A stretch of 38,701 nt of DNA. Source: an uncultured Brachyspira sp. GTDB lineage: Bacteria; Spirochaetota; Brachyspiria; Brachyspirales; Brachyspiraceae. The position numbers and the translations under genes were made by a program. The notes under the pieces are model-generated. The model saw only the letters and a list, made by a program, of their open reading frames with translations, had not been told where the DNA came from and made no database searches. Positions 1-38,701 of this stretch are shown here, piece by piece. Positions within the stretch are counted from its first letter, which is position 1. Each line of letters opens with the position of its first letter. The stretch covers positions 1 to 38,701 of the forward strand of contig CALXXQ010000060.1 in assembly GCA_944392715.1 (NCBI GenBank), written 5' to 3'.

Positions 1-5
1 ATAAT

Positions 6-311
6 ATGTCAAGTTCTATGGCTTTAGGTATGATAGAAACTAAAGGTTTGGTATCAGCAATAGAGGCAGCAGATGCTATGGTAAAAGCAGCTAATGTTAG
101 TTTAGTAGGTAAAACATTAGTAGGCGGTGGTTTGGTAACAGTAATGGTTAGAGGTGATGTAGGAGCAGTAAAAGCAGCAACAGATGCAGGCGCAGCAGCA
201 GCAGCTAAAGTAGGTGAACTAATAAGCGTGCATGTTATACCAAGACCTCATGGAGAAGTTGAAACTATACTTCCTAATAATAATGCAGCTGATAGTGGTA
301 ATAAAGAATAA
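6..311 (+). CDS. eutM: Microcompartment hexameric shell protein EutM (BMC-H)
   Basis: Shell protein of the ethanolamine microcompartment; hexamers tile the facets and their central pores pass small metabolites. One BMC domain fills almost all of the 101 residues. Visible family marks are [20 protein letters not shown] near the N-terminus, the pore region [17 protein letters not shown], and the C-terminal [13 protein letters not shown], all very close to the canonical EutM/PduA pattern. ATG at 6 is the first start in the window; ATG at 18 is an alternative and matches the usual EutM N-terminus better. The upstream ribosome binding site is mostly outside the window. The gene is first in a tightly packed + strand eut operon that clearly continues upstream. 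Confidence 0.93.
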
Positions 312-331
312 TATATTATAATAGGTTTATT

Positions 332-1090
332 ATGAAAGTTTTAACAGAACAAATGTTAAGAAGTGAAATACTCAATAGAGATGTATCTGAATATTTTATA
401 GAGGAAGGGGTTTTTGTAACTCCTTCCGCTAAAGAGTATTTAGCTTCTAGGAAAATAGAACTTAAAATAAAATCCTCTAAGGGTAATGGTTCAAGTTCTA
501 CATCTAATCCTAAATCACGCGGTATAAGAGAAATAGAAAATATGACATCTTATATCGATTACGAGACTAAAAAAAAGTTAGATAATAAGCCTGAAAATTA
601 TACTCATCTATATAATAATGTACTAGTTCAAAAAGGTCATCCAAGAATAGTGCTTAGAGGTAAATTAGATAGTCTTCTTTCTTTAATAATAGATATACAA
701 TATGAGTTTAAAGAAAGACATGAAGATAAATTATTGGAATACCTTAAAAAATATCAAAAACTTGTACATACAATATTATATTCTGAGGTTACTGAGAAAG
801 ATTTAGAATTTGATACTATATTTGGATTGAGTGAGGAAGATATTAGAAAAATATCACATCATCCTAAAGAGTACTTTGGTTGCGATCATATATTTGTCAA
901 TTATGAGATGCCTTTCACGGTTATAAAACTTAATTTAATAAGAACTGCTGTTAGAGAGGTTGAATTAGCTGCATTTAATGCTTTGCAAAATGAAAGAGAT
1001 GATCTCATAAAGTTGTTAAATCGTATGAGCAGTGTGATATATATTTTGATGCTTATGGCATATACAGGTAAGGATGTATTGAATGATTGA
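332..1090 (+). CDS. eutT: Ethanolamine-type corrinoid adenosyltransferase EutT
   Basis: Transfers the adenosyl group of ATP to cob(I)alamin, supplying the adenosylcobalamin needed by ethanolamine ammonia-lyase. The 252-residue length fits the family. The N-terminal module has the TPSA motif (residues 30-33). The catalytic half carries FGLSEEDIRKISHHP and the helix LNLIRTAVREVELAAFNAL, closely matching enteric EutT. The CC-x-x-C metal motif of the enteric enzyme is absent: the only cysteine is in FGCDH. This suggests the metal-independent form seen in Firmicute eut loci (known of the family; not tested here). It lies 20 bp after eutM, and its stop overlaps the pduL start. Confidence 0.92.
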   Translation: MKVLTEQMLRSEILNRDVSEYFIEEGVFVTPSAKEYLASRKIELKIKSSKGNGSSSTSNPKSRGIREIENMTSYIDYETKKKLDNKPENYTHLYNNVLVQKGHPRIVLRGKLDSLLSLIIDIQYEFKERHEDKLLEYLKKYQKLVHTILYSEVTEKDLEFDTIFGLSEEDIRKISHHPKEYFGCDHIFVNYEMPFTVIKLNLIRTAVREVELAAFNALQNERDDLIKLLNRMSSVIYILMLMAYTGKDVLND

Positions 1091-1718
1091 AGAGCCAATT
1101 CTTATTAATGCACTTTCTAATTCTATTAGAAATGAAATGAAGAAAAGAAAAATTATAATGGTTGAAATATCTGCCAGGCATGTTCATTTATCTGAAAAAG
1201 ATTTATATACTTTATTTGGAGAAAATTATTCTCTTACTCCAAAGAGAGATCTTTCTCAGCCAGGTCAGTATTTAAGTGAAGAAAGAGTAAGTCTTATAGG
1301 AGCTAAATCCAGAATGGATAATGTTGCTATACTTGGACCAACTAGAAAAAATACTCAAGTTGAATTGTCTTTATCTGATGCTAGACAATTAGGGGTAAAA
1401 GATATAACTATAAATGAATCAGGTTATCTTGAAAGAGCTGGTTCTATAACTATATCTTCTAAAAATGCTAGTATAGAAGCTAAAGGTTCAGTTATAATTG
1501 CTAAAAGACATATTCATTTGAGAGAGAATGATGCTAAGGAGTGGGATTTACAAAACGGACAAATAGTTAAAGTAAAAATTTATGGTGTTAGATCATTAAT
1601 ATTTGATGAGGTTGTTGTTAGAGTAAGCGATAAATTTATGCCTGTTATGCATATAGATTTTGATGAAGCAAATGCATGCGGTTTATTGACACAGGGCTAC
1701 GGAGAAATTATTGTATGA
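1083..1718 (+). CDS. pduL: PduL-type phosphate acyltransferase
   Basis: Converts acetyl-CoA plus phosphate to acetyl-phosphate and CoA, recycling CoA inside the microcompartment. The 211 residues contain two PduL half-domains, each with a zinc-binding H-x-H pattern: SARHVHLSEKDL near residues 31-42 and AKRHIHLREND near residues 140-150. The N-terminal stretch of about 22 residues (IEEPILINALSNSIRNEMKK) is amphipathic and resembles the encapsulation peptides known for PduL. The start overlaps the eutT stop by 8 bp, which implies translational coupling. It takes the place of the Pta-type EutD found in enteric eut operons. Confidence 0.92.
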   Translation: MIEEPILINALSNSIRNEMKKRKIIMVEISARHVHLSEKDLYTLFGENYSLTPKRDLSQPGQYLSEERVSLIGAKSRMDNVAILGPTRKNTQVELSLSDARQLGVKDITINESGYLERAGSITISSKNASIEAKGSVIIAKRHIHLRENDAKEWDLQNGQIVKVKIYGVRSLIFDEVVVRVSDKFMPVMHIDFDEANACGLLTQGYGEIIV

Positions 1719-2563
1719 ATTTTTCATTTGAATATATTGATAATATAATCGACAGAACTAGTGAAAGTATAGAAAAAACTTTCAGTTTTGATAAAAATGA
1801 AAAATTATATGTGGGTGTAGATTTGGGAACAGCATATATAGTTCTAGTTGTTTTAGATTCAAAGTGTAATCCTATAGCAACAGAATTACAATATGCTGAA
1901 GTTGTAAGAGATGGTTTAGTTGTTAATTATTCCAAAGCATGCGAAATAGTTAAGGAATTAAAATTAAAACTTGAAGAGAGGCTTCAAACTGAACTTGTAA
2001 ATGCTGCTATTGCTATGCCTCCTGGTGTTAATGTTAAATCTGTTTCTACTCATAAATATGTAGCTGAAAGTGCTGGTTTTGAAGTATTGAATATAGTTGA
2101 AGAACCAGAAGCTGCTAATTATGTTTTAAAAATAGATAATGGTGTTGTTGTAGATGTCGGCGGAGGTACAACAGGTGTAGCCATATTTGAAAATGGAAAA
2201 ATGGTTTATACTGCAGATGAACCTACAGGCGGAACTCATTTAACACTTACAATAGCTGGTAATTATGGTATTTCCTTTAATGAGGCTGAAGATAAAAAAA
2301 AGAATAAAGATAATTCTAAAGAAATATTTAGAATAGTAGTTCCTGTGATAGAAAAAGTTGGAAGTATTATTAATAGACATATAGCTAATTATAATGTGGA
2401 TCTTATCTGTTTGGTTGGCGGTACTGTTTGTCTAGATGGATTTGAAGGTATAATAGAAAAAGAAACTAAAATAAAGACTATAAAACCAAAAAATCCATTT
2501 TTAGTAACACCTTTAGGAATAGCTATGAGTTTGATTGATAATAAATCTGTAAAAGAGGGATAA
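1715..2563 (+). CDS. eutJ: EutJ, Hsp70/actin-fold microcompartment chaperone-like protein
   Basis: Member of the sugar-kinase/Hsp70/actin ATPase superfamily, suggested to act as a chaperone in microcompartment assembly. The 282 residues match the usual EutJ length (about 280). The phosphate-1 loop is VGVDLGTAYIVLVVLDS, phosphate-2 is VVDVGGGTTGVAIFENG, and the adenosine motif is LICLVGGTVCLDGFEGI. The start is taken at 1715 because ATGA there overlaps the pduL stop, although the open frame extends to 1676. The exact biochemical role of EutJ is not established. Confidence 0.9.
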   Translation: MNFSFEYIDNIIDRTSESIEKTFSFDKNEKLYVGVDLGTAYIVLVVLDSKCNPIATELQYAEVVRDGLVVNYSKACEIVKELKLKLEERLQTELVNAAIAMPPGVNVKSVSTHKYVAESAGFEVLNIVEEPEAANYVLKIDNGVVVDVGGGTTGVAIFENGKMVYTADEPTGGTHLTLTIAGNYGISFNEAEDKKKNKDNSKEIFRIVVPVIEKVGSIINRHIANYNVDLICLVGGTVCLDGFEGIIEKETKIKTIKPKNPFLVTPLGIAMSLIDNKSVKEG

Positions 2564-2564
2564 T

Positions 2565-3224
2565 ATGGATGATGCTTTAATTAGAAAAATAGTATTAACT
2601 GTTATAGAGCAATTAAGTAATGCTCCTATAAATTCTATTACAGATTCTATATTTATACTTTCAAATAATGATAATTTTTATTTTAAAAATGAATTAGAAA
2701 GCATTGGGTATAAATTAAATATAGCTTCAAATGCAAAGAATATTAATATTGATAATTATAATACTATTGTGATAGATGATTTATCTGTTGAAATATTATC
2801 TTGTATAGCAAATCTTATATATAAAGATGATAATATTTCATTTATAATTAATGCTTTATTATCTGGAAAGAAAGTCATAGGATTAAAAAATATTGAAAAA
2901 TTTAATAATTATAAACAAAATGCTACTAACAAATTATTTTCTAAATTACTTGATTTAGAAAATACAGCAAAATCTTATGGATTAATTGTATCTGAAAATA
3001 AAACTTTTTTATCTTATTTTAGAAAAATGGATGTAAAAAGTGATATAAGCAATACTTTTGATCTAACAGATAAAAAGATAATTACTGAATCTGATATTTT
3101 AGGCATTATTAATAAATATTCATCTATTGCGGTTAATAATAAAGCTATTATTACACCGCTTGTTATTGATTATATTAAAGATAATAAAATAAATATTATA
3201 TATAAAGATAAAGAGGTATTATAA
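2565..3224 (+). CDS. Ethanolamine-utilisation protein of the non-proteobacterial eut_hyp type
   Basis: A 219-residue protein lying between eutJ and eutN, the position occupied in Firmicute eut loci by the uncharacterised family modelled as TIGR02536. The N-terminus (ALIRKIVLTVIEQLSN) is an amphipathic helix of the kind that targets cargo to shells. The middle has alternating beta strands and helices suggestive of a flavodoxin-like alpha/beta fold (SIFILSNND, TIVIDDLS, FIINALLSGKKVIGLK). No catalytic motif can be seen. A PduM-like structural role is possible. It starts 1 base after eutJ and ends directly against the eutN start. Family placement rests mainly on context and general appearance. 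Confidence 0.7.
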   Translation: MDDALIRKIVLTVIEQLSNAPINSITDSIFILSNNDNFYFKNELESIGYKLNIASNAKNINIDNYNTIVIDDLSVEILSCIANLIYKDDNISFIINALLSGKKVIGLKNIEKFNNYKQNATNKLFSKLLDLENTAKSYGLIVSENKTFLSYFRKMDVKSDISNTFDLTDKKIITESDILGIINKYSSIAVNNKAIITPLVIDYIKDNKINIIYKDKEVL

Positions 3225-3497
3225 ATGGTATTGGCAAAAGTAATAGGAAGTGTATGGGCTACTAAAAAAGAAGATAGCCTATCTGGGAATAAACTTTTAA
3301 TTACCAGATGTTTTGAACCTGATACTAATAAGGATTTAGATATCATTATAGCATGCGACTATATAGGTGCTGGTATTGGAGATATTGTTATTATAACTTC
3401 TGGAAGCGGTGCTAGAAAAGCGCAGGGAGATAAAGAAATGCTTCCAATAGATGCAGTTATAGTTGGTATTGTAGATCAAGTTGATTTAAATAAATAA
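3225..3497 (+). CDS. eutN: Microcompartment pentameric vertex protein EutN (BMC-P)
   Basis: EutN/CcmL-family protein that forms pentamers capping the vertices of the shell. The 90-residue length is typical. Family marks are the N-terminal AKVIGSVWATKK, the segment LLITRCFEP, and the GAGIGDIVIITSGSGARKA loop, followed by PIDAVIVGIVDQVD. The ATG at 3225 abuts the previous stop with no spacer, and the SD-like AAGAGG sits inside the upstream gene. Confidence 0.93.
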   Translation: MVLAKVIGSVWATKKEDSLSGNKLLITRCFEPDTNKDLDIIIACDYIGAGIGDIVIITSGSGARKAQGDKEMLPIDAVIVGIVDQVDLNK

Positions 3498-3513
3498 AAA
3501 ATGAAGGTTTGCT

Positions 3514-4884
3514 ATGAGTTTGAAAGAAAAAATATATAATGCTGGTATTGTTGGAGCTGGCGGAGCAGGTTTTCCATCACATATAAAATTACCAGAGAAA
3601 GTAGAATATTTAATAGCTAATGCAGCAGAATGTGAGCCGCTTTTAAAAACAGATCAATTTATTATGCTTAAATATGCTGAAAAAATAGTTAAAGCATTAG
3701 CTATTATAGGCAAAGAGATATCAGCTGAACATATTGTTATCGGAACTAAAAAGAAATATGTTAAACAGATAGAAGCTTTGCAAAAGGCTATCAAAGAAGA
3801 AAATGCTCCAATAGAAATCAAAACATTCAAAAGTTTTTATCCTTTGGGAGATGAGCAGACTTTAGTATATAATATTACTAAAAGAGCAATTAAAGCAGGC
3901 GGAATACCTTTGGAAGTTGGATGTGTTGTTTTTAATGTAGCAACTTTATGCAATATTTATGATAGTTTGAATGATATTCCTGTAACTTCAAAATATATAT
4001 CTATTTTAGGAGAGGTTGATAAACCTAGTATTATAAAGGTTCCTATAGGTACAAATTTGAGAGAAATTTTATCAAGAGTTGGAGTAACAGATAATAATAA
4101 ATATGTTATAGTTGGCGGACCTATGATGGGTAAATATCATCATATAAACAGCACTGAAAATCTTTTTGTTAAAAAAACTACAGGTGCATTAATAGTTATT
4201 GATGAGGATCATTATTTAGTTAAAAAGAAAAATATAAATTATTCTAAAATTGTATCGCTTGCAAAATGTTCTTGTATACAATGCAGTTTCTGTTCTGAAT
4301 TATGTCCTAGAAATTTATTAGGTCATAAAATTAATCCTCATTTGGTAATGCGTTCAGTTGCTTTTGCAGATTTGGAAAATATTGAAAATAATAATGAGCA
4401 TGTTTTAGATAAATTAAAAGAAGCATATTTTTGCTGCGAATGCGGTATATGTGAGCTTTATTCATGTCCTATGGGAATAAATCCTTCTAATATGAATATA
4501 TATGTTAAATATCTTTTGAGAAGTGCTAATATAAAACCTGATAAAAATCCAAAAGATACAGGAATAAATCCTTCTATAGATTATAGAAGAATTTCTACAG
4601 ACAGATTGGTAACTTTATTATGTTTAGATAAATATTATCATACTGATGTAGATATAAATAACCCTATAGAACTTGATTTTTCTAGGGTTTCTATTGGATT
4701 AAGTCAGCATATAGGAATGCCTGCATCTCCTATAGTAAATGTTGGCGATTCTGTTATTAAAGGGCAACTTATAGCTACAGTACCTATGGACAAAGTAGGA
4801 GCTAATATTCATTCAAGTATAGATGGTATTGTAGAAACTGTTGATACTGAAAAAATAGTTATAAATGGGGAGAATGTTAAATGA
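3514..4884 (+). CDS. PduS/RnfC-like Fe-S flavoprotein, probable corrinoid reductase
   Basis: RnfC-like NADH-dependent redox protein related to PduS, which reduces cob(III)alamin for the adenosyltransferase. In the 456 residues the N-terminal dinucleotide/FMN domain begins with GIVGAGGAGFPSHIK. Two [4Fe-4S] motifs are visible: CSCIQCSFCSELCP (about 251-264) and CCECGICELYSCP (about 307-319). The C-terminal domain has SLBB-like and barrel-sandwich features (VNVGDSVIKGQLIATVP). It is followed, with an ATGA overlap, by a PduT-like shell protein that also keeps its Fe-S cysteine. This supports electron transfer across the shell to regenerate B12 for EutT. That role is inferred; NAD+ recycling is an alternative. 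Confidence 0.85.
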   Translation: MSLKEKIYNAGIVGAGGAGFPSHIKLPEKVEYLIANAAECEPLLKTDQFIMLKYAEKIVKALAIIGKEISAEHIVIGTKKKYVKQIEALQKAIKEENAPIEIKTFKSFYPLGDEQTLVYNITKRAIKAGGIPLEVGCVVFNVATLCNIYDSLNDIPVTSKYISILGEVDKPSIIKVPIGTNLREILSRVGVTDNNKYVIVGGPMMGKYHHINSTENLFVKKTTGALIVIDEDHYLVKKKNINYSKIVSLAKCSCIQCSFCSELCPRNLLGHKINPHLVMRSVAFADLENIENNNEHVLDKLKEAYFCCECGICELYSCPMGINPSNMNIYVKYLLRSANIKPDKNPKDTGINPSIDYRRISTDRLVTLLCLDKYYHTDVDINNPIELDFSRVSIGLSQHIGMPASPIVNVGDSVIKGQLIATVPMDKVGANIHSSIDGIVETVDTEKIVINGENVK

Positions 4885-5426
4885 AGTCTATAGGAATGTT
4901 AGAATTGAATAGTATAGCTAAAGGTATATTGGCTACAGATTATATAGGTAAAACAGCTAATGTTAAAATTTTAAGATCTCATTCTGTTTGTCCGGGTAAA
5001 TATATAGTAATATTTAGCGGAGAAGTAGGGGCTGTTGAAGAATCTAAGAATATGGGAGTATCAATAGGCGGAGCTTCTGTAATTAATTCTTTTGTAATAG
5101 CTAATATACATGATAGTGTAATAGATGCTATTAATGGAACTATAGGAGATTTTCAGAGGGGTGCTATAGGTGTTATAGAATATTTCTCTATATCTTCTGC
5201 TGTTGAGGGTGCAGATGATGCTGCTAAGGCAAGTAATATATCTCTTGTTAATGTTAGATTGGGTTTTGCTATAGGCGGAAAATCTTATATTACTTTTACT
5301 GGAGATGTTAGTGCTGTAGAAGAGGCTGTAAAAGCTGGAGTAAAAAAGGCTGAAGATAATGGACTTATAGTTGATTTTGCAGTTATACCTTCTCCTATAG
5401 ATGATTTATATAATTCTATTTTATAA
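4881..5426 (+). CDS. PduT-like tandem BMC-domain shell protein with putative Fe-S pore
   Basis: Two BMC domains in tandem (181 residues; PduT is about 184) that would form pseudohexameric trimers. Domain 1 is roughly residues 1-90, with IGMLELNSIAKGI and FSGEVGAVEES; domain 2 is roughly 91-181, with IGVIEYFSISSAVEGADDAA and FTGDVSAVEEAVKAG. Cys37 in SHSVCPGKY matches the pore cysteine that ligates a [4Fe-4S] cluster in PduT. Its ATG overlaps the stop of the PduS-like gene, so the two are probably made together. It likely passes electrons or a cluster through the shell. Confidence 0.87.
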   Translation: MKSIGMLELNSIAKGILATDYIGKTANVKILRSHSVCPGKYIVIFSGEVGAVEESKNMGVSIGGASVINSFVIANIHDSVIDAINGTIGDFQRGAIGVIEYFSISSAVEGADDAAKASNISLVNVRLGFAIGGKSYITFTGDVSAVEEAVKAGVKKAEDNGLIVDFAVIPSPIDDLYNSIL

Positions 5427-5445
5427 TTTTTAGGAGCTATTTATT

Positions 5446-5748
5446 ATGTCTAAAAATAAGATACTTTATAATACTCAAAATATACATGAGCTCATAAGAG
5501 ATAAGTCTGGTGTTTTAGAACTAGATTCTAATATAATACTTACTCCAAGTGCTATGGATTTAGTTAAAACTAAAGGTATTACTATAGTCTATAAAAATGG
5601 CAAAGAAGATGCTTGTAATAATAATAATGGCTGCGGTAATGATGATATAATAAAATCCATAACAAAAATTTTAATAGATAAATATAATATAACAGATGAA
5701 AAAATTATAAAAAAAGTAATAATTGAAGTATTAAAAGGAATTAATTGA
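5446..5748 (+). CDS. Stand-alone EutQ/EutT N-terminal (TPSA) module
   Basis: A 100-residue protein. Residues 28-50 contain NIILTPSAMDLVKTKGITIV, which parallels the N-terminal module of EutT in this window (TPSAKEYLASRKIEL) and, from memory, that of enteric EutQ. After an Asn/Cys-rich linker (CNNNNGCG) the C-terminal half, IIKSITKILIDKYNITDEKI, is helical and resembles residues 70-100 of enteric EutQ. The cupin-only eutQ downstream (8536-8991) lacks exactly this region, so this looks like the N-terminal part of EutQ encoded as its own gene. Function unknown; assembly or cargo targeting is possible. It overlaps the next BMC gene. Confidence 0.6.
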   Translation: MSKNKILYNTQNIHELIRDKSGVLELDSNIILTPSAMDLVKTKGITIVYKNGKEDACNNNNGCGNDDIIKSITKILIDKYNITDEKIIKKVIIEVLKGIN

Positions 5749-6032
5749 TTATTTTAATGGAAAACTTAAATTTATCTATTGGAATAATAGAAACAACTGG
5801 ATATGTAGCTACAATAGATGCTCTAGATACTCTTTTAAAAACCGCTGATGTTGAAGTTGTAGATAAAGAATTAATAGGTGCTGGTATTGTTGTTATTATA
5901 ATAGCTGGGGATATTTCTAGTGTTAAAGAGGCCATAGATAGTGCTAAGAGTTCTATAGAAAAATTAAAACATAAATATAGATACACTATAATTGCTAATC
6001 CGCATAAAGATGTATGGAATATTATACCTTAA
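5745..6032 (+). CDS. BMC-H microcompartment shell protein
   Basis: Second single-domain shell protein in the window (95 residues from TTG, 91 from ATG). BMC hallmarks are SIGIIETTGYVATIDALDTL, the pore region LIGAGIVVIIIAGDISSVKE, and the C-terminal YTIIANPHKDVW. It is diverged from the eutM copy at the pore (GAG rather than GGG), suggesting a different permeant. Start choice: the TTG at 5745 overlaps the previous stop and has AAAAGGA at ideal spacing. The ATG at 5757 gives the conventional BMC N-terminus but sits about 18 bases from that SD. Both are plausible. Confidence 0.88.
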   Translation: MIILMENLNLSIGIIETTGYVATIDALDTLLKTADVEVVDKELIGAGIVVIIIAGDISSVKEAIDSAKSSIEKLKHKYRYTIIANPHKDVWNIIP

Positions 6033-6058
6033 ATAATTATTTAAAAGGAGTGATATAT

Positions 6059-7192
6059 ATGAGTATTAATGAGATCATAGTTTACATTATGGCCATATTT
6101 ATGGTATTAGGTGCTATAGATAAGGTACTTGGTAACAAATTTGGTTTAGGAGCACAGTTTGAAGAAGGATTTAATGCCTTAGGTTCTTTGGCATTAGCAA
6201 TGGTGGGTGTTATATCATTGGCACCTGTATTGGCTGCATTACTTCGTCCTATAATAGTACCTATTTATACAGCTTTAGGAGCAGACCCTGCTATGTTTGC
6301 TACTACTATTCTTGCAAATGATATGGGAGGAGCTCCGCTTGCTTTAGAATTAGCTCAAGATCCTAATGCTGGTCAATTTGCTGCTTTTATAGTTGGTGCT
6401 ATGATGGGACCTACTATTGTATTTTCTATACCAGTAGCATTAGGAATTATTAATAAAGAAGATCATAAATATTTAGCTTTAGGTGTTATGGCTGGTATTA
6501 TTACTATACCTATAGGTGCTTTCTTCGGTGGTATAGTTGCTGGATATAATATAGGCTTTATTATTAAAAATCTTGTTCCTATAGTAATATTTGCTATATT
6601 ATTAGTATTAGGATTAATATTTATAAGAGATATTTTGATAAAAGCATTTAATATCTTCTCTAAAATATTAGTTGCTGTTATAACAATAGCATTAGCAATA
6701 TCTATTGTTGAAGCTTTAATTGGAGTAAAAATTATTAAATTTACTATGGGAGGACAAGAGGTTACTATGGCGCCTATATCTGATGGTATAGCTACAATAG
6801 GAGCTATTGCTATAGTATTAGCAGGTGCTTTTCCTTTGGTATATGTATTTACTAAAGTTGCTAAAAAACCATTAGAGGCTATAGGTAAAAAATTGGGTAT
6901 GAATGATATAGGTGCAGCAGGACTTGTTGCTACTTTGGCAAATAATATTCCAATGTTCCAAATAATGAAAGATATGAATAATAAAGGTAAAATTATAAAT
7001 GTTGCTTTTGCTGTAAGTGCTGCATTTACATTTGGAGACCACTTAGGTTTTACAGCTGGATATGCTGAGGGAATGTATAGAAACATGATCTTCCCTATGA
7101 TAATTGCAAAACTTGTAGGCGGTATTACTGCTATTGTAGTTGCTATACTAATAAGTAATATAGCTTTAACAAAAGAAGAAAAATATTCTTAA
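6059..7192 (+). CDS. eutH: Ethanolamine permease EutH
   Basis: Polytopic inner-membrane protein that brings ethanolamine into the cell when it is scarce or protonated. The 377 residues form about ten hydrophobic segments. Family marks include LGAQFEEGFNALGSLAL, the conserved ATTILANDMGGAPLALELA, and FTFGDHLGFTAGYAEGM near the C-terminus. The start at 6059 is chosen because AAAAGGAG lies 7-8 bases upstream; the open frame extends further 5' but that part is poor in EutH character. It follows the shell genes in the same operon. Confidence 0.94.
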   Translation: MSINEIIVYIMAIFMVLGAIDKVLGNKFGLGAQFEEGFNALGSLALAMVGVISLAPVLAALLRPIIVPIYTALGADPAMFATTILANDMGGAPLALELAQDPNAGQFAAFIVGAMMGPTIVFSIPVALGIINKEDHKYLALGVMAGIITIPIGAFFGGIVAGYNIGFIIKNLVPIVIFAILLVLGLIFIRDILIKAFNIFSKILVAVITIALAISIVEALIGVKIIKFTMGGQEVTMAPISDGIATIGAIAIVLAGAFPLVYVFTKVAKKPLEAIGKKLGMNDIGAAGLVATLANNIPMFQIMKDMNNKGKIINVAFAVSAAFTFGDHLGFTAGYAEGMYRNMIFPMIIAKLVGGITAIVVAILISNIALTKEEKYS

Positions 7193-7223
7193 ATATAAAT
7201 TTTATTTTAATGAGAGGTGCTAT

Positions 7224-8516
7224 ATGAAAATAAAATTTTATGCATTAGTTTTATCTTTAATTGCCATCTTTTTTGCAAGCTGTAATAATAATTCAGCTTC
7301 AACTACTACAAAAACTGATAATACAGTATTATCAGAAAATAAATGGTCTACAAATACAAGAGCTAGACTTCAAAAATTAATTGATGATAATGGTATTAAA
7401 AGTGCAAATTATGATAGTAATAAAAAACCTTATGTTGTTTTTGACTGGGATCAAACTTGTATATTTAATGATACACAAGAATCTATGTTTAGATATATGA
7501 TAAATAATTTAGAGTTTAAAGCTACACCTGAAGAGTTTTCTGCTTTAATTAGAAAGAATATACCTAAAGATAATTTTGCAGCTGATTATAATAATAAAGA
7601 TGGGCAGCCTGTAAATATAGATAAAATAGGTGCGGATTTAGATTCTGATTATAAATTTTTATATGATAATTATATAGGCACTAAAAAAATGTCATTAGAA
7701 GAGATTAGAAAAACAGATCAGTTTATAGATTTCCAAGCTAAATATGCATATCTATATGAAGCTATAGGAGGAACTTTTAGTGCTGATATAAGTTATCCTT
7801 GGGTTTTATATTCATTTACAGGAATGACACCAGAAGATGTTGCAGCTTTAGCAGAGAGAGCTAATGATTATGCTTTAGAGAGAGAAATTTCTACTTATAC
7901 TCTTACTAGTCCTGATACTATGCCTGGACAAGCAGGTATTATATCTTTAGATGGTTATAAAGATGGTCTTAGAGTTGAACCTGAAATGGCTGATTTAATC
8001 AATGTTTTAATGGCTAATGGAATAGATGTTTATATATGTTCTGCTTCACATCAAAATGTTGTTGAAGTATTTGCTTCTTTACCTAAATATACATACAATG
8101 TTCCTAAAGAAAATGTTATAGCTATGAGAACTAAAAAGACAGCAGATGGAAAATTAACTTATGAATATGAAGATAATTGGCCTCAAACTCAGCAGCAGGG
8201 AAAAACAGAAGCTATAAAACTTACTTTAGTATCTAAATATGGCTATGGTCCTATACTTGTTGGAGGAGATAGCCAGGGTGATTATTATATGGCTACAGAT
8301 TTCCCTGAAACTCAATTGACTCTTATTATAAATCGTTTGAGAACAGATGATTTTGCTAAATTAAGTCTTATGGCAGTAGAACAAAAAGGTCAGGAAAATT
8401 CTAGATATGTTATGCAGGGCAGAGATGAGAATAAGGGAGAGTTTAGACCAGATGAAGCTACAATAAAAATGGGAACTCAAGAAGCTAAATTATTAAATGA
8501 TAATTTAGCAAAATAA
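7224..8516 (+). CDS. Lipoprotein HAD-superfamily phosphatase in the eut operon
   Basis: Predicted exported lipoprotein (signal KFYALVLSLIAIFFASC, lipobox FASC, then an Asn/Ser/Thr linker) with a haloacid-dehalogenase phosphatase domain. Motif I is VVFDWDQTCIFNDT (about 72-85), motif II lies around DVYICSASHQNVVE, and motif IV is VGGDSQGDYYMATD (about 344-357). Overall it resembles the PF12710-type acid/phosphorylcholine phosphatases (430 residues). It sits 31 bp after eutH and 19 bp before eutQ on the same strand. A role in freeing ethanolamine from phosphoethanolamine outside the inner membrane is my inference; the substrate cannot be read from sequence. Confidence 0.82.
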   Translation: MKIKFYALVLSLIAIFFASCNNNSASTTTKTDNTVLSENKWSTNTRARLQKLIDDNGIKSANYDSNKKPYVVFDWDQTCIFNDTQESMFRYMINNLEFKATPEEFSALIRKNIPKDNFAADYNNKDGQPVNIDKIGADLDSDYKFLYDNYIGTKKMSLEEIRKTDQFIDFQAKYAYLYEAIGGTFSADISYPWVLYSFTGMTPEDVAALAERANDYALEREISTYTLTSPDTMPGQAGIISLDGYKDGLRVEPEMADLINVLMANGIDVYICSASHQNVVEVFASLPKYTYNVPKENVIAMRTKKTADGKLTYEYEDNWPQTQQQGKTEAIKLTLVSKYGYGPILVGGDSQGDYYMATDFPETQLTLIINRLRTDDFAKLSLMAVEQKGQENSRYVMQGRDENKGEFRPDEATIKMGTQEAKLLNDNLAK

Positions 8517-8535
8517 GTTTAAGGAGTTAATTCTT

Positions 8536-8991
8536 ATGGAAGAAAAAGATATTCAATCTGTTATAGTAAAAGTTATTAATGATTTTATGAAAACAGGTAC
8601 AGCATCTGGACAATCAGATAATTCATCTTCTAATACTGGAGGATTGAAAGTATTAAAAAGATCTGTTGCTGATGCTGATGCTAATAAAATTAAATCAGAT
8701 ATTAATAGTAATGTTTATATAACTGATATGTTTACTGTTAATGAAAGTCCTAGATTAGGATGCGGTTTAATGGAATTAGATAATACAGATTTTCCATGGA
8801 CTCTAAATTATGATGAAATGGATATAGTTTTAGAGGGTACATTGGTTATCAAAAATCCAGATGGTACTAAAGTTGAAGCTAAACAGGGAGAAGTTATTTT
8901 TATTCCTAAAGGTTCTTCTATTGTATTCAGTACCCCATTTTATACTAAATTTCTGTATATAGTTTATCCTGCTGATTGGCAAAATCAGTAA
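8536..8991 (+). CDS. eutQ: EutQ cupin domain protein (short form)
   Basis: Cupin-fold protein of ethanolamine utilisation; enteric EutQ has reported acetate kinase activity and is needed for microcompartment function. It has 151 residues, against about 230 in enterics. The cupin core is clear: FPWTLNYDEMDIVLEGTL, KQGEVIFIPKGSSIVFSTP and FLYIVYPADWQ. The enteric N-terminal third is missing and replaced by a short amphipathic helix (EEKDIQSVIVKVINDFM) plus a Ser/Gly/Asn linker, the layout of an encapsulation peptide. The missing part seems to be encoded at 5446-5748. Last gene of the + strand operon, ending before a strong terminator. Confidence 0.9.
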   Translation: MEEKDIQSVIVKVINDFMKTGTASGQSDNSSSNTGGLKVLKRSVADADANKIKSDINSNVYITDMFTVNESPRLGCGLMELDNTDFPWTLNYDEMDIVLEGTLVIKNPDGTKVEAKQGEVIFIPKGSSIVFSTPFYTKFLYIVYPADWQNQ

Positions 8992-9004
8992 TTTATAAAA
9001 AATG

Positions 9005-9044
9005 AAAGCCCTATAAAGATTTATTCTTTATAGGGCTTTTTTAT
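9005..9044. terminator. Bidirectional intrinsic terminator between eutQ and eutG
   Basis: A perfect 14-bp stem, AAAGCCCTATAAAG (9005-9018) with CTTTATAGGGCTTT (9026-9039), a 7-base loop, T-rich sequence on the + side and A-rich on the other. It lies between the convergent eutQ (+) and eutG (-) and can serve both. Confidence 0.93.
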
Positions 9045-9058
9045 ATATTTTATATTTT

Positions 9059-10189
9059 TTATATTAGACTTCTATATATATTTTTTACATCTTCAATGCT
9101 AGGTTTAGCAGGATTTGTTAATAAGCATACATCTTTTAATGCATTAGAAGCCATTTCTTCTATAGCATTTTCAAATTCTGTTTTGTCTACTCCATAATCA
9201 GTTATCTTATGGTTTATTCCTATATTATTATTTAATTCTAAAATAAGAGATTTTAATACATCACATGCTTTTAGAGTGTCATGAACATTTTTTATATCTA
9301 AAAGGGTAATAATTTTAGCATACTTTTTTGCTGCTTCTGCAGAATTTTTAGCATTATATTCTATAACATGAGGCATTAATATAGCATTAGCTCTTCCATG
9401 CGGCTGTCTAAATCTTCCTCCAAGTGCATGAGCCATAGCATGTATTAATCCTAAACCCGCATTATTAAAAGCTATTCCTGCTATACAAGAAACTTCATGC
9501 ATAGCTATTCTAGCATTAACATCACTGCCATTATGAACAGCCTTAGATATATTATTAAATACACCAATTATAGCATATTCGCTATATGGCATAGTGAAAG
9601 GACTTGAATTAATTGAAACATAAGATTCAAATGCATGCGCCATAACATCCATACCTGTTTCAGCAGTTATTCTAGGAGGTACTGTTAATGTAAATTGCGA
9701 GTCAAGCAAAGCTATATCTGGAAGCATTTCATTTGATACTATAGGTACTTTTCTATGTGTTTCCTTATCTGTTATAATAGAATATGAAGTAACTTCAGAA
9801 CCAGTTCCGCTTGTTGTAGGTATTACTATAAATAATGGCTTATTTGTTACATTTGATATTTGTTTATTTACTTCCAAAGCAAAATATATAACAGCTTTTG
9901 CCGTATCTATTACAGATCCGCCTCCTATTGCTATTATAGTATCTGAATTAAAGGTTAAAATTTTATTCAAACATTTTATTACTATTTCAAAACTAGGATC
10001 AGGTTCTATGTCAGAAAAAATTTCATACTCAATATTATTTTTCTTCATCAATTCTATAGTAGAATCACATGAACCTATTTTTAACATATTATTATCTGTA
10101 AAAATAGATACTCTTTTAGATTTTGATAAATCCAAATTTAATAAAGAGTTATTACCAGATATTATTTTAGTGTTTAATACAAATTCCAT
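9059..10189 (-). CDS. eutG: Iron-containing alcohol dehydrogenase EutG
   Basis: NAD-dependent group III alcohol dehydrogenase that would reduce acetaldehyde to ethanol and recycle NAD+ for the aldehyde dehydrogenase. In the 376 residues the nucleotide-binding GGGSVIDTAKAV (about 89-100) and the iron-ligand regions DVMAHAFESYV and HAMAHALGGRFRQPHGRAN are intact. The EutG name rests on its position directly downstream of eutA in a eut locus; by sequence alone it could be another short-chain alcohol or 1,3-propanediol dehydrogenase. No obvious N-terminal encapsulation extension is seen. It is co-transcribed with eutA (18 bp apart). Confidence 0.87.
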   Translation of the reverse strand: MEFVLNTKIISGNNSLLNLDLSKSKRVSIFTDNNMLKIGSCDSTIELMKKNNIEYEIFSDIEPDPSFEIVIKCLNKILTFNSDTIIAIGGGSVIDTAKAVIYFALEVNKQISNVTNKPLFIVIPTTSGTGSEVTSYSIITDKETHRKVPIVSNEMLPDIALLDSQFTLTVPPRITAETGMDVMAHAFESYVSINSSPFTMPYSEYAIIGVFNNISKAVHNGSDVNARIAMHEVSCIAGIAFNNAGLGLIHAMAHALGGRFRQPHGRANAILMPHVIEYNAKNSAEAAKKYAKIITLLDIKNVHDTLKACDVLKSLILELNNNIGINHKITDYGVDKTEFENAIEEMASNALKDVCLLTNPAKPSIEDVKNIYRSLI

Positions 10190-10207
10190 AATAATTAATC
10201 CTTAATC

Positions 10208-11644
10208 CTATAAATTATTTTTTTCATTAAATATTAAAGTTTTTATCATAACAGGTACTACCATACCGCCTTCTCCAACAGGAAGACCAATATCTATATA
10301 ATCTCCATTTTCAACAACTACATTATCAACACAAATAATAGGATAATTTTCATCCAATTTTGATTTCAATGTTATTCCTAATGATTTAGCCATATCTATT
10401 TCTATTATTATTATTAAAGGTTTTTTCTTTTTTATAATAGAGTCAAATGATACTATGATATTATCAGCTAATTTATTTAATTGGTCAAAATTAAGCCTTG
10501 TATTTCCTATAAATGATAATGCTATAACTTCTTCTTCATACCAATTTATTTTATTTTTTATGGATGATAAATTTCCTGAAAGTAAATCTTCTTCTTCTTT
10601 TTTATTTAATTTAATTATCGGTATATTCTTTAAAGGTAATAATTCTTTCATATAATGTATAGTACTTCCGCTTAAATCTACACTATATGCTCCAGCACCT
10701 ACTACTGTAGCCTGCTGAGTTTCTAATACTTTTAAATATGATGATTTAGGTATAATTTTAGAATTATATATAGCATAACCTAATATAGGTCCTATATCTC
10801 CATATTTGAATGGATCTTGAGGAATAGTGCTTGGATAATTATATATAAAATCTGCAACTCCCCCTGAAAAAGTTAAATAATCAAATTTCTCTATTTCCCA
10901 ATCATGATTTGTTATAAAATATTTCGAAAGAGAAGTTTTAGGAGATAGGAATAATATTTCACAAATAGCTTTCTCCATTATTTCACAGAATTTTAATATT
11001 TCATCTGTAACTGCTTTTTCACCTATTTTTATATTTAATTTATAATCTTCTATTATTTTTTTAGATTTATCAGTCATTTTATATATAAGGCCGTCTTTAA
11101 CTTCTATCATTCTTCCGCCTATATCCATACAAGTAGTATTTAAAGCAGAACCATTGCTGAAGAATGCCAAATTAGTAGTACCGCCTCCTATATCTAAATT
11201 GATAATATTGGCATGATTATCTTTAGATAAAGCAGAAGAGCCTGAACCTTTTGCTGCTATTATACTTTCCAAATCACTTCCTGCAATAGCAACAACAAAA
11301 TCGCCCGCAAATGATGATAATTCTTGTAATATTTTATCTGCATTTTTCTTTCTAGCAGTTTCTCCCGTAATTATTACAGCTCCTGTTTGTACAGATTTTT
11401 TATCTATATTTGCATCTTTATACACATTTTCTATTATCTTCATAAGGGATGCTACATCTATATCACTTGATGATAATAAAGGTGTAAAAAATACTTCACT
11501 TCTATATATTATATTTTTATCTATAACTTTTATTATTGGAGCTCTAGATATACCAGATAAATTTTGAATAGTTAATTTACTGAATATTATATTTGTTGTA
11601 GTTGTACCAACATCTATACCGACACTTATTATATTATTATCCAT
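10208..11644 (-). CDS. eutA: Ethanolamine ammonia-lyase reactivase EutA
   Basis: ATP-dependent factor that swaps damaged cobalamin out of ethanolamine ammonia-lyase. The 478 residues match the family. Actin-like ATPase motifs are GIDVGTTTTNIIFSKL at the N-terminus, TGAVIITGETARKKNAD, and NLDIGGGTTNLAFFSNG; the segment YLTFSGGVADFIY is also typical of EutA. In many loci eutA precedes eutBC on the same strand. Here it is in a convergent operon with eutG, with its own promoter (11665-11692), downstream of the TonB receptor gene. Confidence 0.93.
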   Translation of the reverse strand: MDNNIISVGIDVGTTTTNIIFSKLTIQNLSGISRAPIIKVIDKNIIYRSEVFFTPLLSSSDIDVASLMKIIENVYKDANIDKKSVQTGAVIITGETARKKNADKILQELSSFAGDFVVAIAGSDLESIIAAKGSGSSALSKDNHANIINLDIGGGTTNLAFFSNGSALNTTCMDIGGRMIEVKDGLIYKMTDKSKKIIEDYKLNIKIGEKAVTDEILKFCEIMEKAICEILFLSPKTSLSKYFITNHDWEIEKFDYLTFSGGVADFIYNYPSTIPQDPFKYGDIGPILGYAIYNSKIIPKSSYLKVLETQQATVVGAGAYSVDLSGSTIHYMKELLPLKNIPIIKLNKKEEEDLLSGNLSSIKNKINWYEEEVIALSFIGNTRLNFDQLNKLADNIIVSFDSIIKKKKPLIIIIEIDMAKSLGITLKSKLDENYPIICVDNVVVENGDYIDIGLPVGEGGMVVPVMIKTLIFNEKNNL

Positions 11645-11664
11645 GTATAATACCTCTACTTTAT

Positions 11665-11692
11665 ATTATATATATATAAGTAGATAAGTCAA
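11665..11692 (-). promoter_or_regulatory. Promoter of eutA-eutG
   Basis: On the - strand TTGACT (11692-11687) and TATAAT (11670-11665) are separated by 16 bp and lie just upstream of the eutA ribosome binding site (AGAGGT). This is a near-consensus sigma-70 type promoter. Confidence 0.75.
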
Positions 11693-11732
11693 TATTTTAA
11701 AGAAAAAATATTATATAGTTTAACTAAATAAA

Positions 11733-13676
11733 CTAAAAATTATATCCAACCTCAACTTCCCAAGTAAAAGGCTTGGCAATAGAGTAGGTTGACAGCATCG
11801 GAGTTTTATTAAAAATATTTTTAAAATGGCTTGATATTATTAGATGCTCAAACCATATTGAATATAATGATATATTAAAGTCATGAAATGGGTCAGAGTA
11901 AAAAATAGGTCTGTTTGCTGTCATAGGTCTTGGATATGAGTATGTATAGTAAATATTTAATGATAATGAACTTAATACTTTATTATTAGGTATAAAATCA
12001 TAACCTAATAATGCAGTTACAACATGTTCTGGAAGACCTATTTTAGGGAATTTTTCTTTACCCATATATGCAAGCTGATAAGAGTAACCTACCTTTGTTT
12101 TTATTTTATGGTATTTAGCAAATGGTATATCATAGCCTATACTTGATGTAAATATATGAGAAGTTGCTGTATCAACATTTTCAGGTATTGCATATGCCCA
12201 AATTATTTTATTTGTATATATTGTATATGCATAAGAAGCTTCTATTTTTAAATTTGTTATAGGCTCTATTGTTAATTTTGTAAGCAGTTGATTATAGCTT
12301 TCTGGAAGTAGATTAGGATTACTAAATTGTCCATAGTATAAATCATTGAAAGTAGGTGAAGTATAATCACTTGAATAAGCAAAAAATAAATTGTATCCTT
12401 TATAGAAGTTTAAAGAAATTCCTGCACTATATGCTAAATAATTATTATTTTGAGTATATTTAAAATGCTCATTTTGATATTCATATTTAATACTTGGAAG
12501 CAATGTAAATATAGGAGTATTATTATCCCAATATCCGAAAGATAATTGCATATCATATTGTAATGAAATAGAATGTCTTTGAGGACTATATTGAAAATTA
12601 TTTTCTAAACCATTTTCATCTTCCTCTAAAATATCATATCTATATTCGGGCATTAATTTATTATACATTGTTATTATGCCAGGAAGAAATTCATCCATTC
12701 TATCAAGAGATACATTCAAAGCTAATCCATGAGATCTATAATCAGATATAAATTTACCCTCATAAACATATGGTCTATCTACAAATGAATCAAATAAATA
12801 TGATAAACTAACAGTATAATCTAAAATATCAGAAAAACCATTATACGATATAGAAGATGCTAAAGTAGTAAAATTAAACCAAGAATCAGTATAACTTATA
12901 GGAGGGATATGATATTGAGCTGCTGAGCTAGAATATGATATATTAGCAAATGCATTTATAAAATTTTTATTATCAAATGTATATTTATAGTTGGCTGATG
13001 AATTAACTATAAATTGCCTATTGTCTTTTAAATTTCCTTGAACTCTTTTTCCTGCCAAATTAGTGAAATCATAATAGTAATTAGCATCGCTATAATATGA
13101 ATCAGCAGTAAAAGTAAATACCTGATTTTCATCTATATTTCTTGAAAATAGTATAGAAGGTCTCATAGTATTATAAGCACCATATGCAAAAGACACCAAA
13201 AGTATATCTTGTAAAGGCGTTTTTGTTGTAATATAAATACTGTTTCCTATTATTTCAATAGATTCTATTAAATTAGCTGGTATTCTTCTTAAATCAACTC
13301 CAGCATCAGCATTTCCTTTAGCAGTATTCATAAGAACACCATTAATATATATCTTTATATTATCTCCATTAGCACCAGCTGGGTCAACAACCTCATTACC
13401 CATATAATTGCCTTTATTAATAAATCCAGGCTGATTAGCTAATACTTCCTGAGCATTATTATAACCCATTCTTTCTATATCTTCTGAAGTTATAGTACTG
13501 CTATTTACTTTTATAGGTTCCTTTGGAGGAGAATCTTTTTTTACTTCATTTGTCTGAGCAGCATTAGTGATTTGTACTTCAGAAGTAATCCAAATACCTC
13601 CTTTAAGTTCTTTAATAAGATAAGTTTGTGAATATAATATATTTATAGAAATAAGGAATATAATAAAATATCTCAT
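11733..13676 (-). CDS. TonB-dependent outer-membrane receptor, candidate cobalamin transporter
   Basis: Outer-membrane receptor of 647 residues (BtuB is about 600) with signal peptide FIIFLISINILYSQ. The plug domain (about 55-150) contains STITSEDIERMGYNNAQEVL, DNIKIYINGVLMNT and the typical RRIPANLIESIEIIGN. The rest alternates aromatic/polar beta strands and ends in WEVEVGYNF, a barrel C-terminus with a final aromatic residue. No convincing TonB box could be placed. It lies downstream of a riboswitch-controlled lipoprotein gene and upstream of eutA, which makes B12 the likeliest ligand (inference). The 90-bp gap before this gene contains a 9-bp inverted repeat. Confidence 0.85.
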   Translation of the reverse strand: MRYFIIFLISINILYSQTYLIKELKGGIWITSEVQITNAAQTNEVKKDSPPKEPIKVNSSTITSEDIERMGYNNAQEVLANQPGFINKGNYMGNEVVDPAGANGDNIKIYINGVLMNTAKGNADAGVDLRRIPANLIESIEIIGNSIYITTKTPLQDILLVSFAYGAYNTMRPSILFSRNIDENQVFTFTADSYYSDANYYYDFTNLAGKRVQGNLKDNRQFIVNSSANYKYTFDNKNFINAFANISYSSSAAQYHIPPISYTDSWFNFTTLASSISYNGFSDILDYTVSLSYLFDSFVDRPYVYEGKFISDYRSHGLALNVSLDRMDEFLPGIITMYNKLMPEYRYDILEEDENGLENNFQYSPQRHSISLQYDMQLSFGYWDNNTPIFTLLPSIKYEYQNEHFKYTQNNNYLAYSAGISLNFYKGYNLFFAYSSDYTSPTFNDLYYGQFSNPNLLPESYNQLLTKLTIEPITNLKIEASYAYTIYTNKIIWAYAIPENVDTATSHIFTSSIGYDIPFAKYHKIKTKVGYSYQLAYMGKEKFPKIGLPEHVVTALLGYDFIPNNKVLSSLSLNIYYTYSYPRPMTANRPIFYSDPFHDFNISLYSIWFEHLIISSHFKNIFNKTPMLSTYSIAKPFTWEVEVGYNF

Positions 13677-13700
13677 AATTTTAACCCGATTTATAAATTT

Positions 13701-13739
13701 AATGTCCTGAATTTTATCAAATATAAAAAACAGGACATT
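13701..13739 (-). promoter_or_regulatory. Perfect 9-bp inverted repeat between lipoprotein and TonB receptor genes
   Basis: AATGTCCTG (13701-13709) and CAGGACATT (13731-13739) form a perfect 9-bp stem with a 21-base AT-rich spacer, just upstream of the receptor gene. No good T-tract follows on the - strand, so a simple terminator is doubtful. An intercistronic stabilising hairpin or an operator is possible. Confidence 0.5.
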
Positions 13740-13765
13740 AATATTTTCATTTTTTATAAATTAAA

Positions 13766-14379
13766 TTATTTTTTGTAATCAAAATTCTGTATTATGCCAG
13801 TTGCATATGAACCCCATCTACTCATTATTCCTTTCCAATCTTCTTCAGTAGGGGCATTCTCTGTAGCACCTGTACCAAAAGCAGAAGCAAGCATAAAGTT
13901 TCCATCAGTATCTATATGAAATAACATCCAGCGACTGTCTTGTCCAGCTATTCTAGGGTCTTCATATAAGGCACCTATCCAGTTTGTTCCTTTCCATTCT
14001 ATTCTATATTAGTAGCATATATAAAATTACCTAGAATAGTGCTATCATTTTCAAGATATGTTGCATTTTCATCTGTTGTTCTTGTTGTTTGTGTTACTCC
14101 TGCAGGTAAAAGAGTTTGATTAGAAAAAGTATTTAACCAATTAGTTCTAAAATATTCCTGTTTATTTGGATCGCTCCAAGATAATTTTAGTATTTCAGGA
14201 TCTGCTATGAGTTCATATTCTCCACGTTTTCCTGTACCTTGATTATTATTATTGTTATTATTATTGTTATTATTGTTATTTGGATTGTTAGGATTATTTT
14301 TAGCACATGATACCGATAAAAATAATGATAAAAATAGGATAGTGAATAATGTTAATAAAACTTTAATTTGTTTTTGCAT
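13766..14379 (-). pseudogene. B12-riboswitch-controlled lipoprotein gene broken by a 5-bp tandem duplication
   Basis: The first 126 codons encode a lipoprotein (leader MQKQIKVLLTLFTILFLSLF, lipobox SVSC) with a long Asn/Pro linker, stopping at TAG (14001-13999). Exactly there the + strand carries ATTCT twice in tandem (13996-14005). Removing one copy continues the frame from ATNIE into WKGTNWIGALYEDPRIAG and on to DFYKK-like residues ending at a stop at 13766, about 200 residues in all. The downstream part is Trp/Gly-rich and has no other stop. It is preceded by a cobalamin riboswitch and followed by the TonB receptor gene. It may be a real pseudogene, a reversible slippage switch or a sequencing error. 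No known domain was recognised. Confidence 0.82.
14242..14292 (-). repeat. Triplet repeat encoding the poly-Asn linker
   Basis: A run of ATT/GTT triplets on the + strand encodes an Asn/Pro-rich linker just after the lipobox. In-frame triplet slippage here would change linker length without breaking the gene. Confidence 0.7.
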
Positions 14380-14386
14380 TGAAATG

Positions 14387-14572
14387 CTCCTTTATCTATT
14401 ATTTATAATTTTATAATTAAAAGCTATTTAATAAAGGAGTGCATGCTTTTATGTAGTGCACTCGACTATTTTTAATGGTATCCGACTTCGTTAGTATTTT
14501 ACTTGTATAAAAACTAAACTTTACGGTTGCGTGCCAGCGAAGGATTTTCACCCTCATTCCCATATATAAGTA
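14387..14572 (-). ncRNA. Cobalamin riboswitch (copy 1) with SD-sequestering platform
   Basis: Read on the - strand, the leader has GGGAATGAGGGTGAAAATCC, then CGCTGGCACGCAACCGTAA and the B12 box AAGTCGGATACC, in the order and spacing of cobalamin riboswitches. The expression platform follows. A stem GAGTGCA/TGCACTC (14463-14457 with 14443-14437) alternates with CTCCTTTAT (14439-14431) pairing perfectly with the SD region ATAAAGGAG (14395-14387) of the lipoprotein gene. This points to translational control. The copy at 16321-16492 is nearly identical. Boundaries are approximate. Confidence 0.88.
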
Positions 14573-14599
14573 GTATTTTTATATATAATGATGAATTAT

Positions 14600-14628
14600 A
14601 TTATATATATTAAATATTTTTATTTCAA
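14600..14628 (-). promoter_or_regulatory. Promoter upstream of cobalamin riboswitch copy 1
   Basis: TTGAAA (14628-14623) and TATAAT (14605-14600) on the - strand with a 17-bp spacer, about 30 bp before the aptamer starts. Confidence 0.65.
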
Positions 14629-14664
14629 TATTTTTTACCAAATAAATTTTATTAAAATTGAATA

Positions 14665-15147
14665 TTATTTTACTTCAGTACAATCAGAATAAAAATCAAA
14701 ATATCCATTCTCAACTGTAAATATTGTTTTTGCATTATCTAATGTATCAGTTTCATTAATACCATTTTTTTTATAAGCAGCAGAAATTTTAATAGATGAT
14801 GAAGTTAAATTTTTAAAAGAAATGGCATAGTATTTATTAATTGCATCTTTATTATAATCTGGAACAATAGTATATCTGCCGTATATAATTCCTGATTTAT
14901 TATCCTCATTCCAAAATATTTCTTCTATATTAATAGAATATCTTATATTTTCTATATCATTACTTATATGATATCTATCAACTTTATTTGTTTGAATATT
15001 AAATCCTGAATTAATATAATTAATATATTCCCATTTTTTATTAAGCATTTTTTCTTTATTTATATTATTCATATTATTATTACATGATATAATTGGAATG
15101 AATATAAATAATAAAGCTGTAAAAAATAATTTAGTTTTTATCTTCAT
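14665..15147 (-). CDS. Small lipoprotein, paralogue of the 15809-16312 lipoprotein
   Basis: A 160-residue lipoprotein (signal KTKLFFTALLFIFIPIISC). The C-terminal half shares a clear pattern with the product of 15809-16312: IIYGRYTIVPDYN against IIYGQYTVNNNNQ, KYYAISFKNLT against KYYAISFQGLT, and FTVENGYFDFYSDCTEVK against FTVENGYFSFYSDCTVSK. The two are therefore paralogues of one unnamed family. It has no riboswitch of its own and starts after a terminator-like hairpin at 15191-15217, with a weak ribosome binding site, so expression may depend on read-through. Function unknown; a ligand-binding surface lipoprotein linked to B12 uptake is a guess from context. Confidence 0.78.
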   Translation of the reverse strand: MKIKTKLFFTALLFIFIPIISCNNNMNNINKEKMLNKKWEYINYINSGFNIQTNKVDRYHISNDIENIRYSINIEEIFWNEDNKSGIIYGRYTIVPDYNKDAINKYYAISFKNLTSSSIKISAAYKKNGINETDTLDNAKTIFTVENGYFDFYSDCTEVK

Positions 15148-15190
15148 AGTATGCAGTTCTTTTATTATTTTTTATATAAAATTAAACTAA

Positions 15191-15217
15191 AAAGGAACGG
15201 CTATTAACCGCTCCTTT
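15191..15217 (-). terminator. Intrinsic terminator after the 15237-15785 lipoprotein gene
   Basis: On the - strand AAAGGAGCGG and CCGTTCCTTT form a 10-bp stem with one mismatch and a short AT loop, followed by TTT AG. It would end or attenuate the transcript that begins at the riboswitch near 16490. Confidence 0.65.
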
Positions 15218-15236
15218 ATAATTTGCTATTTTTTTA

Positions 15237-15785
15237 TTAATATTTTTTTATATATCCGAAAACAAAATCATATTTAACCCAGATAGTATTTTCATCTGGT
15301 ATAACAGTTTCATTACCGCCGCCGCCGTACCAAGCAATCTCAGCACCGCTTTCATCTGTTATAATGAGTCTGTAACGTTCCTGCATTCCTACACCTGTTT
15401 GATTATCCCAATATATGGCAGCAAGATATTTTTTATTATTATACTCGTATACAGCACATTCTATGAATTTTGTTCTAATATTTACCGTATCAGTGATATC
15501 ATAATAATTAGCTTGAGCATCAAATTTTCCGCTTTCTTTACAGTCATATTTAGTTTTATAAACTAGTTGATCGCCTACTAAATTAATCCATAAATTTTTT
15601 AACTGAACTTTATCAGTTACATCAACTTCTGAAGTTTTACTTCCGTATTGTATAGTATGAACTCCTGAAGTTACAGCCTTAACTGATGGAGTGTTGTTAT
15701 TATTATTAGGATTTGTAGACGGATTATTACATGATACTATTAATGAAAATATTATAATTAATAAATATGATTTTTTTATTTTCAT
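15237..15785 (-). CDS. Small lipoprotein of unknown function
   Basis: A 182-residue predicted lipoprotein (signal SYLLIIIFSLIVSC, followed by the Asn/Pro/Thr linker NNPSTNPNNNNNTPS). The mature part looks beta-rich with alternating polar and aromatic residues (VQLKNLWINLVGDQLVYKTK, YLAAIYWDNQTGVGMQERY, ENTIWVKYDFVFGYIKKY). It contains two cysteines in the domain. It does not share the DFYSDCT ending of its two neighbours, so it is a separate family. It lies 23 bp downstream of the riboswitch-controlled lipoprotein gene and is probably in the same transcript. No function recognised. Confidence 0.75.
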   Translation of the reverse strand: MKIKKSYLLIIIFSLIVSCNNPSTNPNNNNNTPSVKAVTSGVHTIQYGSKTSEVDVTDKVQLKNLWINLVGDQLVYKTKYDCKESGKFDAQANYYDITDTVNIRTKFIECAVYEYNNKKYLAAIYWDNQTGVGMQERYRLIITDESGAEIAWYGGGGNETVIPDENTIWVKYDFVFGYIKKY

Positions 15786-15808
15786 ATAAAACCTCTAAAA
15801 ACTATAAT

Positions 15809-16312
15809 TTATTTTGAAACTGTACAATCAGAATAAAAACTAAAATATCCATTCTCAACTGTAAATTTTGTTTTTGCTTCTTCCAATGTTTCAGCAGAAG
15901 AATCATATGATCCGTTTACAAATTTACCAGCACCAGAAATAGATACAGAATTATCAGTTAAACCCTGGAAAGATATAGCATAATATTTTCCATTATCATT
16001 TTGATTATTATTATTTACAGTATATTGTCCGTATATAATTCCAGATGTATTATCAGGATTCCAAGTGATTTCCAATATAGAAGTAGAATAGCTAACTTTA
16101 TAAGTCAAAGTATTATTATCAAGATAAAGATTTTTAAATTCATTTTCTGTAATAGAATATACAGATTTATAACTATCAATCCAATTCTTTTTTAATTTAG
16201 AGAAATTGGCATTGTCTGAACCAATTGGATTATTTGGATTGTTTGCAGCACAAGATACTGCTAAAATTGATACAGTTAAAAGTGTTAATAAAATTTTGAT
16301 TTGTTTTTGCAT
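15809..16312 (-). CDS. B12-riboswitch-controlled small lipoprotein
   Basis: A 167-residue lipoprotein (leader MQKQIKILLTLLTVSILAVS, lipobox AVSC). Start taken at 16312 because ATAAAGGAG lies 7-8 bases upstream and the leader is nearly the same as that of the broken lipoprotein at 14379; the frame stays open to 16369 but that stretch is riboswitch sequence. The C-terminal domain matches the paralogue at 14665-15147 (VENGYFSFYSDCT). Directly preceded by a cobalamin riboswitch, so the product should be made when B12 is scarce. A corrinoid-capturing surface protein, functionally like BtuG/BtuH of Bacteroides, is a testable inference; no sequence similarity to those is claimed. Confidence 0.8.
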   Translation of the reverse strand: MQKQIKILLTLLTVSILAVSCAANNPNNPIGSDNANFSKLKKNWIDSYKSVYSITENEFKNLYLDNNTLTYKVSYSTSILEITWNPDNTSGIIYGQYTVNNNNQNDNGKYYAISFQGLTDNSVSISGAGKFVNGSYDSSAETLEEAKTKFTVENGYFSFYSDCTVSK

Positions 16313-16320
16313 AAATAATG

Positions 16321-16492
16321 CTCCTTTATTTTTATTTTTTATTAAAAGCTGTTTAATAAAGGAGTGCATTTTTTAGATAGTGCACTCGCCTATTTTTAAT
16401 GGTATCCGACTTCGTTAGTATTTTATTTGTATAAAAAACTAAACTTTACGGTTGCGTGCCAGCGAAGGATTTTCACCTTCATTCCCATATGT
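16321..16492 (-). ncRNA. Cobalamin riboswitch (copy 2) with SD-sequestering platform
   Basis: Nearly the same leader as copy 1: GGGAATGAAGGTGAAAATCC, CGCTGGCACGCAACCGTAA, then GAAGTCGGATACC on the - strand. The alternative structures are again visible. A stem GAGTGCA/TGCACTC (16387-16381 with 16368-16362) competes with a 10-bp pairing of CTCCTTTATT (16364-16355) to the SD region AATAAAGGAG (16330-16321). The loop lengths differ between copies while the pairing partners are kept. Boundaries are approximate. Confidence 0.88.
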
Positions 16493-16522
16493 AAAAAAGA
16501 GGTATAGGGTATTTATTGTAAT

Positions 16523-16550
16523 AGTATACATATAAATATTTTTATATCAA
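16523..16550 (-). promoter_or_regulatory. Promoter upstream of cobalamin riboswitch copy 2
   Basis: TTGATA (16550-16545) and TATACT (16528-16523) on the - strand, 16-bp spacer, about 30 bp before the aptamer. The same layout is seen at copy 1. Confidence 0.65.
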
Positions 16551-16617
16551 TATATTTTATGAAAAATATATTAAATTATATAAAAACTTATTTAAAAAAA
16601 TTATATTATATTATTAA

Positions 16618-16646
16618 TTGACATTATTACTTCATCATTGTATAAT
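16618..16646 (+). promoter_or_regulatory. Consensus promoter of the ABC importer operon
   Basis: TTGACA (16618-16623), 17-bp spacer, TATAAT (16641-16646): a perfect sigma-70 consensus, about 50 bp before the start codon at 16699. Confidence 0.85.
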
Positions 16647-16698
16647 TACTATATGTAGTTTTAATAAATTTTATTTACTATGATTAGGAGTTTATTCT

Positions 16699-17673
16699 AT
16701 GAAATATTTATATTCATTATTTATCATAATGTCAATTATGGTTATATCTTGTTCATCAGGTAAATCATCATCTTCTTCAAATGCAGCAGGAGATAAGGTA
16801 TTTAAAATAGGAATATTACAATTAATAGAGCATGATGCTTTAGATGCTTCTTATAGAGGTTTTGTTGATGGACTTAAAGAGGCTGGTTATGAAGATGGTA
16901 AAAATATTATTATAGATTATCAAAATGCTCAGGGCGAACAGGCAAACTGTGTAACTATAGGACAAAAGTTCGTTAATGATAAAAGTGATTTGATTTTGGC
17001 AATAGCAACACCTGCAGCACAGGCAGTTGCAAATATGACAAAAGATATACCTATACTTGTTACAGCAGTTACAGATCCAGCAGCAGCCAAACTTGTTGCT
17101 GATAATAATGCACCTGGAGGAAATGTGTCAGGAACTTCTGATTTAACTCCTGTAGAAGCACAGATAGAATTATTAAGTAAAATCACTCCTAATTTAAAAA
17201 CTGTAGGACTTTTATATTGTTCAAGCGAACAGAACTCAGTATTTCAAATGGATATAGCAAAAAAGAAATTAGATTCTATGGGAATAAAATATATAGATGC
17301 TACAGTAACATCTGCTAATGAAATACAGCAGGTTGTTCAAAGCTTGGTTGGAAAAGTACAAGCTATTTATACGCCTACTGATAATATGATTGCAGCTGGT
17401 ATGGCTACAGTAGCTTTAGTTGCTGAACCTGCTAAACTTCCTGTAGTTTGCGGTGAGGGCGGTATGACTATGCTTGGCGGTACTGCTACTTATGCTATAA
17501 GCTATTATGAACTTGGTAAATTAACAGCTACTCAGGCAGTTTCTATATTAAAAGGGGAGAAACAGCCTGCAGCTATGCCTATAGAAACTTTAAAAACTTT
17601 TGATTTAGTTGTAAATACTAATATGGTCAATAGTATTGGAATAACTATACCAGAATCATTATATAATAAGTAA
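16699..17673 (+). CDS. ABC transporter substrate-binding lipoprotein (TrpX-like, PF04392 type)
   Basis: A 324-residue lipoprotein (signal YLYSLFIIMSIMVISC) with the periplasmic-binding fold of the ABC_sub_bind family: FKIGILQLIEHDALDASYRG at the start of lobe 1, DLILAIATPAAQAVAN, ILVTAVTDPAAAKLV, and the hinge/lobe 2 segments LKTVGLLYCSSEQNS and YTPTDNMIAAGMATVAL. Members include the tryptophan-binding TrpX of streptococci; the ligand here cannot be read directly. It is followed by a permease (75-bp gap) and an ATPase. It lies divergently from the riboswitch-lipoprotein operon but has no riboswitch itself. Confidence 0.88.
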   Translation: MKYLYSLFIIMSIMVISCSSGKSSSSSNAAGDKVFKIGILQLIEHDALDASYRGFVDGLKEAGYEDGKNIIIDYQNAQGEQANCVTIGQKFVNDKSDLILAIATPAAQAVANMTKDIPILVTAVTDPAAAKLVADNNAPGGNVSGTSDLTPVEAQIELLSKITPNLKTVGLLYCSSEQNSVFQMDIAKKKLDSMGIKYIDATVTSANEIQQVVQSLVGKVQAIYTPTDNMIAAGMATVALVAEPAKLPVVCGEGGMTMLGGTATYAISYYELGKLTATQAVSILKGEKQPAAMPIETLKTFDLVVNTNMVNSIGITIPESLYNK

Positions 17674-17748
17674 TAATTATTATAAATTGACTTTTAAACT
17701 ATAAATTGATAATTAATATCATAAAAAATAATAGTGTAAGGATTCATA

Positions 17749-18657
17749 ATGTTTCAAGGAATTTTTCTAGCTATAGAAGGCGCTGCATCACAGGGTATTA
17801 TTTGGGGTATAATGACTCTTGGTGTTTATATTACATTTAAGGTTTTGGATTTCCCTGATTTAACAGTTGATGGAAGTTTTGCTTTAGGCGGCGCAGTAAG
17901 TGCAATTCTCATATCAAATGGTATGAACCCTTTTTTCACTTTATTTTTTGCATTTTTGGCTGGTTCTTTAGCTGGATTTGCAACAGGATTTTTAAATACT
18001 AAACTTCAAATACCTGGAATATTAGCAGGAATACTTACAATGATAGCTTTATATTCTATCAATATTAGAGTTATGGGAAATAGACCTAATATACCTCTTT
18101 TAGGAATGGATACTTCTTTAACTATAATTCAAAATATGCTTTCATTGAGTAAGGTATTATCTGATTTACTTGTAGGACTTATATTTTCTGTGATTATTAT
18201 ACTTATGATGTATTGGTTTTTTGGTACAGAAATGGGATGTGCTATAAGAGCTACTGGTAATAATGAGAAAATGATAAGGGCATTAGGTGTTGATACTAAT
18301 GTTATGAAAATAATAGGACTTATGATATCAAATGCATTGGTTGCTTTATCTGGTGCTTTGGTTACTCAGAGTCAGGGTTATGCTGATGTAGGTATGGGAA
18401 CAGGTACTATAGTTATAGGACTTGCCTCTGTTATAATAGGGGAGGTTGTATTCGGAAATAGATTTTCATTTTGGTACAAGCTTGCTTCTGTTGTAATGGG
18501 GTCTATTATATACAGAATAATAATAGCTATAGTTCTTCAATTGGGATTAAAGGCTACAGATTTAAAACTTCTCACAGCTATAATAGTTGCTATTGCTCTT
18601 TCAGTGCCTGTACTTAATAAAAAAGTTACAAGAGTAGTAGGCGGAAAAAGAAAATAA
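17749..18657 (+). CDS. ABC transporter permease (TrpY/branched-chain amino acid type)
   Basis: A 302-residue membrane protein with about eight hydrophobic segments, of the LivH-like permease family (BPD_transp_2). Marks include VLDFPDLTVDGSFALGGAVS, FATGFLNTKLQIPGILAGIL, and the cytoplasmic coupling loop GCAIRATGNNEKMIRALGVD that contacts the ATPase. It forms the channel for the preceding substrate-binding lipoprotein. Three bases separate its stop from the frame of the ATPase gene. Confidence 0.88.
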   Translation: MFQGIFLAIEGAASQGIIWGIMTLGVYITFKVLDFPDLTVDGSFALGGAVSAILISNGMNPFFTLFFAFLAGSLAGFATGFLNTKLQIPGILAGILTMIALYSINIRVMGNRPNIPLLGMDTSLTIIQNMLSLSKVLSDLLVGLIFSVIIILMMYWFFGTEMGCAIRATGNNEKMIRALGVDTNVMKIIGLMISNALVALSGALVTQSQGYADVGMGTGTIVIGLASVIIGEVVFGNRFSFWYKLASVVMGSIIYRIIIAIVLQLGLKATDLKLLTAIIVAIALSVPVLNKKVTRVVGGKRK

Positions 18658-18672
18658 TATTTGGGGGAGTTT

Positions 18673-19461
18673 ATGTTAGAATTAAAAGAAGTTTATAAAA
18701 CATTCAATAGAGGCACTATAACAGAAAAAAAAGCTATTAAAGGTGTTAATCTTAAACTAAATGACGGAGATTTTGTAACCGTTATAGGCGGAAACGGAGC
18801 TGGTAAATCTACTCTTCTTAATTTGATTGCGGGAGTTTATGAGGTAGATTATGGCACTATATCAGTTGATGGAGTAGATATTACAGATAAAAAAGAATAT
18901 GCAAGGGCAGGTCTTTTTGGAAGAGTTTTCCAAGACCCTATGGTTGGTACTGCATCAAATATGGGTATAGAAGAAAATCTTGCACTTGCCAAAAGAAAAG
19001 GTAAAAGAAGAACTTTAAGATGGGGTATAACTAAAGCAGAAAGAGAGGAGTATGTTGAAAAATTAAAGAGACTTGATTTAGGACTTGAAACAAGACTCCA
19101 GTCAAAAGTGGGGCTTTTATCAGGAGGACAGAGACAGGCCTTAACTCTTCTTATGGCTACTTTAAAAAAACCAAGACTTTTATTATTAGATGAGCATACG
19201 GCGGCATTAGACCCAAAAACAGCTAAAAAAGTATTAGAGCTTACAGAGGAAATAATTAGAGAAGATAAGCTTACTGCTTTTATGGTTACGCATAATATTA
19301 AAGATGCTATTCATTATGGAAACAGACTTATAATGATGAATGACGGAAATATTATATATGATGTTTCTGGTGAAGAAAAAAAATCTTTAGATATAGCTGA
19401 CTTACTCAAGAAATTTGAAACTGCTGACGGTTCTTTAAGCGATAAACTTTTATTATCATAA
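18673..19461 (+). CDS. ABC transporter ATP-binding protein (TrpZ-like)
   Basis: A 262-residue ATPase that powers the importer. Walker A GGNGAGKSTLLN (about 38-49), Q-loop VFQDPMVG, signature LLSGGQRQALTLLM, Walker B PRLLLLDEHTAAL, and H-loop FMVTHN are all present. The Walker B aspartate is followed by EHTAALDP rather than EPTSALDP, as is usual in this subfamily. The start at 18673 (ATG) is favoured by GGGGGAG just upstream; a TTG at 18661 is also in frame. Confidence 0.92.
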   Translation: MLELKEVYKTFNRGTITEKKAIKGVNLKLNDGDFVTVIGGNGAGKSTLLNLIAGVYEVDYGTISVDGVDITDKKEYARAGLFGRVFQDPMVGTASNMGIEENLALAKRKGKRRTLRWGITKAEREEYVEKLKRLDLGLETRLQSKVGLLSGGQRQALTLLMATLKKPRLLLLDEHTAALDPKTAKKVLELTEEIIREDKLTAFMVTHNIKDAIHYGNRLIMMNDGNIIYDVSGEEKKSLDIADLLKKFETADGSLSDKLLLS

Positions 19462-19482
19462 TTAAATTAAAATATAAAAAAT

Positions 19483-19517
19483 AACTTCTAACTTCATATA
19501 TTTGTTAGGAGTTTTTT
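19483..19517 (+). terminator. Terminator of the ABC importer operon
   Basis: AACTTCTAAC (19483-19492) pairs with GTTAGGAGTT (19504-19513) with one G-T pair, followed by a run of T. Confidence 0.85.
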
Positions 19518-19520
19518 ATA

Positions 19521-19867
19521 TATACCTAAACAAATATACTTTGTCAATTTTAATATTTTTTCATATGTATTATCAACTTTTTTGCCGCACACGCTCTGCG
19601 GGCTTTGCCAAAGTTTTTATCCCTCAGATACGCTATGCGAAAAACGCAATTTCTAGAACTTTATATAAAAAAATATATCTGTTAAATATGGGATATAACC
19701 TAAATTAATACTAAAAATGCAGTTCTTTTGTTTCTCGCCGAAAGCCCAATACCGAAAGGTACCTACTCGGTAAAAGAACTGGGGGGGTGGCACGACTGTG
19801 TGCCTCGCAGGGCTAGTCCCCACAAATAATAGAATAATTTTTGACAAAATATATTTGTTTAGGTATA
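19521..19867. mobile_element. MITE-like element with 27-bp terminal inverted repeats and a structured GC-rich core
   Basis: A 27-base sequence starting TATACCTAAACAAATATA (19521-19547) recurs as its reverse complement at 19841-19867 with one mismatch. The 347-bp element lies between the ABC-operon terminator and the phoU stop, 9 bases from the latter. The core is much richer in GC than its surroundings and has nested hairpins: CCGCA/TGCGG (19585-19601), CAGTTCTTTT/AAAAGAACTG (19720-19729 with 19772-19781) enclosing a TACC-GAAA-GGTA tetraloop hairpin (19750-19761), and GGCAC/GTGCC (19789-19804). Short open frames on both strands look non-coding. No transposase is present. A clear target duplication was not found, though TA steps flank both ends. 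Confidence 0.72.
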
Positions 19868-19875
19868 AACAATTA

Positions 19876-20517
19876 TTATTTAAATCTTTCGCCTGTGCTG
19901 TAATAGTAAACCCATTTAGCTATATTTTCAGCATGATCTCCCATTTTTTCAAAATATTTAGCTATCATCATTAAATATATAGCCTGATCAGCATTTTCAG
20001 CACCGCTTTTAATAAGATCAACCATAGAATCACGCATTTTATAGAATAGCTTGTCAACATCATCATCTTTTGCTATAACATTTCTTGAAAGTTCAGGATT
20101 TTTTTCTTTGAAAGCATTTAGACAATTAGTTATCATATATTCTATTATGTTTGATATTTCTATTATAATATCAATGTTCTTTTTATATATATTTCCTTCT
20201 AATAAGAATCTAAGCAAGTCGCATATATCCTTAGCCTGATCTCCGATTCTCTCTAAATCTGTAGCTATCTTTAATGCTGATGATACTATTCTTAAATCTG
20301 TAGCAACAGGGTGTTCTAATAAAAGCATTTTTAAAGATGAGCTTTCTATTTTATATGATATTCTATTTATGTTTCTGTCATTTTCTATTACTTGATTTGC
20401 AAGTTCAATATCTCCATTAGTTAATGCTTTGGTAGAATTTCTTAAAGCCTCTAATATCATGTCGCCTGCTTCAGTAACATGTTCTATCAATTTATTTAAT
20501 TCTTCAAATTTTTTCAT
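19876..20517 (-). CDS. phoU: Phosphate-uptake regulator PhoU
   Basis: A 213-residue helical protein made of two PhoU three-helix repeats; it damps phosphate uptake by the Pst transporter and links it to signalling. Metal-site acidic motifs of the family can be seen: ATDLERIGDQAKDICDLL in the first repeat and YFEKMGDHAENIAKWVYY in the second. Typical length is 215-240. GGAGATAAAA precedes the start. It is the last gene of the - strand pst operon, and the inverted-repeat element starts right after its stop. Confidence 0.93.
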   Translation of the reverse strand: MKKFEELNKLIEHVTEAGDMILEALRNSTKALTNGDIELANQVIENDRNINRISYKIESSSLKMLLLEHPVATDLRIVSSALKIATDLERIGDQAKDICDLLRFLLEGNIYKKNIDIIIEISNIIEYMITNCLNAFKEKNPELSRNVIAKDDDVDKLFYKMRDSMVDLIKSGAENADQAIYLMMIAKYFEKMGDHAENIAKWVYYYSTGERFK

Positions 20518-20599
20518 TTTTATCTCCGTTTCTTATTTTGTTATGCTTTACAAATTTATAAATAAAAGTTTATATTCATCAATAATAATAAATTATTAA

Positions 20600-21397
20600 T
20601 TAACCGAATCTTCCTGTAATATATTTTTCAGTTCTTTCATCTTTAGGTTTTGAGAATATCTCTTCTGTATCTGCGTACTCTACAATTTCACCGAATAGGA
20701 AGAAAGCAGTTTTATCAGATACTCTCATAGCCTGCTGCATATTATGAGTTACTATCACTATAGTATATTCATTTTTTAACTCATTTATAAGATCTTCTAT
20801 TTTTCCTGTACTTATAGGGTCTAATGCACTTGTAGGCTCGTCCATAAGAAGTATTTTAGGATTAACGGATAAAGCTCTTGCAATACATAATCTTTGATGC
20901 TGTCCTCCTGAAAGTCCTAAAGCATTTTTATTTAATCTGTCTTTTATATCGTCCCAAATAGCTGCTTTAGTTAAACTGTATTCAACTATTTCATCTAATT
21001 GAGATTTCTTTTTTATGCCGAATGTCCTTGGTCCATAAGCTATATTATCATAAACACTCATAGCAAAAAGATTTGATTTCTGAAATACCATTCCAACATT
21101 TTTTCTTAAGTATGATACATTTATATGTTTATTGTATATGTCAACTCCTGCTATTTCTATGTTTCCTTCAATTCTGCATTTTGGTACGAGATCATTCATT
21201 CTATTGAAAGTTTTTAATAGTGTAGATTTACCGCAGCCTGAAGGTCCTATAAAAGCTGTTACGCTGTTTTTATCTATATCTATATTGATTTTTTTCAAAG
21301 CCTGAAAAGATTCATAATATAAATCTAAATCTTTAACCTTAATAATTTTATCCGTATCAAAATCAAAGTTTAATTCATTATTTATTTCATTATTCAT
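20600..21397 (-). CDS. pstB: Phosphate ABC transporter ATPase PstB
   Basis: A 265-residue ATPase of the high-affinity phosphate importer. Walker A is [20 protein letters not shown], followed by the PstB-typical [20 protein letters not shown]. The signature is [17 protein letters not shown], Walker [16 protein letters not shown], and the switch [16 protein letters not shown]. It ends with the usual [10 protein letters not shown]. The gene lies 28 bp after the fused permease. Confidence 0.96.
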
Positions 21398-21425
21398 TTT
21401 TTATCCTTTTTATATAGTCTTAAAA

Positions 21426-23216
21426 TTAATAATCCTTTTTTAACTTTTTATTGACAAAGAATAATAAAGCATTAAGAACTATAATCATAATAAGTAATAT
21501 GCTAGCTGTGGCGAAAGTTTGATTGATATATAAACCCTCGCTTGAGAACATCCACATCATAACTGAAAATGTACTTCCTGAACTCAAATATCCCTTAGGC
21601 ATATATCGTACTGCACCGGCTGTATATATCAAAGCGGCACTTTCTCCAACTATCCTTCCTATGCTTAAAATAACTGAAGTCATAATCCCTGAAAATCCGC
21701 AAGGAAGAACTATTTGAAATATAGTCCTCACTTTAGATGCTCCAAGTGCCAAACTTCCTTCTCTCAAACTTGCAGGAATTGACATCAATGTTTCTTCTGT
21801 CTGCCTTATTATAGAAGGAAGTATTATTAAAACCAATGTCAAAGAACCTGCTAATATACTTCTTCCTATACCTAAAAGATTAGCAAATACAAGCATACCA
21901 AAGAGACCAAACACTATTGATGGAATTCCTGATAAGCTGTCGGTAAATATTCTTATTAAAGATATTAATTTACTTTTTGCTTTTGAATATTCAGTCAAAT
22001 AAATAGCGGCAAATACTCCTAATGGAATGGCTATTATTAATGACATAAAAAGCATCATAGAAGTAGAAACTATTGCAGGAAGAAGCGTCATCTGTGAATT
22101 GTTACTCTTTCCAAATAATAGATTGAATGTTATATGAGGAAGTCCTCTTACAAGTATAAATACTACTATAAATATTAAAAATAAAGTTGATACGGCAGCT
22201 GCAAATATTGAAATGTATTTTAATATATCAGCCTTTATTGTCTGCATTTTCATTTCACAATTTTTAAAAGAAAAGTTATTAATATCAGTTTTTAATTCTT
22301 TATTCTTTTTAAAAAGGCTAGTGAATGAAAATGAAAAATATGAATTATTTCTTTTCAAAAGAGATAGTATTATATTTATTATAAGTATAAATAAAAGCAG
22401 AACAAAAGCTGTTCCAATCAATGCGGATCTATGTATACCTGTAGCATATCCCATTTCTAAAGCTATATTAATAGTCATAGTTCTGAAATAAGAGAATAAA
22501 TCTTTAGGTATAAAAGGAGCATTTCCTGCGACCATCATAACAGCCATAGTTTCTCCTATAGCTCTTCCCATACCTAGAACTATAGCTGAAAATATACCAG
22601 ACTTGGCAGCTTTTACTATAACACCAAAAACAGCTTGAGAATGCGTATTTCCTAAAGCTCTTGCACCGTCATAGTAATATTTATAGACTGCTTCTAAATT
22701 GTATTTTGTAATAGATGTTATTGTAGGAAGTATCATCACTGCAAGTATTATAGAACTAGCTAATACTCCTTCACCTACATCGTTTGGAGAAATATTTTTT
22801 AGAAATGGTACTAATACAGACATTCCAAAAAAACCGTAAACTATTGAAGGAATTCCTGCAAGCAAATCTATTACCTGAGATAATATCACTTTTAATCTAT
22901 TTGGTGCAAACATAGATATATAAACTGCTGTAAAGAAACCGAATCCTCCGCCTAATAGGGTAGATAGAATAGTTATATATACAGAGCCTACTATCATTGG
23001 AAATATACCAAAATGTTTTGCTGAAGGCGACCAATCCATTCCGAAAACGAATTTTAAAAATCCTGTTTCTTTGAATATTGGAAGGCTATAGATAAATATA
23101 AAAATACATATTGAAAATACAACTATAACTGAAAATATAGAACATATAAAAAATACATATTTCATAATATTATCTATTATTTCATTTCGTATATGTTTAT
23201 TAATATTGTTATTCAA
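21426..23216 (-). CDS. Fused phosphate permease PstC-PstA
   Basis: A single 596-residue protein with two complete permease domains. Residues about 1-290 are PstC-like: GFGFFTAVYISMFAP, GIPSIVYGFFGM, and the ATPase-contact loop GARALGNTHSQAVFGVI with GRAIGETMAVMMVAGNAP. Residues about 330-596 are PstA-like: PLGVFAAIYLTEYS, GIPSIVFGLFGM, LALGASKVRTIFQIVLP, and GRIVGESAALIYTAGA. A charged cytoplasmic linker near 290-325 joins them. In most bacteria these are two genes. No stop or frameshift is visible at the junction, so the fusion looks real. Confidence 0.93.
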   Translation of the reverse strand: MNNNINKHIRNEIIDNIMKYVFFICSIFSVIVVFSICIFIFIYSLPIFKETGFLKFVFGMDWSPSAKHFGIFPMIVGSVYITILSTLLGGGFGFFTAVYISMFAPNRLKVILSQVIDLLAGIPSIVYGFFGMSVLVPFLKNISPNDVGEGVLASSIILAVMILPTITSITKYNLEAVYKYYYDGARALGNTHSQAVFGVIVKAAKSGIFSAIVLGMGRAIGETMAVMMVAGNAPFIPKDLFSYFRTMTINIALEMGYATGIHRSALIGTAFVLLLFILIINIILSLLKRNNSYFSFSFTSLFKKNKELKTDINNFSFKNCEMKMQTIKADILKYISIFAAAVSTLFLIFIVVFILVRGLPHITFNLLFGKSNNSQMTLLPAIVSTSMMLFMSLIIAIPLGVFAAIYLTEYSKAKSKLISLIRIFTDSLSGIPSIVFGLFGMLVFANLLGIGRSILAGSLTLVLIILPSIIRQTEETLMSIPASLREGSLALGASKVRTIFQIVLPCGFSGIMTSVILSIGRIVGESAALIYTAGAVRYMPKGYLSSGSTFSVMMWMFSSEGLYINQTFATASILLIMIIVLNALLFFVNKKLKKDY

Positions 23217-23285
23217 AATTATATCCTAATTATTGATTTTTTGTTTTGTGTTGTTTGTTTTGTTGCAGCTGATAGAAAATAAAAA

Positions 23286-23318
23286 AAGCCGATATACAAA
23301 ATCATTGTACATCGACTT
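23286..23318 (-). terminator. Terminator or attenuator between pstS and pstCA
   Basis: On the - strand AAGTCGATGTACAA pairs with TTGTATATCGGCTT (14 bp with two G-T pairs, 5-base loop), followed by seven T. It falls right after the pstS stop and before the permease, so it can make pstS more abundant than the rest of the operon. Confidence 0.88.
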
Positions 23319-23331
23319 ATTAATTTTCTAA

Positions 23332-24138
23332 TTAGCTAGCTACATAGCCATTTTCATTTATAACCGTTTTCCCTGCTTCACTATTAATGAAGTTTAAGAA
23401 AGCCTTAGTCCCTTCATCAAGTTCAATTCCTTTTTTTGTGAATATATAAAAAGGACGATAAAGTTTGTAGGTATCATTTTGTATATTTTCTACTGAAGCA
23501 GATACATATTCATTTTGTCCTTTTGCTTTATAAGCTAAAGGCTTTATTGTATCATCAATAGAACCCAAAGAAATATAACCTATTTTTGAAGCATCGCTCA
23601 TAACTGAAGTTTTTACCTTTCCTGTTCCATCCAATATTTCAACAGTAGAAGGTAATGGATTTTCTTTTCCTATAGAAGTTAAATCAGTAAATGCACTTCT
23701 AGTACCTGATCCGTCTTCTCTTGAAATAGATTTAGTTATATTGCCTATTGCAGTATTATTCATATAAAGATTGTATAATTCTTCTTCGCTTATCTGAGTG
23801 ATTTCAGCATCTTTGTTAGCGATTATTACTATACCATCTTGACATAATAAATAGCTGTCCAAACCAGTTAACTCATCTTCTTTCAAATTTCTTGAAGCCA
23901 TTCCTATATTGTTGTTGCCGTTTATAGTGTCTTGAACTCCAATAGTAGAATCTGATGTTTCTACTGTTACAGTGTAATCAGGATTAAGCTCTTCAAATTT
24001 TGCTGCCAATTTGAACATCAATGGAGAAACTGAAGAGGAACCTGTTATAACTATATCAGTAGCACTTGAAGCACCGCCTCCGCAGGAAATAAGTATTAAC
24101 ATACTTATAAGGCTTAAGAAAATCAAAATTTTTTTCAT
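23332..24138 (-). CDS. pstS: Phosphate-binding lipoprotein PstS
   Basis: A 268-residue lipoprotein (signal FLSLISMLILISC, lipobox LISC, then GGGASSA) of the PstS-type phosphate-binding family. Binding motifs are ITGSSSVSPLMFKLAAKFEE at the N-terminus, GSGTRSAFTDL (phosphate loop, about 144-154), and GMASRNLKEDE. It is the first gene of the - strand pst operon, followed by the terminator-like hairpin and the fused permease. Confidence 0.93.
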   Translation of the reverse strand: MKKILIFLSLISMLILISCGGGASSATDIVITGSSSVSPLMFKLAAKFEELNPDYTVTVETSDSTIGVQDTINGNNNIGMASRNLKEDELTGLDSYLLCQDGIVIIANKDAEITQISEEELYNLYMNNTAIGNITKSISREDGSGTRSAFTDLTSIGKENPLPSTVEILDGTGKVKTSVMSDASKIGYISLGSIDDTIKPLAYKAKGQNEYVSASVENIQNDTYKLYRPFYIFTKKGIELDEGTKAFLNFINSEAGKTVINENGYVAS

Positions 24139-24167
24139 AATATTGATTCACTCCGAAATAATTTTTT

Positions 24168-24221
24168 GTTAATCGTGAAAATTAACGTCAACCTTATATA
24201 CTAAAAAAAACATTATGTCAA
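24168..24221 (-). promoter_or_regulatory. pst operon promoter and leader inverted repeat
   Basis: TTGACA (24221-24216), a 17-bp spacer and TATAAG (24198-24193) on the - strand. Just downstream, GTTAAT (24186-24181) and ATTAAC (24173-24168) form a short inverted repeat that could be an operator or leader hairpin. No clear Pho box was identified. Confidence 0.72.
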
Positions 24222-24299
24222 TACAAAATTCGAAATTTAATTTGAATTTTTCAATTTTTTACAAAAACTATATCCAGATATGGCTTATTTAAATATAAA

Positions 24300-24324
24300 T
24301 TAACATAATATTAAGATATGTTAA
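24300..24324 (-). terminator. Weak hairpin after nrdA
   Basis: TTAACAT (24300-24306) and ATGTTAA (24318-24324) form a 7-bp stem with an AT loop immediately after the nrdA stop. The stem has little GC and no solid T-tract, so termination is only possible. Confidence 0.4.
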
Positions 24325-24329
24325 CTAAC

Positions 24330-26651
24330 TTATGTACAAGATTCGCAAACCTCTTCAAGTTCAAAATTGGATTTAGGGGTTTTCATATAATAAAGAGTTT
24401 TTAATCCTAAATCCATAGCATACTGAATATCTTCCCAAAGCTCTTTAGCAGAATCAGGTTTAACATAGTATAAATTTAATGATTGAGACTGATCTATATA
24501 TCTTTGTCTTACAGCAGCAAGCTCTATTATAGTCTTTGCAGGAATAGTCCAACATCTTTCATAATAATCTCTATTTTTCTTAATATTAGGTACTAGGCTA
24601 GGAAGCGTTTGTATTCCTTCTTCTATGAAAAATAAATCTACTATAGGTTCTATACTTTCAGTTGCAGATACGCTTTTTCCAGATGTAGCAGTAGGGGCTA
24701 TTGCACCATGGAATGAGAATCTCACCCCATTATTTTTTATACTCTCTGCAAGCTTATCCCATTTTTCTTTATCTATACTTACATTAAGATTATTCTTTTT
24801 ACTATTATTTAGTAATGATATATGAAATGGAGTAAGTCCGTCTTTCCATTTAGATTCATTGAAAGTCTTATAAGGTCCTCTCTCTCTAGCTAATATATTA
24901 GATGCTTCATATATATGATAATATAAATCATCAAAAACTTTATTTGTAAACTCCAAAGCTTCTTTATCAGTATATTTTATTTTATTTGAAGCAAGGAGAT
25001 TAGCATAATTGATAACTCCTATTCCTATAGGTCTATTCTTTTTATTTGCAATCTCTCCTTCTTTAACAGGATAGAATTGAGTATCTATAATATTATCGCA
25101 TCCTCTTAATAGAGTATAGCAGAATGATTTTTTCTTTTCTGGAGAGAAAGTTACCCAAGACATTAAATTCACAGAAACCAAATTACATATTCCTATCTCT
25201 CCGCTTTTCTTTCTTTGTACAATCTCATATTCTCCGTCTTCATTAATAACATATTTTTCTTTTATAAGTTTAGAAGGGTATGAAGGTATTACTATTTCCT
25301 GACAAAGGTTAGAAGCTCCTACAAATTTATTAACCATATTTTGTTCATTAATATTGTCCACAAATGTTAAATATAAATTTCCTGTTTCCTGTCTTACTTT
25401 TAATATTTGAAATAATAAATCTTTAGCTTTTATTTTCTTTTTTCTTATAGATGATTTGCTCTCATAATACATATAAGCAACATTAAATTTTTCTCCGTAT
25501 TCTTCATTTAAAAGAGGAGTTTCTTTAGGGTCAAATAAAGTTACATACCCATCTTTATTAACTCTTTCTCTAAATATATTGCTTATTCTAATAGAGTAAA
25601 CTAATTTTCTAGCTCTAGTATCTTCAGTACCCCCAGCATCTTTTAGCATAATCAAATCAAGTACATCTAAATGCCACCAAGGAAAAGTAACAACACAAGC
25701 TCCTTTACGAACTCCACCTTGATTGAATGATGATATAGTTTGCTCAACTCTTTTTATAAATGGTATAGGGCCGTCAGAACGTCCTCTATTAGTTTGTATT
25801 GTAGAGCCTGATGCCCTTATATATGAAGCATCATAGGCTATACCTCCTGAAAATTTTGAATATAATGCCATATTTCCATCTGTCTGATTCAAACTCCAAG
25901 TATCATCAGCAGGCGTATTTAATATACAGCTTGCTAATTGTGCTTTTATTGTCATACTATTTGCTATTCTAGGAGTGGCAAAAGTAATTTCATGCTTTGA
26001 AAGCATATCATAGGTTCTTTTTATATATTTTAGTCTTTCAGTTTTACTTATTTCTAATTTATCCTTATTTTCACCCTTATAATAATCATCATAAAATGAA
26101 AACATAGCAGCTACCATATATGTTATTTGAGGAAGCTCTAATTTTTTATTTCCTATGTTTTTGCAGTATTTTTTATAAAAGATAGCTAAACCTTTATATG
26201 TGAATAATAAATCTCTATTTGGATCTATCATAGAATTTATTTTATCTAATTCTTTATCAGTAAAAAGCTTTACAACATCTTTGTCATATATTTTATATTT
26301 TACGCCTTTTTTTAGGAAATTTTTTATATGAGGGTATGAACCTATTTTTTTAAGTCCGCATGTTTCTTTATATATTTTCATCAAATATAATTTTTCTGCT
26401 ATAGTGTCATATATAGGGTATAAAGGACTTATCATATTAACAGCTGTATTTATAAGCTCATCATATAATACTTCTATTTTCATTTTATCATTAATTTTTA
26501 TATTTAGCCCTTCAAGCAGCTGATTAGTGAAAGCCTCTTTTCCTTCAGTAGCCCAGTTTATGACTTTTCTTAATTTTTCCTCATTGAAAGGTTCTTCTCT
26601 TCCATCTCTTTTTATAATGATATGTTTTTTATCTTTTGTAAGTTCTATCAT
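24330..26651 (-). CDS. nrdA: Ribonucleoside-diphosphate reductase class I large subunit NrdA
   Basis: Reduces ribonucleotides to deoxyribonucleotides. The 773 residues start with an ATP-cone (HIIIKRDGREEPFNEEKLRK), the allosteric activity site. Catalytic residues are visible: the redox cysteine in ASCILNTPADD, the thiyl-radical cysteine in GEIGICNLVSVNL, its partner in LLRGCDNIIDTQ, the radical-relay tyrosines in LNLYYV, and the C-terminal shuttle pair CESC at the very end. It lies 41 bp downstream of nrdB, in the reverse of the common nrdAB order. Confidence 0.95.
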   Translation of the reverse strand: MIELTKDKKHIIIKRDGREEPFNEEKLRKVINWATEGKEAFTNQLLEGLNIKINDKMKIEVLYDELINTAVNMISPLYPIYDTIAEKLYLMKIYKETCGLKKIGSYPHIKNFLKKGVKYKIYDKDVVKLFTDKELDKINSMIDPNRDLLFTYKGLAIFYKKYCKNIGNKKLELPQITYMVAAMFSFYDDYYKGENKDKLEISKTERLKYIKRTYDMLSKHEITFATPRIANSMTIKAQLASCILNTPADDTWSLNQTDGNMALYSKFSGGIAYDASYIRASGSTIQTNRGRSDGPIPFIKRVEQTISSFNQGGVRKGACVVTFPWWHLDVLDLIMLKDAGGTEDTRARKLVYSIRISNIFRERVNKDGYVTLFDPKETPLLNEEYGEKFNVAYMYYESKSSIRKKKIKAKDLLFQILKVRQETGNLYLTFVDNINEQNMVNKFVGASNLCQEIVIPSYPSKLIKEKYVINEDGEYEIVQRKKSGEIGICNLVSVNLMSWVTFSPEKKKSFCYTLLRGCDNIIDTQFYPVKEGEIANKKNRPIGIGVINYANLLASNKIKYTDKEALEFTNKVFDDLYYHIYEASNILARERGPYKTFNESKWKDGLTPFHISLLNNSKKNNLNVSIDKEKWDKLAESIKNNGVRFSFHGAIAPTATSGKSVSATESIEPIVDLFFIEEGIQTLPSLVPNIKKNRDYYERCWTIPAKTIIELAAVRQRYIDQSQSLNLYYVKPDSAKELWEDIQYAMDLGLKTLYYMKTPKSNFELEEVCESCT

Positions 26652-26692
26652 AATATTACCCTAATAATTATTTTTATATTGAAAATAAAGTA

Positions 26693-27766
26693 TTATAAAT
26701 CGTTTTTCAAAGCACCTTTTTGATAAGATGTGTTAGTTGTTTCCTGTAAGGCAGCATTTTGTTTATTTATATCTCTATAGCTATTAAACCAATCTATAAT
26801 GTCAGACTTCTTCTCAGATAAATATTCAGTTTCTACTCCTATATCTTTTAATCTGATTCCAGCCCAATATTTAATAAAATGCTCGCTTACTGAAGAATTT
26901 ATTCCTGAAACTTCATATCCGTCAAAAAGATATTTTGCCCATTTGATTTCTTCTTTAACAGTATAATCAGTCATTTCAGCAGCTGTTTTATTATACCATC
27001 CATTATTAAATAGATGTGAAAACCCCTGATTTGAATCTTTTCTTAATATTGATAATAAATTCTTACCAGTAGGAACATGTACATTAAGTTCATCATGAGC
27101 TATTAATTTTATAGTTTTTGTAAATCCTGCTATTGCATTATCATAATTATTATTTATTGTAAAAGTTACAAGAAATGAAAAAGGAAATTTTATACTTTCA
27201 AGAAGATATATTCCTGTTAATAATTTTAGTATAGCCTGTTTTTTTTCATCCAATGTGGCATTAGAGTTTTCTAAATTACATAGTTCATCAACATTTCCAA
27301 ATAATTCAACTTCCTTTTCCATTCTATGTTTGACAAATTCATCATTATAAACTAAATCTAATGTATCTGTTGCCTCATGTCCGAATACTTCAGAAAGTCC
27401 GTAAGAATAGCTTTCAGCATGTATATTTTCTTCTATTGCTATTCTAGCATACAAAATAGACCATATTGAGCTTGTAACTATTCTATTCAATATAGATGAA
27501 AATCCGCTTGTAACTCCGCTGTCCATTAATGTTTGATATGCTATATTAAGTTTAAAAGCTCTCTGAGCACTTTCAGGCAAAGATGAGAATCTTGTTTTAT
27601 CTGATTTATAATCTACCTCTTTTGAAAACCATGTATTTCCTTCGCTTGCTTCTTTTAATTTTTTTGCTATTTCATGACTTACTGAATCTATCCTTATATA
27701 ATGTCCGAAATCCCCAAAGAAAATTTTTTCATTTTGAGGTTTTTTATCTATATCTACTACTTTCAT
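26693..27766 (-). CDS. nrdB: Ribonucleoside-diphosphate reductase class I small subunit NrdB
   Basis: Dimetal subunit that holds the tyrosyl radical for NrdA. In the 357 residues the ligand motifs can be traced: the first Asp in AYQTLMDSGV, Glu and His with the radical Tyr in EENIHAESY, and Glu in LLESIKFPFSFLV. The last motif reads AHDELNVHVP, with four residues from Glu to His instead of the usual three (DExxH), a small departure confirmed in the nucleotides. The Tyr at the radical position argues against a class Ic (Phe) enzyme. First gene of the nrdBA operon. Confidence 0.93.
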   Translation of the reverse strand: MKVVDIDKKPQNEKIFFGDFGHYIRIDSVSHEIAKKLKEASEGNTWFSKEVDYKSDKTRFSSLPESAQRAFKLNIAYQTLMDSGVTSGFSSILNRIVTSSIWSILYARIAIEENIHAESYSYGLSEVFGHEATDTLDLVYNDEFVKHRMEKEVELFGNVDELCNLENSNATLDEKKQAILKLLTGIYLLESIKFPFSFLVTFTINNNYDNAIAGFTKTIKLIAHDELNVHVPTGKNLLSILRKDSNQGFSHLFNNGWYNKTAAEMTDYTVKEEIKWAKYLFDGYEVSGINSSVSEHFIKYWAGIRLKDIGVETEYLSEKKSDIIDWFNSYRDINKQNAALQETTNTSYQKGALKNDL

Positions 27767-27821
27767 CTTTTCTCCGAAATTTTGTATAAAAACAAAAATT
27801 AAATGTATAATTTAATTAGGT

Positions 27822-27850
27822 ATTCTAATTTTCTTTTTTATATTTGTCAA
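27822..27850 (-). promoter_or_regulatory. Promoter of nrdBA
   Basis: TTGACA (27850-27845) and TAGAAT (27827-27822) on the - strand with a 17-bp spacer, about 55 bp before nrdB. I saw no convincing pair of NrdR boxes. Confidence 0.75.
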
Positions 27851-27919
27851 GGATATATTTTCATTTATTTTATATTTTATAATACATATAATACTATTGA
27901 ATATATAATAAATTTGCTA

Positions 27920-27948
27920 TTTACTGAAATTTAATATTGTGATAGAAT
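27920..27948 (+). promoter_or_regulatory. Possible promoter of the dipeptidase operon
   Basis: TTTACT (27920-27925) and TAGAAT (27943-27948), spacer 17 bp, with a roughly 120-base AT-rich leader before the start codon at 28071. The -35 is weak (4 of 6). Nothing else was recognised between nrdB and this gene. Confidence 0.45.
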
Positions 27949-28070
27949 AGAACAATTAGTAATATATTGTATTATTTGTAATGATATGATTATTATTTAA
28001 CAGGTAATTAAAATATATTGTTTTTTAATTAAATGAATATTGTATTTTAAACAATTTTAAGGAGTTTCAT

Positions 28071-29510
28071 ATGTTTTTAATCAATTTTGACGGGCTTGAT
28101 TCGAAAGAAGTTTTTAGATGGTTTTCTGAAATGAGTAAAATTCCTAGAGAATCCGGACATGAAAAAGAAATTAGCGATTTTTTAGTAAAATTTGCTAAAG
28201 ACAGAAATTTAGAAGTTTATCAGGACAAAGAAAATAATGTCATTATGAAAAAGAAAGCTTCAAAAGGATATGAGAATATAAAACCTATAATTATTCAAGG
28301 ACATATGGACATGGTTTGTGAAAAAACAAAAGAGTCCAAACATGATTTTAGAAAAGATCCTATAGAATTAATAGTAGAAGGTGATATATTGAGAGCTAAT
28401 GATACTACATTAGGAGGAGATGATGGAATTGCAGTTTCTATGGGACTTGCTTTGATGGATTCTAAAGATATTGAGCATCCTGCATTAGAATTATTAGTTA
28501 CAACAGCTGAAGAAACAGGAATGGATGGAGCATCTGCTGTTACAGGCGAGCATTTAGAGGGAAAAACTCTTATAAATATAGATGCTGAAGAAGAGGGGGT
28601 ATTTTTAGTAAGCTGTGCTGGAGGACTTAATACTCTAGTTGATTTTGATATAAAAAAAGAGGCTAATAATAATGAAACATTAAAGATAGAAATTTCAGGA
28701 CTTAAAGGTGGACATTCTGGAATAGAGATAAATAATCAAAGAGCAAATGCTATTAAAGTTTTGGGAAGACTTTTATATGCTGTAAAAAATGATATAAATA
28801 TTGTTTGTATAGAAGGCGGAGCAAAACATAATGCTATAGCTAAGCATGCTGATGCTGTTATAGCTGCAAAGGATATAAATAAAGTAAAATCTGTTATAGA
28901 AGAAGCTGCTAAGAATATAAAATCTGAATATAGAGTTGAAGATCCTGATTTGAAAATTGTAGTTTCTAAATCTGATAATGCAAAAGAATGCTATACAAAA
29001 GAATTAAGCAGTAATATTATAGATTTTATGATGCTTTCTCCAGATGGTGTTCTTTATATGAGCAGAGATATTGAAGGCTTGGTTCAGACAAGTGCTAATA
29101 ATGGAGTATTAAAAGAAGAAAATAATAAATTAACTTTTACAATATCTATAAGAAGTTCTGTTGCAAGCTCATCAAATGAAATAGCTTTAAGAGTTGAATC
29201 TGCCGCATCAAGAACAAATGCTAATTGCAAAAGAACTAGCGAGTACCCTGCTTGGGAATATGATGCCAATTCTAAAGTAAAAGATATAGCTCTTCAGGCA
29301 TACAAAAAAATTACAGGAAAGGATGCTAAAATAGAAGCTATACATGCTGGTTTGGAATGCGGCATATTGAAAAAGCCTTTAGCTGATGTTGATATGATTA
29401 GTATGGGACCTAATATTTGGGATGTTCATACTCCTAAAGAGCATTTGAGTATATCATCAGTTGATAGAATGTGGAAGGTTTTAAAAGAGCTTATTGTAAA
29501 TGTAAAATAA
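28071..29510 (+). CDS. pepD: Xaa-His dipeptidase (aminoacyl-histidine dipeptidase, PepD/M20C)
   Basis: Zinc aminopeptidase of family M20C that cleaves dipeptides such as carnosine in the cytoplasm. The 479 residues match the family. Metal and catalytic residues are intact: IIQGHMDMVCEK (about 74-85), the bridging Asp in TLGGDDGIAVSMG, the catalytic pair in TTAEETGMDGAS, NIDAEEEGVFLVSCAGG, and the dimerisation-domain GLKGGHSGIEI. The C-terminal IHAGLECG and GPNIWDVHTPKEHLSI supply the last ligands. AAGGAG precedes the start. The oligopeptide transporter downstream would feed it. Confidence 0.94.
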   Translation: MFLINFDGLDSKEVFRWFSEMSKIPRESGHEKEISDFLVKFAKDRNLEVYQDKENNVIMKKKASKGYENIKPIIIQGHMDMVCEKTKESKHDFRKDPIELIVEGDILRANDTTLGGDDGIAVSMGLALMDSKDIEHPALELLVTTAEETGMDGASAVTGEHLEGKTLINIDAEEEGVFLVSCAGGLNTLVDFDIKKEANNNETLKIEISGLKGGHSGIEINNQRANAIKVLGRLLYAVKNDINIVCIEGGAKHNAIAKHADAVIAAKDINKVKSVIEEAAKNIKSEYRVEDPDLKIVVSKSDNAKECYTKELSSNIIDFMMLSPDGVLYMSRDIEGLVQTSANNGVLKEENNKLTFTISIRSSVASSSNEIALRVESAASRTNANCKRTSEYPAWEYDANSKVKDIALQAYKKITGKDAKIEAIHAGLECGILKKPLADVDMISMGPNIWDVHTPKEHLSISSVDRMWKVLKELIVNVK

Positions 29511-29578
29511 TACATATAGTTAAAATATTAAAATTTTTTATTTATGAAAGTACTGAAAATAATTTTTAAGGAAATAAT

Positions 29579-31513
29579 ATGTCTGATTTAAACCAAAATT
29601 CTAGAAAACTTTCAAAAGATGCTTATGGAGGCATAAAAGGCGAGGACTATGTACCATTTATTCCAGCAACTGTAGTTATGCCAGAAATGACAGGTTATTC
29701 AATAATACTAGGTATTTTATTTGCTGTACTTTTTGCTGCTGCTAATACATATTTAGGTTTAAAAGTAGGTTTAACAATATCAGCAGGTATTCCAGGAGCT
29801 ATACTTGCTACAGGTTTATTCAAAGCATTTTTTAAGAGAAATAATATTTTAGAAGCGAATTTTACTGCATCATTAGCCGCTGTAGGAGAGTCAATAGCTG
29901 GAGGAATAATATTTATACTTCCTGCTTTAATTTTATTTGGAATGGGACTTTCTATGTTTACTGTTATAATAGTAACTATAATAGGCGGTTTTATGGGCTG
30001 TTATTTTATTACACCTGTAAGAAAATATTTAATAGTTGAAGAGCATGGTTCTTTAGTATATCCAGAATCTATGGCACAGTCTGAAGTTTTAGTTATAGGA
30101 AGCGAAGGCGGAAAAGGCTTTAAATATATGGTAACAGGTATAATAACAGGAATGTTTTATAAACTGTTTTCAGGCGGATTTGGATTTTGGAAAGAGAGTG
30201 CAACTTATATAATTAAACCCTATGAAAAAACTATGATAGGTATAGATACTTTAGCCTCTCTTTTAGGAGTTGGTTTTATCATAGGTCTTGAAACATCATC
30301 TCTTATGTTTGCAGGCGGTATAGTTGCTTGGCTTGGACTTATACCATTAATAAAATATTTCGGTAATTTTATACCAACTGCTGTTTTCCCTTCATCAGTA
30401 CCTATTTCTGAAATGTCTGCTCAGGAAGTTTGGGGAAGTTATATAAGGTATATTGGTGCTGGTGCAGTTGCTATGGGCGGCTTCATTTCTTTAGCTAAAT
30501 CTATGCCTACAATTATTAGTTCTTTCCAAAAATCATTATCTGGTATGGCTGGAGGAGAACATAATCTTTCTAAAAATACAGACAGAATAAATCAAGATGC
30601 TCCTATTATATGGCTTATTACTGCTGCTATATTTGGATTTTTAGCTACTTGGCTTGTACCAAGTATTGGCGGCGGAATAATAGGCGGAATATTAGCTGTA
30701 ATATTCTGTTTCTTCTTTGCTGTTGTATCAGCTAGAATGGTTGGAGTAATTGGTGCAAGTAATAATCCTGTTTCAGGTATGACTATAGCTACTCTTTTAA
30801 TAGTTGCTACAGTATTTAAATTAACTGGAAATGTTGGCGAAGAGGGAATAAGAATGTCTCTTTTAGTTTGCGGTATAGTTTGCGTATCTACTGCTGTTGC
30901 TGGAGGGGTTGCTCAATCATTGAAAGCTACTTATATAATAGGAGGAACACCTAAAAAGATTCAATTAGGTATGTTTATAGCATTAGGTATTGCTTCTATT
31001 GGAGCAGGTGCTACAGTTATACTTATGCAAAAAGCTTATGGTATAGGTTCTGATGCAGTTCCAGCTCCGCAGGCTACTTTAATGAAATTGATAGTAGAAG
31101 GTATAATGACTGCTAAGCTTCCTTGGACTTTGGTTATAATAGGTACTGCTATTGCTATATTCTGTGCTATAGCTAAACTTCCTATACTTGCTGTTGCTTT
31201 AGGTTTATATTTACCTATTACTTTAAGTACTGCAATATTTGTAGGGGGTATTGTTAGAAAACTTGTTGAGATAAAATTCAAAAATAATGAAGAAGAAAAA
31301 ACTGAGGCTACAGAAAAAGGTATATTACTTGCTTCTGGTTTGGTTGCTGGCGATGCTATTCTTGGAATATTTATAGGAATAATGGCTGCTTTGAATATAT
31401 CTATTAATTTCGGAGCTAATATTGTTCCTCAAAGCAATTTAATTACTTTTATAATATTTGCTCTATTCTGTATTTGGATGTATAAATATACTGTAGGCAA
31501 GGATAAAAGATAA
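29579..31513 (+). CDS. OPT-family oligopeptide transporter
   Basis: Inner-membrane transporter of the oligopeptide transporter (OPT) superfamily, 644 residues with about 15 hydrophobic segments. Family features are TYLGLKVGLTISAGIPGAIL in the first segments, EEHGSLVYPESMAQSEVLVI, GASNNPVSGMTIATL in the middle, and AVALGLYLPITLSTAIFVGG near the C-terminus. Directly downstream of pepD (68 bp), so peptides are the likely substrate, although related proteins carry metal chelates. It ends 7 bases before the start of the PqqD-like gene. Confidence 0.92.
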   Translation: MSDLNQNSRKLSKDAYGGIKGEDYVPFIPATVVMPEMTGYSIILGILFAVLFAAANTYLGLKVGLTISAGIPGAILATGLFKAFFKRNNILEANFTASLAAVGESIAGGIIFILPALILFGMGLSMFTVIIVTIIGGFMGCYFITPVRKYLIVEEHGSLVYPESMAQSEVLVIGSEGGKGFKYMVTGIITGMFYKLFSGGFGFWKESATYIIKPYEKTMIGIDTLASLLGVGFIIGLETSSLMFAGGIVAWLGLIPLIKYFGNFIPTAVFPSSVPISEMSAQEVWGSYIRYIGAGAVAMGGFISLAKSMPTIISSFQKSLSGMAGGEHNLSKNTDRINQDAPIIWLITAAIFGFLATWLVPSIGGGIIGGILAVIFCFFFAVVSARMVGVIGASNNPVSGMTIATLLIVATVFKLTGNVGEEGIRMSLLVCGIVCVSTAVAGGVAQSLKATYIIGGTPKKIQLGMFIALGIASIGAGATVILMQKAYGIGSDAVPAPQATLMKLIVEGIMTAKLPWTLVIIGTAIAIFCAIAKLPILAVALGLYLPITLSTAIFVGGIVRKLVEIKFKNNEEEKTEATEKGILLASGLVAGDAILGIFIGIMAALNISINFGANIVPQSNLITFIIFALFCIWMYKYTVGKDKR

Positions 31514-31520
31514 ATTATTT

Positions 31521-31934
31521 ATGAATAATAAGAATGATAATATATTGGATAATTTTTTAAAAGAAAAGGATGAGCATAACTTTGTACTTTATGTTCCTGA
31601 AATAATTCATACTAATTGGAAAATTAATGAAAACGGCAGAGTATTGCTTATATTGAAGAGTCATAATCCAATAACAAAAATATCTTCTTGGCTTTTAAAA
31701 AAGAAAATTAATAAGGATATAGAATTTGATGAGCTTTCTACATCTGCATGGCTTAGTATTGACGGTGAGAGATGTATATTTGAAATAGCTAGGCTTCAAA
31801 AAACTAAGACAGATGATACTTTTAAGGAAGCTCTTATAAGACTTATACAATTTACTCATTATATCGCAAAAAGAAGATGGATAAGATATAAAAAAGTAAA
31901 AAATAAAGAGGAAGTTGATACTAGTAAACTTTAA
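31521..31934 (+). CDS. PqqD-like small protein
   Basis: A 137-residue protein. Residues about 70-120 (FDELSTSAWLSIDGERCIFE, then IARLQ and a helical C-terminus) follow the winged-helix PqqD pattern of a hydrophobic helix, a W-x-x-I-D-G turn and a helix. PqqD-type domains usually bind leader peptides for peptide-modifying enzymes, but no radical-SAM partner or precursor peptide is seen nearby. The N-terminal part (NFVLYVPEIIHTNWKINENG) may be an extra strand. It is tightly coupled to the OPT transporter. The family assignment is from pattern only. Confidence 0.55.
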   Translation: MNNKNDNILDNFLKEKDEHNFVLYVPEIIHTNWKINENGRVLLILKSHNPITKISSWLLKKKINKDIEFDELSTSAWLSIDGERCIFEIARLQKTKTDDTFKEALIRLIQFTHYIAKRRWIRYKKVKNKEEVDTSKL

Positions 31935-32003
31935 TATTAGGTATTGTTTTTATTAATATATTAATATATATTTAATATTATATTTATATATTTGGAGTTG
32001 CGT

Positions 32004-32918
32004 ATGATATATAATAGTATACTTGATTTAATAGGAAATACTCCTATAGTAAGACTAAAAAATATTGAGTCAAAATTTGGTCTATGTGAAAATATAGAAT
32101 TATATGCAAAAGTAGAGAAAAATAATCCCGCAGGTTCAGTAAAAGATAGAGCAGTTAAACAAATAATTCTAGATTTATTCAAAGAAGGTAAATTAAAAGA
32201 AGGTTCTACTATAATAGAACCTACTTCAGGCAATACAGGTATTGCTATGGCTGCTATTGGAAGATATTTGAAGCTTAATGTTATAATAGTTATGCCTTCA
32301 TCTATGTCTGAAGAAAGAAGAAAATTAATAAGAGATTATGGTGCAAAATTAGAATTAGTTGATGGAGGTATGAGTGTTGCAGTTGAAAGAGCCAATCAAT
32401 TAAATAAAGAGATACCTGATTCTTTAATACCTGGTCAATTTGTTAATAAATCTAATCCTATGGCACATTATACTACAACAGCTCCTGAAATATTTAATGA
32501 TATGGCTGATGTAGATTATATTTTTGCAGGAATAGGAACAGGCGGTACTGTAACTGGTATAGGAAGATATATAAAAGATAATAATAAAAATACTAAAGTT
32601 ATAGGTATAGAACCAGAAGCATCTCCTCTTCTTACAAAAGGTAAAGCAGCACCTCATAAAATACAAGGTATAGGGGCAAATTTTGTTCCTGAAATTTTGG
32701 ATTTAAGTGTTGTGGAAAAAGTATTGGATATATCTAATGAAGATGCTATAAATACAGCTAGAGAAATATGCTTTAATGAAGGCTTATTGGTTGGAATATC
32801 TTCTGGAGCTTGTGTTTATGGAGCTTTAGATTTTTCAAAGCAGCTAAATGATACGGGTAAAAAAATAAAGATGCTTTGTATTTTACCTGATACAGGTGAG
32901 AGATATACTTGGAATTAA
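32004..32918 (+). CDS. cysK: Cysteine synthase (O-acetylserine sulfhydrylase) CysK
   Basis: PLP enzyme that makes cysteine from O-acetylserine and sulfide. In the 304 residues the PLP lysine lies in NPAGSVKDRAVKQ, followed by PTSGNTGIAMAAIGR (phosphate loop) and the Gly-rich cofactor cradle GIGTGGTVTGIGRYIKD. The substrate-induced loop and C-terminus end in PDTGERYTWN, slightly different from the common ERYLST. Start at 32004 (ATG) with TTTGGAG upstream. It precedes cysE by 11 bp, a compact two-gene cysteine operon. Confidence 0.95.
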   Translation: MIYNSILDLIGNTPIVRLKNIESKFGLCENIELYAKVEKNNPAGSVKDRAVKQIILDLFKEGKLKEGSTIIEPTSGNTGIAMAAIGRYLKLNVIIVMPSSMSEERRKLIRDYGAKLELVDGGMSVAVERANQLNKEIPDSLIPGQFVNKSNPMAHYTTTAPEIFNDMADVDYIFAGIGTGGTVTGIGRYIKDNNKNTKVIGIEPEASPLLTKGKAAPHKIQGIGANFVPEILDLSVVEKVLDISNEDAINTAREICFNEGLLVGISSGACVYGALDFSKQLNDTGKKIKMLCILPDTGERYTWN

Positions 32919-32929
32919 AAGGATATTTT

Positions 32930-33658
32930 ATGAAACTTAAAACTTTTAATGAATTACCTAATCAAAAAGATATTAAAGACATAGTTAAACTTATTAGAGA
33001 TTATGCTTTTCCTAACTTTTTCAGAGAAAGTCCAAATAGAGATATAGTAAAAAAAAGTATAGCAAAACTTTATATGAAAATAGTTACTGATGATTCTTCA
33101 TTATTAGATTTTATAGAACAGATGGACGATATAACATTGAGTTTAGAGAAAGATTTAGAATTCTTTTTTGAATCAGATCCAGCTTCAAAATCTTATGATG
33201 AGATAGTATTAACATATCCAGGTTTTAGAGCAATTTTCCATTATAGAATAGCTCATATATTTTATAATCAAAAAGAATATTTAATAGCAAGAACAATATC
33301 TGAACTTGCTCATTCAAAAACAGGTATAGATATTCATCCTGGTGCTACTATAGAAGATTCATTTTTTATAGATCATGGTACAGGAACTGTTATAGGGGAA
33401 ACTACTGTAATTGGTCATCATGTTAAGATATATCAGGGTGTAACTTTAGGGGCATTATCATTAACTAATGGAAGAACTTTGGAAGGACAAAAAAGACATC
33501 CTACGGTTTGTAATCATGTTACAATATATGCTAATGCTTCTATATTTGGAGGCAATACGGTTATAGGAGAAAATGCTATAATAGGAGCTAACTGTATAGT
33601 TTTAGAATCTGTAGAAGAAAATAGAAAAGTAACTATTAATGATAATATGGATTTATAA
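32930..33658 (+). CDS. cysE: Serine O-acetyltransferase CysE
   Basis: Acetylates serine with acetyl-CoA, the step before CysK. The 242 residues have an N-terminal helical domain (about 1-125) and a left-handed beta-helix of hexapeptide repeats: IDIHPGATIEDSFFIDHGTG, VIGETTVIGHHVKIYQGVTL and IFGGNTVIGENAIIGANCIV. The active-site HGTG is present. The C-terminus is short after the last coil and lacks the usual terminal Ile or a clear CysK-binding tail, ending NDNMDL. The start at 32930 has AAAAGGA 6 bases upstream; the frame opens earlier inside cysK. Confidence 0.93.
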   Translation: MKLKTFNELPNQKDIKDIVKLIRDYAFPNFFRESPNRDIVKKSIAKLYMKIVTDDSSLLDFIEQMDDITLSLEKDLEFFFESDPASKSYDEIVLTYPGFRAIFHYRIAHIFYNQKEYLIARTISELAHSKTGIDIHPGATIEDSFFIDHGTGTVIGETTVIGHHVKIYQGVTLGALSLTNGRTLEGQKRHPTVCNHVTIYANASIFGGNTVIGENAIIGANCIVLESVEENRKVTINDNMDL

Positions 33659-33676
33659 TAATAAAAATATTCATAA

Positions 33677-33711
33677 ATAAAAGCCCGCATTATTAAAACG
33701 CGGGCTTTTAT
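33677..33711. terminator. Bidirectional terminator between cysE and the outer-membrane protein gene
   Basis: ATAAAAGCCCGC (33677-33688) and GCGGGCTTTTAT (33700-33711) form a perfect 12-bp stem with an 11-base loop, with A/T runs on both sides. It lies between converging genes. Confidence 0.93.
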
Positions 33712-33721
33712 ATTTATATAA

Positions 33722-34393
33722 TTAAAATTTAGGTCCGTATCTATAACCAAATTGTATCCCAATATCTACATTGCCGAATGTTTCATTTTCTACAACATTT
33801 AAATAACTGCTAGTTTGAGCCCAATAATTTCCAAAATCATATCCTACATAAAAACCAAGATTTATTGCAGAGTCTATACCAACAATGAAGGAATAATCGA
33901 ATGTTGCTCTAATATAAAGTCTTGCATATATATCATGTTTTATTTCTATATTACCTATTTCAGGAGTATAGTATAAAGAATTTGGAGTTAATGTAATTTT
34001 ATATCCTACATTTAAGCCTATTGAACAAGAATAAAAATTAAATTTTGGCATTATTCCAAAATATAAATCATTATCTATAAATTTATATTTTACTGTGTCA
34101 TTATATTTAGAATATTTAGTTTCAGTATAGCTGTATCCTATAACACCTAGTAAGCTAATTCCCATTCTTTCTTTTATTTGGAACATATAACCAAGATTTG
34201 CTTCGAGACCGCCTTGAAAATTCACTTTGCCTTTAGGATTACCTTGTACTTGAACATTTTTATGAATAACTGTGATACTGATACCCAAAGGAACATTAAC
34301 TATAGCTTCAAAACCTCCTTTTACCTCTGAAAATGTAGTTTTACATATCATTATAAATAATATAATTAATGTAAATATTCTTTTTTTTATCAT
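33722..34393 (-). CDS. Outer-membrane beta-barrel protein
   Basis: A 223-residue protein with signal peptide IFTLIILFIMICKTTFS and many alternating aromatic/Gly-rich strands (GGLEANLGYMF, LYFGIMPKFNFYSCSIGLN, NLGFYVGYDFGNYWAQ, VDIGIQFGYRYGPKF). The terminal Phe is typical of barrel proteins. The fold looks like an eight-strand porin-like or OmpA-like barrel. No family name was recognised. It stands alone on the - strand between two + strand groups. Confidence 0.75.
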   Translation of the reverse strand: MIKKRIFTLIILFIMICKTTFSEVKGGFEAIVNVPLGISITVIHKNVQVQGNPKGKVNFQGGLEANLGYMFQIKERMGISLLGVIGYSYTETKYSKYNDTVKYKFIDNDLYFGIMPKFNFYSCSIGLNVGYKITLTPNSLYYTPEIGNIEIKHDIYARLYIRATFDYSFIVGIDSAINLGFYVGYDFGNYWAQTSSYLNVVENETFGNVDIGIQFGYRYGPKF

Positions 34394-34566
34394 ATAAACT
34401 CCAATAAAATTCTAAATATTAACTATATAATATTAATAATTTTAAAATTTTAGTCAATAAAAAAATATTTAAAAAAAAATACTTTACTTTTTATTATTTT
34501 TTTTATTACACTTAAATAACTTATTTATGAAAAATGTATATAATATTGTTGAGAAGGTTGCAGAAA

Positions 34567-35967
34567 ATGAGAAATAGGTATTTTATTTTGTTGATTTGTG
34601 TAGTTGTTGGGTTGTTAGTGTTTGGAGCGGTTTCATGTTCTAAAAGGTTAAATCCTTTTATTCCAAATAATAGCAGCAATGATGGTGATGGCGGAGGAGA
34701 AATAACCCCTCCTATAGATCCTCCTCCTATAGATCCTCCCGTTGAAGAGCCAGAATGGTTTTTACCTCCTGAAGAACAGGTTAAACCTTTTATGGAACAA
34801 ACTGTAATTTTTAAAAGCGAAATAGAAAATAATGATTATAGTAAACCTAAAAAAATATATAGAATACCATGAATAACAGTTTCTGAAAAAAACACTATAA
34901 TAGCTGTTGCTGATTATAGAAAAAACAGTTATAGGGATGTTGGATTCAGTGGTTCTCAAGCTATAGATATTGTTGTAAGAAGAAGCGAAGATGGAGGAAT
35001 AAATTGGTGACCTGAAATAATTATACCTCCTTTAGCTAAAAATAATACAGAATCACATGGAGACTCATTATTTTTCTCATGTAAAAATGGGGATTTAGTA
35101 GTTTTATGTGCTGCTGGAGGTGCATATAAACAAGAAGTTGGCGGCGGTTCAAAAATTATGATATCAAGAAGTACAGATGACGGACTTACTTGGAGTGATT
35201 GGAAACTTGCTGATGGTGATATAAATAATTTCAATAGAGGGGAATTATCAGGATATGCTAAGGGTTTTGCTGCTTCTGGTACAGGTGCAACACTTTTTAA
35301 TGGTACTTTAATGGGTGCTATGCTTGTTGGTGGAGGAAGTAAGGGTATAGCTGCCGCTGTTATAGTTTCTACTGATAATGGAAATACTTGGACAGTTAGA
35401 AGTATAGCTAAAAGATCTGGTAGTCAAGATGAGCCTAAAGTTGTTACTCAATTAAATGATGGAAGAATTTTATTATCTGTACGTTCAGGTAAAGTTGGAA
35501 ATCAAAGAGTGTGGTTTAAGTCTGCTGCTGATGTAGGTTCTAAATGGAATGAGATTAAGCCTAAAGGTAATTTTTATGATGGTAACTGTAATGCTGAAGG
35601 TATTTTGTTTACATCTACTAAAGAGGGATATAATAAAAATAGACTTATACATTTAGCTTTAAATTCAGGTATTGGCAGGAGAAATTTAACAGCTTTTATA
35701 AGTTATGATGAGGGAGATTCTTGGAAAGAATTAAGAGTATTGAATTCTGGAAGGTCTGGATACTCAGCATTGGCAAGGTTAAAAGATGGTACAATAGTAT
35801 CATTAGCTGAAGAACAAGCTGGATACGGATTTCCTGAAACTCCAGACCATATAGACCTTTATAATATTGTATTTAGAAGGTTTAATTTAAGATGGCTTAC
35901 ACAAAATTTACCTGAAAGTGAAAAAGATTTTTATACTCCTCCTAATCAAGCTCTCAGAAGAAGATAA
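34567..35967 (+). pseudogene. Lipoprotein exo-sialidase interrupted by two in-frame UGA codons
   Basis: One frame of 466 sense/UGA codons, with no frameshift, coding for a sialidase: lipoprotein signal (FILLICVVVGLLVFGAVSC), a Pro-rich linker (TPPIDPPPIDPP), the arginine motif YRIP, and four Asp boxes (SEDGGINW, STDDGLTW, STDNGNTW, SYDEGDSW). TGA occurs at 34870-34872, right after RIP, and at 35008-35010, right after the first Asp box. Sialidases commonly have Gly at both places; GGA to TGA is one base each. A normal stop would leave only a 101-residue lipoprotein without any catalytic part. Start chosen at 34567 (AGAAGG upstream); ATG 34534 is in frame. Recent pseudogene, read-through or sequencing error cannot be separated here. 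Confidence 0.85.
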
Positions 35968-35985
35968 TAATTTAATACTACATAA

Positions 35986-36030
35986 AACTATAAAAAAGAA
36001 AGGAATTTATTTCCTTTCTTTTTTATAGTT
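35986..36030 (+). terminator. Terminator after the sialidase gene
   Basis: A perfect 20-bp stem (35986-36005 with 36011-36030) with a 5-base loop. The right arm has a run of six T (CTTTTTT). Confidence 0.9.
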
Positions 36031-36120
36031 ATAAAATTTAATTGAAATAATAATCAAAATAATGTACTATTATGTTAAGTTAATTATGTTAATTATGTGA
36101 TAAATTTAAAGGATTTTTCT

Positions 36121-37143
36121 ATGGCTTCAGTTATTACTTTTGGAGAAATAATGCTTAGGCTTTCTCCTCCTTCAAATTTAAGATTTGTACAGACTAATTC
36201 ATTTGATGTAAGATTCGGAGGAGGCGAGGCTAATGTTTCTTTTGCTTTGTCTAATTTTGGAATAGATACTTCATTTGTTACTAAACTTCCTAATAATGAT
36301 ATAGGACAGGCTTGTATTAATGAATTAAGACGATATGGTGTGGATGTATCAAATATAGTTTTAGGCGGTAATAGAATAGGTATATATTTTCTAGAGAAAG
36401 GTGCAAGTCAAAGAGGATCTAAAGTAATATATGATAGAGCTAATTCATCAATATCGCAATGCAGCAAAGAAGATTTTGATTGGGATAAGATTTTTAATAA
36501 TGCTAAATGGTTTCATGTTACAGGTATAACTCCAGCTCTTGGAAAAAATGTTGCTGAAATTTGTATAGATGCTTGTAAAAAGGCAAAAGAAAAAGGATTA
36601 ACAGTTAGTTTGGATTTGAATTTTAGAAAGAAATTATGGACTTCAAAAGAGGCTAATGAGACTATGAGTAAATTAATGCCTTATGTTGATATATGTGTGG
36701 CAAATGAGGAAGATGCTGAAAAGGTATTTGGTATTAAGTCAAAAGATAGTAATATTATAGAAGGTAAATTATCTCATGAAGGTTATAAAGAAGTTGCCAA
36801 AGAGATAGTTAATAGATTTAATGTTAAAAAAGTTGGCATAACTTTGAGAGGTTCTATTTCAGCAAGTGAGAATTTATGGTCTTGTATGCTTTATAATGGA
36901 AGCGAATATTTTTTCTCAAAAGAGTATTTAATAAAAATAGTAGATAGGGTAGGAGGAGGAGACAGTTTTGCTGCTGGGCTTATATATTCATTTATAAATG
37001 GAAAAGATGATAGAGAAGCATTAGAGTTTGCAACTGCATCAAGTTGTTTGAAGCATTCCATTGACGGAGACTTCAATGTTGTTAGTGTTGATGAAGTTAT
37101 GACTGTTTATAATGGAGATGCTTCTGGAAGAATACAAAGATAA
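36121..37143 (+). CDS. PfkB-family sugar kinase, probable 2-keto-3-deoxygluconate kinase
   Basis: A 340-residue ribokinase/PfkB-family kinase. N-terminal marks: VITFGEIMLRLSPPSNLRFV and FDVRFGGGEANVSFALSNFG. The C-terminal PfkB signature is DRVGGGDSFAAGLIYSFING, which holds the catalytic Asp and the anion hole. The N-terminal GEIMLRLSPP and the segment SLDLNFRKKLW are typical of KdgK. It would phosphorylate 2-keto-3-deoxygluconate from hexuronate breakdown; another sugar acid or fructose is possible. The start at 36121 has AAAGGA 7 bases upstream; the frame extends to 36097. Confidence 0.86.
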   Translation: MASVITFGEIMLRLSPPSNLRFVQTNSFDVRFGGGEANVSFALSNFGIDTSFVTKLPNNDIGQACINELRRYGVDVSNIVLGGNRIGIYFLEKGASQRGSKVIYDRANSSISQCSKEDFDWDKIFNNAKWFHVTGITPALGKNVAEICIDACKKAKEKGLTVSLDLNFRKKLWTSKEANETMSKLMPYVDICVANEEDAEKVFGIKSKDSNIIEGKLSHEGYKEVAKEIVNRFNVKKVGITLRGSISASENLWSCMLYNGSEYFFSKEYLIKIVDRVGGGDSFAAGLIYSFINGKDDREALEFATASSCLKHSIDGDFNVVSVDEVMTVYNGDASGRIQR

Positions 37144-37153
37144 ATTATTATCT

Positions 37154-37330
37154 TTATTTTTTATATACATTCTGATAGCATATTTTTAAATTTTTATTAT
37201 ATTCTTTAATAATAGAACAATATTCTGTCATTATATCTATACTATATTTTATTTCTTCTTGATTTAATAATTCAATATTTATATGATTCTAATACATCAT
37301 TAATATATAATAATATAAAACAATTATAGT
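37154..37330 (-). pseudogene. Possible relic of a small gene
   Basis: On the - strand an open stretch ending at 37154 reads INIELLNQEEIKYSIDIMTE and on to a final NLKICYQNVYKK. Just upstream, another frame gives INDVLESYKY before a TGA. Together they look like the eroded C-terminal part of a helical protein with a frameshift. There is no start codon in a sensible place and no ribosome binding site, so it may equally be chance. Nothing else is seen in the 250 bases between the two kinases apart from the promoter near 37340. Confidence 0.3.
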
Positions 37331-37336
37331 AAATTC

Positions 37337-37364
37337 TTGACAATTTGTATTATTGTACTAAAAT
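37337..37364 (+). promoter_or_regulatory. Promoter of the ROK kinase gene
   Basis: TTGACA (37337-37342) and TAAAAT (37359-37364) with a 16-bp spacer, about 30 bp before the start codon at 37395. Confidence 0.7.
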
Positions 37365-37394
37365 AACATAATAAATATAATTAGGAGTATTAAA

Positions 37395-38351
37395 ATGAAA
37401 GATGTAGTTATAGCTATAGATATAGGCGGTACTTCAATGAAGGGTGCTGTTATAGAAGAAAATGGGAATATATTGCATAAAGATAATTTTGATGTTAATC
37501 CTAAACATAGCACTGATGAGCATAAAAAAGTTATTGTTGATTTTGTAGAGAAATTAAAAAGTAATATTCCTAATGATTATAAGGCTGTAGGTTTGGGTAT
37601 AGATTGCCCTGGAGTTATGAACAGAGAAACTCTTCATATGGGAGGTGCTGAAAATATTCCTGGACTTAAAGGATTAAAGTTTTCTGATATTGGAGATAAA
37701 TTTAATTTGCCTACTAAAACAGCTAATGATGCTAGTATGGCTGCTTTGGGAGAGGCTAAATATGGAAGCGGCAAAGAAAAAGATTATCAATCTGTAATGT
37801 TTGTTACTCTTGGTACTGGTGTTGGAGGCGGATTTGTACTTAATGGAAAATTATTTACAGGTTCTTTGGGAGGAGCAGGAGAGATTGGACATGTATTTGT
37901 AGTTCCTGATGGTGATAAATGTAATTGCGGTTCCAGCGGATGTATTGAACGTTATGCTTCTGCTACTGGATTTATTGCCATGGCAAAACAGAAAATTCAT
38001 AAAAATGTTATTCCTACTACTTTAACTTATGAAGAGTTAGATAAAGGAAAGGCTAAGGCTTTATTTGATGCTGCTAAAAAAGGCGATGCTTTGGCTAAAG
38101 AAACTATTGCTGAATGTTCTTATTATTTAGGTATGTCTATAGCACAGGCTTTGAATATGCTTGATTTAGATTTGGTTCTTATAGGAGGAGGTCTTTGTAA
38201 GGACTTTGATATGATGATAGAGCATATTAATAGAGGTGTAAGAAATTACGGACTTAGAATGATGGTTAATAATGTTGAAATAAAACCTGCTTCTTTAGGT
38301 AATGATGCTGGTGTTTTAGGCTGTGCTGCTTTATTTTTTAGAAATAATTAA
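37395..38351 (+). CDS. ROK-family glucokinase
   Basis: A 318-residue sugar kinase of the ROK family. ATP-binding motif AIDIGGTSMKGAVIEENG at the N-terminus, the sugar-binding GLGIDCPGVMN and TANDASMAALGEAKYG, the phosphate-2 segment FVTLGTGVGGGFVLNGKLF, and the ROK zinc motif CNCGSSGCIERYAS (about 176-189, C-x-C-G-x-x-G-C-x-E) are all visible. Glucose is the likeliest substrate; N-acetylmannosamine or another hexose is possible given the sialidase nearby. TTAGGAG precedes the start. Confidence 0.92.
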   Translation: MKDVVIAIDIGGTSMKGAVIEENGNILHKDNFDVNPKHSTDEHKKVIVDFVEKLKSNIPNDYKAVGLGIDCPGVMNRETLHMGGAENIPGLKGLKFSDIGDKFNLPTKTANDASMAALGEAKYGSGKEKDYQSVMFVTLGTGVGGGFVLNGKLFTGSLGGAGEIGHVFVVPDGDKCNCGSSGCIERYASATGFIAMAKQKIHKNVIPTTLTYEELDKGKAKALFDAAKKGDALAKETIAECSYYLGMSIAQALNMLDLDLVLIGGGLCKDFDMMIEHINRGVRNYGLRMMVNNVEIKPASLGNDAGVLGCAALFFRNN

Positions 38352-38385
38352 TTGTAAATGATTGAATAATTTATTTAAAATAATT

Positions 38386-38420
38386 AAGGCTTACTAATAT
38401 ATTATTAGCAAGCCTTTTAT
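38386..38420. terminator. Terminator between the ROK kinase and clpB
   Basis: AAGGCTT-A-CTAATA (38386-38399) pairs with TATTAG-C-AAGCCTT (38403-38416) with one mismatch, then T-rich sequence on the + side. Its position between converging genes suggests both use it. Confidence 0.85.
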
Positions 38421-38438
38421 TTTTATGAAATTAAAATA

Positions 38439-38701
38439 TTATTTTTCAAAAACTAAACTATCTCCTGATTTTTTTACCTTTATAGTATCTCCTTCTAAAT
38501 ATTTGCCTGCTAGCATTTCTTTAGCTAAAGGATTTTCTATATATGTTTGTATAGCTCTTTTTAATGGTCTTGCTCCAAATTGAGGATCATAACCAATATC
38601 AGCAATATAATCTATAGCTTCATCGCTTACATCTAAAGTTATTCTTCTGTCTTTAAGTCTGTTAGCAACTCTTGCTATTTGATTTCTTACTATCTCAGCA
38701 A
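38439..38701 (-). CDS. clpB: ATP-dependent chaperone ClpB, C-terminal end (partial)
   Basis: The window edge cuts this gene; 87 codons are present, ending at a TAA at 38439. The translation has VRNQIARVANRLKDRRITLD, then the highly conserved D2-small-domain motif GYDPQFGARPLKRAIQTYIE and NPLAKEMLAG. This matches the ClpB/Hsp100 C-terminal domain, a hexameric disaggregase that works with DnaK. ClpC could share the motif, but the tail after it is short, as in ClpB. Confidence 0.9.
   Translation of the reverse strand, partial: AEIVRNQIARVANRLKDRRITLDVSDEAIDYIADIGYDPQFGARPLKRAIQTYIENPLAKEMLAGKYLEGDTIKVKKSGDSLVFEK

Follow-up and report, generated by a model that had tools for sequence, protein, structure and literature searches.

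Vitamin B12 is contested in the gut, and surface lipoproteins that capture it are, to our knowledge, described mainly from Bacteroidetes. In Listeria and Enterococcus, AdoCbl riboswitches are associated with ethanolamine utilization (eut) loci, as seen for Rli55 and EutX, respectively. The cobamide loci of Bacteroides thetaiotaomicron combine BtuB with BtuG, BtuH, BtuJ and BtuK (PMC6143338, PMC8941943, PMC12751083), although certain locus lipoproteins, BtuL of B. thetaiotaomicron and BtuK2, do not bind B12 (PMC12751083). The window analyzed here, a 38,701-nucleotide stretch of DNA from an uncultured Brachyspira sp., contains a module (Table 1) that shares with these loci the presence of cobalamin riboswitches, a TonB receptor, several small lipoproteins and a linkage to BtuFCD, whereas its lipoproteins are either lipocalin-like, as predicted by modeling, or lack an assigned fold. 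The proposal of a riboswitch-controlled B12-uptake module, originally made in a sequence-only reading of this DNA, is supported by the RNA structure, the B12-related relatives of the receptor and the recurrence of the lipoproteins LP2/LP4 at B12 loci. The module very likely represents a B12 (corrinoid) acquisition system of an organism that is apparently unable to build the corrin ring.

Table 1. Features of the module and its surroundings (positions refer to the window).
Feature	Position	Strand	Evidence
Corrinoid adenosyltransferase, convergent eut operon (context)	332..1090	+	PF01923 5e-14
Iron-containing alcohol dehydrogenase, EutG/PduQ type (neighbour)	9059..10189	-	PF00465, PF25137
eutA, ethanolamine ammonia-lyase reactivase (neighbour)	10208..11644	-	PF06277 1.9e-166
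TonB-dependent receptor, BtuB-like	11733..13676	-	Pfam plug PF07715 and barrel PF00593; NCBIfam
LP1, lipoprotein gene, frameshifted	13766..14379	-	Alignment with intact L032 copy; hhalign to LP3
Cobalamin riboswitch 1 (aptamer and P13 hairpin)	14435..14599	-	RF00174, R1, anti-SD/SD pairing
Promoter-like site 5' of riboswitch 1, TTGAAA-17-TATAAT, 11/12	14600..14628	-	Consensus match
LP2, lipoprotein, LP4 paralogue	14665..15147	-	A6, phmmer
Terminator-like hairpin between LP3 and LP2	15191..15217	-	12-pair stem and T-rich tail
LP3, lipoprotein, Brachyspira-only family (LP1/LP3)	15237..15785	-	A3; AF2; phylum search
LP4, lipoprotein, predicted lipocalin-like beta-barrel	15809..16312	-	Family alignments A2/A6; AF2; Foldseek
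Anti-Shine-Dalgarno CUCCUUUAUU, riboswitch 2 leader	16355..16364	-	Pairs with SD 16330-16321
Cobalamin riboswitch 2 (aptamer and P13 hairpin)	16360..16497	-	RF01689, RF00174, R1, covariation
Promoter-like site 5' of riboswitch 2, TTGATA-16-TATACT, 10/12	16523..16550	-	Consensus match

The whole window gave no match to Rfam covariance models at the gathering cut-offs. The proposed check of the regions 14380-14580 and 16320-16500 did yield cobalamin matches at both places in a permissive search, but these remained below the cut-offs: riboswitch 2 (16393-16497, minus strand) matched AdoCbl-II (RF01689) with 30.7 bits against a cut-off of 36.5 (E = 6e-4), and riboswitch 1 (14456-14599, minus strand) matched Cobalamin (RF00174) with 25.2 bits against 31.5 (E = 0.0037). 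These two members of the cobalamin clan were the sole matches within 9-20 kb in the permissive search, and they account for two of the three RF00174 matches genome-wide (E = 8.5e-5 for riboswitch 2, and 2.3e-4). A genus covariance model (R1), trained on 22 homologues including the sites in the window, identified 44 sites in 25 of the 26 Brachyspira genomes and assigned scores of 140 and 141 bits to riboswitches 2 and 1, respectively, from which it had itself been built. In the underlying alignment (A1), 98.7% of the cells are paired and 8 of the 21 pairs change on both sides, with none of 500 shuffles matching either value. Among the Brachyspira homologues, the riboswitch core is invariant and the canonical helices are backed by covariation. 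They share the core helices, the GCUGGCACGCAACCGUAA box and P13 with RF01689/RF00174, while possessing a genus-specific platform of their own (GUCGAGUGCACU...UGCACUCCUUUAUU...AAUAAAGGAG). The presence of two cobalamin riboswitches at the positions originally suggested is thus supported by clan matches at both sites and covarying homologues in nearly all genomes. They are class-II-like cobalamin riboswitches and would be predicted to bind cobalamin and to alter expression. Riboswitches of the R1 type precede receptor/lipoprotein units, BtuFCD operons and, in one species, metE. In about half of the Brachyspira species, a B12 riboswitch also leads a small RNA, which in two species contains a 12-base complement across the start of the adenosyltransferase gene that is absent in two other carrier species.

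Riboswitch control is probably translational, because the leaders carry a 10-bp anti-Shine-Dalgarno (anti-SD) helix. For riboswitch 2, the anti-SD/SD duplex comprises 10 bp with a free energy of -12.5 kcal/mol, a value equaled by none of 200 shuffles; in the leader of riboswitch 1, an anti-SD at 14439-14430 pairs with the SD at 14396-14387. Of 31 lipoprotein leaders, 23 contained a helix that outperformed 99% or more of its shuffles, and for six of the remaining eight leaders the search window was misplaced. The LP4 reading frame probably starts at the ATG at 16312, right behind the SD sequence AATAAAGGAG; a start at 16369 was replaced by this one on the grounds of SD spacing. The promoter-like sites are consensus matches alone, and their total across the region is at chance level.

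The receptor provides a second line of evidence. As initially read, a TonB receptor is followed by eutA and a eutG-type gene, and Pfam confirms the plug and barrel, EutA and iron-containing alcohol dehydrogenase assignments. The receptor's sole NCBIfam relatives are the B12 receptors TIGR01779 and BtuB, even though its score against the BtuB equivalog TIGR01779 (38.1 bits) lies well under the cut-off of 599.7. As for enterobacterial BtuB, a B12-type leader is located 5' of a BtuB-like receptor, but the Brachyspira receptor falls far short of the equivalog cut-off, the lipoproteins are inserted between riboswitch and receptor, and the aptamer is class-II-like and lacks the large peripheral domain. 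In B. catarrhinii, the receptor is present and the lipoproteins are absent: the candidate lipoprotein LPcat reads as RuvA, and the riboswitch therefore sits directly on the receptor gene. The receptor is found in 24 of the 26 Brachyspira genomes and is followed by BtuF-BtuC-BtuD-like genes in G001 and G003 (B. catarrhinii). In the genome under study, ExbB-BtuF-BtuC-BtuD are encoded on another contig (C142), which also carries the third Cobalamin riboswitch of the genome, scoring above the cut-off, ahead of eutBC and has 107 identical end bases in common with the start of the window. The only genome at least 90% complete that lacks both riboswitch and receptor (G020) likewise gave no FecCD match above the cut-off. 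CbiC was detected in none of the 26 Brachyspira genomes, with the control matched in seven. Since the receptor is remote from BtuB and since, in B12-making organisms, cobalt transporters may be regulated by B12 riboswitches, receptor and lipoproteins might conceivably be B12-controlled importers of a non-corrinoid, be it cobalt, heme or a siderophore. We consider this very unlikely, given that CbiC is absent, making cobalt for corrin synthesis unneeded, that the module is linked to BtuFCD, and that TonB-B12 is the highest-scoring family for the receptors from distant relatives.

The sequence-only reading had also regarded the module as built into the ethanolamine locus, a view that does not hold across the genus. 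EutB (ethanolamine ammonia-lyase) is present in only two of the 26 genomes, as opposed to 24-25 for the uptake module, and only these two show the order receptor-eutA; in genomes without eutB, the module is flanked by the diol-dehydratase genes of pdu or by BtuFCD, or else has no related neighbours. The eut neighbourhood is thus a local association of a genus-wide module. It is true that the module converges with the eut operon here, with eutA-eutG behind the receptor, and that the same arrangement exists in G014, as expected if the module had evolved within the ethanolamine locus specifically to supply adenosylcobalamin to EutBC. However, its genome distribution contradicts an ethanolamine-specific role as a general statement, relatives have pdu genes or BtuFCD at that place, and eutA has a promoter-like site of its own (11692-11665), making such an origin highly improbable. 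As in the Listeria Rli55 and Enterococcus EutX loci, a cobalamin riboswitch is tied to ethanolamine genes, here 5' of eutB on C142, whereas the riboswitches of the window would control uptake genes instead. ANTAR/EutV-type regulators were not matched in this genome, and neither was the control.

All four lipoproteins show, by eye, a signal peptide and a lipobox cysteine, in line with the small lipoproteins initially placed behind the riboswitches. Their sequences define two unrecognised families. LP2 and LP4 are 46% identical (A6; phmmer 4e-28), and the LP1 and LP3 families are homologous (hhalign probability 99.4). Single-linkage clustering placed all lipoproteins in one group, probably due to a fusion protein and common signal peptides; profile comparison separates them, joining LP1 to LP3 and LP3 to LP2/LP4 in the signal peptide at most. 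LP2/LP4 have no sequence relative in Pfam, NCBIfam or PDB, none of 19 family members matches the Pfam lipocalin clan, and PDB sequence searches with the receptor and the lipoproteins gave no credible match. Nevertheless, their fold is predicted to be lipocalin-like: the AF2 model of LP4 (pLDDT 86) has as its best structural neighbours the Bacteroides lipocalin-like proteins 4gzv, 4iab and 4i95 (probability 1.00; for 4gzv, E = 0.006 and TM 0.46-0.57), albeit with 7-10% identity, TM values of at most 0.57 and E values above 0.001, and many family members contain a G-x-W-like motif. We know of no B12 role for these three proteins. The AF2 model of LP3 (pLDDT 82) gave no fold match in Foldseek. 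At the sensitivity used, none of the lipoproteins has a Pfam match to BtuG, BtuH or DUF4465 (BtuJ), and none of these proteins is among the 50 Foldseek matches listed, in keeping with the initial comparison to BtuG/BtuH, which concerned their role and no demonstrated homology.

Across the Spirochaetota, LP2/LP4 proteins recur at loci with a BtuB-like receptor and a cobalamin riboswitch, which makes the case for B12 uptake stronger than initially presented. Relatives of LP2/LP4 occur in 12 spirochaete genomes outside Brachyspira, invariably adjoining a BtuB-like receptor (convergent to the lipoprotein gene in G132) and in 11 of the 12 with a cobalamin riboswitch within the lipoprotein/receptor unit, none being detected in G160 (L145). 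TIGR01779 was the top family for six of six receptors from distant relatives (31-124 bits). This pattern points to a previously undescribed B12-scavenging system. In the phylum search, the LP1/LP3 family was limited to Brachyspira, with full-length relatives found solely in riboswitch/receptor modules.

In the most probable scenario, cobalamin limitation leaves the Shine-Dalgarno sequences of both leaders open, whereas bound cobalamin closes them through the conserved anti-SD helix, resulting in a translational OFF switch that would govern the small lipoproteins and the BtuB-like receptor. The likeliest role of LP2/LP4 and LP1/LP3 would then be to bind corrinoid or to help pass it on to the receptor; ExbB and BtuFCD would carry it inward, presumably in this order, and the adenosyltransferase would convert it into adenosylcobalamin for EutBC. 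The lipoproteins are putative corrinoid-capture proteins that may be surface-exposed. They are not strictly needed, because LP1 is truncated in some relatives and frameshifted here, its reading frame being broken near 14000 by a 5-base tandem duplication relative to the intact L032 copy, and because the B. catarrhinii receptor lacks lipoprotein partners. Instead of binding corrinoids themselves, they could, as reported for BtuL, serve the receptor in an auxiliary or structural capacity, acting in assembly, as a gating lid or in vesicle recruitment. Their constant coupling to the receptor, the many divergent paralogues per locus and the precedent of BtuL and BtuK2 (PMC12751083) would fit such a role. 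However, lipocalin-like barrels usually bind small ligands, and the 47 invariant columns of the LP3 family include 11 Tyr and 3 Trp, faintly suggestive of the tyrosine halo of BtuJ, so that we rate a purely accessory role as rather unlikely. In its broadest form, the reading as corrinoid-binding proteins may tentatively be extended to a phylum-wide family of surface-exposed, lipocalin-like corrinoid-binding proteins (LP2/LP4) and a second, unrelated corrinoid-binding fold specific to Brachyspira (LP1/LP3), forming a scavenging system with an evolutionary origin separate from that of the Bacteroides proteins BtuG/BtuH/BtuJ.

If this reading is correct, a spirochaete system of unrelated lipoproteins would indicate that the capture strategy arose more than once, and a function could be assigned to protein families that have so far lacked annotation. 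Moreover, it would explain how Brachyspira species devoid of CbiC obtain the B12 for their ethanolamine or diol metabolism.

The small lipoproteins of the window (LP1-LP4, forming the families LP1/LP3 and LP2/LP4) and their TonB receptor are well supported by context as a B12-scavenging module of Brachyspira, in which corrinoid binding is putative. The riboswitches claimed in the sequence-only reading were borne out by a permissive Rfam search, whose only two matches between 9 and 20 kb both belong to the cobalamin clan, though no Rfam family reached gathering anywhere in the window. From an alignment of 22 Brachyspira homologues, RNAalifold recovered the cobalamin core and a downstream P13 hairpin, with eight pairs changed on both sides. 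Pairing and covariation counts exceeded those of all 500 shuffles, which leave the relatedness of the sequences in, and of all slid registers, which remove it but are biased towards a structure taken from these very sequences. The covariance model built from this alignment (R1) identified 44 sites, spread over 25 of the 26 Brachyspira genomes; sites used for model building match by construction, and further support comes from the remaining ones and from the gene contexts, which comprise lipoprotein/receptor units, metE (G001) and a group without a downstream gene. Of 31 lipoprotein leaders, 23 have a P13 whose 3' arm continues into CUCCUUUAUU or a variant, and its complementarity to the Shine-Dalgarno region AAUAAAGGAG exceeds that of 99% of shuffles; among the other eight, the search window was misplaced in six and the pairing weaker in two. 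For the window leaders (-12.5 and -12.9 kcal/mol), none of 200 shuffles was as good. Given this complementarity and a coding-strand scan that listed no terminator after P13, the leaders would act by translational control, and known cobalamin riboswitches and the metE case suggest that B12 represses them.

Evidence independent of the Brachyspira sites, since it stems from 12 genomes found through the lipoprotein alone, points to a role of the LP2/LP4 family in B12 uptake. They are the genomes outside Brachyspira that the profile matched at E <= 1e-8 among 247 Spirochaetota sampled. In all twelve retrieved loci, a BtuB-like receptor adjoins the LP2/LP4 relative, on the same strand in 11 and convergently in G132; TonB-B12 is the best-scoring family for each of the six receptors scanned, and three loci also contain BtuC or BtuFCD. 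The unit includes a cobalamin-clan riboswitch in 11 of the 12 genomes (nine at or above gathering, G128 and G209 just under), which immediately precedes the lipoprotein in ten and stands before the receptor in G029; none was detected in the unit of G160. Sequence searches of Pfam, NCBIfam and PDB gave no meaningful match for any LP2/LP4 member. The best structural neighbours of their confident model (pLDDT 86) are Bacteroides lipocalin-like proteins, and because all E-values lie above 0.001, a lipocalin-like fold is likely but not proven. LP1 and LP3 are homologous across the mature protein (hhalign 99.4), and their full-length relatives are confined to Brachyspira, where they lie solely inside riboswitch/receptor modules; the LP3 model (pLDDT 82) yielded no fold match in the structure search. 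One B. pilosicoli protein of 309 residues fuses an LP4-like and an LP3-like domain. In Bacteroides, the lipoproteins BtuG, BtuH and BtuJ capture B12 for BtuB (PMC6143338, PMC8941943, PMC12751083, PMC13398666). The Brachyspira module may work similarly, with ligand binding by its lipoproteins proposed by analogy. No match of these lipoproteins to the three Bacteroides families turned up in the sequence tests or among the fold matches listed. A literature search, whose coverage left out most subscription papers, turned up no account of B12 uptake, or of the corresponding riboswitches, in Brachyspira.

On the minus strand of the window, riboswitch 2 is followed by LP4, LP3, a terminator-like hairpin, LP2, a promoter-like site, riboswitch 1, LP1, the TonB receptor, another promoter-like site, eutA, Fe-ADH and a terminator-like hairpin usable from both sides. 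The receptor matches only two NCBIfam B12 receptor models, far under their cut-offs. Sharing 70-84% identity with receptors in named Brachyspira records, it marks the window, contig C60 of a 2.85 Mb genome, as Brachyspira DNA. The LP1 frame is broken by a 5-base tandem duplication near 14000, absent from an intact relative; LP1 is intact in other species and frameshifted or truncated in several, which suggests decay or variable need. The module had initially been placed in an ethanolamine locus. It stands by context, and the ethanolamine framing is secondary: receptor orthologues occur in 24 of 26 Brachyspira genomes, whereas EutB is confined to the window's genome and G014, which are also the two with eutA after the receptor. 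In the retrieved loci, the receptor lies downstream of an R1-type riboswitch, in most cases together with one to five lipoproteins. In G003, whose contig is that of B. catarrhinii L042, it follows the riboswitch directly; in G005 it stands on another contig, after two lipoprotein genes. BtuF-BtuC-BtuD-like genes come after the receptor in G001 and G003, and in several other Brachyspira its neighbours are the alcohol dehydrogenase gene and a metabolosome locus that encodes the large subunit of a diol dehydratase. CbiC was found in none of the 26 genomes, and G020 (99% complete) lacks the riboswitch, the receptor and an above-cut-off FecCD permease.

Eleven Brachyspira genomes and L142 (G010) carry an R1-type riboswitch with a promoter-like site and no gene. 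The aptamer and P13 are followed, after about 60-110 nt, by a 24-nt box, CATAAATAAACCAAATATCTAAAA, and in most cases a terminator-like hairpin. The box, identical in 11 of 12 units (one mismatch in G006), is present as a single copy in 12 of 26 genomes, in two different neighbourhoods, and is retained despite a decayed aptamer in G010 and G006. This unit resembles a small RNA led by a B12 riboswitch; the window's genome lacks it. In G009 and G006, but not in G008 or G015, twelve bases complementary to the box cover the adenosyltransferase gene from its Shine-Dalgarno sequence to its start codon.

Coordinates of the features discussed (L numbers, retrieved loci)
Feature	Location
Riboswitch 2 (LP4 leader), Rfam match	window 16393-16497, minus strand
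Riboswitch 1 (LP1 leader), Rfam match	window 14456-14599, minus strand
R1-type riboswitch ahead of metE	L102 1023-1240
Broken LP1 copies	window 13999-14379; L035 9482-9880; L036 9351-9871
Fusion of both lipoprotein families	L033 6422-7351
Gene-less riboswitches	L083, L088-L090, L092, L094, L098, L099, L101, L103, L104; L142
Complement to small-RNA box	L118 3850; L119 425
Contig overlap	window 1-311; L117 10070-10176
Riboswitch ahead of eutB	L001 / L117 about 4710-4848
HAD-family phosphatase-like gene	window 7224-8516

Between eutH and eutQ, the window and G014 contain a HAD-family phosphatase-like gene, an unusual member of such an operon. To its left, the window probably runs on into C142, a second contig of the same genome, whose last 107 bases equal the window's first 107; repeated BMC genes could produce a misleading overlap, but in G009 a single contig has this gene order, with pdu genes replacing eutBC. 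Upstream of eutB, C142 also bears a Cobalamin riboswitch that is of a different kind and scores above the cut-off; riboswitches of this type precede pduB in other species, with the start codon roughly 220-360 nt away. The genes of C142 encode ExbB, BtuF-, BtuC- and BtuD-like proteins, eutB, eutC, eutL, a BMC gene and eutE, to which the window adds adenosyltransferase, shell proteins, EutH and EutQ, so that B12 uptake, adenosylation and use would be grouped together.
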